A stretch of DNA of 64,000 bases from Pirellula sp. SH-Sr6A (GTDB lineage: Bacteria; Planctomycetota; Planctomycetia; Pirellulales; Pirellulaceae). Shown here in pieces: positions 1 to 64,000 of the stretch (positions are counted from its first letter, which is position 1; each line of letters starts with the position of its first letter). Both the position numbers and the translations under genes were made by a program. The stretch spans positions 2,523,988 to 2,587,987 of the forward strand of contig NZ_CP011272.1 in assembly GCF_001610875.1 (NCBI RefSeq), given 5' to 3'. Below the pieces are notes generated by a model. It made no database searches, was not told where the DNA came from, and saw only the letters and a program-made list of their open reading frames with translations.

Positions 1-390
1 CGGCGGTGCGGTCGCGGAGCTGCCCTGATCCGGCGAAGCGTACAGCGAGTATCCGAGGGACGAAGACTGCTCCATCGACTGATACTGGCTCCAATTGCTG
101 CCGCCCAAATCGGGCCATGGATCGCGGGTCGCTGGAGTTGGGGTGGGAGCAAGGGGACGTGCGAAAGAGACGGGTACCGAAGCAGCGCGATGCAATTGCG
201 ACACAGGGGAACAGCTTCCCGAATTGCATGCGTGGTAACCCTGGCCGTATCCGATTCCGTGGTATCGCCCCAAGTAGGTTAGCACGGGATAATTCGTGCC
301 GTTGCCGAACTGAGCTCGGCATTCGGATGCCCCCAACTCGACACCGAGCAGAGCGAACCCCAATCCGAAAATGCGGTAGCAACGACGCAT
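1..390 (-). CDS. Secreted protein of unknown function, C-terminal end beyond the window
   Basis: This open frame runs off the left edge, so at least 130 codons are present and the C-terminus is missing. The start ATG at 388-390 is preceded by AAAGGAGT (complement of 397-404), a strong ribosome binding site. The N-terminus MRRCYRIFGLGFALLGVELG followed by ASECRAQFGNG looks like a signal peptide with cleavage after AxA-type residues (CRA|Q). The mature part is rich in Ser, Gln, Gly and Pro and shows no domain I recognise. It lies downstream of argG on the same strand with a 164-bp gap, so it may be read with it or from its own promoter. Function unknown. Confidence 0.7.
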   Translation of the reverse strand, partial: MRRCYRIFGLGFALLGVELGASECRAQFGNGTNYPVLTYLGRYHGIGYGQGYHACNSGSCSPVSQLHRAASVPVSFARPLAPTPTPATRDPWPDLGGSNWSQYQSMEQSSSLGYSLYASPDQGSSATAPP

Positions 391-554
391 GCGCTGACTC
401 CTTTCATCGCGAGCGATTTCAACGACCATGCATCGAATTTCGGACCGTGACGAATGCGTCGTGCAGCCAACTGCCTCGGTCCGTGCAACCCCGCAATCGA
501 ATCCGTTGCGACGCGAGGGTTGGGCAAGATTTGCCGGCAGCCGAGACTCTTCGT

Positions 555-1952
<1,398 letters not shown>

Positions 1953-2118
1953 CTACCCATATCCAGTGCGGGCCAAATCCCGAGGCACATCGAAACAGAA
2001 CTGGGGAATAGTAGGATTGGGCGAGTTGGAGAAAATAGGTGCTAGGATCCAGCCCTGACGACCGTTACAATTTCGGCTTCGTACGACGCCACTCAGAGGA
2101 GCATCAAGGAGGTTTTAA

Positions 2119-4047
2119 ATGCCAATACATTCGATTCAACAACGTCGCGCAGGATTTCGCCTTTGGCTATCCCTAACGGCAGTTTTCAGTGCCCCAGTTG
2201 CGGCGGGCCCGTTTGCGGCCCTAGCGGCCTTCGGACAGGAGTCCGAAGAGGCTTCGCCGGCAGCCGTCCCTGCTCCGGCAGCCGCGGTGACACCATCTCC
2301 AGACTCCCCGCAGTTGCGATGGCTACCAGCGATCCAAGCAGCGCAGGAGCGCTTGGATGCAAAATCCTTTCCTTCGACGCAGTCGGCTCGCGAACGGCTA
2401 GACCAAGCCGTCGCGGCGTTCGAATCCTATTTGGACCGAACTCCCGACAATCGCGACCAGTGGAAGGAATTCCTTCGCTGGGGTCAGCTGCGTGCCGAGC
2501 TTGCTAAAGAGCAGCCCGATCAAGACAGTTTGTTGCAACTCGAGAAACGTTTCCGCCAGAACTTCAACGGATTAGAACTCAGCCCCTTCACCAGCGTCCG
2601 AGCCGCTATCCACGATTATTTGGTCGCGTTGCGTTTCGGCTCTGACCCTGGCAAGTCGGTGGAGATCCTGAGCAATCGATTGACGCAATTGGCCGATTTG
2701 ATCCAAAAGTCCGATCTTTCCAAAGATATCAACGCTCGACGCGATGCTGCGTTGACCGTTTCATACTTGGACCAAGCCAATCAAACCCCCGAACTGATTC
2801 GCGAGATCCAAGGGTCCTTTTCGCGGCCCAATGCCCGGGTCCTCCTGACTGCAGACTACGTGAATAATCGATTCGGCCGCGGTGTTTGCGAACCGAATCC
2901 CGTATGTGAAGAGATCTTGGGTACGCGTATTTTCGGTAACAGTATTCTCAGCGGAGCGGTGACTCCCCGATTGCTTCCGAACTCATCGCAGGCCATGGTA
3001 CGACTGCAGCTGCACGGGGATTTCTCCAGTAACAATATTGGCTACAACCGAGGTGTCAAACTCTACACAACCGGTTCGGCTTTCGTATCGGCCAGCGAGA
3101 CGATTTCGCTCGGACCAAACGGATTCATGGCGCTCGGTGATACCAATACCGATGCAAATCTAACCACCAATATCCACGCAATCGACGCCAAGCTGAAGAT
3201 CATTGAGAAGGTTGCCGCGAAGGTCGCTGCCAAGCAGAAGCCACAAGCCGATGCGATCGCTGAAGGTCGCATGGAGATGCGAATCCGCAATCAATTCCAC
3301 CAACAGCTCGTGACTCAACTTTCGGAGTCCAACGAGAAAATCGGCAATCCCTCGATCGTGGAATTGGTCCGTTTGGGACTTAGCAAACCCATGCGATCAT
3401 CGTGGAGCAGTGACCACTATATGGCGATGCTCTGGAAGGTGCAGCAAGATGTTCAGCTCGCTGCGTCATCGTCCTGCCCTCACGTCGTTCCAACGACGGG
3501 TATCGCGTTGCAGATCCACGAGTCGGCCATCGCCAATTTGTTGGACCCAGTATTGGCGGGTCGGATCTTGAACAGCGAAGAGGCCGAGATGTATCGTCAG
3601 CAGTTCGGCGAACTCGCGGCAGGAGCTGTCCGCCGTGAAAACGATGAGCCTTGGGCAATCACCATGGCTGGAAGCCAACCCGTGGAAGTGCAGTTCGAAG
3701 ACTCGAAGATTATCTTCCGTATTCGAACGACGAAGCTCGATCGTGGAGATCAAGCCCTTGATCAACCCGCGACCATCGAGGCGTCGTACACACCGATCTT
3801 GGTCGACGGTGCCCTTCAATTGGTCCGGGACGGTGAAGTTCGCATCGAATTCTACGGACGCCAACAGCGCGGGGTCCGTGCCGTTTCCCTCCGCAGCTTC
3901 TTGAAAAAGAAGTTCGACGACGTCTTCAAGCCCGAATTGCTGGACAAACCACTTCGCATCGACGAAAAACTTCCTGCCGATCTGCAGGGGCTTCGTTTGG
4001 CTTCGATCGTAGTGGATGAAGGATGGCTCCAGGCGCATTTGAACTAA
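2119..4047 (+). CDS. Secreted protein of unknown function, 642 aa
   Basis: The start is well fixed: AAGGAGG sits 6 nt before the ATG. Residues 1-40 form a signal peptide (hydrophobic LWLSLTAVFSAPVAAG, then Ala-rich), followed by a Pro/Ala-rich linker to about residue 60. The rest is soluble, mixed alpha/beta in character, with KIIEKVAAKVAAKQKPQAD (about residue 362) predicted helical. I recognise no catalytic motif or named domain; it resembles large secreted proteins conserved only among planctomycetes. Its last 25 nt overlap the start of the AMP-binding gene, suggesting translational coupling. Likely periplasmic or outer-surface; role unknown. Confidence 0.85.
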   Translation: MPIHSIQQRRAGFRLWLSLTAVFSAPVAAGPFAALAAFGQESEEASPAAVPAPAAAVTPSPDSPQLRWLPAIQAAQERLDAKSFPSTQSARERLDQAVAAFESYLDRTPDNRDQWKEFLRWGQLRAELAKEQPDQDSLLQLEKRFRQNFNGLELSPFTSVRAAIHDYLVALRFGSDPGKSVEILSNRLTQLADLIQKSDLSKDINARRDAALTVSYLDQANQTPELIREIQGSFSRPNARVLLTADYVNNRFGRGVCEPNPVCEEILGTRIFGNSILSGAVTPRLLPNSSQAMVRLQLHGDFSSNNIGYNRGVKLYTTGSAFVSASETISLGPNGFMALGDTNTDANLTTNIHAIDAKLKIIEKVAAKVAAKQKPQADAIAEGRMEMRIRNQFHQQLVTQLSESNEKIGNPSIVELVRLGLSKPMRSSWSSDHYMAMLWKVQQDVQLAASSSCPHVVPTTGIALQIHESAIANLLDPVLAGRILNSEEAEMYRQQFGELAAGAVRRENDEPWAITMAGSQPVEVQFEDSKIIFRIRTTKLDRGDQALDQPATIEASYTPILVDGALQLVRDGEVRIEFYGRQQRGVRAVSLRSFLKKKFDDVFKPELLDKPLRIDEKLPADLQGLRLASIVVDEGWLQAHLN

Positions 4048-5609
4048 GAAACGGCGTCCAGCGAGGTGGAGATCCCCCCCCCTCGGCGTTGATCTATCTT
4101 GCAAAGCATGCTCGGTCCAAGCCCGATTCGGTCGCTTGGATCGAGCGATCTGCGGACCTTCATAAGCCACCCCTGCAGATATCTTGGAGCCAGCTCACAG
4201 GACTAGTTCAAAGCTTTGCTCATGAGCTGTCGCGTACGGGAATTCGTCGCCAGGATCGCGTTGTCCTTTGGGGATTCAATTCATTGGATTGGATCCTCAC
4301 GGATTGGGCCTGCAATGCTCTCGGCGCGACTTCGATTCCGTTGGATCCCCGTCTCCCAGATCAAACCGTTCGCGACATTGTCGATCGAGTTTCACCTCGA
4401 GCCACGTTTCTAGATCCCCTGCATCGGGAACGCGTAGCTGGCCTCCCCCTCCCTAACTGGAGGTCGCTACCTACCGGCGGCGATCCAAGTTGGCTCGATT
4501 CGAGGCTTAAGGATGCAACCATTGGGGACGCATCACAGCCGGCGACCATACTGTTTACGTCAGGGACATCCAACACCCCCAAAGGGGTGATGCTTTCGCA
4601 TGGAAACTTGATCTCCAATGCTTTGGCCAAGCTCAAAGCGATGCCTCAGTTCCCAACCGACCATCGAGTCAATCTCCTTCCATTCGCGCACGCTTATGCC
4701 CGTACTTGCGAACTGACCACCTGGTTGATCAGCGGTTCCTCCATGGAGGTCGCGCGCGGGCTCGATGACTTCTTTTCCAGGCTTCCCTTCGCACGACCGA
4801 CTTTGATCAACGCGGTTCCTTCTGTCTACGAGGCCTTGCTCGCGCGACACCCAGCGTCCACTGAGGCGAATCTTCGGGCGGCTCTAGGTGGTCGGATCCG
4901 ACAGCTGGCCAGCGGTGGAGCCCCATTGCACTACGCCCTACGAACCTGCTTCCAGGACGCGGGAATGCCCATCTATCAAGGGTACGGGCTCACGGAAACG
5001 AGCCCCGTCGTCTGCTCGAATATCCATCCGGACTCCGGCGCACCCACTTGTTTAGATGGTGTCGGTCCACCGGTTGAGGGAACGGAAGTGATGCTCGACA
5101 CGGACTCGAATCTCTGGGTGCGAGGGCTCAACGTCATGATGGGCTACTGGGACGATCCTGAGGAGACGAATCGACGCTGGAGAAGATTCGACGGTCCGCA
5201 CGAAGGGGATTGGTTTCACACAGGCGACTTGGCAAGACGCATCGAAGGGACCCCATCGCTCGAGATTCTAGGTCGATGCGACGATACGATCGTGCTGGCA
5301 AATGGCTACAAACTTCATCCGCTTGCGATCGAGGCTCAGTTGAGCAAGATTCCGTATTTGGAAAATTCCGTCGTGATTCCCGCGTCCAACGGCACTTGGC
5401 GAATCTGCGTTTCGGGCAGGAAGGAATCGATCGGTTCGGACCAATTAGTGGACTTGGAAAAGCAAGTTCTCGTTCGGTGCAGTCAGGAGTTTAGAAATCT
5501 GTTTTCCAAGATCGTGATTTGCCCCGAACCATGGACCGTCGAATCCGGATTGCTCAACTTCAAGGGAGCGAAGCGCCGGAATGAGTTTGCCGCACGATTT
5601 GGTCGTTAG
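4023..5609 (+). CDS. AMP-binding acyl-CoA synthetase / ligase
   Basis: Adenylate-forming enzyme of the ANL superfamily, expected to activate a carboxylic acid (probably a fatty acid) with ATP for transfer to CoA or a carrier protein. Visible motifs: the P-loop-like LFTSGTSNTPKG (177-188), the YQGYGLTETSPV core near residue 320, the GDWFHTGDLARR hinge-side motif and RCDDTIVLANGYKLHP toward the C-terminus. The C-terminal Lys region (LLNFKGAKRRNEF) is shorter and less canonical than usual. Length 528 aa is normal. The start overlaps the preceding gene by 25 nt and lacks a clear ribosome binding site, so a slightly later start is possible. Substrate cannot be told from sequence. Confidence 0.88.
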   Translation: MAPGAFELRNGVQRGGDPPPSALIYLAKHARSKPDSVAWIERSADLHKPPLQISWSQLTGLVQSFAHELSRTGIRRQDRVVLWGFNSLDWILTDWACNALGATSIPLDPRLPDQTVRDIVDRVSPRATFLDPLHRERVAGLPLPNWRSLPTGGDPSWLDSRLKDATIGDASQPATILFTSGTSNTPKGVMLSHGNLISNALAKLKAMPQFPTDHRVNLLPFAHAYARTCELTTWLISGSSMEVARGLDDFFSRLPFARPTLINAVPSVYEALLARHPASTEANLRAALGGRIRQLASGGAPLHYALRTCFQDAGMPIYQGYGLTETSPVVCSNIHPDSGAPTCLDGVGPPVEGTEVMLDTDSNLWVRGLNVMMGYWDDPEETNRRWRRFDGPHEGDWFHTGDLARRIEGTPSLEILGRCDDTIVLANGYKLHPLAIEAQLSKIPYLENSVVIPASNGTWRICVSGRKESIGSDQLVDLEKQVLVRCSQEFRNLFSKIVICPEPWTVESGLLNFKGAKRRNEFAARFGR

Positions 5610-5618
5610 ACGTGCGAT

Positions 5619-8201
5619 CTACTCGTATTGAAGAGCCTTCGAAAGGTTGATTCGCGCAGCGCGTTCTGCGGGGATCCAGGAGGCCACGATGACAACGAGG
5701 AGTTCAAAGAGCAGACCGCCTCCCAGCAACCATGGGTAGATTTTGAAGGCAACATCGTGACCCGTCACTTGCATGGTCGTGAGGTTGATCAAGTAGGAAA
5801 TCCAGACCCCCGTAAGCACTCCGGGGACGATCCCGATAAGTCCCATAATGAGAGCTTGGGCAAAGATCATGCGACGCACTTGCCGGCGTGTCATGGCGAC
5901 GACACGCAGCATCCCGATTTCACGGGTTTGCTCGAGGATGTTCATCGCTAGTGTATTGATCAATCCAAAGGCTGCGATAATCGAGCCCAGGATCAACACC
6001 GCCCACAATCCGCCTACCACTCCGTTGAGCGTATCGCGAATCACCTTTACCAAATCGGCGTACGACTGGAACATCAGACCCGTTTCATCGCACAAGCTCC
6101 TCAACCTCGCTTCTAGCGACTTCAAAGCTTCTGGCTTCGATTTCACCACAATCACATCGGTTCCTTCAACGTTTAGCAATCGCTTTGCGTTATCGGATTC
6201 GAGATAGAGGGTCAGTCCTCCCGCGATGTATTCATTGGTCACACCCACGATTTCTAGATCGGAAGAACCATCGTTGGTCTCGAGAGGAATCGTATCGCCG
6301 CGATGGAGATTGAGTCGTTGTGAGAGAACGGATCCGAGGACCACTTTCCCTTTCTGAACTCCGTCCATAACCTCTTTCTCCTCCCCTTCCACGAGATCGA
6401 AATAGTCCTGGGAGGTTGAGTTAAACTTGCGAACGACGACGACGACGGAATTTTCGCCGGACCGAGCCCGGACAAATCGGAGCGTATCCACAACATCGAC
6501 ACCTGGCATCGCAGCCACTTGTTCGGTTAGACCGTCTGGCATATCGGCCGATTGCCCGCTGTTCATGTCGGGCATCGCGGCGCGGATGAAAAAATCTCCG
6601 ATGATAGAACGTTGATACCACCCTTCGACGTTTCCGATATTGTCGAGAATAGTGCTGGCCATTCCCAGACCGGTACTCATCGCGATAAAGACTATCCCGA
6701 TCGTCAAGGAACTTCGGCCACGGTGGCGAAGGATCTGTCGACGAGCAAGCTGGGCTTCGGTTTTCAGAATGGGTGAGATGAGCTTGGCGACCCAATCGGT
6801 CAAATCGCTGATGATGCCTGGGAGCAGGAAAATCATTCCCACGATCATCACGACAGCGCCGGTTATGGCGTGGCTCTCGTCGATCATTCCAGAGACAGAT
6901 AGAAACTGGGTCAAACCACCGACGGTGATCATAGTTGTTCCGAAGACGAGCCAACCGATTCGAGAGGAGCCGAACTCACCCGTTGCGACGACGCGCATCG
7001 CTTCGGCCGGTGAAAGCTGTGACGCTCGGAAGGCTGGGAAAAATGCCCCCAAAAACGCGACGACCAGACCCGCAATCGCTGCGCTCAAATAGGGCCAGAT
7101 CGACCACGGACTTTGCGGGATCGAAATCTGAAGGAGTTTCGACGTAGATTGATTCAGGAGGGATGCACCGAAGTAGCCGACGATGCACCCGAGCACAATT
7201 CCGATCGCTCCCAACCAGAGCCCTTCGCGAACAATCATCCAAAGCAGTTGCCCACGGAGCGCCCCCATCGATCGGAGAATCCCCAACTGCCGTCGGCGTT
7301 CTCCGACATTCATCTGAAACGTGTTGTAGATGATGAAGGCAGAGATCAAGAGTGCAAAGGCCGTGGCCAGACGCAGACCTTGCTGCATCGCGATGGTGCT
7401 CTCCCCGGCAACTTGACTCCGCAGAGCAGGCTCGCGCACTTTCATTCCTTCCGGAAGCTGGCTGGAAATCGCAGCCATTACCTCCGCCGCGTCCGCTTTC
7501 GGCTTGAGCACGACCTGAACCGCATCCAGCTTTCCGTTGGCTTGCGACCAGCGCTGAATGGTTCGCAACTGCCCGACCACCAACCCCGACTGCAATCCTG
7601 CGCTCGCATCATTCGCCTTGATCAAGCCGACAACGGTCGCGTTTTGGCCGAACGATCGTGTGAGGAGCCGGAGCTGCGACCCTACCTTGATCTTTGCCGA
7701 CTGCGCGAACCCAGCATCGATCAGGACCGATTGTCGATCGCTTTCTTCGTAGGTGAGCTCTTTTCCCTCGACAACCGTGTAGCCGCGAACTTGTTTGTCC
7801 AAATCGGGCATGACTCCTAAAAGCTGAACACGATAGGAAATCGGTTTCTTCGATTCGCTGGAGTCCGCAGATTTTTCGGCCTCTTTTCCTGGCTCTTTGG
7901 CGGGCACAACCTGCATATTGGAAAAGCGTCTTAGGATCGGCGATGCAACTTGGACAGCATCGAGTTTTGCGACGAATTCCAAAGGTTTGCCGTCAAAGGA
8001 GGCTCCGCCAACCCCCTCGATTTCGAGGGATGCTTTTCCAGTTACGGACTGAACCATCGCCTCCTGGGCCAGCCGGGCCGAATTCGAGGCTAGCGAGGTT
8101 GCGACGATCGCGCTGACCCCGATGACAACACTAAGCAAGGTCAGGAGGCTGCGCAGCGGTCTACTCTGGATTTCGCGTCTGGAGAGCTTTCCAAGAGGCA
8201 T
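5619..8201 (-). CDS. ABC transporter permease, FtsX/MacB-type, 860 aa
   Basis: Large permease with two FtsX-type halves. The N-terminus (residues about 20-40) is a membrane segment followed by a long extracytoplasmic MacB_PCD-like domain. Membrane segments cluster near 285-410 and 430-470, then a second soluble domain, and three more segments at the C-terminus (about 740-850). It shares a TAATG junction (1-nt overlap) with the upstream ATPase gene, so the two are co-translated and form one transporter. Such LolCDE/MacB-like systems move lipoproteins or other hydrophobic molecules out of or through the inner membrane by mechanotransmission rather than transport across a pore. Convergent with the AMP-ligase gene, 9 bp apart. 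Confidence 0.9.
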   Translation of the reverse strand: MPLGKLSRREIQSRPLRSLLTLLSVVIGVSAIVATSLASNSARLAQEAMVQSVTGKASLEIEGVGGASFDGKPLEFVAKLDAVQVASPILRRFSNMQVVPAKEPGKEAEKSADSSESKKPISYRVQLLGVMPDLDKQVRGYTVVEGKELTYEESDRQSVLIDAGFAQSAKIKVGSQLRLLTRSFGQNATVVGLIKANDASAGLQSGLVVGQLRTIQRWSQANGKLDAVQVVLKPKADAAEVMAAISSQLPEGMKVREPALRSQVAGESTIAMQQGLRLATAFALLISAFIIYNTFQMNVGERRRQLGILRSMGALRGQLLWMIVREGLWLGAIGIVLGCIVGYFGASLLNQSTSKLLQISIPQSPWSIWPYLSAAIAGLVVAFLGAFFPAFRASQLSPAEAMRVVATGEFGSSRIGWLVFGTTMITVGGLTQFLSVSGMIDESHAITGAVVMIVGMIFLLPGIISDLTDWVAKLISPILKTEAQLARRQILRHRGRSSLTIGIVFIAMSTGLGMASTILDNIGNVEGWYQRSIIGDFFIRAAMPDMNSGQSADMPDGLTEQVAAMPGVDVVDTLRFVRARSGENSVVVVVRKFNSTSQDYFDLVEGEEKEVMDGVQKGKVVLGSVLSQRLNLHRGDTIPLETNDGSSDLEIVGVTNEYIAGGLTLYLESDNAKRLLNVEGTDVIVVKSKPEALKSLEARLRSLCDETGLMFQSYADLVKVIRDTLNGVVGGLWAVLILGSIIAAFGLINTLAMNILEQTREIGMLRVVAMTRRQVRRMIFAQALIMGLIGIVPGVLTGVWISYLINLTTMQVTGHDVAFKIYPWLLGGGLLFELLVVIVASWIPAERAARINLSKALQYE

Positions 8202-8995
8202 TAGCGATTTCCCTCCGAGAGGATCGCATCACTTGCCGAGGTTTGAGGGGCGTGCGACGAAGATCCTGACCCGGCAGGGGTAGGGACGGATGGAAAAGTG
8301 GCGGCGAATTCGGCTTGGGAAAGGTCCCTCTCAATGTTCCCATCGCGGAACATCAGCAATCGGAATGCAGATTTCGCGACGTTTGCATCGTGCGTGACCA
8401 TGATGATCGTCTGCTTGTGGTCGGCGGCCAGGCTATGAAGAAGAGCCGTGACCCGAGCGCTCTGACGGGAGTCCAAGTTCCCGGTGGGTTCGTCCGCCAG
8501 CAAAATCGCCGGCTGAATTGCCAAAGCTCGGGCGACCGCGACTCGCTGTTGCTCCCCCCCTGACATTTTGGACGGGATGTGGTCGGCTCGATGCCCGAGT
8601 TCCACACGTTCTAGTGACTCCATGGCACGCCGCTTCGCCTCCTTGGCGTCTACACCGTCCAATTCCAACGGGAGCGACACGTTCTCTAAGGCGGTGAGCG
8701 TGGGAATCAGATTGAAGGCCTGGAATACGAACCCGATTTTGCGGCGACGGAGCAAGGTCCGTTCGTCATCCGACAAATTCGCAATATCGACCCCGTCCAA
8801 GATGACCTCGCCGCTAGAGGGAGGTTCGATTCCACCGAGAATGCTGAGGAGAGTGCTCTTCCCTGATCCGGAAGGCCCCATCAGCGCGACAAATTCCCCG
8901 CTTTCGATCGAGAGGTCCACGCCACGCAGTACTTCGACAGCGACATCCCCTGTCCCAAACTGCTTGCGAAGATTCCTGGTTGAAATGATTGGCAT
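8201..8995 (-). CDS. ABC transporter ATP-binding protein, LolD/MacB-like
   Basis: ATPase partner of the FtsX-type permease directly downstream (1-nt overlap, TAATG). From the ATG at 8995: Walker A GPSGSGKST at 40-48, Q-loop FQAFNLIP at 91-98, signature MSGGEQQ at 144-150, Walker B AILLADEPT at 163-171. The frame is open for a further 58 codons upstream (to 9169), but that extension is low in family likeness and the domain begins exactly at MPIISTRNLRK, so I chose 8995. A Ser/Pro-rich tail of about 35 residues follows the ATPase domain. Cytoplasmic face of the inner membrane. Confidence 0.93.
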   Translation of the reverse strand: MPIISTRNLRKQFGTGDVAVEVLRGVDLSIESGEFVALMGPSGSGKSTLLSILGGIEPPSSGEVILDGVDIANLSDDERTLLRRRKIGFVFQAFNLIPTLTALENVSLPLELDGVDAKEAKRRAMESLERVELGHRADHIPSKMSGGEQQRVAVARALAIQPAILLADEPTGNLDSRQSARVTALLHSLAADHKQTIIMVTHDANVAKSAFRLLMFRDGNIERDLSQAEFAATFPSVPTPAGSGSSSHAPQTSASDAILSEGNR

Positions 8996-9193
8996 AGGGC
9001 TGCAAGAAAAGGAGGTATCGTTCGGTGCAAAACGACGGGCCGATTCGCGCCTGCTTGGAGAAAAGGGAACTCCCGATGCGACGTTTCGTCCCACCGGAAG
9101 CCACCCAGTGTACTCCAAGACAGAGGCTCCTGCGAGCCATGTGGCGCTCCGACCGTTCCTAGGCGTCACACCGGGACATTCCGGCTCGGGCCA

Positions 9194-9691
9194 TCAGGCA
9201 GAATAGACCCATCGTTCATATTCCGTCGGCCAATCGTTTTGGGAATCTGCTGGAACATACATCCGTTCGGCGCAGGTGTATTGTTCTAGCCCCAGATGGG
9301 ACATTCGGGTGTCCCCGGGCACATCCGCCAACACACGCGTCAAATGGACAACCCCACATTCTGGCAACAGCAACCTGTAGATCTCCGCTCCGCCCACCAG
9401 AAACAATCGCCCCTGGGGTGGCAAACTCGCAATCGCGTCGTTCCAATCCCGTACGACGTGGCACCCCGGGACTTGAAGTCCCCCTTGGCGACTTAAAATC
9501 CAAGTCTGCCGACCTGGGAGCGGACGACCTATCGATTCATAGGTCTTCCGCCCCATGAGCAAAGCATGCCCCATCGTGATCTTGCGGAACCGCATCAAGT
9601 CCGATCGAAGCCTCCATGGCAACCCCTGTTTGTCACCAATCACGCCGTTGCGAGCGATCGCCAGGACCGCTTCAAACCTTGAATTTGGCAT
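9194..9691 (-). CDS. folA: Dihydrofolate reductase
   Basis: Reduces dihydrofolate to tetrahydrofolate with NADPH. The N-terminus has the family pattern of a conserved strand, ARNGVIGDKQGLPWRL (Met20-loop region with the Trp) and then LMRFRKITMGHALLMGRKTYESIG, where the Asp/Glu acid and the nucleotide-binding MGRKTYES motif are clear; LFLVGGAEIYRLLLP is the second NADPH-binding motif. 165 aa is typical. It is divergent from the carotenoid-type desaturase gene. The ABC ATPase gene follows on the same strand after 198 bp. Confidence 0.95.
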   Translation of the reverse strand: MPNSRFEAVLAIARNGVIGDKQGLPWRLRSDLMRFRKITMGHALLMGRKTYESIGRPLPGRQTWILSRQGGLQVPGCHVVRDWNDAIASLPPQGRLFLVGGAEIYRLLLPECGVVHLTRVLADVPGDTRMSHLGLEQYTCAERMYVPADSQNDWPTEYERWVYSA

Positions 9692-9835
9692 ATACGCGCC
9701 GCGGCAATCGTGAGAGATTGAGGGAATAGGAAGGCGGACGTTGGACGCAAAGGATGCTACCCAAGTCCGCTTGTCGACTCGCTATAAATGATCGACCAGA
9801 ATCATACCCATAAGCGAAATTGGCGACTAGCGAAC

Positions 9836-11383
9836 ATGACGACGCGCAAAGTGGTGGTAATAGGAGCCGGACCCGGCGGACTGGCGACTGCTCTCCAACT
9901 GGCACACTCGGGTGCACAAGTCACAATTTTGGAAGCGAGGGATGTTGTCGGCGGGCGATGCTCCACCCTCCGAGCCCAAGGCTTCTCCTTCGACGTCGGC
10001 CCCACGTTTTACCTCTACCCTCGCATTCTCAAGGAAATCTTTGAATCGATCGGGCGGAATATCGACGACGAGATTCCAATGAAAAAATTGGATCCGCAAT
10101 ACCGCATCAGCTTCGGATCCGGCGGGGAGCTGGACTGCACTCCAAATCTCCAAGAAATGGATCGGCAGATTCGAGAACTTTCGCCAGCGGATGCTGGCGC
10201 CGTATTTCGCTACATCCAAAAGAATCGGACCAAATTGGAACGGTTTCGACCCATTTTGGAATCTCCGTTCAATAGCATGCTCGACTTGCTGCGCCCCTCG
10301 CTTGCAGCCGCTGCCCCGTATGTGAAACCTTGGAAATCGCTCGGAAACGACTTGGAGAGCTTCTTCAAGGATCCGAGATTGGTAATCGCATTTTCGTTCC
10401 AAGCGAAGTACCTCGGAATGTCCCCATTTCGATGCCCGAGTCTCTTTTCGATCCTCTCGTTCTTGGAGTACGAGTACGGCGTCTTCCACCCCTACGGGGG
10501 ATGCGGGCGCGTGAGCGAGAGAATGGCCGAGATTGCGGAAGAGGAGGGCTGCGATGTTCGTGTCAACGAACCCGTTACCAAACTCCACTTCAAGGGGCGT
10601 CGCGTCACCGCAGTCGAAACGCAGGAGGGCATTTACGAAGCGGACGCGATTGTGATCAACGCCGATTTTGCCCATGCCATGCAAAAGCTCGTTCCCAATC
10701 ACCTCCGTCGCCGCTGGTCGGATGAGAAACTGGCGAAGAAGAAATTCTCCTGCTCGACCTTCATGATGTATCTCGGCGTCGAAGGGTCCTATCCCGACGA
10801 AAAGCACCACACGATCCACATTGCCAAGGACTACCAAAAGAACCTTTACGAGATCGAACAGTCGAAAGTCCTGCCGAGCGATCCCTCGATCTACATCCAA
10901 AATCCCTGCATCACCGATCCGTCCATGGCTCCAGCGGGAAAAAGTTCGCTCTATGTCCTCGTCCCTGTCCCGCACGTGAGCCCCAACACGCCTTGGGATG
11001 ATACGCAACGCACATACTTCCGACACCTGACTCTGCGAAAAATGGAGGAAGTCGGTTTCCCGGATATTCGGGAAAGGATTGTTTACGAGAAAGTCGTAAC
11101 GCCAGCCGACTGGAGAGATCAGTTCTATGTCTACCAAGGTGCCACGTTCAACCTCGCCCACAATCTAGGCCAAATGCTCCACCGCCGCCCGCATAACAAA
11201 TTTGAAGAACTCGACGGAGTCTATTTGGTCGGAGGTGGCACTCACCCTGGGAGCGGCTTGCCTGTGATCTACGAATCCTCGAGGATCACCTGCAAGCAAC
11301 TCTTGCCCGATCTAGGTCTGCCCTCGCAGTTTATTCGTGATATGCGTCCCTTAGATCGCCCTGAACCCGAGTTGGTTAGTTAG
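9836..11383 (+). CDS. FAD-dependent desaturase, CrtI/CrtN-type (phytoene desaturase family)
   Basis: Flavoprotein amine-oxidase-fold enzyme. Starting at the ATG at 9836, the Rossmann motif VVVIGAGPGGLATALQLA begins at residue 5, followed by LEARDVVGGRCST, the second FAD motif; the C-terminus carries GVYLVGGGTHPGSGLPVIYES, the hallmark of CrtI-type carotenoid desaturases. The frame is open 16 codons further upstream (9788) but the fold starts at 9836. Planctomycetes are known to make C30 carotenoids by the squalene route using CrtN/CrtP-type enzymes, so a role in pigment synthesis is plausible; exact substrate is inference. It heads a plus-strand run: glutathione peroxidase begins 8 nt after its stop. 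Confidence 0.88.
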   Translation: MTTRKVVVIGAGPGGLATALQLAHSGAQVTILEARDVVGGRCSTLRAQGFSFDVGPTFYLYPRILKEIFESIGRNIDDEIPMKKLDPQYRISFGSGGELDCTPNLQEMDRQIRELSPADAGAVFRYIQKNRTKLERFRPILESPFNSMLDLLRPSLAAAAPYVKPWKSLGNDLESFFKDPRLVIAFSFQAKYLGMSPFRCPSLFSILSFLEYEYGVFHPYGGCGRVSERMAEIAEEEGCDVRVNEPVTKLHFKGRRVTAVETQEGIYEADAIVINADFAHAMQKLVPNHLRRRWSDEKLAKKKFSCSTFMMYLGVEGSYPDEKHHTIHIAKDYQKNLYEIEQSKVLPSDPSIYIQNPCITDPSMAPAGKSSLYVLVPVPHVSPNTPWDDTQRTYFRHLTLRKMEEVGFPDIRERIVYEKVVTPADWRDQFYVYQGATFNLAHNLGQMLHRRPHNKFEELDGVYLVGGGTHPGSGLPVIYESSRITCKQLLPDLGLPSQFIRDMRPLDRPEPELVS

Positions 11384-11391
11384 GTTGGAAC

Positions 11392-11883
11392 ATGACGGAT
11401 ATTTATCAGTTCCAAGCCAAAGGGATCGACGGATCCCCGATCTCTCTCGATCGTTATCGAGGACGCGTCCTCCTCATTGTCAACGTCGCTAGCCACTGCG
11501 TCTTTACCAAGCAATACAACGCATTGCAGGAGCTTCATCAGAATTATTCGGATCGCGGTCTCTCGGTTCTCGGATTCCCATGCAATCAGTTCGGGAATCA
11601 AGAACCCGGTAGCGATGAAGAAGTGAAATCATTCTGTGAACTCCATTACCATGTCGCTTTCGATCTGTTCTCCAAGGTCGATGTGAACGGTCCGCATGCT
11701 GATCCCATCTTCCAATACCTCAAATCCCAAGCGCCCGGGTTGCTAGGATCGGAGTCGATCAAGTGGAATTTCACGAAATTCCTGGTGGGACGCTCGGGCA
11801 ATGTCCTGCGCCGATACAGTTCAATGACCACGCCCAAGCAATTAGAATCGGATATCGAGTCCGCGCTGAACGAGACCGTTTGA
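11392..11883 (+). CDS. Glutathione peroxidase-like thiol peroxidase
   Basis: Reduces hydroperoxides, in bacteria of this type usually with thioredoxin. The peroxidatic Cys is Cys36 in NVASHC; GFPCNQFGNQEPG (61-73) and KWNFTKFLV (124-132) supply the Gln, Trp and Asn of the catalytic tetrad. The usual NVASKCGFT is here NVASHCVFT, a mild variation; there is no selenocysteine. At 163 aa it is full length. It lies 8 nt after the desaturase gene, consistent with coupling of pigment synthesis and lipid-peroxide defence, though that link is inference from spacing. Confidence 0.93.
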   Translation: MTDIYQFQAKGIDGSPISLDRYRGRVLLIVNVASHCVFTKQYNALQELHQNYSDRGLSVLGFPCNQFGNQEPGSDEEVKSFCELHYHVAFDLFSKVDVNGPHADPIFQYLKSQAPGLLGSESIKWNFTKFLVGRSGNVLRRYSSMTTPKQLESDIESALNETV

Positions 11884-11905
11884 TCCCAAAACCCCACCGA
11901 TTCGA

Positions 11906-13009
11906 ATGACCCATCCCCCCGCTCCTCGCTCCCTGACAGCATTAGCGGTCGAAGAGTCCGTTCGCCAATGCATCGCCAGTGGAACATGGCGATGCTACTC
12001 GGGTCCCAACCTGGAACGACTGGCCAAGTGGTTTTGTAGCACGCTCGGCCATCGTCATGTCCGCTTCTGTTCGTCGGGAACCCTCGGTATTGAACTGGCT
12101 CTCCGCAGTTTGCATTTGCGTCCCGACGAGGAAGTCCTTCTATGCGGCTATGACTATCCTGGTAACTTTCGTGCCGTGGAGGATAGCGGCGCCCGAGTGG
12201 TACTCTCCAATCCGTCCCCCGCGCTGCAATGGTCGCTCGATATCGATGTATTAGAACAATCCGTTGCATCTGAGACAAAAGCGATAATCGTCAGTCACTT
12301 GCATGGTGAATTGGCCCCAGTGCAAAGAATCGTCCCCTGGGCGCACCAGCGAGGCATCACCGTGATCGAGGACGCGTGTCAAGCCACGGGAGCGATGCTT
12401 CAAGGTCGTCCGATTGGAAGCTGGGGAGATCTAGCGGTCTTCAGCTTCGGTGGCAGCAAACTGGTTTCTGCAGGCCGAGGAGGGGTAGTGTTGACTTCAA
12501 ACGATTTGTTAGCACAACGCATGACCTGCTTCTGCGAAAAAGGTAATGACGCGTTCGCCATGTCGGAATTGCAAGCCGCTGCGATTGTTCCGCAATGCGA
12601 GAGACTCGCGACAGACCACCGTACCCGCCAGCAGAGTGCTCAACAACTTTGGCAGACCCTCTCGAAATTCCACTGGCTTCGTTTGCCTCGCATGGACGAG
12701 ATGGATGCTGAAGCAGCTTATTACAAACTAGGAATGCTGTGCGATTTCGACGCTATCGATCGGGATCGAGAACGAATTTTGACAAAGTGGCAGGAGGGAG
12801 CTCTCCAAGTGGGGAAAGGCTTTCCTGGATTTGCCAGCCGTTCACGAAAAAGGTATCGTTCGGTCGATTCGATGGAGAGGTCAGGTAGCGTTGCGGCGTC
12901 CACGATTGTGATACACCACGCCCACTTGCTCGATCCGTTGACGGGGGAGGTGTCGGTGAGGCGGATCATCGATGCGTTTGAAGAACTCGAAAAGGAATTC
13001 CAAGCGTGA
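11906..13009 (+). CDS. DegT/DnrJ/EryC1/StrS-family PLP aminotransferase
   Basis: PLP enzyme of the sugar aminotransferase family. Visible: SSGTLGIELAL (57-67) that binds the cofactor phosphate, IEDACQATGA with Asp156, and SFGGSKLVSAGRGG with the Schiff-base Lys185. These enzymes normally aminate a nucleotide-linked keto sugar; the actual substrate is unknown. The stop overlaps the GTG start of surE by 4 nt (GTGA). The 22-nt gap from the peroxidase gene suggests one transcript. No dehydratase or other sugar-nucleotide gene lies nearby, so its pathway is not evident. Confidence 0.85.
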   Translation: MTHPPAPRSLTALAVEESVRQCIASGTWRCYSGPNLERLAKWFCSTLGHRHVRFCSSGTLGIELALRSLHLRPDEEVLLCGYDYPGNFRAVEDSGARVVLSNPSPALQWSLDIDVLEQSVASETKAIIVSHLHGELAPVQRIVPWAHQRGITVIEDACQATGAMLQGRPIGSWGDLAVFSFGGSKLVSAGRGGVVLTSNDLLAQRMTCFCEKGNDAFAMSELQAAAIVPQCERLATDHRTRQQSAQQLWQTLSKFHWLRLPRMDEMDAEAAYYKLGMLCDFDAIDRDRERILTKWQEGALQVGKGFPGFASRSRKRYRSVDSMERSGSVAASTIVIHHAHLLDPLTGEVSVRRIIDAFEELEKEFQA

Positions 13010-13743
13010 AGCTGCTGCTGACAAACGATGATGGAATGGATGCCGAAGGACTGCAGGAATTGGCTCGATTGCTACGCGTAGAACACGAATGCTGGGTCGT
13101 CGCGCCCGATCAAGGACGCAGTTGCTGCAGCCACTCGGTAACCAACGCAGAACCGCTCAAACTGAGGCAACATGGAGAACGAGAGTGGGACCTTTCCGGT
13201 ACCCCTGCCGATTGTGTACGCGTGGCGATCCATTGCCTGAACTTCAAACCCGATTATGTACTCTCGGGAGTCAACCACGGTGGAAATTTAGGAGTCGATA
13301 CTCTCTACAGCGGAACGGTGTCGGCGGCCCGCGAAGCCTCCATGCTCGGAATTCCGGCTGTAGCCCTCTCCCAGTACATGCGGCGCGATATTGCGAAGGA
13401 TTGGGCCCAGTCCGCATTCCGAGCCCGTCGCGTCCTAGAACACTTGTGGCTCGACCCACCGGTGGAAGGTACGTTTTGGAATGTGAATTTGCCGGCGATC
13501 GTCCCGGAAGAAGTGGTGGGGACGGTACACTTTCCTATCTCGTTTTGCGATACAGAACATTCTCCGCTTCAATTTCACTTCACGCCCTACGAAACAGCGA
13601 ATCCAGAGCTGTTGGGTGGGAACTCGGTTAGGACATTTCTGTACCAAAGCAATTACCAGACTCGTCCCAGACAAGACGGCAGCGATGTTTCCTTATGTTT
13701 CGCTGGACATGCCACGGTGACGAAACTCAAATCATTCGGTTGA
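13006..13743 (+). CDS. surE: 5'/3'-nucleotidase SurE
   Basis: Metal-dependent nucleoside-monophosphate phosphatase. The N-terminal TNDDG gives the metal ligands Asp8 and Asp9; APDQGRSC supplies Ser39 and SGVNHGGNLG supplies Asn90, completing the SurE metal site. 245 aa is normal. The start is GTG at 13006, inside the stop region of the aminotransferase gene (GTGA overlap), so translation is coupled. In most bacteria surE neighbours pcm or umpA; that context is absent here. Confidence 0.95.
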   Translation: MKLLLTNDDGMDAEGLQELARLLRVEHECWVVAPDQGRSCCSHSVTNAEPLKLRQHGEREWDLSGTPADCVRVAIHCLNFKPDYVLSGVNHGGNLGVDTLYSGTVSAAREASMLGIPAVALSQYMRRDIAKDWAQSAFRARRVLEHLWLDPPVEGTFWNVNLPAIVPEEVVGTVHFPISFCDTEHSPLQFHFTPYETANPELLGGNSVRTFLYQSNYQTRPRQDGSDVSLCFAGHATVTKLKSFG

Positions 13744-13778
13744 ATCCAACCTCTGCTCTTTTTTGAAAGACCTCTCTC

Positions 13779-14690
13779 ATGAAGTTGTCACACTGTCTCC
13801 CATTCTTGCTCGCTCTAGGGTTGATCGCTTCAAGCCCACTATTGGGGCTTCAAACGATACACGCGCAACAAAAAGGTGCACCACGCGCTCTGTTTGCGGC
13901 CGACTATCAAAAGAAAATCGCTGCCGTCATCAATGCCGACGGTTCGGTTCGGTGGAGCCTGCCTATTCGAGATATCCACGATGCTCAGCCACTCCCCGGC
14001 GGAGATTGGTTGCTTCAAACCCACTTTGGCGAAGTTCGACGCATCGACTCAGCGGGCAAAGAGAAATGGGTCTACACCCCGAAGCCAGAATCAGGAGTCG
14101 AACGGGTCGAAATCCACGCATTCCAATATCTGCCTAAAAGCAAAGAGTGGATGATCGCCGAAAGCGGAAACACACGAATCCTCTTGCTTGATGAAAATCG
14201 TTCTCTCAAGAGCAAAATTCCACTCCAAGTTTCCAAACCGGATCCCCATCGCGATACACGATTGGTTCGACATACCCCCCAAGACACTTTCCTCGTTTGC
14301 CATGAAGCCGACATGCTGATCCGGGAATACAACCGGGATGGCAAGATCGTATGGGAATACCCGGTCGGCAAGAAAGCCTATTCGGCTGTCCGACTGGCCA
14401 ACGGCAATACGCTGATTGGAACGGGAGATGGTCACAGCGCGATCGAAGTTTCGCCAAGCAAGGAAATTGTTTGGCAAGTCGGTGAGAACGACCTCCCCGG
14501 GGTAAAGCTCGCTTGGATCACCATGGTCCAACGACTTCCTTCGGGTAACACTTGGATCGTTAACTGCCATGCAGGACCTGAGAATCCACAAATCGTCGAA
14601 GTCAGTCCGGACAAAAAAGTAGTTTGGTCGTTCCTGGACTTTGAACGTTTTGGAAACTCCCTCCCCGTCGCATTACCGGTAATCGAGTAA
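13779..14690 (+). CDS. Secreted beta-propeller protein (PQQ/NHL-like repeats)
   Basis: A signal peptide (MKLSHCLPFLLALGLIASSP, cleavage probably after IHAQ) precedes about 270 residues of repeated blades: each has a W- or Y-containing strand, a DADG/DSAG-type turn and LPGGDWLL / LANGNTLIG / LPSGNTWI strands, roughly every 45-50 residues. This is the pattern of PQQ-like or arylsulfotransferase-type propellers; I see no catalytic His pair for sulfotransfer. Probably a periplasmic binding or scaffold protein. It follows surE by 35 nt and ends 13 bp short of the convergent oxidoreductase gene. Confidence 0.75.
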   Translation: MKLSHCLPFLLALGLIASSPLLGLQTIHAQQKGAPRALFAADYQKKIAAVINADGSVRWSLPIRDIHDAQPLPGGDWLLQTHFGEVRRIDSAGKEKWVYTPKPESGVERVEIHAFQYLPKSKEWMIAESGNTRILLLDENRSLKSKIPLQVSKPDPHRDTRLVRHTPQDTFLVCHEADMLIREYNRDGKIVWEYPVGKKAYSAVRLANGNTLIGTGDGHSAIEVSPSKEIVWQVGENDLPGVKLAWITMVQRLPSGNTWIVNCHAGPENPQIVEVSPDKKVVWSFLDFERFGNSLPVALPVIE

Positions 14691-14703
14691 CGCTGGCGAA
14701 GGA

Positions 14704-16344
14704 CTACTTCGGCGCAACGAGCTGATAGGTAAGATAGCCACCCGACAGATTGCAAACCTCGAATCCATGTTGCAGAAGGATGCGAGTCGCAATGTAGCCG
14801 CGCTGCCCGACGCGGCAGTACACGTAAATGGGCTGGTCCTTTGGCAGCCGATCCAACGAACTTCGCAGCTGGTCGACAGGAAGTAGCATCGCACTAGGGT
14901 AATGCCCTTGCTCGAATTCCGAGGGATCGCGAACGTCCACAACGAAGGCGTTCGTATCCTGCATAATATCGGACCAATGAGCGATCGGATGATCTCCTCG
15001 AAGAACACCGGCTGCGATGAAGCCCGCCATGTTGATCGGATCTTTGGCAGATCCGAATTGGGGGGCGTACGCCAACTCGACTTCTTCGAGGTCGACCACC
15101 GTCATTCCAGCTTGAATGGCCATCGCGAGGACATCGATTCGCTTATCGACTCCCTCTCCTCCCACGATTTGGGCTCCGAGTATTTTTCCGGTCTCGGGTG
15201 CAAAAAGTAGCTTCATGCACATGCCCTGCGCACCCGGGTAGTAGCCCGCGTGATGGGCAGGATGCAGATAGATTTTTTGGTAGGGGAGTTGGCATCGCAG
15301 CAAGGTGCGTTCGGTAGCCCCTGTCGCAGCGGCGACGCACTGAAAAGCGCGGACGATGGCCGTTCCTTGCGTTCCTCGGTATCGGAGAGAGCGACCGAGG
15401 GCATGGTCCGCAGCAATTCGTCCTTGCCGGTTGGCAGGCCCTGCTAACGCGATCTGCGCTCGCGATTTCAGAACAAAGTCTTCGACTTCGACGGCGTCAC
15501 CCACGGCGTAAATATTCGGGTCGGAGGTTTGCATGACGTCATTCGTGACAATTCCGCCGCGCGTTCCGATCTCAAGTTCCGCTTGAACTGCCAAGTGATT
15601 CTCGGGGCGCACACCGATGCCAATCAGCACCATGTCCGTGGCGATCTCGCCACCATTCTGCAGGGTAACATGCAGCTTTCCTGCATCGCTCCGCTTGATC
15701 TGACTCGCAGTGGTCCCCAAGTGAAGCTGCACTCCGCGTTCTTGGAGCTGGCGTTCGATCGGCGTGGTCATCTCCTTGTCCATCGTCCCGAGAACTTGAT
15801 CGGTCAATTGAACAAGGTGGGTGCGAACACCTCGATGCACCAAATTCTCGACGACTTCCAAGCCAATGAATCCGGCCCCGATCACCACGGCGTCCCGGAT
15901 ACCGGAATCGACGAGCCCGCGAATACCATCAACGTCGTCGAGCGTTCGCAGGGTGTAGACGTTGGGTAACTCAGAACCTGGGAACGGGGGGCGAATCGGT
16001 GACGCTCCCGGTGAAAGGATTAACTTGTCGTACGACTCGAGAACGATCTCCCCGGTCTTTTGATTCTGCAATTTGATTTTCTTTTCATCTCGCAGGATCT
16101 CGATCGCGTTTGTCTCCGTTCGAACATCAATTCGAAACCGATCTTGCAATCTCTGGGGAGTCGTAACGATTAGCTTTTCACGTTGCCGGATCGCGTCTCC
16201 TATGTAGTAAGGGAGGCCGCAGTTCGCAAACGATACGTGACGTCCCCGTTCGACTAAAACAATGTGCGCATCTTCGGATAATCTCCGAGCACGCGCGGCG
16301 GCAGAGGCACCTCCGGCGACGCCACCGACAATCACCAATTTCAT
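14704..16344 (-). CDS. CoA-disulfide reductase with C-terminal rhodanese domain
   Basis: Flavoprotein disulfide reductase of the CoADR-RHD (Npsr/Cdr) type. The FAD motif VIVGGVAGGASAAARARR opens the protein; the single active-site Cys42 lies in SFANCGLPYYIG; AVVIGAGFIGLEV near residue 185 binds NAD(P)H. The C-terminal domain from about residue 450 is a rhodanese with loop Cys510 in YVYCRVGQRGY. Such fusions reduce CoA disulfide, CoA persulfide or polysulfide. The gene is downstream of an ArsR regulator on the same strand (72-bp gap), the arrangement of persulfide-sensing operons. Ends close to the convergent propeller gene. Confidence 0.92.
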   Translation of the reverse strand: MKLVIVGGVAGGASAAARARRLSEDAHIVLVERGRHVSFANCGLPYYIGDAIRQREKLIVTTPQRLQDRFRIDVRTETNAIEILRDEKKIKLQNQKTGEIVLESYDKLILSPGASPIRPPFPGSELPNVYTLRTLDDVDGIRGLVDSGIRDAVVIGAGFIGLEVVENLVHRGVRTHLVQLTDQVLGTMDKEMTTPIERQLQERGVQLHLGTTASQIKRSDAGKLHVTLQNGGEIATDMVLIGIGVRPENHLAVQAELEIGTRGGIVTNDVMQTSDPNIYAVGDAVEVEDFVLKSRAQIALAGPANRQGRIAADHALGRSLRYRGTQGTAIVRAFQCVAAATGATERTLLRCQLPYQKIYLHPAHHAGYYPGAQGMCMKLLFAPETGKILGAQIVGGEGVDKRIDVLAMAIQAGMTVVDLEEVELAYAPQFGSAKDPINMAGFIAAGVLRGDHPIAHWSDIMQDTNAFVVDVRDPSEFEQGHYPSAMLLPVDQLRSSLDRLPKDQPIYVYCRVGQRGYIATRILLQHGFEVCNLSGGYLTYQLVAPK

Positions 16345-16416
16345 CCAACTACCTCATCCTTCGAACCACGGGAGGGACTCGATCGACCGACAACTTCACA
16401 GAAACTTGTTTAAGGC

Positions 16417-16833
16417 TCACGAAGCGCTTGCTTGAAATTTGTTCTCAATACAACACATGATGTTCGCCAACTCCGGTTCGATCACTCGGTAATACGCAAA
16501 TCGTGCTTCCTTGTCGCAGCCCAGAAAACCGCACCGCTGTAACAACTTCAAGTGCTCCGAAGTTTGGCTGGGGGAAATCCCACAGCGTTCTGCGATCTCC
16601 CCAACGGTGCAACGCTCCGTAAGCAGCAACTGCACGATCTGGAGACGCACCGGGTGCGCCAACACCCGAAGACACTCTGCCGCATGCTGCCATGCCTTCA
16701 AAGAAAGGACGGGTCGGTTGTTCTGGGCGATCACCGGCCCCGGGACGCTGGGCATCGGTGGTTGGGAACTTGGATTTGTCATTTTCTTACTTCGAATCAA
16801 TGTGTCGATAGCTGGCGATATGTCAATACACAA
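16417..16833 (-). CDS. ArsR-family transcriptional regulator
   Basis: Winged-helix repressor: RVLAHPVRLQIVQLLL, ERCTVGEIAERCGISPSQTSEHLKLL (helix-turn-helix) and LGCDKEARFAYYRV (wing). The frame is open to 16833, but the ATG at 16782 (MTNPSSQPP) is an equally likely start. It carries six Cys: two flanking the HTH, two in RCGFLGC and the pair MCC near the C-terminus. This could serve thiol or metal sensing, but I cannot match it to a defined site. Located just upstream of the CoADR-rhodanese gene, which it probably controls, possibly in response to sulfane sulfur as in BigR/SqrR (inference). Confidence 0.88.
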   Translation of the reverse strand: MCIDISPAIDTLIRSKKMTNPSSQPPMPSVPGPVIAQNNRPVLSLKAWQHAAECLRVLAHPVRLQIVQLLLTERCTVGEIAERCGISPSQTSEHLKLLQRCGFLGCDKEARFAYYRVIEPELANIMCCIENKFQASAS

Positions 16834-16842
16834 TTCCTAGAG

Positions 16843-16861
16843 CCTTCGATCGCAGCGAAGG
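16843..16861. promoter_or_regulatory. Inverted repeat between arsR-like gene and pepF
   Basis: CCTTCG-N7-CGAAGG, a perfect 6-bp inverted repeat 10 bp upstream of the first possible ArsR start codon, in the divergent intergenic region. Position and symmetry suit an operator for the ArsR protein, but this is a short match and no second copy was seen. Confidence 0.3.
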
Positions 16862-16963
16862 TGAAGGGATCCTATCTTGAGCTGCTACTAAGAAAATACG
16901 TACTCTGTAAACTCTTGAATTGTGGCTCGACGACAGGACTTACGAACAGAAAGACACTGCGAA

Positions 16964-18757
16964 ATGGACAATCCTAACCGATCCGAAGTTCCCGTTGCGG
17001 ACACATGGGACCTAAGTAGCCTGTTTCCCAAAGATGAAACCTGGAACGCAGCCCTTGCTGAATTCGAACAACTTATACCGGGCTTTGCGCCATTTGCAGG
17101 GAGACTCGGGAGCTCGCCCGAGGTGTTGGCGCAATGCCTGGAATTCGATTGCCGCGTCGACCACTTGGCCGAACGGATCGGCGTTTACGCTTCCCTGCGT
17201 ACCAGCGAGAACCAAACCAACAGTACCTATCAAGGCTATTTGGCACGGTACTACTCGGCCGCGACGAAAGCCGGACAAGCTGCGAGTTTTATCCGCCCCG
17301 AGATCTTGAGTATCCCTCAAGATCGATTGCTCTCATTCCTGGAGCACCCGGCCCTCGCCCCCTTCAAACTGGTTCTCGAACGAATCAATCGCTTTCGTGC
17401 CCACACCCTCAGTCAGTCCGAAGAACGACTGATGGCCATGCAAGGAGAAATGGCTCAGACAGCCAGCAAGGCATTCCGCCAACTCAATGACGCCGACTTG
17501 AAATTTGGGAAAATCAAAAACGAGAAAGGGGTTGAGCAAGATCTGACGAACGCATCATTCAGCTCGTTTCTCATTTCCCCCGATCGCGATGTCCGCCGCA
17601 ACGCGTTTCATCAGTACTATGCCGAGTTCGAAGCGCACGAGAATACGCTCGCAGCCACCTTAGCTGGCAGTGTCCATACAGACGTCTACTATGCCAAAGC
17701 GAGAAACTATCCGAGCGCTCGCGAGAGCTCCCTCTTCGGTGATAACGTTCCCGTCAGTGTCTACGACAACCTCATCGCATCGGTTAGGAAGAATTTGCCC
17801 GCTGTCCATCATTACTTCGAGCTGCGCCGAAGAAAGATGGGGCTTGCCGACATCCATCATTACGACACTTACGTCCCTATTCTCGCGGACCGCCAAACAC
17901 ACTACACCTGGGATCAAGCAGTCGATGTTGTTTTGGATTCGCTGCAGCCGCTCGGATCCGAGTATGGCAAAACTCTCGAAGCAGGGTTACGAGGCCGTTG
18001 GTGTGATCGCTACCCGAATAAAGGCAAACGAAGTGGTGCCTTTAGCAGCGGAGCGTACGACAGTGATCCGTTCATCTTGATGAACTACAAGCCGACGGTT
18101 TTGAACGATGTGTTCACCTTGACGCACGAGGCGGGGCATTCGATGCACACCTATTACTCGTCAAAGAATCAACCCTTTCATTACTACAGCTACACAATCT
18201 TCGTTGCGGAAGTTGCTTCGACGTTCAATGAGCAATTGTTGGCAAAGTATCTGATCGATCGAGCGAGCACGAAGGAAGAGCGTGCGGCATTGATCAATCA
18301 TGAAGTCGATAGCATTCGTGCCACGATCGTTCGCCAAACCATGTTCGCAGAGTTTGAAAAGATCGTCCATGAGATGGCTGAGGCGGGCGAGCCTCTCACT
18401 GTCGCTTCGATGCGCCAAGCCTATCGCGAACTCCTAGAAGCCTACTTTGGTCCAGACTTCGCGCTGGACGATCAGCTCTCGTTGGAATGCTTCCGTATTC
18501 CACACTTCTATAACGCATTCTATGTTTACAAATACGCGACCGGACTTTCCGCTGCCATCGCCCTCTCCCGGAGGGTCCTCCAAGGTGGACCTCAAGAACT
18601 GGATGACTATATGAGTTTCCTCAAGGGAGGCTGCTCGAAGGATCCACTCGATCTGCTTCGTGGTGCGGGAGTCGACATGAGCCAACCTGAGCCAGTCGAC
18701 ATTGCTCTCACCGAGTTCGGCAAACTGGTGCAAGAGCTCGATGAGCTACTTGTCTGA
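16964..18757 (+). CDS. pepF: Oligoendopeptidase F (M3 metallopeptidase)
   Basis: Cytoplasmic zinc endopeptidase cleaving short peptides. Zinc motif HEAGH at residues 388-392 ([14 protein letters not shown]), with [10 protein letters not shown] downstream giving the third ligand Glu. An N-terminal helical region ([13 protein letters not shown]) is typical of PepF. The frame is open from a GTG at 16922, but the ATG at 16964 gives the family N-terminus. About 597 aa, normal. Its 3' end overlaps the convergent sulfatase gene by 12 nt. Confidence 0.95.
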
Positions 18758-20356
18758 TTCCCGAACAGGTCCGGAAAGAGGCGGGGACTCGAAGTAGTCC
18801 CCGCCGTTTTGAACCCGAGGATCGCCCGTTCGCTCTAGCTCTTGCATCAACCTCGCGTGCAACTGCTCACGGACTTTTGCATAATCGGAATCGCCCGCCA
18901 CATTGCGGGTTTGGTTTGGATCTCGATTTAAATCGTACAGCTCCGATTGAGGCCGCTTGCCGTATACCCACTCAAAATGGGATCGCCACTCCGGGTCATG
19001 GCGGTGCTGCACCAACCATGCCTTGGTGGGCCCCGCGTCTTCATCTGGTAGTGTTACACGCGTCACATCGGTCAATTCCTTCAACGTGGGCTCTCGACCA
19101 TCCTCCAACCGATAGGGATCTCCAAGTGGCCAACGATCGGGTTCGAAATTGAGGATGTAAAGATAGTCGTCGGTTCGTATCGCGCGTTGCGGATAGGGTT
19201 TGAAATCCGCCCGCGCATTCTCAACATGCCTCTCTCGACCGACAAATACTGCGTCGCGTGCGGGCTCGCATTTGCCAGATTTGGACGATTGCAAAATGCC
19301 CATCAAACTCCGACCGGTCATCGTTGATGGAATCGGCACTCCGGCTGCTTCTAAGAAGGTAGGAGCCAGGTCTGTGAGACTCACCAAATCGTCGATCGAG
19401 CGATTCGCAGGCGCCTGGCCCCATCGCATGATGAGTGACACGTTGGTTCCAAAGTCGTAAAGATTGCACTTCCCGTGCGGGAACCCAGGTGGCCCATGGT
19501 CCCCAGAAATGACAATGAGAGTATTGTCTAATTCGCCGGTTTCCTCCAACCTTCGGATCAACCGACCCACCGCAGCATCGAAAGCAGCGATCTCACCGAA
19601 GTAATCGCATAGATCCTCGCGCACTATCGGAACATCGGGAAGAAAGCTGGGCATCTTCCCTTCAAGTTGGTCCGGGTCGAATCCCCACAAGGCTTTACCG
19701 GATCCTTGAGTCCACTGCCGATGAACATTAGTTGGACCAAACCAATAACAAAACGGTGCACCTTCAGGTCTGGCATTTAAGAACGCATTGAAGTTCGCAT
19801 CGACCTGGCGAAGGATCTGCTCCTTGGCGTCCGCCAACGCGACGCCTTCTTGGAGTGCCTTCGTGACACTTTGCGAGAACTGATTGATCTTGCCCCCGGC
19901 CTTTTCGAAAGCATGTTTCCCAGCTCCGTAGGGAGCATCGTTGGGTGTTCCGGGGCCCCACACTTTGTACGTTTCCCCAATGTGATAGCCGCTATCTCGC
20001 AGGAGCAAGGGATAGGCTGGAATCGCGGGATCCCATACCGCACCCCGCAGGATCGCGCCGCGGCCGGTGCGCCAAAAATGCTGACCGGATAAAAGTGCGC
20101 TTCGGCAAGGAGTACAACTCGGAGCCGACACGAATGCCTTCCGGAACAATACTCCCTCGCGGGCCAAGCGGTCGATGTTGGGTGTTTTGACAAAGTCGTT
20201 CAACGTCCCGGGACCATCGGCTTGGGCATAGATACTCGCGAACCTCCCCCAGTCATCTGCGAAGGCGAAGAGGATGTTGGGACGCTTTTCCTGTTCCGCA
20301 CCCGCAATCGACGCGAACACCAGGAAGAACGTCCATCCGATCACTATTCTGAACAT
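18746..20356 (-). CDS. Sulfatase (Cys-type, formylglycine-dependent), secreted
   Basis: Hydrolyses sulfate esters, probably on marine polysaccharides. From the ATG at 20356 there is a signal peptide ([20 protein letters not shown]), then [14 protein letters not shown] with the calcium-binding Asp pair and the sulfatase signature C81-T-P-C-R85, whose first Cys is converted to formylglycine. [14 protein letters not shown] carries further metal and sulfate ligands. 536 aa. The open frame continues 64 codons upstream but that stretch overlaps pepT and is not sulfatase-like. The chosen start overlaps the end of pepT by 13 nt, so it is the last gene of the TPR-pepT-sulfatase operon. High sulfatase counts are a planctomycete trait. 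Confidence 0.93.
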
Positions 20357-21576
20357 GTCGACCACAGCCCCAGCAAACAAATTCCATGCTCGATCGCTTG
20401 CTCGATCTGATCGATCGATGCAAATTCGCGTGTCGAATGAATATTGTACTGCCCGACCGAGAGGTTGGGCGTAGGGACACCCATCGCGGTGAGCAACGCT
20501 CCATCGGTACCGCCCCGTATGCGATCCCGACGAAATGGATACCCGCATTTCTCGAAGGCCTTCTCCGCGAGCTTTACCGTCTCCGGTCGGCTTCGAATTC
20601 CGTCCGCCATATTGCGGTATTGTTCGGTAACCTCGATATGGACCGACAATCCGGGTATGGTCCGCGAGACGGATTGGCCATGCGCTTTGAGTAGATTTGC
20701 GTAGTTCGATAGCATCGCAGTATCAAAGGAGCGTAGAAGCACTTGTACTTTGGCCTCCGCGACACCGCCATCGAAGTGATACGGGTGCATAAATCCTTCT
20801 CGTCCCTCGGTGGATTCAGGAGAGTCGCTCGCGGCAGGCATCATGGACAAGAATTGCGCGGCCCCCCGAAGCGCATTGATCATCTTCCCCTTTCCAACCG
20901 AAGGATGGGTATTGCGTCCAAGAAACCGAACCGTGGCTAAATCCGCAGAGAACGTTTCTTCGTCAATGGTTCCCGCTCCACCCCCATCCAAGGTATAGCC
21001 GGCGATCGCACGGATCTGCTGACGCTGGATGCGAGACGTACCTCGACCGATCTCTTCATCGCAGGTAAACAGGATTTGAACAGGCCCGTGCGGCAAGCTC
21101 GGTTGCTCAACAAACCGCTGGACGATCTCCATGATTGCCGCGACCCCTGCTTTATCGTCCCCCCCAAGCAGAGAGGTTCCGTCGGTGGTGATCAACGTGT
21201 GACCAGCCAGTGCTCCCAATTCGGGAGTGTTATCTGGGGTTATCCAATCCCCGCTGGCCAGCTCAATGCGACCGCCATCGTATCGATCAATTCGATGCGG
21301 AATGCACTTGCCAGATGCTTCCGGGGAAGTGTCTAGATGCGCATTCAATAGGATGGGTGAGGCGTTTGGCACATTGCCCGGCAACCAACCCCACACCAAT
21401 CCGTGCTCATCCTGGATGACTTCTTCCAGCCCCAATGCGGCGAGCTCGTCTCGAAGCCGTTTTCCGAGCACTCGCTGGCCCTCGCTGCTGGGATAGCGAT
21501 CGGTGTCCGGATTCGCGGTGGTATCGATCGAAACATAAGCGAGAAATCGATCGATCAACCTTTCTCGCAGATTCAT
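20344..21576 (-). CDS. pepT: Peptidase T (tripeptide aminopeptidase, M20B)
   Basis: Dinuclear zinc aminopeptidase removing N-terminal residues from tripeptides. Metal ligands are visible in LNAHLDT (His80, Asp82), LLGGDDKAG (Asp140/141) and [10 protein letters not shown] (catalytic Glu174, ligand Glu175), with GGTDGALLT and a C-terminal His in the typical places. 410 aa. ATG overlaps the stop of the upstream TPR gene (ATGA), and its own end overlaps the sulfatase start, so the three are tightly coupled. Confidence 0.94.
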
Positions 21577-21887
21577 TTTCCGAGCTCCGATAGCAACTCA
21601 CCCATCTCGCTGGCTGCATGAAGATCGTTTTGCTTGCGAGCCTCCTCGATGCCGACTCGCAAGACGCTACGGGCCTCTTCAACTTGTTCTGTTTCGGACA
21701 GTTGTTGAGCTACCATCAGAAACGCGGGGACGAAAGGGGGGGACGTTTTCTCGATGAGCCCCTTAAGCAACTCGATGCTCTTTTCGGATTGGTCCAGCTT
21801 GCGATATTCCATCGCCAAGGTGTAACGCAGAAACGTATCCTCCGGCTCCGTCTCGAGCATGGCCAGAATCTTTTCAAGTCGCGACAT
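21573..21887 (-). CDS. Small TPR-like helical protein
   Basis: 104 aa, all-helical, with two to three degenerate tetratricopeptide motifs (DTFLRYTLAMEYRKLDQSEK; VPAFLMVAQQLSETEQVEEA). First gene of the operon with pepT (4-nt ATGA overlap). A G-rich stretch (AGGGTGGGGA) precedes the ATG and may act as ribosome binding site. Probably a protein-binding adaptor; partner unknown. Confidence 0.8.
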   Translation of the reverse strand: MSRLEKILAMLETEPEDTFLRYTLAMEYRKLDQSEKSIELLKGLIEKTSPPFVPAFLMVAQQLSETEQVEEARSVLRVGIEEARKQNDLHAASEMGELLSELGK

Positions 21888-22228
21888 TCCCCACCCTTTT
21901 TTTCACCGTGTCCAGCAGACCCATCGTCGAAGCACCGCTCCTCTGTTGTTCTCAGTAGAGCGCCATAGCAAATCACGCTTAACTATTGTGCTTCGCCAGC
22001 CGAACATACCACGATTTCCCTGGGCTCGTCAACGACCTCTCGCAATCGACAACCGAAGCTCTTCCCTTTAAAATCCAAGCCAATTGGGCTGCTGAATTCC
22101 ACGAACCGCGGGTGCCTTTCGATTTGTTCTGTAAAGGATGCTCGCACATCGCCCATATGCGTACCTATTGTTGGCTTTCGGTGGAGAAAGTGTTCGATCT
22201 CGGTACTTGATAGAAGGCTCGATATCGA
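21888..22228. other. Intergenic region between TPR gene and araC-type gene
   Basis: 341 bp between divergent genes. Short open frames cross it on both strands (minus 21983-22237 and plus 21986-22210), but neither has a convincing ribosome binding site or a recognisable product. The region presumably holds the promoters of the pepT operon and of the AraC-family gene. I see no strong repeat or hairpin. Confidence 0.5.
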
Positions 22229-23140
22229 ATGGGTCACATGGATACTTCTGAAAAGAAAGAAAGCTGGTATGACCCCAGGGAGGGGGGCGAGGCGATACGG
22301 CTGTGCACGGTATGCTTGGACGGACCGGGGACCGAGCCCCCTCGGACGAACTGCTTTGGACTTTACTTTATCGAGGCCGGTTCAGGAGTCTTCTCGGTCG
22401 ATGACGCATGCCACCCTTTCCACTCTCCGTCTCTCTTGTGCGTCGTGCCGTATCAGTATGTACGGTTCCAATGCGAAGACTCGATTTGCTGCCGTCGCAT
22501 TGAATTCCATGCCAACTTTCTCTGTATTGAGACATTTCATGCGGAGGTGGGTTGTGCCGGCAGGGTCTTCAATGATCCGTACGGGGTGCCCGTTATCGGT
22601 CTAGACGTAGAGATCGCTGCCGAGATGGCGGATTTGTTCGCATCCATCGCCCGTGAACAATCGGAGCGTAGATTGGCGTACATGGAGGCATCGCTCGCTT
22701 ATCTCAAGTTGCTACTGATCTTGGCGACACGGACCAAGGATCGTATCGATGACTCTTGCGCGGGACTTGCTGCCTCGCACCGTCATCCAACTTTGGCGAG
22801 TCTGAGTGTGTTGATCGAGGAGCGTTATCGAACTTGGCATTCCCCAGCAGAGTACGCCGATGCACTTTGCGTCACACCGAAGACGCTTGGTCGATTGGTG
22901 AGAGAGCATTTGGGAACAACTCCCACCGACTTGATTCGCCGTCGAATCATGACGCACGCCAAGTGGCAGTTGCTCCATACGTTGAAGCCTGTCAAAGAGA
23001 TTGCGTTGGAAATTGGATTCGGTGATGAGCTTTATTTCAGTAGGGTCTTTAAGAAGGCGACAGGGGTCGCGCCGAGTTTTTTCCGCGAGTTCGAAACGAC
23101 GATTCGCGGTGGTAGCAATCTGTCCATGCCTTTGGACTGA
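22229..23140 (+). CDS. AraC-family transcriptional regulator, cysteine-rich N-terminus
   Basis: The C-terminal third is a double helix-turn-helix of AraC type (SPAEYADALCVTPKTLGRLV; PVKEIALEIGFGDELYFSRVF, with the usual VAPSFFREF end). The N-terminal half is a cupin-like sensor domain with nine Cys in the first 110 residues (26, 29, 42, 61, 71, 82, 87, 88, 99, 109 region), unusual for the family and suggestive of thiol sensing. A DUF417 membrane-protein gene follows 115 bp downstream on the same strand, the pairing seen for RclR and RclC in E. coli. An alternative ATG at 22238 is possible. Confidence 0.9.
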   Translation: MGHMDTSEKKESWYDPREGGEAIRLCTVCLDGPGTEPPRTNCFGLYFIEAGSGVFSVDDACHPFHSPSLLCVVPYQYVRFQCEDSICCRRIEFHANFLCIETFHAEVGCAGRVFNDPYGVPVIGLDVEIAAEMADLFASIAREQSERRLAYMEASLAYLKLLLILATRTKDRIDDSCAGLAASHRHPTLASLSVLIEERYRTWHSPAEYADALCVTPKTLGRLVREHLGTTPTDLIRRRIMTHAKWQLLHTLKPVKEIALEIGFGDELYFSRVFKKATGVAPSFFREFETTIRGGSNLSMPLD

Positions 23141-23254
23141 TCGTCCATTTCCTTTCCGAACGCCACCTTCGATACTGAAATTGTCCGAGCGGAGGTGAGA
23201 ACGGTTCAATGAGAACGGTCGCTGGAGTCGACCATTTTGAAGGGAGCGAAAGCG

Positions 23255-23815
23255 ATGATACGTCGTGCGATGGAATTGGCAGCGAGAGCGGACAAAATCG
23301 GAGTGGTCTTGGCACGCTTAGGACTGATTATCGTCTTCTTATGGATCGGCGGCTTGAAGGCAGTGCGATATGAAGCCGACGGGATTATTCCATTCGTGGC
23401 AAACAGTCCGTTTATGAACTTTTTGATTTCGGACCCAGGCGGTTATAAGAGCCACAAGAATCCGGAGGGGGCTCTGGTCCCTGAGAACCGGGCTTGGCAC
23501 GAATCGAATGGTACATATCGATTTGCGTATGGTCTCGGTGCAGCGATTGTCTTATTTGGATTGATGCTTTGTTGCCATCCATGGTTTCCGGCCATTGCAG
23601 CTTTAGGCAGTTTCCTTATCTTCCTCATGTCGTTTGTCACACTTTCGTTTTTGATGACAACGCCGGAGTGTTGGGTCCCAGATTTAGGGGACGCCCAGCA
23701 TGGCTTCCCCTATCTCAGCGGAGCGGGGCGTCTCGTGCTCAAGGACGCTATCATGATGGGAGCTGCGTTGGTCACCATGTCCGACTCGGCAAAGAAATAC
23801 CTACAAAGGCCATAG
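23255..23815 (+). CDS. DUF417 (YkgB/RclC-like) membrane protein
   Basis: Inner-membrane protein with about four membrane segments and the family motifs LIIVFLWIGGLKAVRYEADGI and IIPFVANSPFMNFL, plus FLMTTPECWVPDLGD. E. coli RclC (YkgB) of this family belongs to the reactive-chlorine response. The ATG at 23255 has GGGAG 8 nt upstream and is preferred over a TTG at 23237. 186 aa. It probably belongs to the regulon of the AraC-type gene just upstream (inference from context). Confidence 0.85.
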   Translation: MIRRAMELAARADKIGVVLARLGLIIVFLWIGGLKAVRYEADGIIPFVANSPFMNFLISDPGGYKSHKNPEGALVPENRAWHESNGTYRFAYGLGAAIVLFGLMLCCHPWFPAIAALGSFLIFLMSFVTLSFLMTTPECWVPDLGDAQHGFPYLSGAGRLVLKDAIMMGAALVTMSDSAKKYLQRP

Positions 23816-24157
23816 TCCAAAGATGCGAATCATCGCCAATCGTCCCTATGCCGACGACTCCCGATGAATCGTATTTCTACAAGGAGGGTGGACGGATCTA
23901 GCGGCGTGCAATGAGTATCGCTTCAAGCCCTATGCGTGTTGCGATCGCAAGTGGAGAGCAATCAATTCGGTCGAATTCCCCCTCGGCTTTACCATTGCTT
24001 GAAATAGCAAGCAGCCGGATGGGGACTGGGACTGAATGCTTGCCTACGATCTTGCCAGTCAAAACCCCTAGGATGAACTTCGAGGTGCACTCCATTGCTT
24101 GAGGACGTCAATAATCCGATTCGAAGGAATACACGGAAGCGTTTCGGTAGTTGGCCA
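23816..24157. other. Intergenic region, nothing recognised
   Basis: 342 bp between the DUF417 gene and the convergent XRE regulator gene. Two short open frames lie antisense to each other (minus 23898-24095, plus 23911-24102); neither has a family likeness or clear ribosome binding site. No terminator hairpin with a T-run was identified. Confidence 0.4.
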
Positions 24158-24385
24158 TCAATGCCCACTGTGATTTGGCAAGGATTCTTCTTCTTCGAGA
24201 GGGAAAAAGATTTGCTCAATCGGTAACTTGAAGAGCTCAGAGATCTTAAATGCGAGAGTCAGACTGGGGTCATACTTACCAGTTTCGATCGCGTCTAAGG
24301 TTTGTCGGGACGCCATCAATTGCTCGGAGAGTACTGCTTGTGACCAAGCTCGTTCGGCTCTCGTAAACCTCAGGCGGTTCTTCAT
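24158..24385 (-). CDS. Small XRE-family helix-turn-helix regulator
   Basis: 75 aa: MKNRLRFTRAERAWSQAVLS, then EQLMASRQTLDAIETGKYDP forms the HTH, and LPIEQIFFPLEEEES the C-terminal strand. This is the compact YozG-like type usually paired with a small membrane protein. The ATG at 24385 is preceded by AAAGAGGT, a good ribosome binding site, and overlaps the stop of the upstream membrane-protein gene (ATGA), so the pair is co-translated. Confidence 0.88.
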   Translation of the reverse strand: MKNRLRFTRAERAWSQAVLSEQLMASRQTLDAIETGKYDPSLTLAFKISELFKLPIEQIFFPLEEEESLPNHSGH

Positions 24386-24576
24386 GCGTACCTCTTTGTT
24401 GCGAGCATCAGCCCGATCCCCCAGAAACTCGCAAGGACCGGGATGAGCCATATCCAGGAAAGAGCTGGAAATCCCGCCAGAAGCTCAAGAAAGCCGTACG
24501 TGACACTAGCGTTTACTACGGCGCCGGCGGCGAATCCGATTGCCTGAAAGTGAATGCGTTTTTGCAATTCATCCAT
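24382..24576 (-). CDS. Small membrane protein, 5' end possibly altered by the adjacent repeat array
   Basis: From the ATG at 24576 the product is about 64 aa with two membrane segments (AIGFAAGAVVNASVTYGFLE; LIPVLASFWGIGLML) and a start MDELQKRIHFQ that resembles DUF2178-like partners of XRE regulators. The frame is open further to a GTG at 24696 inside the 19-bp repeat array, and the stretch LGLLPAVPVLFGRSALHDIL between them looks like part of a genuine preceding membrane segment. The original start may thus have been displaced by the insertion. Coupled (ATGA) to the XRE gene. Confidence 0.6.
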   Translation of the reverse strand: MDELQKRIHFQAIGFAAGAVVNASVTYGFLELLAGFPALSWIWLIPVLASFWGIGLMLATKRYA

Positions 24577-24663
24577 ATTCTGAAGAATGTCATGCAACGC
24601 GGACCTACCGAATAGCACCGGGACAGCGGGGAGCAAGCCCAAGGCGGGTCCGCCATAGCCCCC

Positions 24664-24785
24664 CCAACCGGGGACACTCACCCCAACCGGGGACACTCAC
24701 CCCAACCGGGGACACTCACCCCAACCGGGGACACTCACCACTTTTTGAGGGACACTCACCAACACTGGGGACACTCACCAGGGGT
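24664..24785. repeat. Left tandem array, 19-bp unit, 6 copies
   Basis: Core GGGGACACTCAC at 24670, 24689, 24708 and 24727 (period exactly 19, spacer CCCAACC), then a degenerate copy at 24748 (AGGGACACTCAC) and one at 24767. In the first four units CCCC-AACC-GGGG can form a small hairpin. Confidence 0.95.
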
Positions 24786-24835
24786 GGGGAGGTGGGGAGT
24801 GGCCCCCCGAAGGTGGGGGGAGAGAGGGGGTGGTT
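24781..24835 (+). other. G-rich segment with G-quadruplex potential
   Basis: Directly after the left array: GGGGTGGGGAGGTGGGG, then further runs of six and five G within 35 bp. Four closely spaced G-tracts with 1-4 nt loops fit the G-quadruplex consensus on the plus strand. Confidence 0.55.
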
Positions 24836-24977
24836 CGAGGGGAATGGGGGCCGAGGGGCGGCCAGAGACGGGTTTTTGGACCGTTTGACTCTCGAGGCGC
24901 GCAGCCGCGAACCCAGTGCCGCTCCAAGGGTCACTCTCAAAGAAGAAGATGCTCGCTGGCTGGAAGGCTACAAGCTC

Positions 24978-26084
24978 TTAAGAAGGTCGCTGGAATCGCG
25001 GACAGTAGATCTGCCGCTGGGTGACCAGCGTTCGAGCCTCCTTCATACTGCGCACGCTTCCCGCCGCCAATGAGAACATTCGACTGAAATGGGTCGTGTA
25101 GTCGATCCAACGCTCGGGATCCAATCCCAACCGCTCCAACACCGGAGGCACCTCCTCGGGTGTAAACCCTTTCTTGCCTTCCCGGATAATCCTCGCCGTC
25201 GCATCCAATAGCTGGATATAGTTCATCGATGACAACGGTACCACGCCCTTGTCACTGCAACGCTTCTTCGTCTTGCTCGGTTTGCTCCCCTGGCTTCCTC
25301 TCTCATCGATCAGCTCTATCGGGGCTAAATACGCGTCTGGTAACAGACGCTGTGGCAAGGCAGGATCTTCGCTGGGCGCTGGGGACTGCGGCGATTCCGT
25401 TTGAGTTCCCTCCGGGGGCGGTTCCGGCTTGGCAAGCTCCTGCTTCAGGGCTGCGATTCGCTGGGCTACCGACGTGTACTGGGATGCCTCGAGCGTCTGG
25501 GCTACCTGGGCGCGGATGGGATTCAAATCCACATAGCTCACGCAGGCCAAGATGGCTTCGTCATCGAGCAACCGCACCGCCTTGAACCGGCCATTGAAGA
25601 GACGGCCCGTCTCTTGGAGCTCCAGGTTGGCGCGCTTGGCGACTCGCTGGCAAAGGATGCGCATCCACCACGAGATATCGCTCAGCCGCAAACGGATCTC
25701 TTTCAACTTCTCGGGCTTGGTGCGGATCGCATCGAGCTCCTTTTCGTTGGGCTCCGCTGGAGTCTTGTCTTTGTTCTTCCTCTTGGGGCACATCAACATC
25801 CAGCGCCTGGCCACTTCGGTATCGTCCCACTCTTGGACAATGTCGGGGCGAGACCGCAAGACCGAGTGGAAGTGGTTGCTCATGATGGCATGACCTAGGA
25901 CGTCGATGCCAAAGTACTGGGCTTGCTCCTCGATCTGCTTGGTGATCCAGAGACCGCGATGGCTGTGATCTTTGCGGGTGAGAGCATCATCGCCGAGCAA
26001 GAAGTACTTGCGAACAATGGTGGCGATGGTGTGGACCGTAGCGACTTCGTCGGGACGGTAGATATCGGCGCGGGCGCTGCGCAT
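24978..26084 (-). CDS. REP-associated/IS200-like HUH (Y1) transposase
   Basis: 368 aa from the ATG at 26084, which has AAGGA 9 nt upstream; the frame is open back into the repeat array (GTG at 26276) but that part is not conserved-looking. HUH motif in IMSNHFHSVLR; SYVDLNPIRAQ matches the conserved Y-x-x-L-N-P-x-R-A motif of RAYT/TnpA_REP proteins; GRLFNGRFKAVRLLDDE is the usual segment before it. The insert WMLMCPKRKNK and a C-terminal Pro/Glu-rich linker plus about 100-aa extra domain make it longer than classical RAYTs, as in planctomycete homologues. Expected to nick and rejoin single-stranded DNA at the flanking repeats (inference). Confidence 0.85.
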   Translation of the reverse strand: MRSARADIYRPDEVATVHTIATIVRKYFLLGDDALTRKDHSHRGLWITKQIEEQAQYFGIDVLGHAIMSNHFHSVLRSRPDIVQEWDDTEVARRWMLMCPKRKNKDKTPAEPNEKELDAIRTKPEKLKEIRLRLSDISWWMRILCQRVAKRANLELQETGRLFNGRFKAVRLLDDEAILACVSYVDLNPIRAQVAQTLEASQYTSVAQRIAALKQELAKPEPPPEGTQTESPQSPAPSEDPALPQRLLPDAYLAPIELIDERGSQGSKPSKTKKRCSDKGVVPLSSMNYIQLLDATARIIREGKKGFTPEEVPPVLERLGLDPERWIDYTTHFSRMFSLAAGSVRSMKEARTLVTQRQIYCPRFQRPS

Positions 26085-26240
26085 GATCTGCATTCCTTGG
26101 GCGAAAGGGAAAACATCGGCAAAACAAGGGACGATTCGTTCGGGTTGCCGGGCACGATCCTGTGCATAGAAGTGATTGGAGCGTCTCGAGACCCCAGATA
26201 CAAGAGTGGGGAAGGGGGCGCCAAAAAGATTTTTCAGGAC

Positions 26241-26737
26241 ACCGGAACTGGGGACACTCACGCGTACTGGGGACACTCACGCGTACTGGGGACACTCACG
26301 CGTACTGGGGACACTCACGAGGACTGGGGACACTCACGAGGACTGGGGACACTCACGAGGACTGGGGACACTCACGAGGACTGGGGACACTCACGAGGAC
26401 TGGGGACACTCACGAGGACTGGGGACACTCACGAGGACTGGGGACACTCACGAGGACTGGGGACACTCACGAGGACTGGGGACACTCACGAGGACTGGGG
26501 ACACTCACGAGGACTGGGGACACTCACGAGGACTGGGGACACTCACGAGGACTGGGGACACTCACGAGGACTGGGGACACTCACGAGGACTGGGGGACAC
26601 TCACGAGGACGGGGGACACTCACGAGGACGGGGGACACTCACGAGGACGGGGGACACTCACGAGGACGGGGGACACTCACGAGGACGGGGGACACTCACG
26701 AGGACGGGGGACACTCAACTGGACGGGGGACAGACAT
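26241..26737. repeat. Right tandem array, 19-bp unit, about 26 copies
   Basis: GGGACACTCAC recurs every 19 bp from 26251 to 26574 (18 copies); one extra G shifts the phase at 26594, then seven more copies to 26708 and a degenerate last copy at 26727. The first three intervals carry GCGTACT between cores, the main block GAGGACT, the last block GAGGACG, so the array has three sub-blocks. All three forward frames lack stops; the translated three-unit repeats are not evidence of a protein. Confidence 0.97.
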
Positions 26738-26853
26738 GGGAGGTTAAGGAAGGGGTGGGACACAGTGCAGTTCGGTTGAGAACCGGAGACACCTTCAAAT
26801 GCAATTCACCGCGGCGCGGATACGGCATCCCTGATTGATCGTGTTTATCCTCA

Positions 26854-27390
26854 TCACCACAGACTGCAGACAACGATATCCGGACGTTGTTTTTTTAGCT
26901 CCTCGAGTCCTGCTGAAGTTATGAGGGTATCCGACACATCGAGTGACATTAGGCCTTGGATGGACGCGATTGCTGGTATCGCTTCGTCCGTGATAGGCGA
27001 TCCATTGAGCCGCAATACTGCGATTGATCCGATGCCAGCGAGAATTTGCAGCTGCGTGTCTGTCACCTTGCAATGAGTGAGGTGGAGTATTCGAATGTGT
27101 TTGAGACTTGCCACCCCGCTCAGGCTCTCGTCTGTTATTTTGGCACCCGAAAAGTCAAGGCTTTCAAATGAGCCGAAACCTCCAATCCGTTCCAGACTCA
27201 TCGGTGCAACGAAGCTAACCCACGATGGAGTGTTGCTTTCGTCGAAACCAACATAGTACGCGCCCATAGAATGCAAGTCCGCTTCGATGCGACATCGTTC
27301 TCGGTAGACTCGAGTCGTAGACTCCACAACCATAAAGCCTATGGAAAGAGCGCCGACGACTACCATCATGGTTCGGATTCTAAACTTCAT
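26854..27390 (-). CDS. Leucine-rich-repeat protein with N-terminal membrane anchor
   Basis: 178 aa. Residues 8-24 (MMVVVGALSIGFMVVES) form a membrane anchor; from about residue 70 there are four to five LRR units (FESLDFSGAKITDESL; IRILHLTHCKVTDTQL; IAVLRLNGSPITDEAI; LMSLDVSDTLITSAGL) of the RNI/cysteine-containing type common in planctomycete proteins. Likely faces the periplasm and binds another protein. The MKFRIRTMM start is typical of this group. Function unknown. Confidence 0.8.
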   Translation of the reverse strand: MKFRIRTMMVVVGALSIGFMVVESTTRVYRERCRIEADLHSMGAYYVGFDESNTPSWVSFVAPMSLERIGGFGSFESLDFSGAKITDESLSGVASLKHIRILHLTHCKVTDTQLQILAGIGSIAVLRLNGSPITDEAIPAIASIQGLMSLDVSDTLITSAGLEELKKQRPDIVVCSLW

Positions 27391-27502
27391 TCATCCTCCG
27401 TTTCACGCTTTGCTGCTTGAGCGGCGCATCAGGGTCAATGAAGGTGACAGAAGAGGAAAGACTGAAGGGAAGTATACCAACAGCAAACGTCGACACCGGA
27501 TA

Positions 27503-27778
27503 CTATCTACGGTTCTTTCGATCGGGCTCATGCCCAAGTAACGCATACCGGGCGAAGTGCAACAGTCCGGCAAATCGAAACTCAGGGTCAACGTAGTGTT
27601 CGATGACATAGAATGCGAAATAGTACGCGCGACAAAACCCCCAGACAGCAATGACAAGCAGAGCGACGTACCGAATGTCGGAAAGCGGTGCAACGAGTAG
27701 CGCCGAGGCGAGCAAACCCAATAGCAAGAATAAAAAACCCTTCTATGAGATGATGCGAGGGTCCGTTAAGTTGGCCAT
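27503..27778 (-). pseudogene. Small two-helix membrane protein with in-frame TAG at codon 12
   Basis: A start ATG at 27778 has GGAGGA 8 nt upstream and reads MANLTDPRIIS, then TAG (27743-27745), then continues in the same frame as KGFLFLLLGLLASALLVAPL and on to ALLGHEPDRKNRR (stop at 27503). The strong ribosome binding site and the uninterrupted hydrophobic frame after the stop argue that one gene of about 91 codons was hit by a nonsense mutation. A restart at TTG (27727) could still give a 74-aa product with two membrane segments. A sequencing error is the other possibility. Confidence 0.65.
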
Positions 27779-28113
27779 TCGGAGCTTCCTCCACCAGTCA
27801 TGAAAACGATGTAACTAAAGACGTGCAATTCTTTCGGTGCACACGCTAGGCATCCGGCCGACTAACCCGCTGAAGATCGCAATCGCGAGACTTAACTACC
27901 CAAGCGTGGCGATTTGGCAGGAACCTGTCAAATGTTTCTGCTTCCTTTCGGATCGCCGATTGGCAGAAAGCACTTGGGCGGTGGCGTCAAACGAACGCCA
28001 CCTGCTGAATGCACCCCATTCAGGGAAGTGCTCTTCGATTTCAAAAATGAGAATATCCTCGAACGACTCCTCTTCCATGGCCCAACCAGGCCCATCAAGA
28101 AAGATGAGGGCGT
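27779..28113. other. Chromosomal flank left of the integrated element
   Basis: 335 bp. On the minus strand 27896-28078 reads MEEESFEDILIFEIEEHFPEWG..., which is protein-like for about 25 residues and is preceded in frame by ALIFLDGPGWA with no start until the att repeat; after residue 35 the likeness to a protein fades. It may be the remnant of a gene broken by frameshift or by the nearby insertion. No ribosome binding site was seen. Nothing else is recognisable. Confidence 0.3.
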
Positions 28114-28139
28114 AAAAAAACCCAGCGAGTTGCTGGGTT
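28114..28139 (-). terminator. Rho-independent terminator copy within attL
   Basis: On the minus strand AACCCAGC-AACTC-GCTGGGTT followed by T7. Identical to the terminator behind tRNA-Glu at 36250-36275; before integration this was the single tRNA terminator or its element-borne copy. Confidence 0.8.
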
Positions 28140-28189
28140 TAGATGTCTCGGGAGGGGCTATGATACCCTACCCAATGACCCCGACGGGA
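28114..28189. other. attL
   Basis: 76-bp repeat matching attR except at 28160 (A for G) and 28166 (C for G). It contains the terminator hairpin AACCCAGC-GAGTT-GCTGGGTT and a 14-bp copy of the tRNA-Glu 3' end (TGACCCCGACGGGA as read on plus). Beyond it, GAAC after two mismatches extends the match into a T-loop mimic. Confidence 0.92.
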
Positions 28190-28399
28190 TTAGAACATGC
28201 CCACCATTCCCAAGGGAAATCGCAAAAAGCCGACTTGGTTCCCCTACCGGTTCCCCCGTCGAGCCCCATCACAAGCGATCTGAGGGAGTTGCATCAATTG
28301 TGGGATCGATTGGATGAGTCGGCCCGTCGGGACCTGCTGGCGGTGGCTCGGGGGTTGGCCGACGTTGCTTCATCGAGGGGCGTGGCTGAGAATGAGTGA
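28190..28399 (+). CDS. Detached C-terminal tail of the element integrase (69 codons, no own start)
   Basis: In the frame of the integrase ORF as it enters the att repeat, the sequence after attL reads LEHAHHSQGKSQKADLVPLP, then a Pro-rich hinge and an amphipathic segment DLRELHQLWDRLDESARRDL-LAVARGLADV, ending at TGA 28397-28399. The frame through the repeat (KKPSELLGLDVSGGA...YPMTPTG) is identical in attL and attR. Excision joining attR-left to attL-right would therefore append this tail to integrase residue 416. In the integrated state the frame is open upstream to 27914, but that part is chromosomal flank and unlikely to be a gene. Confidence 0.7.
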   Translation, partial: LEHAHHSQGKSQKADLVPLPVPPSSPITSDLRELHQLWDRLDESARRDLLAVARGLADVASSRGVAENE

Positions 28400-28637
28400 G
28401 TCGGCCCCCTATCGATCGGGTCCTTTGCCGATCCTGCGATTCCATCGCGACGTTAAAACGGCCCGAATCCGTTTCGAAAAATCCGTCCGGTGGCGAGCCG
28501 TGGGGGCTTGGGGGCGGTGTGCGTGTAGCTCCCCCATCCCCCAAGCGACGGGAGTCCTAACTAATTTTCAATGGCGCTGTTGGGCGACGATCCCGCCGAG
28601 GCTGATGGCCCAATGCGATTGGGACCCCGGTTGGTAG
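28392..28637 (+). CDS. Possible 81-aa ORF overlapping the integrase tail
   Basis: ATG at 28392 overlaps the TGA of the integrase tail, so it would be translationally coupled to the integrase only in the excised circle. Reads MSESAPYRSGPLPILRFHRD and on to ...LMAQCDWDPGW. Basic, no recognised family, no independent ribosome binding site. It may be chance. Confidence 0.3.
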   Translation: MSESAPYRSGPLPILRFHRDVKTARIRFEKSVRWRAVGAWGRCACSSPIPQATGVLTNFQWRCWATIPPRLMAQCDWDPGW

Positions 28638-29288
28638 GGGCGGTTCTATTCTATGCGTTTCGGTAATCGATCACAAAACTGCTATATCCTGCCGTTATGA
28701 AAGGAAGGCCCGGACTGTGTGCGTGAAACATGAGGGCCTTCGCTACCCCATTCCGAATTGATGCGTTCGGAGGACCCCTAAAGGCCCCTCCCCCCTGGGT
28801 GGAAATCCAGGGCTGAGCGAGAGCATCGACCCAGTGAATCCCCACGGAGCCTGTCCCCAAAATTGAGATTTCCTAGGGGGGGATGAAACCTACCGAGATG
28901 GTAGTCAGCGACCGCTCGCCCCCGCATTCGCATGTTTTTTGTTGTTTTTCTAGGGGGTTGGGGAAGGTGGCCAAACGAGTCGCACAATACAAGTGGGTGG
29001 GATACTGAGTGCCCGGGGGTAGTCAAAATCTGGGCGGAATGAGCCTAGCGACCGCTCGTTCCCGCGTGCAAGAAACTTTGGGTCAAAACGTTTCGTTAGA
29101 CATTAATGGCCCGAGCCGTTCCAATGATGCTCGGGGGTGGTTCCCTGTGAGTGAATCAGCCGCGACTAACCATCGCGGCGAAGGGGTGAGCGAACTGATC
29201 ATTCGCTAAGCGCCGATCGGCTGGGGATGGGGTCCTATCCATTCCTGGCCCATCGGCGGCCCATCTACAATAAGATAGGACGTCTGAG
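28638..29288. other. Gene-poor control region of the element (candidate origin / regulatory region)
   Basis: 651 bp without a convincing gene. It holds a perfect 8-bp stem GAAGGCCC/GGGCCTTC with 22-nt loop (28704-28741), two copies of AGCGACCGCTCG (28907-28918 and 29047-29058, 140 bp apart, both followed by a CCCGC), and two TCTAGGGGG-like motifs (28871-28880, 28949-28957) around a T-rich stretch. Repeated sites in the only long non-coding part of a replicating element suggest an origin or regulator-binding region; this is inference. Confidence 0.4.
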
Positions 29289-30431
29289 ATGGCGGGCTGT
29301 GATATTGACGCAAAGCAAGTGCTTCGTGAGATCGATGCGTTGGTTGACGACTTCAAAACCCTGAGGCTAGCAAGTGCTAAAGGTACAGTGAGGACCGACC
29401 GAGAGGCGATGTGGAGCCTATCCCCAATTGCGAAACCGGTTGCGAGTACTATCGGGCTAGCAAGGCGAAACTTCAAACCGCATCCGAGCCACTGGATGGG
29501 TGGCTTGGGCGTGGAGTTGGGTGATATTAAACCATCGACATACTCTGAAATGGAATCCGCTCAGACTCACTACGCGAGACAAACGGGCGTTCCGTTTGTC
29601 AATTCGGTGGGTGAGTCGCTGGTGCTTAGCTCCGGTTGGAGTAGTTGGCATGAGATCCATCTATCGGGCGATCATGCTAAGGAAAGCCGCGATGTGATTA
29701 AGCGAGCGAATGCCTGGGTGAATGGACGGAAGTCTATCATCTATCGGGCGTTGTTTTACGGTCGTGACACAACATTTAACGACTGCTGTTGGCCCGACAT
29801 TGCTCTGATGGTCGGCGAGCTGCCCGATGCTGATGCGACGATGTCCAAGCCGAAATGGAGTGTCGAGATCGGCTGGGTTTACTTCAATCCTGATGCCGAT
29901 GGCAATCCCCGTTTGAGTCCATCATTCGAACGAATGGTGCAATCGGTAAGCGTCGAGATGTGGAAAAAGCGTAAGGCGGAGGATTGGCAATGTTTCGGGC
30001 GATGTGAACCATTTGCGAGCATCACCGAAGCCGATGAACTATTCATCGGCGATCCTCCCGAGGTTATGTATTGCGAGCAAGAACTGAAACCATTCCTGAG
30101 GGATTCGGAGCTAGCGCTGGACTGGCTGCGGCGATGGATCGAGGATTCGATGAGAGATGCTATCCCCTCGGAGCCTATTCCGTCGGCGGAACTGAAACAA
30201 TCGAATGCCGCTGGGTTGAATAAGAAGAGCCCCGCAAAGATGCGATCTCCGGGGAGGAAACCGAAGGAACTGACGAAGGAGGAGAAAGAGATCAGGGATC
30301 TATGGAAGAGCGGGCGGTTTCTTACTCTGAATGATCTGGATGAGCATCGGGGGGTTGACTGGGGCGAGACGAAAAAATTGCTAGATGCCCTACGGAAGCG
30401 TCGAAAAAGGGCTGAGGAACGGACGAAATAG
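29289..30431 (+). CDS. Element protein of unknown function, 380 aa
   Basis: No family recognised. The N-terminal 60 residues are helical (DAKQVLREIDALVDDFKTLR). The middle has aromatic-rich mixed structure (WHEIHLSGDHAKESRDVIKR; WSVEIGWVYFNPDADG). The C-terminal 75 residues are very basic and probably bind nucleic acid (GRKPKELTKEEKEIRDLWKS, ending LRKRRKRAEERTK). AGGA lies about 10 nt before the ATG. First gene of the element next to attL and separated from the replication operon by 200 bp, the position where cargo or defence genes often sit; its actual role is unknown. Confidence 0.8.
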   Translation: MAGCDIDAKQVLREIDALVDDFKTLRLASAKGTVRTDREAMWSLSPIAKPVASTIGLARRNFKPHPSHWMGGLGVELGDIKPSTYSEMESAQTHYARQTGVPFVNSVGESLVLSSGWSSWHEIHLSGDHAKESRDVIKRANAWVNGRKSIIYRALFYGRDTTFNDCCWPDIALMVGELPDADATMSKPKWSVEIGWVYFNPDADGNPRLSPSFERMVQSVSVEMWKKRKAEDWQCFGRCEPFASITEADELFIGDPPEVMYCEQELKPFLRDSELALDWLRRWIEDSMRDAIPSEPIPSAELKQSNAAGLNKKSPAKMRSPGRKPKELTKEEKEIRDLWKSGRFLTLNDLDEHRGVDWGETKKLLDALRKRRKRAEERTK

Positions 30432-30454
30432 ACGAATTAGAATTCCGTCCGTTC
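30417..30454. promoter_or_regulatory. Inverted repeat 1 near the alpA-like gene
   Basis: GAACGGACG (30417-30425) and CGTCCGTTC (30446-30454) form a perfect 9-bp inverted repeat with a 20-nt centre containing GACGAATTAGAATTC. It overlaps the end of the 380-aa gene and lies about 180 bp before the AlpA-like start. Confidence 0.6.
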
Positions 30455-30536
30455 TGGGTGGAAGAATTTTCTTGAATTGTCGATGCCTGTTTTCGCTTGT
30501 CTGAATTGGTCGAGCGAAAGAATTCTTTGCGTGCCG

Positions 30537-30561
30537 ACGGACGAATTAGAATTCCGTCCGT
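30537..30561. promoter_or_regulatory. Inverted repeat 2 near the alpA-like gene
   Basis: ACGGACG (30537-30543) and CGTCCGT (30555-30561) flank AATTAGAATTC. The 23-bp stretch GACGAATTAGAATTCCGTCC-GTT is an exact duplicate of 30431-30453. Two identical symmetric sites upstream of a small HTH gene make a likely operator pair for the element's regulator. Confidence 0.65.
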
Positions 30562-30632
30562 TTCCGCACTTACAAAACCTCACATGCGTTGCGGCTGTCG
30601 CGGCGTGATTCTTTTGAATGTGAGGTTTGATC

Positions 30633-30848
30633 ATGAGCAAAGCAAGATTGATTGGGATCACAGAACTGGCGGAACTGCTAGGCGTTTCCGGTCGGCAAGT
30701 GTACCGACTGATGAACGACGGTCTGATGCCTCCCCCGGTTCGGCTGGGTGGTTCCTTGCGATGGGATCGATTGGCGGTCGATCAATGGATTCAAAGCGGC
30801 TGCCCGAAAACGTCGAGCCCCCAAGCATCGAAAGGGGGTGATCAATGA
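30633..30848 (+). CDS. AlpA-like / MerR-type helix-turn-helix regulator
   Basis: 71 aa: LIGITELAELLGVSGRQVYR-LMNDG is the HTH, PPPVRLGGSLRWDRLAVDQWI the wing typical of AlpA/excisionase-type (HTH_17) proteins. The ATG at 30633 follows GAGGT; a TTG at 30627 is possible but less likely. Such proteins activate integrase or act as recombination directionality factors. Overlaps the next gene by 4 nt (ATGA), and is preceded by two identical inverted repeats it may bind. Confidence 0.85.
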   Translation: MSKARLIGITELAELLGVSGRQVYRLMNDGLMPPPVRLGGSLRWDRLAVDQWIQSGCPKTSSPQASKGGDQ

Positions 30849-31081
30849 GCTACCCAAAAAACCGTTGGTTGCGGGTCGGATCGCATGAGTTTTTTGTGGC
30901 AGAATCGGGAAAGTTCCGATGGGCGGCGGATTGGGTGATGACCCAATGGGATGAGGAGTCGGCCGAGGAATGGAGGAGCAATCTAACGGCCCTCAACAAG
31001 ATGCCCCCGGGGTGTTCCGATGATGCCCGTCGGCTGCGCGATGCTGAGCGATGGATGGATCGAAAAGGGGGTGACGCATGA
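30845..31081 (+). CDS. Small element protein of unknown function
   Basis: 78 aa, Trp-rich (six Trp) and acidic: HEFFVAESGKFRWAADWVMT, then a helical C-terminus (DDARRLRDAERWMDRKGG). No family recognised. ATGA overlaps on both sides couple it to the AlpA-like gene before and the DUF2958 gene after. Confidence 0.7.
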   Translation: MSYPKNRWLRVGSHEFFVAESGKFRWAADWVMTQWDEESAEEWRSNLTALNKMPPGCSDDARRLRDAERWMDRKGGDA

Positions 31082-31443
31082 GGACCCTGCGAAATCGAAA
31101 GGGAGCCGGGATGCTGCTCCTCAATGAAAAGCTGGCCAAGCCGATCCCTTCACTGATGGCCGACGAAGTGACATCGGCGAGCGATCCTATGGCCTATGTC
31201 CGATTCTTCACGGTGCGCGGTTGGAGTTGGTGGCTGCTGGCCCTGGACCGCGAGAGCCTGATCGGATTGTCCTATGTCGTTGCCCCCGGTGAAGCGATTT
31301 GCAATGGAGAGATCGGAACGGTCGATCTATCGGAGCTGGCCGAGTTGGAGGTGATGCGTGGATTGGGCGTCGAGCGTGACACGTCGTTCGAGCCGAGTCG
31401 GCAATCTGTGATCTGCGGCGAGGAGGTGAAACATGCTAAGTGA
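31078..31443 (+). CDS. DUF2958-like protein
   Basis: 121 aa. After a basic N-terminus it has the DUF2958 pattern: LLLNEKLAKPIPSLMADE, then YVRFFTVRGWSWWLLALDRE, GLSYVVAPGEA and LSELAELEVMRGLGVERD with a C-terminal F-x-P. These proteins are common in mobile elements, often near replication or anti-restriction genes; their molecular role is unknown. Starts within the stop of the preceding gene and overlaps the following HTH gene by 11 nt. Confidence 0.7.
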   Translation: MRTLRNRKGAGMLLLNEKLAKPIPSLMADEVTSASDPMAYVRFFTVRGWSWWLLALDRESLIGLSYVVAPGEAICNGEIGTVDLSELAELEVMRGLGVERDTSFEPSRQSVICGEEVKHAK

Positions 31444-31681
31444 CCACGACATCGATCGCATCGCGGATCGGATCATTGAGGCCCTTGGTGGCCGACTATC
31501 CCAATCCAATGAGATCTTGGATGTCCATGGAGCGGCGGAACTGCTCGGGTGCTCGGTGCCGACGATTGAGCGTCGGACTCGCGACGGTTCGATCCCATCG
31601 GTGAGGATCGGAAGGCTGCGGCGGTATCGTCGAGCCGATCTGCTGGCCCTTAATGCGAAAGGGGGACCATGTGATGCGTAA
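31433..31681 (+). CDS. Excisionase-type DNA-binding protein
   Basis: 82 aa. An N-terminal helix (HDIDRIADRIIEALGG) precedes the HTH_17 domain EILDVHGAAELLGCSVPTIE and wing IPSVRIGRLRRYRRADLLAL, the pattern of excisionase-family proteins. This is the second small HTH protein of the element; one may be the directionality factor for excision and the other a transcription regulator, but the sequence does not say which. Overlaps the DUF2958 gene and the primase start. Confidence 0.85.
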   Translation: MLSDHDIDRIADRIIEALGGRLSQSNEILDVHGAAELLGCSVPTIERRTRDGSIPSVRIGRLRRYRRADLLALNAKGGPCDA

Positions 31682-32720
31682 ACATCGAAGATCCCCCCAG
31701 GTGAAACGACCTGTTCATTTTAACATCGATGAGGTGAAGCATCGAGCGAGTGGCCGATGGGTGGAAATCCTGTCGGCGGCCGGGATTCCCTCGGAACTGC
31801 TAGAGAGTCGGCGAGGGATGCCATGCCCTCGGTGTGGTGGCTCCGATCGGTTCGGCACGATGCGAGATCTCGCGATGCGTGGGGCTGTGTTGTGCCGACA
31901 TTGTTTCAACGGTGATACCGATCCCCGAGCGGGTGATGGGTTGGCGACGTTGCGGTGGTGGCTCGGTGTGAGCCTGACTGCGGCGACTGAATGGCTCGGC
32001 CTTTATCTCGGATGTGGCCATGCTGCTCCTCGGGTGCGTGAGATTGTTCAATCGATCTCGATCCCTCGGGAGATCGATCGAAAGCGGTTTGCGTTGGCGG
32101 CTGAGGTATGGGCCCGAAACATGCGGCCCGAGTGGCTTGAAAAGGCTGCTGCGATGCTCGGCCTACCGATCGAGCCGTTGGTTCGGTTGGGAGTCGGCTG
32201 GAGCCCAGAACATCGAGCAACAAGCTGGCCGATGCGAGATGGCGAGGGAATCGTGATCGGGATCCGGTTGCGATGCCCGCAAACGACCCAGAAATGGGCT
32301 GTGCGTGGCTCGGCTGCTGGCCTGTTCTATTGCCCGACCATGCTGGCGATCGAGCGGCCTGAGCGGCTGTGGTGCGTGGAGGGCCCAACCGATACGGCGG
32401 CGTTGCTGTCCGTGGGGTTGAGTGCGGTCGGCGTTCCGTCGGCCGGTGGGGGTGCTGATCTGCTGGTGGCGTTGGCTCGGCGAGTTCGGCCCGGCGAGGT
32501 GGTGATCGTGGCCGATCGGGATGATGCTGGTCGGCGAGGAGCGGAGCGGCTGGCCGATGCCCTGGTGATCGTGGCCCCTGTGCGAGTTGCGACCCCTCCC
32601 GAGGGGGTGAAGGATGCTCGGGCGTGGGTGGTCGGTGGAGCGGATCGAGCGGCGATCGAGTCGATGGCTGATTCTGCTCCGGTGCGATCGATCGTTATGG
32701 GGGAGGTGAACCATGGGTGA
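31674..32720 (+). CDS. Primase with zinc ribbon and TOPRIM domain
   Basis: About 348 aa from the ATG at 31674 (a GTG lies 3 nt upstream). Zinc ribbon CPRCGG...CRHC (Cys51, 54, 74, 77) with RAGDGLATLRWW after it is the phage-type primase ribbon; the TOPRIM domain has the conserved Glu in WCVEGPTDTAAL and the Asp pair in VIVADRDDAGRRG. Expected to make primers for replication of the excised element. Overlaps the DUF3987 gene by 8 nt, so primase and its presumed helicase-like partner are made together. Confidence 0.88.
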   Translation: MRKHRRSPQVKRPVHFNIDEVKHRASGRWVEILSAAGIPSELLESRRGMPCPRCGGSDRFGTMRDLAMRGAVLCRHCFNGDTDPRAGDGLATLRWWLGVSLTAATEWLGLYLGCGHAAPRVREIVQSISIPREIDRKRFALAAEVWARNMRPEWLEKAAAMLGLPIEPLVRLGVGWSPEHRATSWPMRDGEGIVIGIRLRCPQTTQKWAVRGSAAGLFYCPTMLAIERPERLWCVEGPTDTAALLSVGLSAVGVPSAGGGADLLVALARRVRPGEVVIVADRDDAGRRGAERLADALVIVAPVRVATPPEGVKDARAWVVGGADRAAIESMADSAPVRSIVMGEVNHG

Positions 32721-34602
32721 GCAAAACAAAACGTTGAGCCTGAGAGCATCCAAGGCCCCCGATGGTCGAGCCCGTATCGTTGCGTCGGTCGATGATCGCG
32801 AGCTGTGGGCGGGAGTGTGCGATCTGTGGAGCGATACCGATCGAGATCGGTTGGCTGAGGCTATTCATCAAGATTGCCCAGCGATCCCGGTGGCCGACAT
32901 TCGACGTCGGCTGCTGGTGATCGATCGCGAGAATCTACCGGCCGGGGATGGATCCAGCGAGTCGGCGTGGGATGATCCTGATCCCCTGCCGGATCCATTG
33001 CCAAGCGTAATGGCGTACAGTGCCGACCTACTCCCGCGAGAGGTCGGTGATGTGGTGGATGACATCGCGGATCGGATGCAATGCCCACCCGATTTTCCGG
33101 CCGCATCGATGCTGGTGGCGTTGGCTGCGGTGATCGGTTGCCGGGTCGGTATAAGGCCCAGACGGTTCGATGATTGGCTTGTAGTTCCGAATCTATGGGG
33201 ATGCGTCGTTGGCCGTCCCTCCCTCAAGAAGTCTCCCGCTATTGGCCACGCAGAAAAGCGGATCCGAGCATTGGAGGCCCGGGAGCGAGAAAAAATCGCC
33301 GACGATGTGGCGGCGTTTGGAGTTGATGCGATCCTCTGCGAGGCTGACATCAAAGCGGCTAAGAAGGCGATCGAGAAGGCTGTGAATGCTGATAACCGCG
33401 AGGAGGCCCGTCGATTGGCTCTCGAAATCCAAGCGATGGAGGAAGCATCGCCACCCACCCCAAGGCGGATCATCACGACGGATTCAACCATTGAGAAGCT
33501 GGGGGAGATGTTGAACAAATATCCCCATGGGATGCTTCTGTGGGTGGATGAACTGGTGGGATGGATGCGAGGGCTGGATCGTCATGATATGGCTGGGGTT
33601 CGGCAACAATTCCTGACGCTATGGAATGGCCAAGGGAGGTTGAACATCGATCGAGTCGGCCGAGGTGAAACGGTCGTTGAGCATCCATGCTTGTCGGTGT
33701 TTGGCTGCGCCACCCCTGGCGGGATCGGTGATTATGTGGCGGCGGCGCTGCGTGGTGGCCGAGGTGACGACGGATTGATTCAACGGTTGCAAGTTTTGGT
33801 TTGGCCTGATTCCCCCCGCGAGTATCGACAAGTGGACCGATGGCCTAATTCGGTGGCCCGAGATCGATTAGTATCGGTATTCGAGAGCTTGGCCGACTTG
33901 GACGTTGAGTCATTTGCTGAGCGTGAAGAGTTCGACGATGGGAGCGGCATTCCGTGGGTTCGGTTTGATGCCGATGCTCAATCCGTGTTCGATCGATGGG
34001 ACGTTGAGACGCAAAACCGGATCCGAGCGGGTGATCTGCCCGAGTCGTTTGAGAGTCATTTGAGCAAGTATGCTTCACTGATCCCATCGATTGCTCTGAT
34101 CGTCCATCTTGTGAAGTGGCGGCGTGGCCCAGTGGATGCCATGTCGGTAGAGATGGCGTTGAAATGGGCTGAATATTTGGAGAGCCATGCGGCCCGGTTG
34201 TATTCGATCGCGATGGCTCCCGAGCGTCGTTTGGCGAAACAACTATTGAGGAAGCTGATCGCATGGCCCGAGACTAAGCCGATCCGAGTTCGCGACATCG
34301 TTCGACATTGCTGGAGCGGTTTGGATGATGAGGAAGTAGTGGCTCAAGGACTGGAGATGTTGGCCGATGCTGGATGGGTTCGAGCTGTTGCCGTTCGGCC
34401 CGAATCCGGTCGGCCGACGACGAACTATTTGCTCCACCCGCGAGCGGCTCAGTTTTTCGAAACTCTCAAAACACGAACTGACAAAACCGACGAAACCCGA
34501 CCTGAGGAGAGTTCTGTCAGTTTTGACAGTGCCGACTTAGGGGGAATAGAAAAAAACGGGATCCCTGAGCCCTCGGGTGGTCGAGTTCGGGGAGTGATCT
34601 GA
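32713..34602 (+). CDS. DUF3987 / YfjI-like replication protein
   Basis: 629 aa. The segment WGCVVGRPSLKKSPAI is the DUF3987 equivalent of a P-loop, TTDSTIEKLGEMLNKYPHGM and LLWVDELVGWMRGLD give the Walker B-like Asp-Glu, and GQGRLNIDRVGRGETVVEHP with SVFGCATPGGI follow as in this family. These proteins accompany TOPRIM primases in integrated elements and are thought to be helicase-like. A long helical insert (residues about 190-245) and a C-terminal winged-helix-like part are present. Ends in a TGATG overlap with the next gene. Confidence 0.82.
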   Translation: MGEQNKTLSLRASKAPDGRARIVASVDDRELWAGVCDLWSDTDRDRLAEAIHQDCPAIPVADIRRRLLVIDRENLPAGDGSSESAWDDPDPLPDPLPSVMAYSADLLPREVGDVVDDIADRMQCPPDFPAASMLVALAAVIGCRVGIRPRRFDDWLVVPNLWGCVVGRPSLKKSPAIGHAEKRIRALEAREREKIADDVAAFGVDAILCEADIKAAKKAIEKAVNADNREEARRLALEIQAMEEASPPTPRRIITTDSTIEKLGEMLNKYPHGMLLWVDELVGWMRGLDRHDMAGVRQQFLTLWNGQGRLNIDRVGRGETVVEHPCLSVFGCATPGGIGDYVAAALRGGRGDDGLIQRLQVLVWPDSPREYRQVDRWPNSVARDRLVSVFESLADLDVESFAEREEFDDGSGIPWVRFDADAQSVFDRWDVETQNRIRAGDLPESFESHLSKYASLIPSIALIVHLVKWRRGPVDAMSVEMALKWAEYLESHAARLYSIAMAPERRLAKQLLRKLIAWPETKPIRVRDIVRHCWSGLDDEEVVAQGLEMLADAGWVRAVAVRPESGRPTTNYLLHPRAAQFFETLKTRTDKTDETRPEESSVSFDSADLGGIEKNGIPEPSGGRVRGVI

Positions 34603-34925
34603 TGATGCTGATCGAGCGATTGCGAGCCCTCGGGGTCGAATTGACCATCGAGGGAGATGGCTTGGCGTTCGATGCTCCCGAGGGTGTTTTATCGGCGGAA
34701 CTGATCGAGGAGATGAAGGCCTATCGATCGGAGTTGATCGCAGCGATTGAACATCGAGATGCCCCTGGGATGGATCCCATCGGGGGCGTTTTTTGTCCGT
34801 TCTGTCGTGGCGATCGGTTCGAGGATGTTTACATGGGCTGGCGTTGCGTGAGGTGCGATCGGCTCGCGTGGTGGTGGCTCGGGGAATCGTTGGTTCGGTT
34901 CGACGTTGGGGATCTGAAATTGTAG
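34602..34925 (+). CDS. TubC-N-like protein with zinc ribbon
   Basis: 107 aa. Residues 1-50 (LIERLRALGVELTIEGDGLA; APEGVLSAELIEEMKAYRSE) match the TubC N-terminal docking fold often found alone in mobile elements. The second half has two Cys pairs, FCPFC and RCVRCD, forming a zinc ribbon. Probably an accessory DNA- or protein-binding part of the replication module. TGATG coupling with the DUF3987 gene; 150 bp then separate it from the integrase. Confidence 0.75.
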   Translation: MMLIERLRALGVELTIEGDGLAFDAPEGVLSAELIEEMKAYRSELIAAIEHRDAPGMDPIGGVFCPFCRGDRFEDVYMGWRCVRCDRLAWWWLGESLVRFDVGDLKL

Positions 34926-35077
34926 GGCTGGGGAATTATCTGGCCCTCGGATCGTGGGGGCGGTATTCTGTGGGTGCATCACGGCTAGGAAATTCGAAGC
35001 CGAAAGCCGCCACCCATAGCGGTTGCCGTGGTGTTTTCTTTATGGGTTCTGTGATTCAACAAATGGGAGTTGATCTG

Positions 35078-36349
35078 ATGGCGAGCGTAACGCGCAAGGC
35101 CCAAGGTGGCCGACTAGGTTTTCGGATCCGGTTTTATGTCGATGGGAAACGTCGAGAGCTTTACATTCCCGAGACAACAAAGAAAGCGGAACGACAAGCG
35201 AACATTGTGGCGCAGCATTGCGAGGAGTTGAGCAAGGCGAGGGCAAACAACGTGTCACCCTCACCCGATGCCGTGAAGTGGGCGAACGGAACTGAGGGGA
35301 GCATTCGGGAGAGTTTGGTGGCGTGGGGACTGGCGGATCCCGTGAGTGAGAAGCTGATTTGTGATGAGGGGCGTTTGTTGGCTCCCTTCCTAGATGCTTA
35401 CGTTGCGAGCCGGTCGGACCTGAAACGCACTACCGAAATCAACTACAAGCAAACTCGGCGGCTGTTGGTTGAATACTTCGGTGCGTCGAAAGTGTTAAAG
35501 AGCATCACTGCGGCCGATGCTGAGCGGTGGCGTCGATGGATGTTGGTCCGCCCCATGGCGATCGCGACCGTTTCCAAGCATTGCAAGCGAGCGAAAACGA
35601 TGTTTGGAGAGGCGGTGAAGGATCGGCTGTTGGTATCGAGCCCGTTCGCTGTTCTGAAAGGTGGCAAGGAGTCGAATGAGTCGCGGCATTTTCTTGTGAC
35701 TGCCGACGTTTCCAAAGCGATCTTGAATGCTTGCCCGGATGCCGATTGGCGAGTGATCTTTTCGTTAGCTCGGTGGGGAGGTCTGCGATGCCCCTCGGAA
35801 GTGTTGGCTCTCAAGTGGTCGGACGTCGATTGGGAGAAAGGGAGGTTCCGAGTCGATTCCCCGAAAACGGGCGTTCGTTACTGCCCCCTATTCCCCGAGA
35901 TCCGATCGGCCCTGAAAGACGCGTTCGATCCCGAGTTGATTTACTGCGTGAATAGGTATCGATCGGGGGAGCAAAACCTGCGGACTCAGTTTGGGAGGAT
36001 TCTCAAGGTGGCCGACGTGAAGCCATGGCCCAAGCTGTTCGTGAATCTGCGATCGACAAGGCGGACCGAGTTGCAAGAAAAATTCCCGGATCACGTCGTG
36101 AATCGATGGATGGGACATTCGGGGAAGGTGGCCGAGAAGCATTACCTACAAGTGACCGAGGAGCATTGGGGAGAAGCGACCCGTTTTGGTTCCCCCACCG
36201 GTTCCCCCATCGCGAAGCATTCGGGGCCCATCGTTGGAAATCAGCGCACAAAAAAACCCAGCGAGTTGCTGGGTTTAGATGTCTCGGGAGGGGCTGTGAT
36301 AGCCTACCCAATGACCCCGACGGGAGTCGAACCCGTGTTACCGCCGTGA
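35078..36349 (+). CDS. int: Tyrosine recombinase (integrase) of the element, integrated-state form
   Basis: 423 aa from the ATG at 35078 (GGGAG upstream). N-terminal arm-binding strands (RLGFRIRFYVDGKRRELYI), core-binding domain about 95-195, catalytic domain after 205 with Arg237 (GGLRCPSEV), Lys263 (SPKTG), Arg325 (VNLRSTRRT; the usual His three residues before is Val322), His347 (WMGHS) and nucleophile Tyr356 (EKHYLQV). The C-terminus crosses attR and its last seven residues (VEPVLPP) are encoded by the antisense of tRNA-Glu. After excision the frame would continue into 28190-28399, giving about 485 aa. Confidence 0.93.
   Translation: MASVTRKAQGGRLGFRIRFYVDGKRRELYIPETTKKAERQANIVAQHCEELSKARANNVSPSPDAVKWANGTEGSIRESLVAWGLADPVSEKLICDEGRLLAPFLDAYVASRSDLKRTTEINYKQTRRLLVEYFGASKVLKSITAADAERWRRWMLVRPMAIATVSKHCKRAKTMFGEAVKDRLLVSSPFAVLKGGKESNESRHFLVTADVSKAILNACPDADWRVIFSLARWGGLRCPSEVLALKWSDVDWEKGRFRVDSPKTGVRYCPLFPEIRSALKDAFDPELIYCVNRYRSGEQNLRTQFGRILKVADVKPWPKLFVNLRSTRRTELQEKFPDHVVNRWMGHSGKVAEKHYLQVTEEHWGEATRFGSPTGSPIAKHSGPIVGNQRTKKPSELLGLDVSGGAVIAYPMTPTGVEPVLPP
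36250..36275 (-). terminator. Rho-independent terminator of tRNA-Glu
   Basis: Minus strand: AACCCAGC-AACTC-GCTGGGTT then seven T, 37 nt past the tRNA 3' end. It also lies inside the integrase coding sequence on the other strand. Confidence 0.88.
36250..36325. other. attR
   Basis: Right copy of the 76-bp direct repeat, overlapping the integrase 3' end, the tRNA-Glu terminator and the tRNA 3' end. Differs from attL at 36296 and 36302 within the 76 bp. Confidence 0.92.
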
Positions 36350-36384
36350 AAGGGCGATGTCCTAGGCCTCTAGACGACGGGGCC
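36312..36384 (-). tRNA. tRNA-Glu (anticodon UUC)
   Basis: 73 nt. Acceptor stem GGCCCCG pairs with CGGGGTC (one G-T), D-arm TCTAG...CTAGGA, anticodon loop in CGCCCTTTCACGGCG with TTC, T-arm ACGGG-TTCGACT-CCCGT, discriminator A; CCA is not encoded. Its 3' end is the integration site of the neighbouring element and is rebuilt intact by the insertion. Confidence 0.97.
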
Positions 36385-36415
36385 GTCAAAGCGACGAATC
36401 GCTGAGGTGCGGAGA

Positions 36416-36443
36416 AGTTTACGAACACTGCTCCAACTGTCAA
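36416..36443 (-). promoter_or_regulatory. Sigma70-type promoter of tRNA-Glu
   Basis: On the minus strand TTGACA (36443-36438), 16-bp spacer, TAAACT (36421-36416), ending 31 bp before the tRNA 5' end. Confidence 0.55.
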
Positions 36444-36596
36444 TACGAAAGATCAAATCGGAGATGGGCGTTGCAAGAAAGTTTTCGCGAGCACAGTTCC
36501 CGGCGTTGCACTCTTGGAAAAGGACCTATCATCGATCGGGCCAAAACCCCAGATCAATCGTCCAATATCCAATCCAAAAACCTCTGAACCCTACCA

Positions 36597-36794
36597 CTAC
36601 TCGTCGGCAGCTTCCGTCTCTTTGCCTTCGTGGTTCCTCTGGATAGCATCGTATACTTCACGGCGGTGCACAGGCACTTCGCGGGGGGCTTCTACCCCCA
36701 ACCGAACCTTGTCACCGCGAATCTCGACTACGACAATCGTAATCTCGTTATTGATGACGATGCTCTCGTTCTTTTTGCGAGATAATACTAACAT
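36597..36794 (-). CDS. csrA: Carbon storage regulator CsrA
   Basis: 65 aa RNA-binding translational regulator: [20 protein letters not shown], then [27 protein letters not shown] with the conserved Arg44-equivalent that contacts GGA motifs. GAAGGGAAGT before the ATG is a good ribosome binding site. Acts as a homodimer on mRNA leaders in the cytoplasm. Divergent from the DUF6798-like gene. 212 bp without a gene separate it from tRNA-Glu. Confidence 0.96.
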
Positions 36795-37042
36795 GACTTC
36801 CCTTCCTCGAATCCTTGGGCAAAATACCCATCTCCTGTATCCTGTGAATCTTTAGAAGGCAGAACCGTACCTCCCTCCTTCGGGCGGTCCACCTACGCTC
36901 CAATATCCTTCAACTCTAGGTGCAACGTTGCGCTAGTCAAGAAAAAGGGAGGAATGTCAAGCGGATTTTCATTAAAAAATTGTCGCTTGTACCAATCTGC
37001 GGCCCGTCCCACCCTTCCCGCACCCTCACAACCCCTACCGCT

Positions 37043-38851
37043 ATGACGATGCAACCCGATCATTCAATGGAATCCGGGAGGGACGTGCGGGTTCGGAGCA
37101 GCGGGTGGTTTTGGATCGATTTCCTTGCCACCTTTGTTGTTTTTTGGCTATATGCCGGGAATCAGATTCCAGACGTCAACGAGCCGCATTACTGGAGCAA
37201 AGCGGCCCACTTCTGGAATCCTTCGATCGGAAAGGGAGATCTCTTCCTCGAATCAGGGGACGCCCACTGGGCCTTCTTCGCCACCTTCGGCTGGCTTACG
37301 ACCGTTCTGCCGATCCAAAGTGCAATTGGAGCTGGAAGGTTTTTTACTTGGCTGGCCCTGGCTGGATCGTGGACCTATCTTCTTCACGGGGTCTTTCGCC
37401 GAGCATCGGCAGGCTCTCACAGCAACGCGGTCTCTGCAGGCCCAAAGATCTTGGCCGCGCTAGCAGCTCCGGTGTGGCTCGCCGGGATGCACTGGGGGAA
37501 TTGGGCTGGGGAGTGGGTCGTGGGTGGCTGCGAATCCAAAGGAATCGCATATGCCTTCTTTTTCTTCGGACTCGGTGCAATGTGCCGTTCTCGGTGGACG
37601 CTGGGCTGGGGAATGATCGGGCTGGGCAGCCTTTTTCATGTTGTTACCGGCCTTTGGGTCATTGCTACCGTCGGGCTCGCGTCGATTTGGTTGCAGCTCC
37701 TAGCGGACAACATTCCTTTCCAGAAATGGATTCGAGTCCACGTCCTCGGTTGGGTTCTCGGAGCGTCCGGCTTCATCGCAGGCGCCATCCCTGCCATACA
37801 GATGGATCTGCAAACGGGCTCGGATGCGAAGTCGCAGGCGGCGGTGGCGCAGGTCTACACGCGACTCGGTCACCACCTTTCGCCGACTCGCTTTAGCGAA
37901 TCGCGATGGCGAGGTTTCGCAGCTTTACTCGCAGTCTCCTCCGCCGTCTTGCTGCTGGCGCATCGATGCCGCTGGTCCGCTTCTAAGCTATCCGATGCAC
38001 CGAAAGCGGCGAGTTCGTTCCGCCGTTTGATTTACGATGCACCGGAGCGAACACGTTGGTTGTTGGCCATTGCTGCGATCGCCTTCCTCGTCGCCATGAT
38101 GGGGCTGGCGATCGATCTGCTACTGAGTCCTTGGTCGCCGAAACTAGCCGCCTCCATTCTTCGCTACTATTGGTTCCGATGGAACGAAGTGACTTGGCCG
38201 CTCGCGATTGCGATCCTGGCATTGGCAATTGCAACCCGGCAATTGAGCTTGCCACGGGGAGAGCGACTTCTCGGCTTGTCCGGTGAAGCTCTGGTTCGGA
38301 TCGTGTCGCTTTCCGCATTGGCCTTCTCGCTCGGTTTGATCAACGAACGAGTGCGATCGCATGCGGCGGAGGTCATACCGGCGGGAGACAAGCAAAGCTT
38401 CAGTCTCAAGGAAGATTCGCACGAAGTCCAACGAGAGCAGTTCGCCCACTGGCTAGCCGTCTGCGAATGGATCCGAACCCACACGCCGCGCGAGGGTCTT
38501 TGGCTTACACCGCGACGCCAACAGACATTCAAATGGCGAGCCCAACGGCCTGAATTAGCATCATGGAAAGACATGCCCCAAAATGCCAGCGCCGTCGTAC
38601 TATGGAATGAACGCATCCAAGCCGCCTATCGCTATGATGAACTAAAACGCCTTCTACCGAACGACGAAACCAAACTGAAAGAACTGATTGCCAGTTATGG
38701 CATCCGCTACATCCTGCTCGATTTACGAGTCGAGGGCCAGACAATCCCGGCCTGGAAACAGCTTTACCCTTTAGCTCCTGAACAAAACCCGTACTTCGTT
38801 GTCCTGGAAGCCCCCACGGACCTCGCGTCCTCAAAGACTCCCTCACCATGA
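37043..38851 (+). CDS. Polytopic membrane protein, DUF6798-like
   Basis: About 602 aa from the ATG at 37043 (open frame reaches 36920). Roughly ten to twelve membrane segments in residues 20-445, with the early motif NEPHYWSKAAHFWNPS and GDLFLESGDAHW between segments 1 and 2, as in the DUF6798 family; the layout resembles GT-C type glycosyltransferases, but no catalytic residues can be assigned. The C-terminal 150 residues are soluble (CEWIRTHTPREGLWLTPRRQ). The stop overlaps smpB by 4 nt (ATGA). Confidence 0.75.
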   Translation: MTMQPDHSMESGRDVRVRSSGWFWIDFLATFVVFWLYAGNQIPDVNEPHYWSKAAHFWNPSIGKGDLFLESGDAHWAFFATFGWLTTVLPIQSAIGAGRFFTWLALAGSWTYLLHGVFRRASAGSHSNAVSAGPKILAALAAPVWLAGMHWGNWAGEWVVGGCESKGIAYAFFFFGLGAMCRSRWTLGWGMIGLGSLFHVVTGLWVIATVGLASIWLQLLADNIPFQKWIRVHVLGWVLGASGFIAGAIPAIQMDLQTGSDAKSQAAVAQVYTRLGHHLSPTRFSESRWRGFAALLAVSSAVLLLAHRCRWSASKLSDAPKAASSFRRLIYDAPERTRWLLAIAAIAFLVAMMGLAIDLLLSPWSPKLAASILRYYWFRWNEVTWPLAIAILALAIATRQLSLPRGERLLGLSGEALVRIVSLSALAFSLGLINERVRSHAAEVIPAGDKQSFSLKEDSHEVQREQFAHWLAVCEWIRTHTPREGLWLTPRRQQTFKWRAQRPELASWKDMPQNASAVVLWNERIQAAYRYDELKRLLPNDETKLKELIASYGIRYILLDLRVEGQTIPAWKQLYPLAPEQNPYFVVLEAPTDLASSKTPSP

Positions 38852-39393
38852 GTAAGAAGACCAGCAAACCTGCACAGCCGACGAGCAGCAAACCTTCTGC
38901 GCCCAAACCGAAAGAGAAGGAGAAGTCGCCTGTCTTCAAATCCGTCACGGAGAATCGGAAAGCCAAGTTTCAATACGAAATTCTCGACTCCATGGAGTGC
39001 GGGATCATGCTGCACGGCAGCGAGGTAAAGAGTCTTCGCAATGGCAAGTGCTCGATCGAAGAAGCGTACGGACGTCTCCAAAACGGAGAGCTGTGGCTCG
39101 TGAACTGCGAAATCGATGAATATCGGCAAGCCACATTTTGGAATCACCCTACAAAACGGACTCGCAAGCTCCTTCTTCGTAAGCAAGAGCTTTTGAAGTT
39201 CGCGGGTCGTTCTAAAGAACGAGGGCTGACTCTGGTCCCCCTGCGTGTCTATTTCACTGAACGCGGTATCGCCAAGTGCGTTATGGGGCTTTGCAAAGGA
39301 AAGAAGCTGCACGACAAACGGGAAACCCTCAAAAAGAAGGATTCCCAGCGAGACATCGAACGGGCCATGCGAGGCAAACGCATGGAGCGATAG
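38848..39393 (+). CDS. smpB: SsrA-binding protein SmpB
   Basis: Partner of tmRNA in rescue of stalled ribosomes. After a 30-residue Lys/Pro-rich extension the core is clear: ENRKAKFQYEILDSMECGIM, LHGSEVKSLRNGKCSIEEAY, KRTRKLLLRKQEL, GLTLVPLRVYFTERGIAKC and the basic tail KKLHDKRETLKKKDSQRDIE. 181 aa, slightly long because of the N-terminal extension. ATGA overlap with the upstream membrane-protein gene. Confidence 0.97.
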   Translation: MSKKTSKPAQPTSSKPSAPKPKEKEKSPVFKSVTENRKAKFQYEILDSMECGIMLHGSEVKSLRNGKCSIEEAYGRLQNGELWLVNCEIDEYRQATFWNHPTKRTRKLLLRKQELLKFAGRSKERGLTLVPLRVYFTERGIAKCVMGLCKGKKLHDKRETLKKKDSQRDIERAMRGKRMER

Positions 39394-39455
39394 CAGGCTC
39401 ATGACAGCCTTACCCCAAGGTCGAACCCGCCCTGCAACGATGCGTACTGGAAACC

Positions 39456-40148
39456 ATGCTAGAAATTACCGATCTCAAAAAGTCCTTTGCGGAACCCTCC
39501 GGCGCCCGTGTCGATATTCTTCACATCCCCAGCTTTCGAATGACGGCGGGGGAACAAGTCGTATTGCGGGGCGAAAGCGGCTGCGGCAAGACGACGTTGC
39601 TACACACCATTTCAGGACTTGTAAGGATCGATTCCGGATCTATCCAACTGGACGGTGTCGAACTTACGCGTTTTTCAGAATCTGCCCGCGACCGGATTCG
39701 AGCCGCGAAACTAGGCTACGTTTTCCAAACCTTCAATCTGCTGCCGGCCTTCACAGCGTTTGAGAACGTCAAGCTAGGGATGACTTTCTCTCGCAAATCG
39801 GTCGACACGGCCCGCGCTGTCGAGCTCTTGGAAAAGGTGGGTCTCAAAGATCGCCTTCACTATCTTCCCAAACAGCTCTCTGTGGGCCAACAACAGCGAG
39901 TGGCCGTGGCGCGCGCATTGGCGAACAAGCCCCGATTACTCCTCGCCGATGAACCGACCGCCAATGTCGATCCAGCGAATCAATCTCGTATCATCCAACT
40001 TATTCGAGACGTCTGCACGGATGAAGCAGTCGCCATTCTCTTGGTGACTCACAGCGACGACGTGGCCAAACAGTTCGCACGCGTCGAGCGATTCGAAGCA
40101 TTGAACTTGGTCAGTAAACAAACGACTGCACCGGAAAGCGAGCTGTAA
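39456..40148 (+). CDS. ABC transporter ATP-binding protein, LolD-like
   Basis: 230 aa with Walker A RGESGCGKTT, Q-loop FQTFNLLPAF, signature LSVGQQQRVAVARAL (first Gly of the LSGGQ motif replaced by Val) and Walker B RLLLADEPT. Forms the ATPase half with the permease gene 5 nt downstream. Substrate group: lipoprotein or macrolide-type exporters; not further defined. No clear ribosome binding site before the ATG. Confidence 0.92.
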   Translation: MLEITDLKKSFAEPSGARVDILHIPSFRMTAGEQVVLRGESGCGKTTLLHTISGLVRIDSGSIQLDGVELTRFSESARDRIRAAKLGYVFQTFNLLPAFTAFENVKLGMTFSRKSVDTARAVELLEKVGLKDRLHYLPKQLSVGQQQRVAVARALANKPRLLLADEPTANVDPANQSRIIQLIRDVCTDEAVAILLVTHSDDVAKQFARVERFEALNLVSKQTTAPESEL

Positions 40149-40153
40149 AGAAC

Positions 40154-41530
40154 ATGAGTCTCTTGCGCATTGCAATCAGGAACTTGTGGTATCGCAAATT
40201 TCCGACGTTCTTGACGATGTTCTCCATGTCGCTCGGCGTTGCGTTAGTCGTGTTGGTCCTAACGATTTCAGGGCAGATAGAACGGACGTTCGAGCAAACC
40301 GGTAATGTCGGGTACAACTTGATCGTGGGAGCCAAGGGGAGTTCCGTTCAATTGGTCTTCAACACGGTTCTCTTCCTGAGCGAGCCGGTGGAGAATGTCC
40401 CTTACTCTTATTACATGGAATATCTTCCCGGTGATGACGCTCGCCGAAAGGAGTACGAGAGAATCGGCGGGGTGCTCGCGGAACCCGAACGAAAGGGCTA
40501 TTACTCCTCGTTCACGAAAGGGGGGTTCGCAATCCCCATCTGTATGGGGGATTATGTCGGCCCTTTTCGTTGCATTGGAACAACCCCAGAGTACTTCAAT
40601 ACCTTGAAACACGGCAACGAAGGAAACTTGCCATACGAGTTCGCACAAGGTCGCAATTTTGTCGATTACTCGGAGGAGAATGGATACTTTGAAGCGGTCA
40701 TTGGCAGCCAAGTTGCCGCCGAGATGCAACTCAAACTTGGGGACGATATCTTTGCGTCCCATGGCGTCGAAGGTGGCGAGACGCACGACGACGGGTTTAA
40801 GATTGTCGGTATCCTCAAACCAACAGGAACTCCAAACGACCGAGGCGCGTTCGTCAACATTGAAGGATTCTACCTGCTTGAAGGGCACGTCGCCCCCGAT
40901 CGAGATTTGATCAGCGGTATCGAAAAGCGAGGCACGGCAGTGGCTCCGGAACGCGAAGGACGGTTGTCCAAAGTCCGATTGCCCATCGACAAGCGAGAAG
41001 TGACCGCGATCCTGGTGCGGCTCGGAGGCCCCGCAGGAATTGGAATGCAAAAGCAAGTCAACAAATCGGCGTTTGCGATCGCAGTCTCGCCGATCAGCGT
41101 TCTGAACCAACTGCTGGAGTTCTTCGTCAAGCCGGTGAAATTCGGTCTATTTATTTTGACGAGTTTGGTTTGCGTCGTCAGTGCCATTGGGATTCTCGTC
41201 AGCATTTACAACAGCATGAGCGAACGCAAGAGAGACATTGCAGTCATGCGAGCGCTGGGCGCATCACGCGACCACGTCACGGCCATCATCCTGCTCGAAT
41301 CGACTATGATCGCGGTAATCGGAGGGGTGGCTGGCTGGTTGATCGGACACTTGGTCGGTCCTATTAGTAACGCTTGGACAAAAAATACGACAGGAGCCAC
41401 CGTCGACATTTGGAGCACGGTCTCATCTCAGGAGCTTTGGTTGGTTCCGGGGATGATTTTCATTGGAATTCTCGCCGGTTTGATCCCTGCGATTTCCGCG
41501 TACCGAACGAGCGTCGTAGAATCGTTGTAA
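40154..41530 (+). CDS. ABC transporter permease, FtsX/MacB-type
   Basis: 458 aa. N-terminal membrane segment (FLTMFSMSLGVALVVLVLTI), a large extracytoplasmic domain starting YNLIVGAKGSSVQLVFNTVL, and three C-terminal segments (about 335-365, 385-410, 425-450) with the FtsX motif RKRDIAVMRALGASRDHV. Starts 5 nt after the ATPase gene, and with it forms one transporter. Confidence 0.9.
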   Translation: MSLLRIAIRNLWYRKFPTFLTMFSMSLGVALVVLVLTISGQIERTFEQTGNVGYNLIVGAKGSSVQLVFNTVLFLSEPVENVPYSYYMEYLPGDDARRKEYERIGGVLAEPERKGYYSSFTKGGFAIPICMGDYVGPFRCIGTTPEYFNTLKHGNEGNLPYEFAQGRNFVDYSEENGYFEAVIGSQVAAEMQLKLGDDIFASHGVEGGETHDDGFKIVGILKPTGTPNDRGAFVNIEGFYLLEGHVAPDRDLISGIEKRGTAVAPEREGRLSKVRLPIDKREVTAILVRLGGPAGIGMQKQVNKSAFAIAVSPISVLNQLLEFFVKPVKFGLFILTSLVCVVSAIGILVSIYNSMSERKRDIAVMRALGASRDHVTAIILLESTMIAVIGGVAGWLIGHLVGPISNAWTKNTTGATVDIWSTVSSQELWLVPGMIFIGILAGLIPAISAYRTSVVESL

Positions 41531-41565
41531 TCGCATCGATTCCCCTTTAGAGAGCCCAAGGGACC

Positions 41566-42462
41566 GTGGTCGCCGTCGAACAATATCTCAAACCCGAGCT
41601 TGCAGCCCAAATCAAACGACTGGATCTCCGCGCGCAGATGGTCGTCAAAGGCTTTTTGCAAGGAATGCACTCCAGTCCCTTCCACGGATTCTCCGTCGAA
41701 TTCAGCGAGCATCGTCTTTACACGCCAGGCGATGATCCCAAGGACATCGACTGGCAAGCCTACGCGAAGACGGAACGCTATTACGTCAAGAAGTTCGAAG
41801 CCGAGACCAACATCACGGGCTACATCGTGATGGATCTGAGCCAGTCGATGGACTATACGTATCGACAGAAGCTCACCAAGTTCGATTACTGCGTCTGCTT
41901 AGCCGCTGCCCTGAGCTATCTCATGTTGATGCAGCAGGATCCGGTCGGTTTGGTAACCTTTGACAAGAAGATTCGAGCGAACCTACAGCCCAAATCGAAA
42001 CGAAGCCAGTTCGCTGCCATCTTGAGTCAGCTCACCAAACTCAAAGTAGCAGGGGAAACAGAGTTAAAGGCTCCGTTGCTGCAATTGGCTTCGATGCTCC
42101 GGCACCGATCGCTGATCATGTTGATGAGCGATCTGTTGGCCGACGTTGACCCGACTCTCGAAGCCATCCGAGTGCTAAAACATGCAGGGCATGACGTGAT
42201 TGTGTTTCACGTCCTCGATGAAGCCGAAGTGGCATTTCCCTTTCAAGGCTTGGTGCAATTGGAAGATCCCGAGACGGGGGATTCCATGAGCGTCAATGCC
42301 GACGACATCGGAAACGAGTATCGCGAGAACATCCAGCGGTTCCGAGACCAGCTAAAGAAAGGCTGCAATGAGTCGAAGATCGACTATGTGCCGCTCGATA
42401 CCAGCATGCCCTACGACAAAGCCATTACCGAGTATCTCTTGAGTCGTCGCAATCGATTCTAG
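41566..42462 (+). CDS. DUF58 domain protein
   Basis: 298 aa, GTG start. Characteristic motif FSEHRLYTPGDDPKDIDWQA (about 45-65) followed by a vWA-like fold with IVMDLSQSMDY (MIDAS-type DxSxS) and LIMLMSDLLADVD. DUF58 proteins usually sit beside MoxR ATPases and BatA/BatB-type proteins; none are present here, but they may lie elsewhere. Follows the permease gene by 35 nt on the same strand. Confidence 0.9.
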   Translation: MVAVEQYLKPELAAQIKRLDLRAQMVVKGFLQGMHSSPFHGFSVEFSEHRLYTPGDDPKDIDWQAYAKTERYYVKKFEAETNITGYIVMDLSQSMDYTYRQKLTKFDYCVCLAAALSYLMLMQQDPVGLVTFDKKIRANLQPKSKRSQFAAILSQLTKLKVAGETELKAPLLQLASMLRHRSLIMLMSDLLADVDPTLEAIRVLKHAGHDVIVFHVLDEAEVAFPFQGLVQLEDPETGDSMSVNADDIGNEYRENIQRFRDQLKKGCNESKIDYVPLDTSMPYDKAITEYLLSRRNRF

Positions 42463-42583
42463 GCTTATAGGCCGTCGCCTTCGAACGATTGCACCTAACG
42501 ATCAGCTAGTCCAAGTGTGTAATGCAGCTGCGTAATGCAACAGCTCTGTCCATCGAACGCGCCGTTTCGAGACGGCTGGGCGA

Positions 42584-43819
42584 TTACACTCTGCCGCAGA
42601 TGAGGGTCGCGTTGTGGCCACCAAAGCCGAAGCTGTTGTTCATCGCGATACGAACCTTGCACTCTCGGGCTTGGTTCGGAGTGTAATCGAGATCGCAGCT
42701 GGGATCAGGGGTATCCAGATTGATTGTCGGTGGAATCACGCCGTGATAACAAGCGAGGATCGACAGGATCATCTCGATACTGCCGCTGGCTCCCAGAGCG
42801 TGACCCAAATGACCTTTGGTGCTCGAAATGGCGACCTTGTAGGCTGCGTCTCCGAATACACTCTTCACCGCGACCGTCTCTGCCTTGTCCCCGAGAGGAG
42901 TGCTGGTCCCGTGCGCGTTGATATAGTCAACCTCTTCTGGGTTGATCTTCGCATCGCGCAGCGCATTGAACATAGCGCGTCCCGCTCCGCGACCTTGTTC
43001 ATCTGGGGCCGTGATGTGCCCTGCATCGCAGGATCCACCATACCCGAGAATCTCGCTGTAGATCGTGGCACCGCGACGCTTGGCATGCTCCAGTTCTTCG
43101 AAAATGAGAACACCGCATCCTTCGCTCAGAACGAATCCGTCGCGATCGGCATCAAAAGGTCGACTCGCTTTTTCTGGAGCATCGTTTCGCGTCGATAACG
43201 CTTTCATGTTCGCAAAGCCGGCGACACCCATGGACGTGATCGCCGCTTCGGTTCCACCCGTCACCATCACATCGGCTTCGTCGTATTGAATGGCTTTCAA
43301 CGCGTCACCCATCGCGTTGTTGCTGCTCGCGCAAGCCGTCGCGACGGCGAAGTTGGGACCTCGCAACCCGTACTGGATCGCGATGTTCCCCCCCGCCGCG
43401 TTGAGCATCATCTTGGGAATGGTGAACGGGCTAACCCGATCAGGTCCCTTGCTGAAGAGCCGAAACATCTGCTCTTCAATCTCATTGAGCCCGCCGATTC
43501 CGGATCCGAGGATAGCGCCACAGCGAAACGGATCTTCTTTCGAAAAATCCAATCCGGAGTCTCCTACGGCTTGATAGGCCGCTGCCATGGCAAACAAGGT
43601 GAAGCGATCGAGTCGTTTCACTTCCTTCGGCTCTACCGATGCACCGGGATCGAAGTTCTGGACGTCTCCTCCAAACTTCACCTTATGATGCGACGTGTCG
43701 ATGACGGAAAGAGGGTGGATACCGCTCTTTCCATCCAAGATCGATCGCCAGAGGTTGGCAATATCGCAGGCTAGGGGGGTGACGCATCCAAGCCCGGTTA
43801 CAACGACACGACGTTTCAT
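42584..43819 (-). CDS. fabF: 3-oxoacyl-[ACP] synthase II
   Basis: Condensing enzyme of fatty acid elongation. Catalytic Cys163 in ATACASSNNAM, the His of INAHGTSTPLGDK and the His of STKGHLGHALGASG make the Cys-His-His triad; the Lys in KGHLG is present. 411 aa. Lies 57 bp downstream of acpP on the same strand, the usual acpP-fabF order. Confidence 0.97.
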   Translation of the reverse strand: MKRRVVVTGLGCVTPLACDIANLWRSILDGKSGIHPLSVIDTSHHKVKFGGDVQNFDPGASVEPKEVKRLDRFTLFAMAAAYQAVGDSGLDFSKEDPFRCGAILGSGIGGLNEIEEQMFRLFSKGPDRVSPFTIPKMMLNAAGGNIAIQYGLRGPNFAVATACASSNNAMGDALKAIQYDEADVMVTGGTEAAITSMGVAGFANMKALSTRNDAPEKASRPFDADRDGFVLSEGCGVLIFEELEHAKRRGATIYSEILGYGGSCDAGHITAPDEQGRGAGRAMFNALRDAKINPEEVDYINAHGTSTPLGDKAETVAVKSVFGDAAYKVAISSTKGHLGHALGASGSIEMILSILACYHGVIPPTINLDTPDPSCDLDYTPNQARECKVRIAMNNSFGFGGHNATLICGRV

Positions 43820-43876
43820 TCAGATCCCAAGAACGCGAGTGACTCGCTCCAGAACGTGAGTGGCTTGCTCGAAAAA

Positions 43877-44113
43877 TTAGGCTTGCTGCTTTTCGATGTA
43901 GTCAACAGCTTCGCCAACGCGCTGAATCTTCTCGGCGGCATCCTCGGGGATGCTGATGTCGAACTCTTCTTCAAGTTCCATCACCAATTCGACGGTGTCC
44001 AACGAGTCCGCGCCGAGGTCATTCACAAAGTGCGTATCGCGACCAATCTTGTCCTTTTCGACGCCCAGTTGCTCCGCGACAATATCGATGACTCGTTCCT
44101 CAATCGATGCCAT
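43877..44113 (-). CDS. acpP: Acyl carrier protein
   Basis: 78 aa, acidic. Ser37 in [15 protein letters not shown] receives the phosphopantetheine. Carries growing acyl chains for FabF encoded just downstream. The 5' flank is short: the group II intron 3' end lies about 190 bp upstream. Confidence 0.97.
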
Positions 44114-44302
44114 AACAGGGTGCTCCCCTCAGCAGTTTTTTGTAATCAGAAGTTGACGAATAGTTAACCTGCTCGAATCCGCCTGATGAGCGGTCCTTCG
44201 CAGAGCCAGCAATTGTGGCGAGGCAGAAAGTAACGGATTCTAGCAAAATAGGTCAAGCCATGAAGGGCCTAGAACCGTGGCGAAACCAGAACTTTTGCAC
44301 CA

Positions 44303-46244
44303 ATCGGGTAGGAGGCGGGATTACTCCCGCCGTCCTCCCACACCACCGTACGTACGGTTCCGTATACGGCGGTTCAGGTCTAACGACGATTCAGCTCAGT
44401 GCCTTTCTGGACGAGGCTTATCAGCCCAAGTTGCGTGAGGTGGCGAGTAGGCAGGGCCTGATTCATGTGGCTAGCGCCAGCATTCCACCAGGGGCCATGA
44501 CCATTGCCAGCACAGACCCACGCTCGCACGCGGTCAATGCCAAGGCGAGTCAGTTCGCGGGCTCGTTTGGGCGGACGCTTCCATTGGCGCCAGTAGATGG
44601 CGCGTAACTTCCTGCGTAACCAGCTATCAAGTTCCTCGAACGTTTTCTTCACTTCACTCTTCCGGTAGTACGACACCCAACCGATCAGGACCGGCTGCAA
44701 CTGAGCAAGCACCGTACGCACATTGCGACCTCGTGCCTTGCGGAGTTCCTCGCGTAGGCGACCCTTGAAGCGTTTGACCGATTCAGGAGACACCTTAAAC
44801 TTCGGTTGGTGATGGTGCGTGAACGTATAGCCCAGGAACTTGCGGTTCCAGGGGCGGTCCACGGCACTCTTGGCTCGATTCACTGTCAGTCGCAGTTTCT
44901 CGCTCAGGAAGCGTTCGACACCATTAAGCACTCGCTCACCGGCGCGGTGACTGCGAACGTAAATGTTACAGTCATCAGCGTAGCGAACGAATTTGTGGCC
45001 TCGGCGTTCCAGCTCCTTGTCCAGCTCATCGAGCAGGACGTTGGACAGAAGCGGTGATAAGGGACCGCCTTGCGGCGTTCCCTCGCTGCGTGGACTCACG
45101 ATGCCGCCTTCCATGATGCCAGCTTGCAGATACAAGCGGATCAGTTTCAGGATGCGTTTGTCTTGGATCTGACGTGCAAGGCGACTCATCAGGATGTCGT
45201 GATTGACGCGATCGAAGAACTTTTCCAAGTCCATGTCGACAACCCAGCGATGCCCTGAAGCAATGTGTTCCTTGGCACGATCCAACGCCTGATGCGTACT
45301 CCGGCCTGGGCGAAACCCAAAGCTAGAATCCGAAAACATTGGATCGTAGAGCCTCGTGAGCACTTGCAGTAAAGCTTGCTGGATCAAGCGATCTAGCACT
45401 GTCGGTATGCCCAGCATGCGCATCCCTTTGCCACCGGGTTTAGGTATTTCTACCTTTCGCACAGGGCTCGGACGATACGTTCCGCTGAACAGTTCTTCCC
45501 GGTGGCGTTCCCAATGCTCTCGGCAGTAGCCTGGCAGTTCATCGACGGTCACCCCATCAACGCCTGCGGCTCCTTTATTACCGACAACACGGCTCAACGC
45601 CTGCAACATATTGCTGCGGCTTAGCACCTCCTCCATCGTGACGGTGACTGAATGTTCAGTGTTCTCATTGCATGCCGGAAGTGTTTGACGCGCGTACGAA
45701 TTACCCTCAGCGGTTCCGCCGCATACTCTTGTTCGCCGCTCAGGCTTCTCAGCCGTCATCTCTGCGTCTACCTCACATCACGAATACTTTGCACCAAACG
45801 GTTAAACTTGTTCGGCCCTTCGTCAGCTAAAGCCTCCGACTACTATGGCCTCTGCTGACTTCTACGGTGACATCGTAACCTCTTGCGAGGCAACTAGCTT
45901 TGCAGCATCCCCGTAGATCTCTCAGGGTAAGACGCGTAACTTTCCTCTCGTATATTCGCCGCATATACGCCGACTCGGTCCGAATGACATTGGGCTTTGA
46001 ATCTTCGTGCCTTCTCGCCCACCGGGTCGTCGCCTCGTATACGGTTCGTGTACCTCGAACCGAGAGTTTGCCTGCTGCTTCCTTCAGATTCAGAGTTGCC
46101 CCTGACACCCTTGCAGTCGACTAGGAGTTCCTGTCATCAAGGCCTCCATCGGGACTTGCACCCGACAAGTTACTTCCTGGTTCACTTTCGCTTGCCAGTT
46201 GCGAGCGTCAGTCAATGACGCTCCGCGTCATGCCTGACGCACAC
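44303..46244 (-). mobile_element. Group II intron, inserted behind a terminator
   Basis: About 1.94 kb on the minus strand. The 5' end matches GUGYG (GTGTG at 46244 or GTGCG at 46242). 480 bp of structured non-coding RNA sequence precede the maturase gene. Domain V is at 44342-44375 (ACCGCCGTATACGG-AAC-CGTACGTACGGTGGT on the minus strand) and domain VI at about 44305-44338, ending CCCGAT. The 5' boundary falls within a few bases of the T-run of a Rho-independent terminator, the target preference known for bacterial class C introns. Confidence 0.82.
44380..45759 (-). CDS. ltrA: Group II intron reverse transcriptase/maturase
   Basis: 459 aa. Reverse transcriptase blocks: KVEIPKPGGKGMRMLGIPTV, FGFRPGRSTHQAL, VVDMDLEKFFDRVNHDIL, GTPQGGPLSPLLSNVLLDEL and the catalytic YADD in HKFVRYADDCNIYV, then NRKFLGYTF. 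The maturase (X) domain follows (LQPVLIGWVSYYRKSEVKKT). There is no obvious HNH endonuclease domain. ATG at 45759 follows a GAGGTAGACGCAGAG leader. The frame is intact, so the intron may be active. Confidence 0.95.
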   Translation of the reverse strand: MTAEKPERRTRVCGGTAEGNSYARQTLPACNENTEHSVTVTMEEVLSRSNMLQALSRVVGNKGAAGVDGVTVDELPGYCREHWERHREELFSGTYRPSPVRKVEIPKPGGKGMRMLGIPTVLDRLIQQALLQVLTRLYDPMFSDSSFGFRPGRSTHQALDRAKEHIASGHRWVVDMDLEKFFDRVNHDILMSRLARQIQDKRILKLIRLYLQAGIMEGGIVSPRSEGTPQGGPLSPLLSNVLLDELDKELERRGHKFVRYADDCNIYVRSHRAGERVLNGVERFLSEKLRLTVNRAKSAVDRPWNRKFLGYTFTHHHQPKFKVSPESVKRFKGRLREELRKARGRNVRTVLAQLQPVLIGWVSYYRKSEVKKTFEELDSWLRRKLRAIYWRQWKRPPKRARELTRLGIDRVRAWVCAGNGHGPWWNAGASHMNQALPTRHLTQLGLISLVQKGTELNRR

Positions 46245-46245
46245 A

Positions 46246-46278
46246 AAAAACCAAGCCATCCGCTAAAGATGGCTTGGT
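46246..46278 (-). terminator. Rho-independent terminator of the lipoprotein gene
   Basis: Minus strand: ACCAAGCCATC-TTTAGCG-GATGGCTTGGT followed by T6. It lies 85 bp after the stop of the lipoprotein gene and immediately before the group II intron 5' end. Confidence 0.9.
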
Positions 46279-46362
46279 CGCATTCTATTTCGGGACCGAA
46301 TGGGTGTTTTCGAACACATTCCATCCGTCCTCGTTTAGGACAATTCCCAGCAGTATTCCGCG

Positions 46363-47250
46363 TTATTGCGGGAGCGAAGCAGGAGGCAATCCGGGCAATG
46401 CTCCCGGCAATACACCGCCCGTTGTGTTACCCGAAGAGGCAGATTGTGGCAAACCACCGGGCAATCCCGCTCCAGGGAGATTCGTTCCACCTACATAGCC
46501 GGTTGGCAATGGCTGGCCAGCAGGAAGACCACCAGCAGGAAGACCACCAGCAGGAAGACCACCAGCAGGAAGACCACCAGCAGGAAGACCACCAGCAGGA
46601 AGACCACTCGTTGGGAGTGCTCCCGCTGGGCTCGAAGGTGGCAAGCTGCCTGGAGCTCCTGGCAATGCCGCGACTCGGGTCGCAGGGGCTTCTGGAGTTT
46701 GTGCGGCTGGCGATGTGCCCGGCTCGTCCAATTTTTCGAAGTTCACGACTTCGTATTCTTCCCCAGTCCCGGGATCGACAGCCATCTCACAGACGCGCCA
46801 TCCCGCGGCTTCTTTGCGAAGAACCCATAGGACTTCCATCTCCTGCGGTTGTTCCCCTGCGGCGGTCGGTGGTTCAATCCACTTCGAAGTCACCAAAATC
46901 GCTTCTCCCTGCGGAACGGCGTCTTGGATTTGAAAGGTGGCTTGGGCCGATCCTGGCGGTGCGATCTGGATTCCTTGTCGCGCAATCTCTTCCCGAGCAG
47001 CACTGGAGAAAAGGGCGGAGAGCTGTTCTGCATTTCCAGCTCGCATGGCGTCCAAGAAAACGCGGACAATGTCCTTCGGGTCGGTCGGGGTAACGATGTT
47101 GGTGCCCGCTGCAGGAAGTCCAGCGACTCCACCTTGTGCGACAGGTGTATTGGCAGCGACTGGCGCGTCGGCAGTTTGGTTGCCACCACCTCCGCATCCC
47201 ACGGTGAATGCCAACGAAAGAGCAACTGGAGCCCAGAGAATTCGTTTCAT
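46363..47250 (-). CDS. Lipoprotein with (LPAGG) repeats
   Basis: 295 aa from the ATG at 47250; the longer open frame to 47355 lacks signal-peptide logic. Signal peptide with lipobox FTVGC (Cys19). Residues about 55-175 form a folded domain (DIVRVFLDAMRAGNAEQLSA; VLWVLRKEAAGWRVCEMAVD) resembling small NTF2/DUF-type planctomycete domains. The C-terminal third is low-complexity Pro/Gly/Ala with six LPAGG units encoded by perfect 15-bp repeats at 46517-46606. Anchored in a membrane; role unknown. Confidence 0.8.
   Translation of the reverse strand: MKRILWAPVALSLAFTVGCGGGGNQTADAPVAANTPVAQGGVAGLPAAGTNIVTPTDPKDIVRVFLDAMRAGNAEQLSALFSSAAREEIARQGIQIAPPGSAQATFQIQDAVPQGEAILVTSKWIEPPTAAGEQPQEMEVLWVLRKEAAGWRVCEMAVDPGTGEEYEVVNFEKLDEPGTSPAAQTPEAPATRVAALPGAPGSLPPSSPAGALPTSGLPAGGLPAGGLPAGGLPAGGLPAGGLPAGQPLPTGYVGGTNLPGAGLPGGLPQSASSGNTTGGVLPGALPGLPPASLPQ
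46517..46606. repeat. 15-bp in-frame minisatellite, 6 copies
   Basis: CCAGCAGGAAGACCA repeated six times with period 15 (starts at 46517, 46532, 46547, 46562, 46577, 46592), coding LPAGG on the minus strand. Copy-number change keeps the reading frame. Confidence 0.95.
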
Positions 47251-47539
47251 AGTTCGGAGTTCCGTTCCTAAAGTTTTTGGGTCGATAAGCCTCGAGAGTC
47301 GGAAGAAATAGCGGGGACGCGAGAGTTGCGTCAAGGCTATTTCTTTTGCCAGCAATCTTCTACGGAATCTGGCAATGCGAGCAGGGCTCTCGAAGGATTG
47401 CGATGCCGGACAGAAAAATCATCCCAATCCGACAAATCGATTCAACTCGTCATAGCCGATCCTCCGATGCCATCCGAAGTGCGCCTTCACCGCTTTTCGG
47501 CGAAGCTACTCCGTCACGACCCTATCGCGAGGTCCGAGC

Positions 47540-48904
47540 ATGTTTCCATCCTTCGTCATTCGCTCTATGGCTTGCGTGGCCAGCTTGGCGGTTGCGTTCA
47601 CCACCCTAGCTCTCGCGCAGGCCCAGCCGAACTCGCAACAAATCCAATGGATCGAGGACTTCCCAACGGCGATCCGATATGCGACGAGCAACAACCTGCC
47701 CTTGATGCTCCACTTCTACGGGGACAACTGCCCACCCTGTCGGCTCCTTGAAAAGAAGGCATTCCGCGACCCCGAACTCATCAGCAAGATCAACGGGCAA
47801 GTCGTCGCAGTTCGAATCAACGGCGAAAAACAAAAAGAACTTCGGGATCGCTACCAAGTCACTCGGTGGCCCACCGATGTCTACGTGCTACCCAACGGCG
47901 AAGAAGTCTACCGGACCGTGAGTCCGCAAGATCCGTCTGTCTACGGCCAAATGATCGATCGAGTCGCACTCCGGCATCGAGATTGGAAAGCGGGTGAGAT
48001 CGCCGCGGCGCAAGCGAACGAACATCGCCTCGCCAATAGAACCTCGACGCAAATCGCTATGGACCGCCGCCCCACCCCGACCTCCTCGATCGCATCCTCG
48101 GGGAGCCACCCCGTCATGAATTCTCGCCAGGCTTCTGCGCCCACGGCCTTGGCTAGTCCCACCTTAGCCAGCCCTGCGGCGGCCAGCCCTGCGACGGCCA
48201 GCCCTTCATTGGCCAGCCCCGCACCGGCCACTGTCCAACCGATGCTCGCGTCCCAGCCGATGCACGCCGTTCCACCCACATCCGCACCGCAACAGATTCC
48301 GCAGTCCGTCGCCGACCATCGCGTCATCTCCAATCCGCACTTGGCCGCCGGACCGCTCGTCGTCCCACCTGCTGCGGCGACATCCGCTCTCGCCCAGCCC
48401 ACTCCCAGCACGCCATCGGCCCCTGAGGCCAAGATCGCCGGCGTGCCCGCCACAACGATCGCAGCACGAACGCCTGCTCAGCCCGAGCCCTCGGTCGGCC
48501 TCGATGGCTTCTGCCCCGTCTCCCTTTATCACGGTGCGAAATCGACCGATCCGAATCGAACAGTATGGACCGAAGGTTCGCCAAAATTTGCAGTCAAGCA
48601 TCGAGGCCGCATCTATCTATGCGCTTCGGATGCCTATCGCCAAGAGTTCTTGCGAGCGCCGGACCTCTACGCTCCCTGCCTCAGCTGCTACGACTTGATT
48701 CACTACATCAAAACCCAACAGTTGGTCGACGGCAAATGCGAATTCGGATGCTTCCAAGCCGACACGGGACGCGTCTTCCTCTTCGCGACCCAAGAACACT
48801 GCGATGAGTTTCGTCGCAATGAATCCTACTATAGCCAATTGATGCAATCGGGTACCGAACCAGAACGCGTTGCCTCCCAGCCAGATGGTTCGCCCGTGCG
48901 ATAG
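47540..48904 (+). CDS. Secreted thioredoxin-fold protein with C-terminal YHS-like domain
   Basis: 454 aa. Signal peptide ends near residue 27 (LALAQAQ). Residues 35-150 are a thioredoxin-like domain with redox motif CPPC (Cys64, Cys67 in YGDNCPPCRLL) and the cis-Pro RWPTDVYVLP. A 170-residue Ala/Ser/Pro linker with repeated ASP triplets follows. The C-terminal 115 residues (LDGFCPVSLYHG... FAVKHRGRIYLCASDAYRQE) match the YHS-type metal-binding domain and include further Cys pairs (CLSC, CEFGC). Suggests periplasmic thiol or copper handling; the exact substrate is unknown. Confidence 0.8.
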   Translation: MFPSFVIRSMACVASLAVAFTTLALAQAQPNSQQIQWIEDFPTAIRYATSNNLPLMLHFYGDNCPPCRLLEKKAFRDPELISKINGQVVAVRINGEKQKELRDRYQVTRWPTDVYVLPNGEEVYRTVSPQDPSVYGQMIDRVALRHRDWKAGEIAAAQANEHRLANRTSTQIAMDRRPTPTSSIASSGSHPVMNSRQASAPTALASPTLASPAAASPATASPSLASPAPATVQPMLASQPMHAVPPTSAPQQIPQSVADHRVISNPHLAAGPLVVPPAAATSALAQPTPSTPSAPEAKIAGVPATTIAARTPAQPEPSVGLDGFCPVSLYHGAKSTDPNRTVWTEGSPKFAVKHRGRIYLCASDAYRQEFLRAPDLYAPCLSCYDLIHYIKTQQLVDGKCEFGCFQADTGRVFLFATQEHCDEFRRNESYYSQLMQSGTEPERVASQPDGSPVR

Positions 48905-48955
48905 TCAAGCCGCTCAGTAGGCCTTCCGCAACGACTCACTGCGATCACGTCAATC

Positions 48956-50674
48956 ATGAAAAGCCATCGATCTCGCCGACCCATCGAATCGGCCCCTGTC
49001 GACCGTCCGCATCGCAATCGCCGGCATATGCGCCACGCCAGACTTTGGTGCAACTATCTGTTCGCCGCCGCAGGGCTTGGGATAGGCTCTCCGGCTTGGG
49101 GACAGCAGAACCTGATCCACTGGCCACGACTGGACTTCGTGATTCCATTCCAGATCGACAGCAATGGCCAGTCTCCTCAAGAAGTTTTGCTGGAGGTCTC
49201 CGAGGATGGTGGGCAGAACTGGAGCATGTGCTCACGCGGGGATACGCGCACCCGCCAATTTCAATACCGAGCGGCTCGAGATGGCACTTATATCTTTCGC
49301 TTGAAGTCGGTCGACGCGGCAGGGAGAAGGTTTATCAATCCGGGAGAGCCTCTGCGGATCGCGGTTGACACGAGTAAACCGAATGCGAGCTTGATTATCG
49401 ATATCGACCCGCGTGGAGAAATGCTGGCAGAGTTTTTAGCCAGCGACAGCGCTTTGGACGCAGCCAACATTTCACTCGAGTACCAAACCGAATCGACTGG
49501 GCGTTGGGTGCCGATCTCGTTTCAGTTGAACCAGAGCACGACCCCAGGTGAAGTCTCTGGTTATGGCACTTGGTCATTACCCGATAACGCCAAGCAATTG
49601 GTCGTTCGATTGATCGCGAAAGATCTGGCAGGCAACGCGACCGAAGTGACCCGGTTACCTCAACTGCCAAAGACCGCCGTCCATGGCATGGGAATGCAAT
49701 TGGCCAGCCAGCCCAAAGGTCTTTCTCCCCAAACAAGCCCCGATATTGTCTTGGGACCTGTTCCTCGTCGCGCCCCACCGACAGGGCTCCCCGTTCGAGA
49801 GCTCACCGACTCAGAGCTCGAATCGATACGCGGAGGGGATGCGACCATCTTGGCCAACACCAAGAACTCCCAATCTCTGTTGGCGAGAGAGCCAAGCTCC
49901 TTCGTTGGTGAGTCGATGGGTCTCGAAACCAACAACCGAACCATGGGTGCTGCGCCTCCCAATGCGAACGCTGCATCGCTTCCCTCCCTGCCGACTCTCG
50001 GGGCACCGCAATCCCCCACTCGCAAACCGCTCGAGCAAGAGCCGTTGTATGCCAACACTCGGGCCTTCAGCTTGGACTATCGGATTGAAAACGATCCCGG
50101 AGCACCGATCACGGAAGTCGAATTGTGGGGGACCATCGACGAAGGCCAAACGTGGGAAGTTTGGGGACTCGACCCCGATCGCACCAGCCCCTTTGATATC
50201 GAAGTCGAGAACGATGGTCTCTTCGGCTTCCGAATGGTGATCGTTGGAGCGAATGGTCTCGCTTCCAACCGTCCGCGCCCTGGGGATAAAGCAGACACTT
50301 GGATCTTGGTCGATACCGCTCCCCCTCAAGCCCGTTTGTCCAGCGCGCTGTACGGGACGGGAAAAGAAGTAGGCTCCCTCGTCATCGAGTACCGCGCCCA
50401 GGACGAGTACCTGGGAGAACGCCCGATTTCATTGTTTTATGCCGAATCGCCTACGGGCCCCTGGCAAGTCATCTCGAGGGGGATTCGCAATCAAGGCAGA
50501 TTTGTATGGCCTTCCAATCCAAACCTGCCCCCAACAATCTACCTGAAGATGGAAACCGTCGATTTGGCGGGAAACGTCACGTCGTCGACCTTGGATATCC
50601 CGATTCAAGTCGAAGGGATCGCACCGCGAGGGCGAATCCAAGGATTCCGCCCCCTCTCCCGGCCCGGAAACTGA
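48956..50674 (+). CDS. Secreted protein with Ig-like domains, unknown function
   Basis: 572 aa, or 548 aa if it starts at ATG 49028, which directly precedes a good signal peptide (MRHARLWCNYLFAAAGLGIG, cleavage after AWG). Repeated beta-sandwich units with EVSEDGGQNW, AKDLAGNATEVT, ELWGTIDEGQTWEV, YAESPTGPWQVI and METVDLAGNVTSS resemble Big/Ig-like domains in extracellular planctomycete proteins. 51 nt after the thioredoxin-like gene, so probably in one transcript. Confidence 0.75.
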   Translation: MKSHRSRRPIESAPVDRPHRNRRHMRHARLWCNYLFAAAGLGIGSPAWGQQNLIHWPRLDFVIPFQIDSNGQSPQEVLLEVSEDGGQNWSMCSRGDTRTRQFQYRAARDGTYIFRLKSVDAAGRRFINPGEPLRIAVDTSKPNASLIIDIDPRGEMLAEFLASDSALDAANISLEYQTESTGRWVPISFQLNQSTTPGEVSGYGTWSLPDNAKQLVVRLIAKDLAGNATEVTRLPQLPKTAVHGMGMQLASQPKGLSPQTSPDIVLGPVPRRAPPTGLPVRELTDSELESIRGGDATILANTKNSQSLLAREPSSFVGESMGLETNNRTMGAAPPNANAASLPSLPTLGAPQSPTRKPLEQEPLYANTRAFSLDYRIENDPGAPITEVELWGTIDEGQTWEVWGLDPDRTSPFDIEVENDGLFGFRMVIVGANGLASNRPRPGDKADTWILVDTAPPQARLSSALYGTGKEVGSLVIEYRAQDEYLGERPISLFYAESPTGPWQVISRGIRNQGRFVWPSNPNLPPTIYLKMETVDLAGNVTSSTLDIPIQVEGIAPRGRIQGFRPLSRPGN

Positions 50675-50811
50675 GCCGCGGCGCTTCGCGAGCTAGCGGT
50701 TGACGAGCGAGGGTTCGCATCTACCCGGCCCCCCCGCATCTTGACCAAATCGGTCTTTCCGCCGAGACTCTACCCCTTTGCAATCGCCTATTTGACCAAA
50801 GGAAGTTTCTA

Positions 50812-52101
50812 GTGCCTGCAACCTGCGTGATCGGACTCCAGTGGGGGGATGAAGCTAAAGGGAAATTGGTTGACCTTTTGGCACCTCGCAACGATATCGT
50901 CGTGCGCTACCAAGGGGGAGCGAACGCAGGGCACACCGTCGTTTGCGGGAAAGAGGTCTACAAGCTGCACCACGTCCCGTCCGGGATCCTTTCCGAAGGG
51001 ATCATGAATGTAATCGCTCCCGGGGTAGTGATTGAGCCAAACATGCTGATTCGCGAAATCGAAGGACTCGAGGCGCGCGGCGTGAACCCTCGCAAGAATC
51101 TGATGATCAGCGAACGGGCACACGTCGTGATGCCCTGGCACTTCGTCGAGGACAAGGCAACGAACAAGGCGGTGGTCTCCGGCGAGAGCATCGGCACGAC
51201 CAATCGAGGCATCGGACCTTGCTATCGAGACAAAGTGGGCCGCACCCATGCGTTTCGGTTAGCCGATCTTCTCAGCGATCAAATGGAAACGAAGGTTCGC
51301 GAAACCGTCGCCGCCAAGCGAGCGATGCTGGAGCCGATCGCCGATCCCGCCGACCTGGAAACCTTGGTAGCCGATAAGATCATCGAGCAGTGCAAGGCAT
51401 GGAACGCAATTCTCGGCCCTCTTTCCGCCGACACCACGAATTACTTGCTCGATGCCGTGGATGAAGGGAAAAAACTACTCATGGAGGGCGCGCAAGGCTC
51501 GTTGCTGGACATCGACCACGGCACCTATCCGTTTGTGACCAGCAGCAACGCGTCCGGCGTCGGCGTCTCTTCCGGTTCAGGTGTCCCTGCCCGCTGGATT
51601 ACCAATGTCATCGGAGTAGCAAAGGCCTACTCGACCCGCGTCGGCGGAGGACCTTTCCCGACGGAATTGCTCGATGCGACCGGACAGAAAATTCGGGATC
51701 TCGGACGCGAATACGGAACAACCACCGGTAGACCGCGCCGATGCGGTTGGTTCGATGCGGTCGCCGTTCGCTACACCGCGCGATTGAGCGGCGTGCATTA
51801 TCTCTCCTTGATGATGATGGATGTCCTCAGCCACTTCGATGAAATCCAAGTCTGCGTGGCCTACGATGTCGACGGCGAACGCGTGACCAAGTTTCCTTGC
51901 TCAGCCGAAGTGCTTCGCCGCTGCAAGCCGATTTACGAGACTCTGCCGGGCTGGAATACAGATGTTTCGGGAGTTCGTAAACTGGAAGAGTTTCCAGCCA
52001 ACGCCCGCAAATACATCGATCGTATTTCGGAACTGATTTCCGTGCCGGTTGGCGTTCTGTCAGTGGGACCGGATCGCGAGCAGACGATTTTCTTGATCTA
52101 G
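50812..52101 (+). CDS. purA: Adenylosuccinate synthetase
   Basis: Converts IMP and aspartate to adenylosuccinate with GTP. N-terminal [16 protein letters not shown] with the catalytic Asp13 and the P-loop-like [16 protein letters not shown] with the catalytic His; [16 protein letters not shown] and GGPFPTEL follow. 429 aa. The start is GTG at 50812 with AAAGGAAG upstream. Confidence 0.96.
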
Positions 52102-52206
52102 CTGGACAAATTTCGCCCATCGCTTGTTTTTCAATTGCAACGGGGGATCATGGGATGGAGTTTTCCTCCTCGAAATCCCATTCCTCCTTCGCGATTTGAG
52201 GCACCT

Positions 52207-53346
52207 ATGCGCAAGCGATTTGCACTCCCATTCCTTTTTGGTTCGGCAGCTCTTGTTTCCGGCGTCGCCTTGCCCCTTGCGAGTCCCACTGGAGTTCTTG
52301 CCTCCGAAGCGGTAGCTCCAGTCCAAGATCGCGAAGCAGTGCGAGCCAAACTGGTCGCCCAAGGGGTCGAATACCTGAGAAAGGCTCAATCCGAAGATGG
52401 CTCCTACAGCTCCAAGTCGGGGCCTGGCATCACAGGGTTGGTTCTCAGCAGCCTTGCTGCCTCAGGTCTCCAAGAAGGGGATCCAACAGTCGACAAATGC
52501 GTGAAGTATCTCCTCAGTACGCGGCGTGATAACGGGGGACTCTTTGCCGAAGGATCGAAGCACGCGAACTACGAAACTTGCTTGGCTCTCTCTGCTTTCA
52601 GTCGACTCAATGAAGGTGGCAAGTACGACAAACTGATAGCGAATGCTCAAGCGTTCTTGAAGAAAGAACAGTGGGACGAAACAGAAGGCCTCGAGTCGAG
52701 CGATGTCCGATTCGGGGGGGCTGGCTATGGAAGCAAATCGCGTCCCGATCTTTCCAACACTGCATTTTTGATCGAAGCACTTCGCGAATCGGGAGTTGCA
52801 GAAGACGACCCAGCGATCCAACGAGCGCTCGCTTTTGTTTCCCGATGCCAAAATTTGGAATCACCCAATAACAGCACCCCGTTCGCGTCGAAGTCCAATG
52901 ACGGTGGCTTCTACTACACTCCCGCCAACGGTGGCGAGTCGATGGCGGGAGTCGAAGAGGGAACGGGAGCGCTCCGATCGTATGGTTCGATGTCGTATGC
53001 AGGATTAAAGAGCATGATCTTCGCGGGTGTGAACAAGGAGGATGTTCGTGTGAAGGCGGTCAAGAGTTTCTTGACAAAGAATTACACAGTCTCCAGCAAC
53101 CCAGGTATGGGAGAGACAGGACTTTACTACTATCTGCAGACGATGGCCAAAGCGCTAAACGCTGTGGGAGATGACACCTTCGAAACTGCAGACGGCCCCA
53201 AGGACTGGAAGTCCGATCTGGTGAAGCAACTGGCGAAGACCCAGCGAAGCGATGGTTCTTGGGTGAACGAATCCGTCCGCTGGATGGAAGGGGACCCTAA
53301 CTTGGTGACCGGCTACTCCCTCCTCACCCTCTCGCATTTGAAGTAA
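52207..53346 (+). CDS. Secreted prenyltransferase/squalene-oxidase-repeat protein
   Basis: 379 aa from the ATG at 52207 (GAGG 6 nt upstream; the longer frame to 52135 is unlikely). Signal peptide ends near VLAS. Four to five alpha/alpha-toroid repeats with QSEDGSYSS, RRDNGGLF, NDGGFYYTP and RSDGSWVNE motifs, the QW-like signature of prenyltransferase/squalene cyclase folds, but no catalytic Asp motif of terpene cyclases. Similar secreted single-toroid proteins are frequent in planctomycetes; function unknown. Confidence 0.82.
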   Translation: MRKRFALPFLFGSAALVSGVALPLASPTGVLASEAVAPVQDREAVRAKLVAQGVEYLRKAQSEDGSYSSKSGPGITGLVLSSLAASGLQEGDPTVDKCVKYLLSTRRDNGGLFAEGSKHANYETCLALSAFSRLNEGGKYDKLIANAQAFLKKEQWDETEGLESSDVRFGGAGYGSKSRPDLSNTAFLIEALRESGVAEDDPAIQRALAFVSRCQNLESPNNSTPFASKSNDGGFYYTPANGGESMAGVEEGTGALRSYGSMSYAGLKSMIFAGVNKEDVRVKAVKSFLTKNYTVSSNPGMGETGLYYYLQTMAKALNAVGDDTFETADGPKDWKSDLVKQLAKTQRSDGSWVNESVRWMEGDPNLVTGYSLLTLSHLK

Positions 53347-53646
53347 CCCACGGGCGTTCACCGTTACTCTAGACTGGCCGTTCCGCTAGATCGGCCGTTA
53401 CTCTCAACACGCGTTTAATCTACATCTGCCGCGTCTCCATAAACCTCGCGGCTCTTTCCAAACTCTGGTCTCAACGGTCGTTCTCGACCGTTTCTGGACA
53501 CTTGACGGCCCGGTTCTGGACACTTGACGGCATCATGTGAGCGCATCGTGGCTTGGAACCGTCAATGGATTGTCCATGACAAAGATGGTGCAAGGCCGAT
53601 GTGTGCCGCCCGGCCATGGCCACCGGGGCGAGGCCAATACGGAGAG
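53347..53646. other. Intergenic region with a short direct repeat
   Basis: 300 bp between the toroid gene and the convergent hemL. No gene recognised. It contains a duplicated 18-mer (see 53492-53531). No hairpin with T-run was identified for either gene. Confidence 0.5.
53492..53531. repeat. 18-bp direct repeat, two copies
   Basis: TTCTGGACACTTGACGGC at 53492-53509 and 53514-53531, period 22. It shares GGACACT with the 19-bp arrays at 24.7 and 26.2 kb, which may be coincidence. Confidence 0.8.
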
Positions 53647-54945
53647 CTATGTTTCGGTTTGGAAGAATCGCGATGCTGCGTCGATAGTTTGTTCGATGTC
53701 GCTCATGGTGTGGGTAGCGCTGACAAAAAGCGCTTCGAACTGACTGCAAGGCATATAGATGCCTTGGTCGATCAAGCTCCAGAAGTAGCGGGCAAAACGT
53801 TTGCGATCGGATCGGTCCGCGCTGGGCCAATCGATCACGGGAGACTCGTTGAAGAAGAGCGTCATCATGCTTCCGACACGCTGTAACTGCGTGGGGATCC
53901 CGTGCGCCTTGGCAGCCGATTGCAGGCCTTGTCCAAGCGTCGAACAGATCTTTTCCAAATGATCATAAGGGGGATTGTCGCGAAGCAATTCCAACGTCTT
54001 CGCACCTGCTGCGGTCGCGAGCGGATTCCCTGCCAACGTACCGGCTTGATAGACCTTCCCCGCAGGCATGACGTTATCCATGATCGATGCTTTGCCGCCA
54101 TAAGCTGCGAGAGGCATGCCCCCTCCCACGATCTTACCGAGCGTCGTTATATCGGGATCGATGCCAAAGAGAGACTGCGCTCCGCCGTACGCCACCCGAA
54201 ATCCAGTCATCACTTCATCGAAGATCAGAACCGCGCCATCCGATTTGGTTAGAGTGCGAAGGGCCTGCAAGAAAGAAGGGGTAGGAATCACTGTCCCCAT
54301 GTTCCCGACGACAGGCTCCAAAATCACCGCAGCGATCGTATGCGGATGCTCTGCAAAAACATTCTCGAGGGCCGCGACATCGTTGTAGTTCAAAACAATC
54401 GTGTCCTGCGAAGTACCAGCCGTGACCCCCGGCGAATCGGGTACACCGAGGGTAGCCGCCGCAGACCCCGCCGAAACGAGCAATGAATCGACGTGACCGT
54501 GATAGCAGCCTGCGAACTTGATAATCTTCGAACGACCTGTTGCACCCCGGGCGACCCGGATCGCGCTCATGGTGGCTTCGGTCCCGCTGCTCACCAATCG
54601 AACGCGCTCCATGCTCGGTACGGCAGCTAGGATCAGTTCGGCCAAGTGGGATTCTCGCTCCGTCGGTGCACCGAAGGAAGTTCCTTTGGAAGCTGCTTCC
54701 GCGATCGCAGCAAGGACTTCCGGATGGGCATGTCCGAGGATCATTGGGCCCCAAGAACCGATGTAGTCGAGATAGCGATTGCCGTCGACATCATAGAGGT
54801 GTTGTCCCGATGCGTGATCGATGAAGAGCGGAACTCCACCCACGGCTCCGAAAGCTCGGGCAGGAGAGTTCACACCACCGGGAATCAATTGCCGAGCCCG
54901 TTCAAATGCTCGAACACTTTTCTCGCGACTCACGCTCGTCTCCAT
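53647..54945 (-). CDS. hemL: Glutamate-1-semialdehyde 2,1-aminomutase
   Basis: PLP/PMP enzyme making 5-aminolevulinate for heme and other tetrapyrroles. Family motifs: GGVNSPARAFGAVGG near the N-terminus, SSGTEATMSAIRVARG, YHGHVDSLLV, IFDEVMTGFR and the Schiff-base Lys271 in TLGKIVGGGMPL. 432 aa. Followed upstream on the same strand by a small unknown gene and a HemP-like gene. Confidence 0.97.
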   Translation of the reverse strand: METSVSREKSVRAFERARQLIPGGVNSPARAFGAVGGVPLFIDHASGQHLYDVDGNRYLDYIGSWGPMILGHAHPEVLAAIAEAASKGTSFGAPTERESHLAELILAAVPSMERVRLVSSGTEATMSAIRVARGATGRSKIIKFAGCYHGHVDSLLVSAGSAAATLGVPDSPGVTAGTSQDTIVLNYNDVAALENVFAEHPHTIAAVILEPVVGNMGTVIPTPSFLQALRTLTKSDGAVLIFDEVMTGFRVAYGGAQSLFGIDPDITTLGKIVGGGMPLAAYGGKASIMDNVMPAGKVYQAGTLAGNPLATAAGAKTLELLRDNPPYDHLEKICSTLGQGLQSAAKAHGIPTQLQRVGSMMTLFFNESPVIDWPSADRSDRKRFARYFWSLIDQGIYMPCSQFEALFVSATHTMSDIEQTIDAASRFFQTET

Positions 54946-54966
54946 TCCATGTCGTTTAATACAAAC

Positions 54967-55001
54967 CCTACCAGCCCATCACCCCCTACCAGCCCATCAC
55001 C
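54967..55001. repeat. 18-bp tandem duplication at the end of a gene
   Basis: CCTACCAGCCCATCACC occurs twice with period 18 (54967 and 54985). On the minus strand it repeats the last codons and stop (GTGATGGGCTGGTAG) of the 108-aa gene. Confidence 0.9.
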
Positions 55002-55312
55002 ATGTTGGACTCAATGATCCGGCGTGCTTTCTCCAGATCCGAACCTGTCTCAGCCATGTACAAACGGATGGCATGCAGTTTGTCTCCCGAGGACTTCGAC
55101 AGGCAATCGCGGGCGATCGAGCAAATGTCGACGCGGCGTCCGGGGACTCCCAACACCGATTTCGAGATCACCCAAGAATTGCGAGGCCGTTTGGTCATCC
55201 TCACGACTTGATCGTGCGGGTAGGCGTCGGCCAATGTGTCGCGCGCGGCGGCCTCATCGTCGGCCCAAGTGATGAAAATATGAGAATCGGTTTCGATTTC
55301 GAACAGCGGCAT
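54986..55312 (-). CDS. Small conserved-type protein of unknown function
   Basis: 108 aa. The first half looks like a beta-rich domain (MPLFEIETDSHIFITWADDE) and the second half is helical and basic with two Cys (DICSIARDCLSKSSGDKLHA). It ends in ESNMVMGW just where an 18-bp duplication begins. No known domain; lies between the HemP-like gene and hemL, 40 bp upstream of hemL, all on the minus strand. Confidence 0.7.
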   Translation of the reverse strand: MPLFEIETDSHIFITWADDEAAARDTLADAYPHDQVVRMTKRPRNSWVISKSVLGVPGRRVDICSIARDCLSKSSGDKLHAIRLYMAETGSDLEKARRIIESNMVMGW

Positions 55313-55394
55313 CGTCGGGGATTGGATGTTGGAGTTACGAAGGTAAACCGCCTAGGAGATCGCATAGTAACCAACGAAGCTCAAATGTCGAACC

Positions 55395-55667
55395 TCATTT
55401 CGTGAGGATTAGCTTTCCCTGCTTGGTTTTTCGCAGCCGATACAACTGACCTTCCAATTCAATCCACAGTTCGTCCGCTCTCTCGGACAAGACATCAAAG
55501 GAAACGGGATTCAAAATGGTCCCGGGACGATGCTGGGGACACCGCGCGGCACCTTTTTCCATCCGCTCCGCCTCCAATTGCTGGCTCGCTCCCCCTGCAA
55601 CTTCCCCATCGGCAACGAACGGCTCCACCGGATCTGTCATGATTGCACCAACCACCGCTCCCATCAT
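55395..55667 (-). CDS. hemP: HemP-like hemin uptake protein
   Basis: 90 aa from the ATG at 55667, which has GGGAG 7 nt upstream (frame open from TTG 55709). The C-terminal 35 residues are a clear HemP domain: FDVLSERADELWIELEGQLY followed by RLRKTKQGKLILTK. The N-terminal half is variable. HemP is linked to heme uptake and regulation, and here lies two genes before hemL, which fits heme homeostasis. The molecular action is not well known. Confidence 0.75.
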   Translation of the reverse strand: MMGAVVGAIMTDPVEPFVADGEVAGGASQQLEAERMEKGAARCPQHRPGTILNPVSFDVLSERADELWIELEGQLYRLRKTKQGKLILTK

Positions 55668-55828
55668 CTGATCGCTCCCAGCTGCTACCCAAGTGCTGTT
55701 AAGCCTCAAAAGATATCTTAACTGAGACTCAGTTTCAACATGACGAGCGGTTTATTTGCATCAAATGCTGTGCAAAATAGCCGGGATTCCAAGGCGGAAG
55801 GGAAAAACGAAGGTCGGCTCAATGAGAA

Positions 55829-55862
55829 AAGCCCATCGAGCTCGCCGCATCGATGGGCTTTT
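55829..55862 (-). terminator. Rho-independent terminator of secDF
   Basis: AAGCCCATCGA-N10-TCGATGGGCTT, an 11-bp perfect stem with T-runs on either strand, 83 bp past the secDF stop codon. Also able to end plus-strand transcripts. Confidence 0.88.
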
Positions 55863-55944
55863 GGTTGAATTGGGGAGTAGGATTCCCGCCACGGTACGAC
55901 CGGGGCGAACCGGAATTACCGATTCGCCCGCTCGCCGTGGAAAA

Positions 55945-58900
55945 CTAAGCCGCCGCTTTGCCTGGTCCCTTGGTCTTCGCGTTTTGCTCGCGTTCGACGA
56001 AGTACAGCAGGATCGGAGCCGCGACGAAAATCGAGCTGTAGGTACCGACGATGATGCCGACGAGCAAGCAGAAAGCGAATCCGTGGATTCCTTCCCCGCC
56101 GAAAATGTACATCAACAAAATCGCAACGATGGTTGTCGACGAGGTCAACAACGTTCGGCTCAAGGTTTGTGTCACGCTCTGGTTGATCATCGCCTTGGTC
56201 AAGCGTGGACTCTTCCCCTTCACTTCCCGAATACGGTCGAACACAACGATCGTGTCGTTCAGCGAATAACCGATGATCGTCAAAAACGCAGCCACGATCG
56301 TAAGGGAGATTTTGAAATCCTCGATCAGCAGGAAACCGAGCGGACGGAAGAGCCAATGGCTAACCGCCACGAAGCACAAGGTAATCAACACGTCGTGGAC
56401 CAGACCGATAACCGCAGCGATACCATACGCCAACTTTTGGAATCGGAACCAAATGTATGCGGCAATAAACACCAAACTCAGGAATAAACCGGCCCAAGCT
56501 CGCTGCTGCATCTCGGTCGCAACACTTCCCTCGATCTTGCTGATCGATTGCCAAACAGGCTGGGAACGGATTTGCTCTCGCAATTTATCCCCGATGGCTT
56601 GCGTGGTGCTCGCATCAAAAGGCAGGTAAACCGTCCAGTCCTTGACGGGAACCGACGACTCGGGAGTCCAGTTTTCCACACCGTTTGCAAACAACTCAAT
56701 CTGTGGCTCCACCAACGTAGTGTTGACTGCTTGGGCTGCCCGAATCAATGCCTCGCGCACCTGGCTGGCGTTGATCTTGGCTTCGCCGTCGGACGTGCTG
56801 GTGTGGAACAGCAACGAAAGCTTGCTGCGAACCGCAGGAGCATCCGCATTGGCTGCCGGAGCAGCAGGAGTTGCCTCAGCAGGGGTCACGGTGGCGGGTG
56901 GAACAGGCGACTCGGGTGCAGGATCTTGTTTCGGAACACCGTTGTCGGCCGACGGATTGTTCGCATTCGTCGCGTCCTGGGCAGGCGTTGCCGTCGCACC
57001 GGTCGCGGGCTCTTGGAGCGTTACCAGTTTTCCGTTTCGAAGCAATCCCAAGGAAGACTGCGCGTTGGAGACATTGATGTCCACATCGTAGGTCACCAAC
57101 CGAGCAGGACCTCCCTCCGAGAATCCCTTGAGCAATCGATCCGCGACTTCCTTTTGATCCTTTAGCGAAACATCGAGCTTGTAGACAGAGTCCTTCGGAA
57201 CTCCCTCCATTGCCACATTGATCAGCGTGCTCTGGATAGGAAGACCATCGGAATCGACGTCAAACGTCTTGTTTACGACGTCTCGCACATCATCGGCATC
57301 CACTCCCTTGTCGAGGGAGAAAACGATCGAAGTTCCACCGTTGAAATCGATATCCAAAATCTGACTGCCCCGAAGGAACGTCGCGACCAAACCGATCACA
57401 ATCAAAACAGCCGATACCGCGTAGGCCACGTATCGCTGTTTCATGAAATCGACATCGCCAATCCCGAAAACGGCGCGCTTCGCCGAGTTGACGTAGTCCG
57501 CCATCCCGAGCCACAAGAAGCCGGTTCGTTCACAAATCTCAAAGAGTTTGTGCGTGAAGTAAACCGCGGTGAACAAGCTGATGACCAAGCCGATGATCAA
57601 CGTTACCGCGAACCCCTTGATCTGCTCGGTACCGACCCAATACAGGACCAACGCCGTGATCAATGTCGTCAAGTTGGAGTCGAAAATCGTCGTCCAAGCG
57701 CGATCGAAACCATTGCGAATCGCCAATCTCGGCGTCGCTTTGCGTTCCCGCTCTTCTCGGATCCGCTCGAAAACCAGGACGTTCGCGTCGACGCTCATAC
57801 CGACGGAGAGAACCAAACCAGCCAAGCCAGATAGAGTCAAAGGCTGTCGGATCAAAATCATCACCGCCAGGATCATCGCCAAGTTCAAGAGCAGCGCGAG
57901 TGTCGCAATCAATCCGCTGAATCGGTAGTACGCCACAACCAGAAGAATTGTGGTCGCAAGGGCAATCGCGCTGGAGTATCCACCCTTGGCGATCGCAACT
58001 TGACCCATGCTCGCCCCGATCACGTTCTTACTGACCGGTTGGCGGGAAAGCACGCCGGGTAGGGCACCCGCGTTGAGGATGTCAACCAAACGCTGGACGT
58101 CGGTCTCCGAGAAATTCCCTTGGATAACCCCATTGGAACTGATCGTATCGTTCAGGTTCGGAGCCGAGAGGACGTTGCCGTCGAGCAAAATGGCCATACG
58201 GCGTTTGAAGTCGCGGCTGGCGTCGGGCAAATTCGCTCCGGTCAGCTTGAGCATCTTGCTCGCTCCACCAGTCGACATCGTAAAGGCGACTTCGTAGCCA
58301 CCTCGCTGTCCAAAAGTCTTGGTCGCTCGCTCGAGATCGACCCCATCGACGATTTGATAGGGCTTTCCGGCTCGCTGCAGCGCGAGCAGGACGTCGATGC
58401 TGTCGATCTTTTGCGATTCAAGCCATGCGGAAAGGTCGCCGGGCCGCTGGCTCGGAGGTGGGTTCACAATGCGGCCGGTCAAACTGTTGCGAACAACGTC
58501 GCCATACTGATATCCATCGAACTGGCGAACGCCCGCGTCATCCTTTTGGGCCCCAAGACGTCGCCACACCCCGGCGACTTCTTCTTCACCGGACGTTTTG
58601 TTCACCAACTTGACTTCTCGACTGAGCCGTACGTTTTGGTCTTCCGAATCGGCCTGCGCGATCGCGCGATCGATGATGTCTTTGTGATCGTTCATGTTGG
58701 CGACGATCCGGAACTGCAAAATCCCAGCCTCGGTAATCAATCGCTCAATCTCTGCGATTTGGGACTCATCCACGGCGGGAATCGTGATTTCAATCTTGTC
58801 GTCGCCGTTAGCCCGAATGTTGATTTCGAGCGTCCCGGAGGGATTGAGGCGATTCATCAAAGGAAAGCGGAAATCCTGGGCCGTCACCTTCGTTGCCGAA

Positions 58901-59238
58901 GATCTATCCTCCGCCGAGCGATCCACTTCGTAGATCAAGTTCGTTCCACCGACGATGTCCGGACCAAACAGCAGTTTCGGCGCATCGTCGACAAACGTAG
59001 GCATAACCAACACGAGGACTGTGAGCAGCACCACAAAGCTGATCGCGGTGAAACCACCCGTGTGGGTTGGCATGCGAAGGGCTTTGGCAAGCGTCCGGCC
59101 GGCGAGGAACGGAATTCCGAGCGCGAGGACGAAAAGAACCAAATTGAACGCGCCCGATTTCCAATCGGAAACGCTCGCGGTCCCATCCCCAAGGGTTGGG
59201 GCTGACGATTGAGCTAGATAGAACAGTTGATCAAGCAT
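55945..59238 (-). CDS. secDF: Fused protein-export membrane protein SecD-SecF
   Basis: 1097 aa, 12 membrane segments expected. The SecD half (1-570) has the N-terminal segment, periplasmic P1 domain and LAGLVLSVGMSVDANVLVFE motif; the SecF half starts near residue 590 (MKQRYVAYAVSAVLIVIGLV) with SLNDTIVVFDRIRE and LIGIIVGTYSSIF-type end. A long Ala/Pro/Thr-rich linker (about residues 740-800) lies inside the SecF periplasmic region, an unusual expansion. Helps pull proteins across the membrane using the proton gradient. yajC lies 53 bp upstream, on the same strand. Confidence 0.95.
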   Translation of the reverse strand: MLDQLFYLAQSSAPTLGDGTASVSDWKSGAFNLVLFVLALGIPFLAGRTLAKALRMPTHTGGFTAISFVVLLTVLVLVMPTFVDDAPKLLFGPDIVGGTNLIYEVDRSAEDRSSATKVTAQDFRFPLMNRLNPSGTLEINIRANGDDKIEITIPAVDESQIAEIERLITEAGILQFRIVANMNDHKDIIDRAIAQADSEDQNVRLSREVKLVNKTSGEEEVAGVWRRLGAQKDDAGVRQFDGYQYGDVVRNSLTGRIVNPPPSQRPGDLSAWLESQKIDSIDVLLALQRAGKPYQIVDGVDLERATKTFGQRGGYEVAFTMSTGGASKMLKLTGANLPDASRDFKRRMAILLDGNVLSAPNLNDTISSNGVIQGNFSETDVQRLVDILNAGALPGVLSRQPVSKNVIGASMGQVAIAKGGYSSAIALATTILLVVAYYRFSGLIATLALLLNLAMILAVMILIRQPLTLSGLAGLVLSVGMSVDANVLVFERIREERERKATPRLAIRNGFDRAWTTIFDSNLTTLITALVLYWVGTEQIKGFAVTLIIGLVISLFTAVYFTHKLFEICERTGFLWLGMADYVNSAKRAVFGIGDVDFMKQRYVAYAVSAVLIVIGLVATFLRGSQILDIDFNGGTSIVFSLDKGVDADDVRDVVNKTFDVDSDGLPIQSTLINVAMEGVPKDSVYKLDVSLKDQKEVADRLLKGFSEGGPARLVTYDVDINVSNAQSSLGLLRNGKLVTLQEPATGATATPAQDATNANNPSADNGVPKQDPAPESPVPPATVTPAEATPAAPAANADAPAVRSKLSLLFHTSTSDGEAKINASQVREALIRAAQAVNTTLVEPQIELFANGVENWTPESSVPVKDWTVYLPFDASTTQAIGDKLREQIRSQPVWQSISKIEGSVATEMQQRAWAGLFLSLVFIAAYIWFRFQKLAYGIAAVIGLVHDVLITLCFVAVSHWLFRPLGFLLIEDFKISLTIVAAFLTIIGYSLNDTIVVFDRIREVKGKSPRLTKAMINQSVTQTLSRTLLTSSTTIVAILLMYIFGGEGIHGFAFCLLVGIIVGTYSSIFVAAPILLYFVEREQNAKTKGPGKAAA

Positions 59239-59291
59239 TGAAGGGTCCGTGCCAAATGGAATCGACTTGTAGGGTAAGCTCGTCTCAGTCG

Positions 59292-59876
59292 CTACGCTTC
59301 GACGCTTCGGATGGATGCACGGTCAACTGTAAGTCGTGTGTTGGTACTTTCGTCAACTCTCACAGTAACCGTCCCAGCCTCGGCATTGATATTCGCTATG
59401 ACCCCGTGGATGCCTGAGCTCAAAACCACGCGATCGTTTTTCTTCAAATTGGCCAGACGTTCCTGCAACGCTTTCTGCGCTTTCTTTCCTGGTTTCGGAA
59501 CCAGCAATAAAACGACATACAACGCAACAAACATCAACAGGATGAGATTCAACGGATTGTTGAAAAATCCATCCATGAATCCCGGAGTTGGTTTCCCATT
59601 TCCCGTAGCCGCGGACCCAAGCTCGCGCTCCGCAACCGCACCGCTTTCCACTTCGCCTGCTCCCGCCTCCCCGTTGCCCTGGCTCGTCGCAGCAGGAGCA
59701 GAGGAGATTGTCGGAGCCTGCAATGCAGGAGATCCCGGTGCGGTCGAAGGTGTATCCGCCGGTTGGCTGCTACCTTCTTGAGTCGCCGCTAAAAGCGAAA
59801 GGGCTCGAAGTTCGTCCACAGGAACGACCCCAAGCACCAAGCTCACGGCGATGATCGAAGGTACGAAACGACCCAT
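59292..59876 (-). CDS. yajC: Preprotein translocase subunit YajC with N-terminal extension
   Basis: 194 aa. The C-terminal 95 residues are YajC: NPLNLILLMFVALYVVLLLV membrane segment, KPGKKAQKALQERLANLKKN, DRVVLSSGIHGVIANI. Before it is a signal-like N-terminus and a Ser/Ala/Pro-rich stretch of 80 residues, longer than in E. coli YajC (110 aa). Partner of SecDF encoded directly downstream. Confidence 0.92.
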   Translation of the reverse strand: MGRFVPSIIAVSLVLGVVPVDELRALSLLAATQEGSSQPADTPSTAPGSPALQAPTISSAPAATSQGNGEAGAGEVESGAVAERELGSAATGNGKPTPGFMDGFFNNPLNLILLMFVALYVVLLLVPKPGKKAQKALQERLANLKKNDRVVLSSGIHGVIANINAEAGTVTVRVDESTNTRLTVDRASIRSVEA

Positions 59877-60054
59877 TGGGGGGGATTGCCTCTCGAGGAA
59901 GGTCCAGATTTGATAGAAACCACGCAGTTTACGGGGAGAAAAAAATAGTCACAAGTCCAGACTGGACGTCTTGCCCCACAAGATCCCGACTGGAGAATGG
60001 CAAGCTCGGCAGATTGCGTTGGGTTTGAGGCATCACATACAGGGAAGAGCATTT

Positions 60055-61923
60055 ATGCATCTCGCGTCGCTTCGATCGATCCGAATTCTCGCAGCGATTT
60101 CCATCGGGATCGCGCTCGCCGCCGGAGGCTTTGTCGCGCCCCTTTCCCCCCGTGGCCACGCGAAAGAACCCTCGAGCGAGACGGTGAAAGGCTCTTTATC
60201 CAGGCTTCAAGCCGATATTGCCTACCTGGCTGCAGACGAACGCCAAGGCCGCGCAGCCGAAACAACGGGCCTTCGCGAAGCCGCGGACTTCCTGGCGGAA
60301 CGGTTCTCCAAGCTTGGCCTCAAAACCGATCTCTTCGAGGGAACTCCCTTCCAGAATTTCTCCCTCGACGGTCCCCTCCAAACTCCACCCGAAAAAAATC
60401 GAATCGAGATCCGCTCCGAAAAGGAACCCTCCTATTCCTTGCAACTCGGTAGAGATTATCAGCCTCAGACCCTTGGTAAGAACGGATCCTTTGACGCCCC
60501 AGTCGTCTTCGTCGGCTACGGCATTACCTCGACCGAAGAAGTCCTCTACGACGATTACGACGGAATCGACGTGAACGGCAAAGTGGTCGTCATCCTTCGA
60601 AAGGAGCCGCAAGGGAACGACCCCAAAAGCCCATTCGATGGTACCGAGCCATCCCAGCACGCTCTTTTCACCACCAAAGAAATCAACGCGGCTAAGCACG
60701 GTGCCGCCGCCGTCATTCTCGTCAACGACGCAGCGAGCGATCGCGATGCCCCCGACTCGATCTTCCCCCTCGGAACAGGTGGAGGATTGATCAAAGACCA
60801 AGTCCCCACGCTGTTCATGAAACGCTCCTTCCTCGCAAAGTGGTTTTCCCAAGCAGGCAAATCGCTCGAAGAGACGGAAAAGGGGATCGACCAAGACCTA
60901 AAACCCCGCTCCTTCGCCTTCCCAGACCTGAACATCTCCGGCGAAGTCGCCATCGAAAAGGCAAAGATCCCATCCTTCAATGTGCTCGGACTCCTTCCCG
61001 GGCAAGGCGATTTGGCGGACGAATACATCGTCATCGGTGCCCATTACGACCATGTTGGCATGGGCGGGCCCGGCTCTCTCGCACCAGGGACCATCGCCGT
61101 GCACAACGGCGCTGACGACAACGCTTCCGGAACTGTCGCGCTGCTCGAGACTGCGCTGCGGATGAAGAACGCTTACGATCAAGCCGGAGACCGACCTCGG
61201 CGCAACATTTTGTTCATCGGTTTTTCAGGTGAAGAACGCGGACTTCTGGGGAGCATCTACTACTGCAATCATCCACGCTTCGCATTGGAGAAGACCGTTG
61301 CCATGCTGAATATGGATATGGTCGGACGACTGCAAAACGACGAACTCACCATCTACGGAACTGGAACCGCAGTGGAGTTCGATGCCATGATCACGAAAAC
61401 CAACGAATCGCTAGCTTTCCGGTTGGAGAAATTGCCGGAAGGAATGGGACCGAGCGACCACCAATCCTTCTTTATGAAAAACATTCCAGTTCTTCACTTT
61501 TTCACCGGACTTCATGACGACTACCACCGACCAACTGATGATTTCGACAAAATCAACCTCATCGGAATCGATCGCATAACCGATATGGTTTCACAATTGG
61601 CAGAAGAGATCGCGTTCAACCCGGCCAAACCCTCCTTCGTGAAGGTGCGTGGCAGTGCGAATCCCCAAGCTAACCGCCAACGAGGCATTCGACTCGGCGT
61701 CCGTTTGAATGAAACCTTGGTCGAAAGAATTCTTCCCGGCTCACTGGCTGAAAAAGCTAGCATTCGCGAGGGAGATCGACTGATCCGGATTGGCGACACA
61801 CCTGTCGCGGAGCGAGCAGATGTCGACCGCGCCCTGCGATCGCTCGCACGCGGAAAAGAAACGGTCATCGAGGTAGATCGGAGTGGCGAGAAAGTTCAGT
61901 TGAAAGTGACTGTTCCCGAATAG
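60055..61923 (+). CDS. M28 zinc peptidase with PA and C-terminal PDZ domains
   Basis: 622 aa from the ATG at 60055 with GGAAG upstream. Signal peptide, helical lead-in, then a PA-type domain (about 140-270). M28 zinc ligands: IGAHYDHVGMG (His), HNGADDNASGT (bridging Asp), GFSGEERGLLGS (catalytic Glu pair), NMDMVGR (Asp) and GLHDDYHRPTDD (His). C-terminal PDZ domain of about 85 residues (LNETLVERILPGSLAEKASI). Secreted or outer-membrane aminopeptidase. Divergent from yajC; the intergenic gap is 178 bp. Confidence 0.93.
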   Translation: MHLASLRSIRILAAISIGIALAAGGFVAPLSPRGHAKEPSSETVKGSLSRLQADIAYLAADERQGRAAETTGLREAADFLAERFSKLGLKTDLFEGTPFQNFSLDGPLQTPPEKNRIEIRSEKEPSYSLQLGRDYQPQTLGKNGSFDAPVVFVGYGITSTEEVLYDDYDGIDVNGKVVVILRKEPQGNDPKSPFDGTEPSQHALFTTKEINAAKHGAAAVILVNDAASDRDAPDSIFPLGTGGGLIKDQVPTLFMKRSFLAKWFSQAGKSLEETEKGIDQDLKPRSFAFPDLNISGEVAIEKAKIPSFNVLGLLPGQGDLADEYIVIGAHYDHVGMGGPGSLAPGTIAVHNGADDNASGTVALLETALRMKNAYDQAGDRPRRNILFIGFSGEERGLLGSIYYCNHPRFALEKTVAMLNMDMVGRLQNDELTIYGTGTAVEFDAMITKTNESLAFRLEKLPEGMGPSDHQSFFMKNIPVLHFFTGLHDDYHRPTDDFDKINLIGIDRITDMVSQLAEEIAFNPAKPSFVKVRGSANPQANRQRGIRLGVRLNETLVERILPGSLAEKASIREGDRLIRIGDTPVAERADVDRALRSLARGKETVIEVDRSGEKVQLKVTVPE

Positions 61924-62079
61924 ATCGCTATTTACGCCATTTGTAACAATTGTCAGAATCGCGGGTGGACTGGGTAAATCATAGTGACCCTAACATCCGC
62001 ACCGGCGATCGACGGATCGATTGTCGTTTGAAAAAACGTTAGTGAACATTCACAACCACTTAGCAAGGAGTGCTCGAAA

Positions 62080-62763
62080 GTGCATTTTCGAATTTCTCTC
62101 GCGACCGTCGCTCTGATGGGGATTTGCTCAGCCTCCGCAATGGCACAAGCACCCGCCGCGAACGTTCCGCCCTCCCAACCTCCGAAGACGGGCGCATGCT
62201 CGGTAGCCTTGGTCGATGTCGGCTTCCTCTTGAAAAATCATCCCACGATGACTGCGGAGTTGGACAAGATCAAAGCGGAGATGCAAGCAGCCCAAGACCA
62301 AATCGAAGCTCGCCGCAAAGAACTTCTTACCCAAAGCGAAGCGATTGGCAAGAACCTCGAATCCTCAAGCCCCGAATTCAAGCAAAAGCAAGAAGAACTG
62401 CTCAACGCCGAAAGCAAGCTTCGCGTCGACTTCATGGGCAAAGAAAAGGAATTTGCAGAAAAGCAAGCTGGCGTGGTTTACAAGTCCTATCAAGACATCA
62501 CCACGGCGATCAGCACAGTTGCCGGTGCATACAAATACGATCTGGTTTTGCGATTTAGCAAAGAACAAAACGAAATGGACTACAAGAAGCCACGCACTGT
62601 GGACTTCGGAATCCAACGCGATGTGATTTACCAAGCACCAGGAATGGATGTAACCGACTACGTTTTGTACGTTCTGCGTACCAATGTCCAGGCGTCCGCG
62701 GGCACCGCCAAACCTGCTGTACCTCAAACCGCGAGCCGACCCGGTGTCGGACCGCAACGGTAG
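62080..62763 (+). CDS. OmpH/Skp-type periplasmic chaperone
   Basis: 227 aa, GTG start with AAGGAGT 8 nt upstream. Signal peptide (CSASAMAQA), then VALVDVGFLLKNHPTMTAEL and a long coiled coil (KAEMQAAQDQIEARRKELLT to about residue 130) as in Skp/OmpH, which binds unfolded outer-membrane proteins. A Pro/Ala tail follows. Upstream of lpxC and lpxA, the common skp-lpx cluster arrangement. Confidence 0.88.
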   Translation: MHFRISLATVALMGICSASAMAQAPAANVPPSQPPKTGACSVALVDVGFLLKNHPTMTAELDKIKAEMQAAQDQIEARRKELLTQSEAIGKNLESSSPEFKQKQEELLNAESKLRVDFMGKEKEFAEKQAGVVYKSYQDITTAISTVAGAYKYDLVLRFSKEQNEMDYKKPRTVDFGIQRDVIYQAPGMDVTDYVLYVLRTNVQASAGTAKPAVPQTASRPGVGPQR

Positions 62764-62933
62764 TCTTCCGTCGCGTAAAGACCGTCGAATGGACTCCATC
62801 GTTCGACGGATAGGACCTGCTGCAGGAGTTCCATCCTGTAGCGTCCAATCAAGCCCATTGCGAGCAACAAGATGTCGCTCTGCTTTCCAAACAAGTCGTT
62901 ACCCCTAAGGTTCGAAACGGATTTCGGCCTCGC

Positions 62934-63839
62934 ATGCAGCCACTACGATTCCAACAAACAATTGAGCACGTCACCCGCGTCAGCGGGCGTGGCTATTGGT
63001 CCGGACGTGCCAATACGTTGACCTTCCAGCCGGCACCGGCAGGAACGGGAATCGTCTTTCGGCGTAATGACTTGCCGGGCCATCCGACGATCGAAGCCCA
63101 TGCAGCCCGCCGTCGCGAAACCCAATTGCGAACCACGCTCGAGCAATCCGGCGCGCACGTTGAAATGGTCGAGCACGTGCTCGCCGCACTCTACGCGCTC
63201 GACATCGACAATTGCATCGTCGAGTGCGACGCTCCCGAAATGCCTGGCATGGACGGCAGTTCGCTCGCCTTTGCCCTGGCGATCGAACAAGCGGGTGTGC
63301 GATGCCAATTCGAGCCCACCCACTCGGTGGTGATCGAAGAGACTATCAAACTCGGGGATGATCAGCAGTGGATCATGGCGATCCCATCTGCAGATCCCGG
63401 AATGACCATCCGCTACGAATTGGACTACGGCCACTCGAGCAGCATTCCCAAATCCGAATCGACCCTCCCGGTCGACCGATCTACCTTCACTCGGCACATC
63501 GCCCCCGCGCGAACGTTCCTCGAGGAGCATGAAGCCAAGATGCTTCAAACAAAGGGGATCGCCTCCCACGTTACTTATCAAGACCTTGTTGTCTTCGGTT
63601 CCGACGGGCCGATCGATAATTCGCTTCGCTTCGACGACGAATGCTCGCGCCACAAATTGCTGGACGTGGTCGGCGATTTGGCCCTTTGCGGGTGGAGAAT
63701 CCAAGGAAAAGTCATCGCGCATCGGAGCGGACACCGATTGAACGGCATGCTCGCCGCAGCATTGTTCGAGACGGGACGCGCTCAACAGTTCCAATCGTCC
63801 CTAAATCATAAAACTCATGTCGCGAGGAACGCAGCTTGA
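62934..63839 (+). CDS. lpxC: UDP-3-O-acyl-N-acetylglucosamine deacetylase
   Basis: Zinc deacetylase, committed step of lipid A synthesis. VEHVLAALYALDIDN (zinc His), PEMPGMDGSSLAFALAIE, ARTFLEEHEA and RFDDECSRHKLLDVVGDLAL (His and Asp ligands) with the catalytic His in AHRSGHRLNG. 301 aa, normal. Followed after 64 bp by lpxA. Confidence 0.96.
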   Translation: MQPLRFQQTIEHVTRVSGRGYWSGRANTLTFQPAPAGTGIVFRRNDLPGHPTIEAHAARRRETQLRTTLEQSGAHVEMVEHVLAALYALDIDNCIVECDAPEMPGMDGSSLAFALAIEQAGVRCQFEPTHSVVIEETIKLGDDQQWIMAIPSADPGMTIRYELDYGHSSSIPKSESTLPVDRSTFTRHIAPARTFLEEHEAKMLQTKGIASHVTYQDLVVFGSDGPIDNSLRFDDECSRHKLLDVVGDLALCGWRIQGKVIAHRSGHRLNGMLAAALFETGRAQQFQSSLNHKTHVARNAA

Positions 63840-63903
63840 TCCGCCTTCCAACGCATCATCACGTTTTTCGCACTAGATTGACGCTTAGTCTGGGAAGTGA
63901 ACC

Positions 63904-64000
63904 ATGCCAACAATCATAGCCCACACCGCTGTGGTAGATCCTCGCGCCGAACTCGATGACGATGTTCGCATCGGACATCATTGTGTCATCGGCGCCAATG
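63904..64000 (+). CDS. lpxA: UDP-N-acetylglucosamine acyltransferase, 5' end only
   Basis: Only 32 codons lie in the window: MPTIIAHTAVVDPRAELDDD then VRIGHHCVIGAN, the beginning of the left-handed beta-helix hexapeptide repeats of LpxA. Gene order lpxC-lpxA and the IHPTAIVDP-like start support the call. Transfers the first acyl chain of lipid A. Confidence 0.88.
   Translation, partial: MPTIIAHTAVVDPRAELDDDVRIGHHCVIGAN

Follow-up and report, generated by a model that had tools for sequence, protein, structure and literature searches.

Why a short tandem repeat should flank a transposase gene on both sides, and what multiplied it, is the question raised by one locus of Pirellula sp. SH-Sr6A. 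The locus lies in a 64,000-nucleotide stretch of contig NZ_CP011272.1 (positions 2,523,988 to 2,587,987; hereafter, the window). The original prediction, made from the letters of the window and its open reading frames, held that a RAYT/IS200-like HUH transposase gene is enclosed by two arrays of a 19-bp repeat, and that the repeat could be the substrate of the enzyme or a by-product of its activity.

The transposase gene and its flanking repeats

A pattern search of the window for the core GGGGACACTCAC returned 31 matches, all of them on the + strand, six to the left of the gene and 25 to its right (Table 1), compared with a mean of 0.33 and a maximum of 3 matches in the shuffled window. The predicted tandem arrangement on both sides, its single orientation and the six left-hand copies thus stand, and the right-hand count of 'about 26' is corrected to 25. 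One core on each side carries a mismatch, leaving five exact cores on the left and 24 on the right, where the 19-bp period is kept with 98% matches. Units such as GGGGACACTCACCAACACT on the left and GGGGACACTCACGAGGACT on the right exemplify the two arrays; from the gene outward, the right array passes through three units of the CGCGTACT type, 14–15 of the GAGGACT type and six of the GAGGACG type. Read in gene orientation, this array has the form CGTGAGTGTCCCC..., and across the gene copies of the genome (see below) the 3' flank is followed by 3–6 copies of GGTGAGTGTCCC[CT] separated by spacers of varied length.

Table 1. Features of the family A unit in the window (window coordinates)
Feature	Position	Strand	Remarks
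CCCCC-loop-GGGG inverted repeat	24660..24673	.	outer end of the 3' cluster
3'-side cluster	24662..24780	+	6 GGGGACACTCACC cores, spacing 19–21 bp, polarity as in the right array
3' flank of the gene	24781..24977	-	near-identical in six copies, ends at the cluster; CCCCACCTTCGGGG... in gene orientation
Family A transposase gene	24978..26084	-	368 aa from ATG at 26084; homologues begin here
Probable ancestral 5' end	26143..26164	-	CACAGGATCGTGCCCGGCAACC
Segment between probable 5' end and array	26165..26246	.	about 80 bp
5'-side tandem array	26247..26732	+	25.5 units of 19 bp, consensus ACTGGGGACACTCACGAGG

The two sides also differ in folding. Folded as DNA, two adjoining units of the commoner 3'-side type yield mini-hairpins of the form TGG.GA...TC.CCA (z -2.8, with one of 200 shuffles equally good); the downstream units thus fold weakly, yet better than 199 of 200 shuffles; the right-array units gave no hairpin on folding, and the closing CCA is absent from them. 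At the outer 3' junction, CCC[CT]-N3-8-GGGGG in gene orientation is present at six of the seven genomic loci described below, against a background of 0.7%, this hairpin having been spotted post hoc, so that its p value is no fair test. The forms GGTGAGTGTCCCC and GGGGACACTCACC, single-stranded, are regarded as the candidate substrate. An Rfam search of positions 23000–28500 found no match, and a search of the literature for the core string found nothing related. Elsewhere in the window, at 46517–46607, a 15-bp repeat, CCAGCAGGAAGACCA, occurs six times without a mismatch and is probably coding, because the unit length is a multiple of three.

The family A gene has a second in-frame ATG at 26093, and its open frame runs on into the array to 26276. 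The encoded protein combines an NHFH motif (N70-H71-F-H73) with a putative catalytic tyrosine, Y184, in the context YVDLNP (Y---NP); across 42 aligned relatives, H73 never varies, and H71 and Y184 hardly do. Searched alone against Pfam, the protein matched no family, and its match to the NCBIfam model REP_Tyr_transpos was weak (E 3e-6, 27 bits, cut-off 80); that model is matched by all 42 relatives, and the Pfam family Y1_Tnp by 24. A sequence search of the PDB found no relative. An AlphaFold model (pTM 0.84), predicted from an alignment from which plasmid-derived rows were left out, was most similar to 4er8, the Escherichia coli TnpAREP bound to a REP hairpin (Z 12.5, 158 residues, 2.6 A), which ranked first among 995 chains, with IS608 at Z 9.3 and unrelated folds at Z <=6.1. 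The HUH motif, Y184, the TnpAREP fold and the profile matches of the relatives together uphold the assignment to RAYT-type HUH transposases.

Copies of the unit in the genome

A pattern search of the genome, a single contig of 6,534,136 bp, found 111 exact cores (105 forward and six reverse), and genome-wide a reversed control pattern found none. All 111 lie at seven loci, six at gene copies and one gene-less, the six reverse cores belonging to the one copy with its gene on the + strand, at 0.586 Mb. With 108 of the 111 cores flanking the six gene copies, the proposed tie between repeat and transposase is borne out. The opposite outcome, arrays found mostly without such a gene, is represented among the seven loci by a single cluster, at 106.9 kb, which holds the remaining three cores and is of the 3'-side type. 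Six of the seven loci read on the + strand, a bias that falls short of significance with only seven loci and runs counter to the polarity of family B (see below) in the same half.

The 1134-bp cores of the six copies differ at 0–16 positions, and BLAST comparison between the flanks of different copies found no similarity; the copies therefore represent six separate insertions. Family A in this respect has near-identical copies at separate sites, as membership of the IS200/IS605 group would require. The unit, arrays included, is mobile, because exact cores accompany six gene copies whose proteins are 99–100% identical. A search with the joined flanks of two copies covered 27 genomes of the genus, and in the 26 others no base-precise empty site turned up; the nearest of these, G010 (73–79% DNA identity), covered one side only, with intergenic DNA that could not be aligned.

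All six copies carry GTGAGTGTCCCC repeats downstream in gene orientation, and five also have an upstream array of the same polarity, of about 0, 3, 13, 21, 25 and 51 units across the six; family A cores occur in direct polarity only. A 70%-identical relative in G010 has two copies that both retain the probable 5' end of Table 1 but differ from one another on its upstream side. The roughly 80-bp segment beyond this end is common to the copies here (full in five of six) and absent from the G010 relative, and it moves with the unit. Downstream, those G010 relatives have clusters of the ATGAGTGTCCCC or GTGAGTGTCCCC type; upstream, they lack an array. Given that the innermost array units and the 80 bp are common to the copies here, an array of the 3' type has probably come to lie upstream, where it moves with the gene.

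The copy at 2.80 Mb (L034/L051; G000:C1:2799430-2803533) is without an upstream array, which is therefore dispensable for the persistence of the unit. Its 5' junction, at CTTTTTGGCGCC, lies just upstream of a gene named dprA-like from its sequence and may mark either an alternative end or a deletion.

Lineage-specific motifs and the growth of the arrays

The motif varies with the transposase lineage, relatives having GGTGCCAGGCACC, GGTGCCACCCACC, GGGGACACCAC and others. Within the genus, the 5' end motifs are GGTGCCACCCACC, AGGTGCCAGGCACCT (a clean hairpin), GGGGACACCAC and GGGGCCATCCATC; several lineages have the matching inverted motif downstream, and several have 3–7 copies of one end in the same orientation. 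More distant relatives, at 29–36% identity, are plasmid-borne in Pseudoalteromonas, Catenovulum, Saccharobesus, Shewanella, Photobacterium, Aeromonas and Vibrio, all 14 plasmid records being from Alteromonadales, Vibrionales or Aeromonadales. Those of Pseudoalteromonas have inverted ends, TGACACCCACC...GGTGGGTGTCA, plus duplications of the 3' end, and Catenovulum adriaticum has a 149-bp 5' end three times in tandem. On C. adriaticum plasmid pCadTS8_2 (L260), a gene-less mini-element, retaining 24 bp of 5'-end and about 120 bp of 3'-end sequence, lies upstream of a full copy and is a MITE-like derivative. Duplicated ends, seen both in the genus and in the plasmid-borne relatives, therefore recur across the group, and the 19-bp arrays are extreme among them. 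The statement that similar strings occur in other planctomycetes is not supported for the exact repeat: among 397 genomes of the class, tandem GGGGACACTCAC is found in this genome only, with no exact tandem occurrence in the 396 others.

A second family in the same genome, family B, comprises 11 copies with a mean DNA divergence of 1.1% and a protein about 40% identical to that of family A. Its motif, aGGCACCCACC (AGGTGGGTGCCT, AGGCACCCACC), occurs 128 times in the genome and flanks most copies on both sides; apart from one inverted case, its polarity is direct. Clusters of the motif are also found away from the 11 genes, e.g. at 1.27, 2.62–2.64, 2.75, 3.12, 3.52 and 4.56 Mb. Below 3.0 Mb all nine family B clusters are on the minus strand, and above it six of the eight among those listed are on the plus strand (p 0.002), a split of the kind expected if insertion follows the direction of replication, as in IS200/IS605 elements; transcription bias could be another source of it. 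The origin of replication may lie elsewhere than at dnaA (0.6 kb), because GC skew on the + strand shows little strength and leans towards negative values over the first half. At the right flanks of six family B copies (L055, L056, L058, L060, L063 and L065), a sequence starting GAATGGCACTGTAATC follows directly after CACCCAC and is apparently the end of another repeated element, as if targeting family B repeats.

At the level of sequence comparison, motif and transposase lineage are shown to be linked. The reading that we consider probable is that the locus holds a REP-transposase unit, RAYT-type and with a Y1 HUH enzyme like those of subclass 2.3, in which amplification of the end motif has given rise to tandem arrays. 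The 13-bp motif would act as a degenerate, REP-like mini-hairpin by which the 3' end of the unit is recognized, which makes the repeat a candidate substrate of the transposase. An array of the 3' type may then have come to lie upstream as well, from where it would now move with the gene. The first duplications of an end may stem from the transposase joining a new end beside the old one on single-stranded DNA, and the long upstream arrays, with their 0–51 units, would lengthen and shorten mainly through replication slippage or unequal exchange.

For the long upstream array, ordinary repeat instability is favoured, because identical units lie in blocks, a chimeric unit is present, the arrays change fast and the upstream units do not fold. 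In four arrays identical units adjoin more often than in shuffles (38 of 49 pairs in L049, where the shuffle maximum is 22). One repeated block of L049 starts with a chimeric unit; homogeneous blocks with a chimeric unit are a mark of slippage or unequal exchange. The 1134-bp cores of L048 and L049 are identical, and their right-hand units number about 21 and 51, so the arrays change much faster than the genes. Slippage or unequal exchange accounts for this pattern no less well than growth made by transposition.

The enzyme may nevertheless have a part in array growth. Were the transposase itself to make the arrays, it would cut single-stranded DNA at successive motifs of the same polarity and rejoin or insert single units or unit circles, thereby lengthening and shortening the array, and it could excise a circle carrying the gene between two direct motifs. 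The same direct-polarity motif on both sides would offer two equivalent cut sites, the innermost array units move with the gene, the duplicated ends of the distant relatives have units of 48–200 bp, less readily made by plain slippage, and the orientation of family B by genome half is as expected of single-strand transposition at the fork. Against these points, the homogeneous blocks and chimeric unit look like leavings of slippage or unequal crossing-over, the array units are without a hairpin, and neither a circle nor a junction was seen; we hold this origin to be rather doubtful. The specific mechanism, in which a RAYT-class HUH enzyme uses same-polarity direct motifs as both ends and builds or trims arrays by single-strand cutting and joining, we likewise consider unlikely; if true, an array would be a bank of interchangeable ends.

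The motif could also lie on both sides because the unit takes arrays of this motif that already exist as its targets, as the family B clusters away from their genes and the family A relatives in G010, with repeats downstream only, might suggest. Only one gene-less cluster is known for family A, however, and the inner upstream units and the adjoining 80 bp are common to its copies, so that the array came along with them, and such self-targeting is unlikely. An ordinary minisatellite, arisen by slippage on G-rich repeats and hitch-hiking beside a transposase gene, would account for the perfect 19-bp periodicity and the block structure but is very improbable, given cores that accompany every one of the six gene copies and are nearly absent elsewhere, irregularly spaced motif clusters on the other side of the gene, a paralogous family B with a cognate motif of its own, a motif at the unit ends of relatives and, in independent families, the association of motif with lineage. 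Amplification of the end motif of a REP-transposase unit is hence the reading that we carry into the comparison below.

Comparison with known systems

Two families in one genome show the recent spread of a RAYT-class gene together with its cognate repeat, a kind of gene long thought unable to jump by itself. They provide a candidate DNA substrate and candidate ends, and the 0–51 units beside near-identical genes are natural size variants for asking how transposon-linked arrays arise, through the enzyme or through ordinary slips in copying.

Like the IS200/IS605 elements IS608 and ISDra2, family A has the Y1 HUH catalytic plan and near-identical units in several copies, and the strand bias of family B is suggestive of single-strand transposition; unlike them, it has a class 2 protein with extra domains and ends multiplied in tandem, and no TTAC-type ends were recognized in family A.

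With the RAYT/TnpAREP proteins and their REPs or REPINs in E. coli and Pseudomonas fluorescens SBW25, it shares the HUH fold (4er8) and a repeat family specific to the transposase. The contrast originally drawn with classical RAYTs, said to act on single palindromic REPs or REP pairs and not on long tandem arrays, was too sharp, because tandem REP arrays, oppositely oriented on opposite sides of the chromosome, are already known in SBW25 (PMC3116915); the orientation of family B is likewise split by chromosome side. What differs is that the family A gene is multi-copy and moves with its repeats, that the SBW25 units are longer, and that, by contrast with a classical REPtron, GGGGACACTCACC is without the GTAG foot, its weak, imperfect hairpin being confined to one side; GT[AG]G-footed palindromic REPs were not found beside the gene.

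In TIRYTs, or TIRtrons, the terminal inverted repeats share the end consensus GGGGWSAS (Di Nocera et al., 2013; PMC3733652). The family A motif GGGGACAC fits this consensus, and inverted ends of such a kind are present in the relatives from the genus and from Alteromonadales. However, the motif of families A and B is direct rather than inverted on both sides, and it is repeated up to 51 times; moreover, most TIRYTs belong to subclass 2.1.

Class 2 (RAYT-class) proteins have been described as low-copy and without formal evidence of autonomous mobility, subclass 2.3 being multi-copy, prevalent in Alteromonadales and Chromatiales and distinguished by an insertion of about 55 aa between beta3 and alphaC, a long C-terminal domain and a median length of 325 aa (Quentin et al., 2018; PMC6006769). 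The family A protein, which has the class 2 signature Y---NP, resembles this subclass in length (368 aa, with a long C-terminal tail), in copy number (6 + 11 copies in this genome) and in taxonomy, the plasmid-borne relatives being mostly from Alteromonadales; the 58 residues that separate the strand after the HUH motif (E71-78) from the long helix (H137-156) in the model may correspond to the insertion, which makes the protein a putative member. Automatic and manual searches found no REP-like repeats for subclass 2.3, and its copies within a genome were not highly conserved (Quentin et al., 2018); here, by contrast, cognate repeats are present and the copies are 99–100% identical.

Follow-up and report, generated by a model that had tools for sequence, protein, structure and literature searches.

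A planctomycete tRNA-Glu element with the attachment site inside its integrase gene, and a conserved integrase tail predicted to be exchanged on integration

The element and the reading frame of its integrase

The window (the whole stretch analysed, 64,000 nt of Pirellula sp. SH-Sr6A, NZ_CP011272.1 positions 2,523,988-2,587,987, forward strand) contains an 8.1-kb integrative element that sits in a tRNA-Glu gene of this Pirellula-like planctomycete (Table 1). The element ends in a 76-bp repeat, the two copies of which are 97% identical, with mismatches at 28160/36296 (A/G) and 28166/36302 (C/G) and at no other position. Both ends agree fully over the final 23 bp of the att repeat, where the 3' end of the tRNA lies. 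Relatives of the element were not found in a plasmid collection, nor was an excised circle of the window element found. A perfect 23-bp direct repeat (30431-30453 and 30540-30562, 109 bp apart) precedes the AlpA-like gene and may be an operator or a replication repeat. To the left of the element lies a long array of short tandem repeats in which several frames are open (25923-26838, GDTHEDWGHSRGLGTLTRT...), and a small ORF that looks by eye like CsrA (36597-36794, minus strand) adjoins the tRNA-Glu integration site.

Table 1. Positions of the att repeats, genes and candidate recombination sites of the element, numbered from the first letter of the window
Feature	Position	Strand	Remarks
attL core repeat (tRNA-Glu 3' end, downstream spacer and terminator hairpin)	28114..28189		Matches attR fully over 28167-28189
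Integrase C-terminal tail segment, 69 codons and TGA	28190..28399	+	In frame with the integrase only after excision
Candidate P'-arm site pair (TTGGTTCCCCTACCGGTTCCCCCGTCG)	28235..28261		Translated as the Pro-rich tail linker; score 21, against at most 12 in 60 shuffles
Conserved tail motif DLRELHQLWDRLDESARRDLLAVARGLADVA	28277..28369	+	Corresponding region of the full-length homologue modelled as a helical hairpin
380-aa element protein	29289..30431	+	Without Pfam or PHROG match
HTH_17/AlpA-type protein	30627..30848	+	Candidate recombination directionality factor
Second HTH_17 protein	31433..31681	+	Candidate excisionase or regulator
Primase-like protein	31653..32720	+	Zn_Ribbon_Prim and Toprim
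DUF3987 protein	32713..34602	+	Helicase-like in PHROGs
TubC_N-like protein	34602..34925	+	
Tyrosine integrase, integrated form, 423 aa	35078..36349	+	SAM_5 103-191, Phage_integrase 208-362
Candidate P-arm site pair (TTGGTTCCCCCACCGGTTCCCCCATCG)	36186..36212		Within the integrase reading frame
attR core repeat	36250..36325		Overlaps the 3' end of tRNA-Glu
tRNA-Glu (ttc)	36312..36384	-	Integration target, restored by the element

The integrase is identified by its domains as a lambda-type tyrosine enzyme, with a Phage_integrase catalytic domain (PF00589, E 2.1e-10) and a SAM-like core-binding domain (PF13102, E 1.1e-6), and it also matches an integrase in PHROGs (E 6.9e-37). From the ATG at 35078 its frame enters attR and ends in ...YPMTPTGVEPVLPP with a stop codon at 36347-36349, giving 423 aa, the last seven of which (VEPVLPP) are tRNA-Glu antisense. 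A sequence-only reading of this stretch had described that ending, and recomputation agrees with it to the base. The same reading had followed the frame through attL for a further 69 codons, and here too the coordinates and translation were reproduced (LEHAHHSQGK...RGVAENE, TGA ending at 28399; 416 + 69 = 485 aa for the fusion). The other two frames at the left end close after 28 and 39 codons. In the window, integration swaps 69 integrase residues for 7.

The tail had further been described as a Pro-rich hinge and a helix. A helical hairpin is modelled in a homologue (see below). The description of the hinge needs correction: its residues, VPLPVPPSSP, are encoded by one copy of a DNA repeat (28235-28261), the other copy of which is within the integrase (36186-36212), and the repeat is probably an arm-type integrase site.

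In relatives with tRNA-Glu beside a conserved 643-aa gene, an integrase of this kind is present at that locus in two (L253 and L261), and several others (e.g., L246, L249, L252, L254) gave no integrase match there, a distribution that fits a variable integration hotspot in the genus. Among these relatives an exact empty site with the left flank of the window was not found; that flank is unconserved. Some of the downstream stretches (L246-L254, L261) share a similar terminator hairpin, which is also carried by the element.

Tail and attachment site in planctomycete relatives

Integrase relatives with long stretches of upstream DNA were collected from planctomycetes, amounting to 89 integrase ORFs. 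Of these, 72 have an opposite-strand tRNA at the 3' end, and 67 of the 72 read into it; the targets are tRNAs for Glu, Arg, Val, Asn, Lys, Leu, Gln, Met, Ala, SeC and others. The far att copy was found on the same stretch for 35 elements, with the core inside the integrase ORF in 31 of the 35. Elements with degraded ends are missed in this count, because att copies were found as repeats by BLAST.

In 29 of the 31 paired elements, the integrase frame continues past the core for 45-110 aa (median 65), as compared with 10 of 62 readings in the other two frames (median 13.5). The exceptions are L064 and L072, each with a short tail that lacks the motif described below. Both belong to an integrase subgroup (L064, L069, L072) in which a tail-like helix precedes the core (e.g., ELQEVLAKIDGTGNTEVLQLLRLVD in L064), and they are the members of that subgroup with far ends located.

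The tails share the consensus xxDxxLxxLxxxWPxLxxxxRxxILA, with W and L conserved at >90%, in one frame. For 21 elements held out of the tail profile (threshold E < 0.01), the motif was detected in frame in 16 and in none of the 42 off-frame readings; the other five held-out tails fall short of the 0.01 threshold. The profile detected the tail in 46 of 392 genomes of the phylum, and an improved profile in 226 of 398 genomes of the class. The sequence-only reading had named a tail absent or out of frame in related elements among the findings that would count against it; in most of the related elements examined, the tail is present and in frame. It had also regarded the tail as selected, and selection is clear from conservation of the motif, although not from dN/dS. 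Pairs chosen by integrase similarity have a high tail pN/pS (median 0.81, uncorrected and near saturation), and thus the tail evolves fast outside its core positions. A median dN/dS of 0.235, from pairs chosen by similarity of the tail, was set aside due to selection bias.

We identified candidate arm sites on both sides of the core. In 21 of 31 elements, a direct repeat shared between the sequence preceding the core and that of the tail exceeds all 60 shuffles; within it a short word typically occurs twice, about 12 bp apart (e.g., GCGGTGCAGAATCCGGTGCAG). These repeats are mostly at about -100 to -135 and +41 to +58 around the core, a layout that matches the arm-type sites expected for lambda-like integrases and suggests binding by the enzyme. 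The whole predicted attP, comprising the core and the putative arm repeats on both sides, is inside the integrase reading frame. All of the invariant catalytic columns are upstream of the core, so the truncated form retains the active site.

A free full-length form had been predicted to exist in relatives, and one was identified. An uninterrupted 492-aa integrase (L189/L236, ...GLNGGSGIRTSRQIPRKTAIPGRGGAKSGALDPETPAINSELVAVMNAWPKLPDAIRAGSLSMVRAAGG) is encoded in two overlapping IMG/VR contigs without a tRNA (L233-L236; 35.7 kb each, 26.3 kb identical between them). As these contigs are classed as linear, the claim is limited to an uninterrupted gene inside a virus contig, and the gene is that of a different phage rather than of the window element. 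The integrase of a third contig, a prophage relative (L239), is 82% identical over 1300 nt; the similarity ends 22 nt inside a tRNA-Ser, and past this breakpoint the L239 frame terminates in tRNA antisense. By this comparison, the L189/L236 integrase is the uncut form and that of L239 the integrated form. Matches from a phage collection were only remote integrases (<=26% identity), and a viral scan seeded with the window integrase gave remote matches only.

Fused copies are present elsewhere. In a tandem array (L061), the inner integrase is joined to the tail of the next element (...MTPTGLEHTAKSSEMTG...AAWPGLSADDRAAVLGIVRRA), with a degraded start; more fused copies, in L227 and L229, are fragmentary. 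Chromosomal long ORFs that end in the tail (L221, L222, L223, L225, L226) were rejected as full integrases, being unrelated upstream frames joined to the tail. An integrase-like end (LQVTEEHW) is fused straight to the tail motif, with no tRNA-like stretch, in L079 (1342-1626, G019:C201), which is probably a remnant. In L228 (303-1259, reverse strand, G629:C14), the same WP tail is joined to an ORF that is similar to the C-terminus of a serine recombinase and that enters an att stretch like that of a tRNA (APRVGLEVPPQ); serine integrases of the phylum may share the arrangement, or stand in tandem.

In an AlphaFold model of the 492-aa L189 form (mean pLDDT 74.7, from 10 sequences), the body is lambda Int-like and confidently predicted, confidence is low at 376-461, which corresponds to the translated attP, and residues 461-490 form a helical hairpin of modest confidence. 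The best PDB match of the model in Foldseek is lambda Int (1z1b, E 1.2e-11, 377 columns), and Tn1549 Int was also matched. As modelled, the homologue shares the overall lambda Int fold, N-terminal domain included. From these comparisons of reading frames, the tail swap is real at the gene level and widespread among planctomycete relatives.

Predicted effect of the tail exchange

The explanation that we consider probable as a whole is an integrase gene that contains attP, the tail of which is swapped on integration, leaving a shortened enzyme that is weakened or redirected, with the inserted state stable until an AlpA/HTH_17-type factor acts. A pair of arm-type repeats, a tRNA-derived core and a second pair of repeats would be read through as an apparently unstructured linker, past which the conserved helical tail closes the gene. 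On the circle, the integrase promoter would drive the full gene (485 aa). Integration would cut inside the linker, and the integrated copy would thus encode a shorter enzyme, the same promoter now driving a 423-aa form with the catalytic residues kept and the tail gone. The stranded tail would lie at the other end of the element, kilobases away and usually without a start site, and excision would rejoin it to the enzyme.

As the tail is conserved, it probably matters in the circle state. We infer that direction is controlled by the tail swap in planctomycetes, with the full-length form as the integration-proficient enzyme and the tail as an aid to integration or synapsis. Loss of the tail would weaken or redirect the enzyme, and the inserted state would be stable until an AlpA/HTH_17-type directionality factor acts, for which Mx8 (below) is a partial precedent. 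Candidates for this factor are the two HTH_17 proteins of the element, one of them AlpA-like. A broader proposal is tentative, and we lean slightly against it: that most tRNA-targeting elements of this family in Planctomycetia contain a state sensor. A helical tail present only on the circle would then serve as a module for integration or synapsis, integration would become one-way through its loss for as long as no directionality factor acts, and attP and the arm sites would have co-evolved as translated enzyme sequence.

The alternative that survives best has the opposite polarity: the tail would restrain or destabilize the enzyme on the circle, and the truncated, integrated form would be the more active or stable one. 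Mycobacteriophages offer a parallel, since integration strips a C-terminal degradation tag from their repressor (PMC8092301). However, the ends of the planctomycete tails are unlike ssrA tags (0 of 31 end in AA), the tail is modelled as a conserved helical hairpin that is probably folded, and the truncated form in Mx8 is reported to be less active or modified. We consider this polarity unlikely.

Far less probable is an ordinary overlap, in which a compact integrase gene happens to have attP at its 3' end, the frame stays open into attL by chance and the tail is functionless. The scarcity of stops in GC-rich DNA, the common placement of attP beside int and the high tail pN/pS in integrase-related pairs are all as expected for such an overlap, but the frame-specific motif in held-out elements (16/21 vs 0/42), the presence of the tail in 226/398 genomes and the phage contig with an uninterrupted full-length gene are not.

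The tail might also be made as a separate small protein in the integrated state, to which we give very little weight. The core (window 28150-28162) is GGGAGGGGCTATG in attL and GGGAGGGGCTGTG in attR, and the A/G mismatch between them gives the stranded tail of the window copy an in-frame ATG (28160), which follows GGGAGGGG; some other elements have longer upstream open frames. However, 25 of the 31 stranded tails lack an in-frame start that has a ribosome-binding-like motif; an in-frame ATG of any kind ahead of the tail motif is missing in about half of the 31. The tail is thus probably made only within the long form. It is just as improbable that the region past the core is kept for a P'-arm DNA site alone, with coding as a by-product: arm-like repeats do occur at +41 to +58 in most elements, but the protein motif is downstream of them and its residues are conserved in one frame (W and L >90%).

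A central question in site-specific recombination is what stops an integrase from reversing its own reaction. A gene product that is physically altered by its own reaction is a simple answer, support for which has so far come mainly from one myxophage. Its occurrence as the usual arrangement in a large family of planctomycete elements, with a conserved tail that can be swapped, makes dozens of natural pairs available for testing. We predict that the integrases annotated in such genomes are truncated, with the lost tail appearing as a hypothetical ORF at the opposite end of the element; element ends could be located in this way. Self-limiting integration tools are a possible use.

Comparison with known systems

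The claim of the sequence-only reading that such a switch is undescribed is contradicted by phage Mx8, in which attP is within the tyrosine integrase gene and the C-terminus is exchanged on integration (PMC4701971, PMC6070905, PMC4383910). The location of this attP has been on record since 1996 (PMC4383910). Integration of Mx8 replaces a 112-residue C-terminus with 13 residues, and the modified integrase is less active (PMC4701971); it is not inactivated by integration, and its specificity is modified (PMC6070905). Very few elements are known to have att sites inside their own integrase gene (PMC4701971). The class of mechanism is already known, mainly from Mx8.

Mx8 (and Mx9) resemble the planctomycete elements in having a tyrosine integrase, an internal attP and a long C-terminus that is replaced by a short, host-derived one. 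In Mx8 a MerR/HTH-type excisionase (Uoi) is likewise encoded nearby, and a tRNA-antisense-like stretch of its Int (STGLEPVLLGSF) precedes the tail. Mx8 Int has no detectable similarity to the planctomycete tail profile, and the match of the integrase body is non-significant. Mx8 is one phage, whereas the planctomycete form occurs in many elements of one bacterial class and at many tRNA genes. Arm-like repeats flank the core in the planctomycete elements, whereas one upstream tandem repeat, and no other, was found in the Mx8 stretch.

Archaeal SSV-type (suicidal) integrases have att inside the integrase gene, often target tRNA genes and are split by integration; a review calls them exclusive to archaea (PMC8371274). 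In those, the N-terminal part is parted from the catalytic domain and the enzyme is inactivated, whereas the planctomycete enzyme keeps its catalytic domain intact. The integration-dependent immunity of mycobacteriophages (BPs and others) also involves attP inside a gene and truncation of the product's C-terminus on integration (PMC8092301), but the truncated protein is the repressor and the part removed is often a degradation tag, unlike the planctomycete case, in which attP is in the integrase gene. Streptococcal ICEs in rumA have att inside the integrase gene, and integration alters the length and C-terminus of the integrase (PMC4701971); they differ in having a serine integrase and a protein-coding target, and in that both proteins are read in a different frame after the exchange. 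In the open-access papers searched, no large bacterial family that combines a conserved, swappable tail with embedded arm-like sites was found. New here are the scale, a conserved tail unrelated to that of Mx8 and the embedded arm-like sites.
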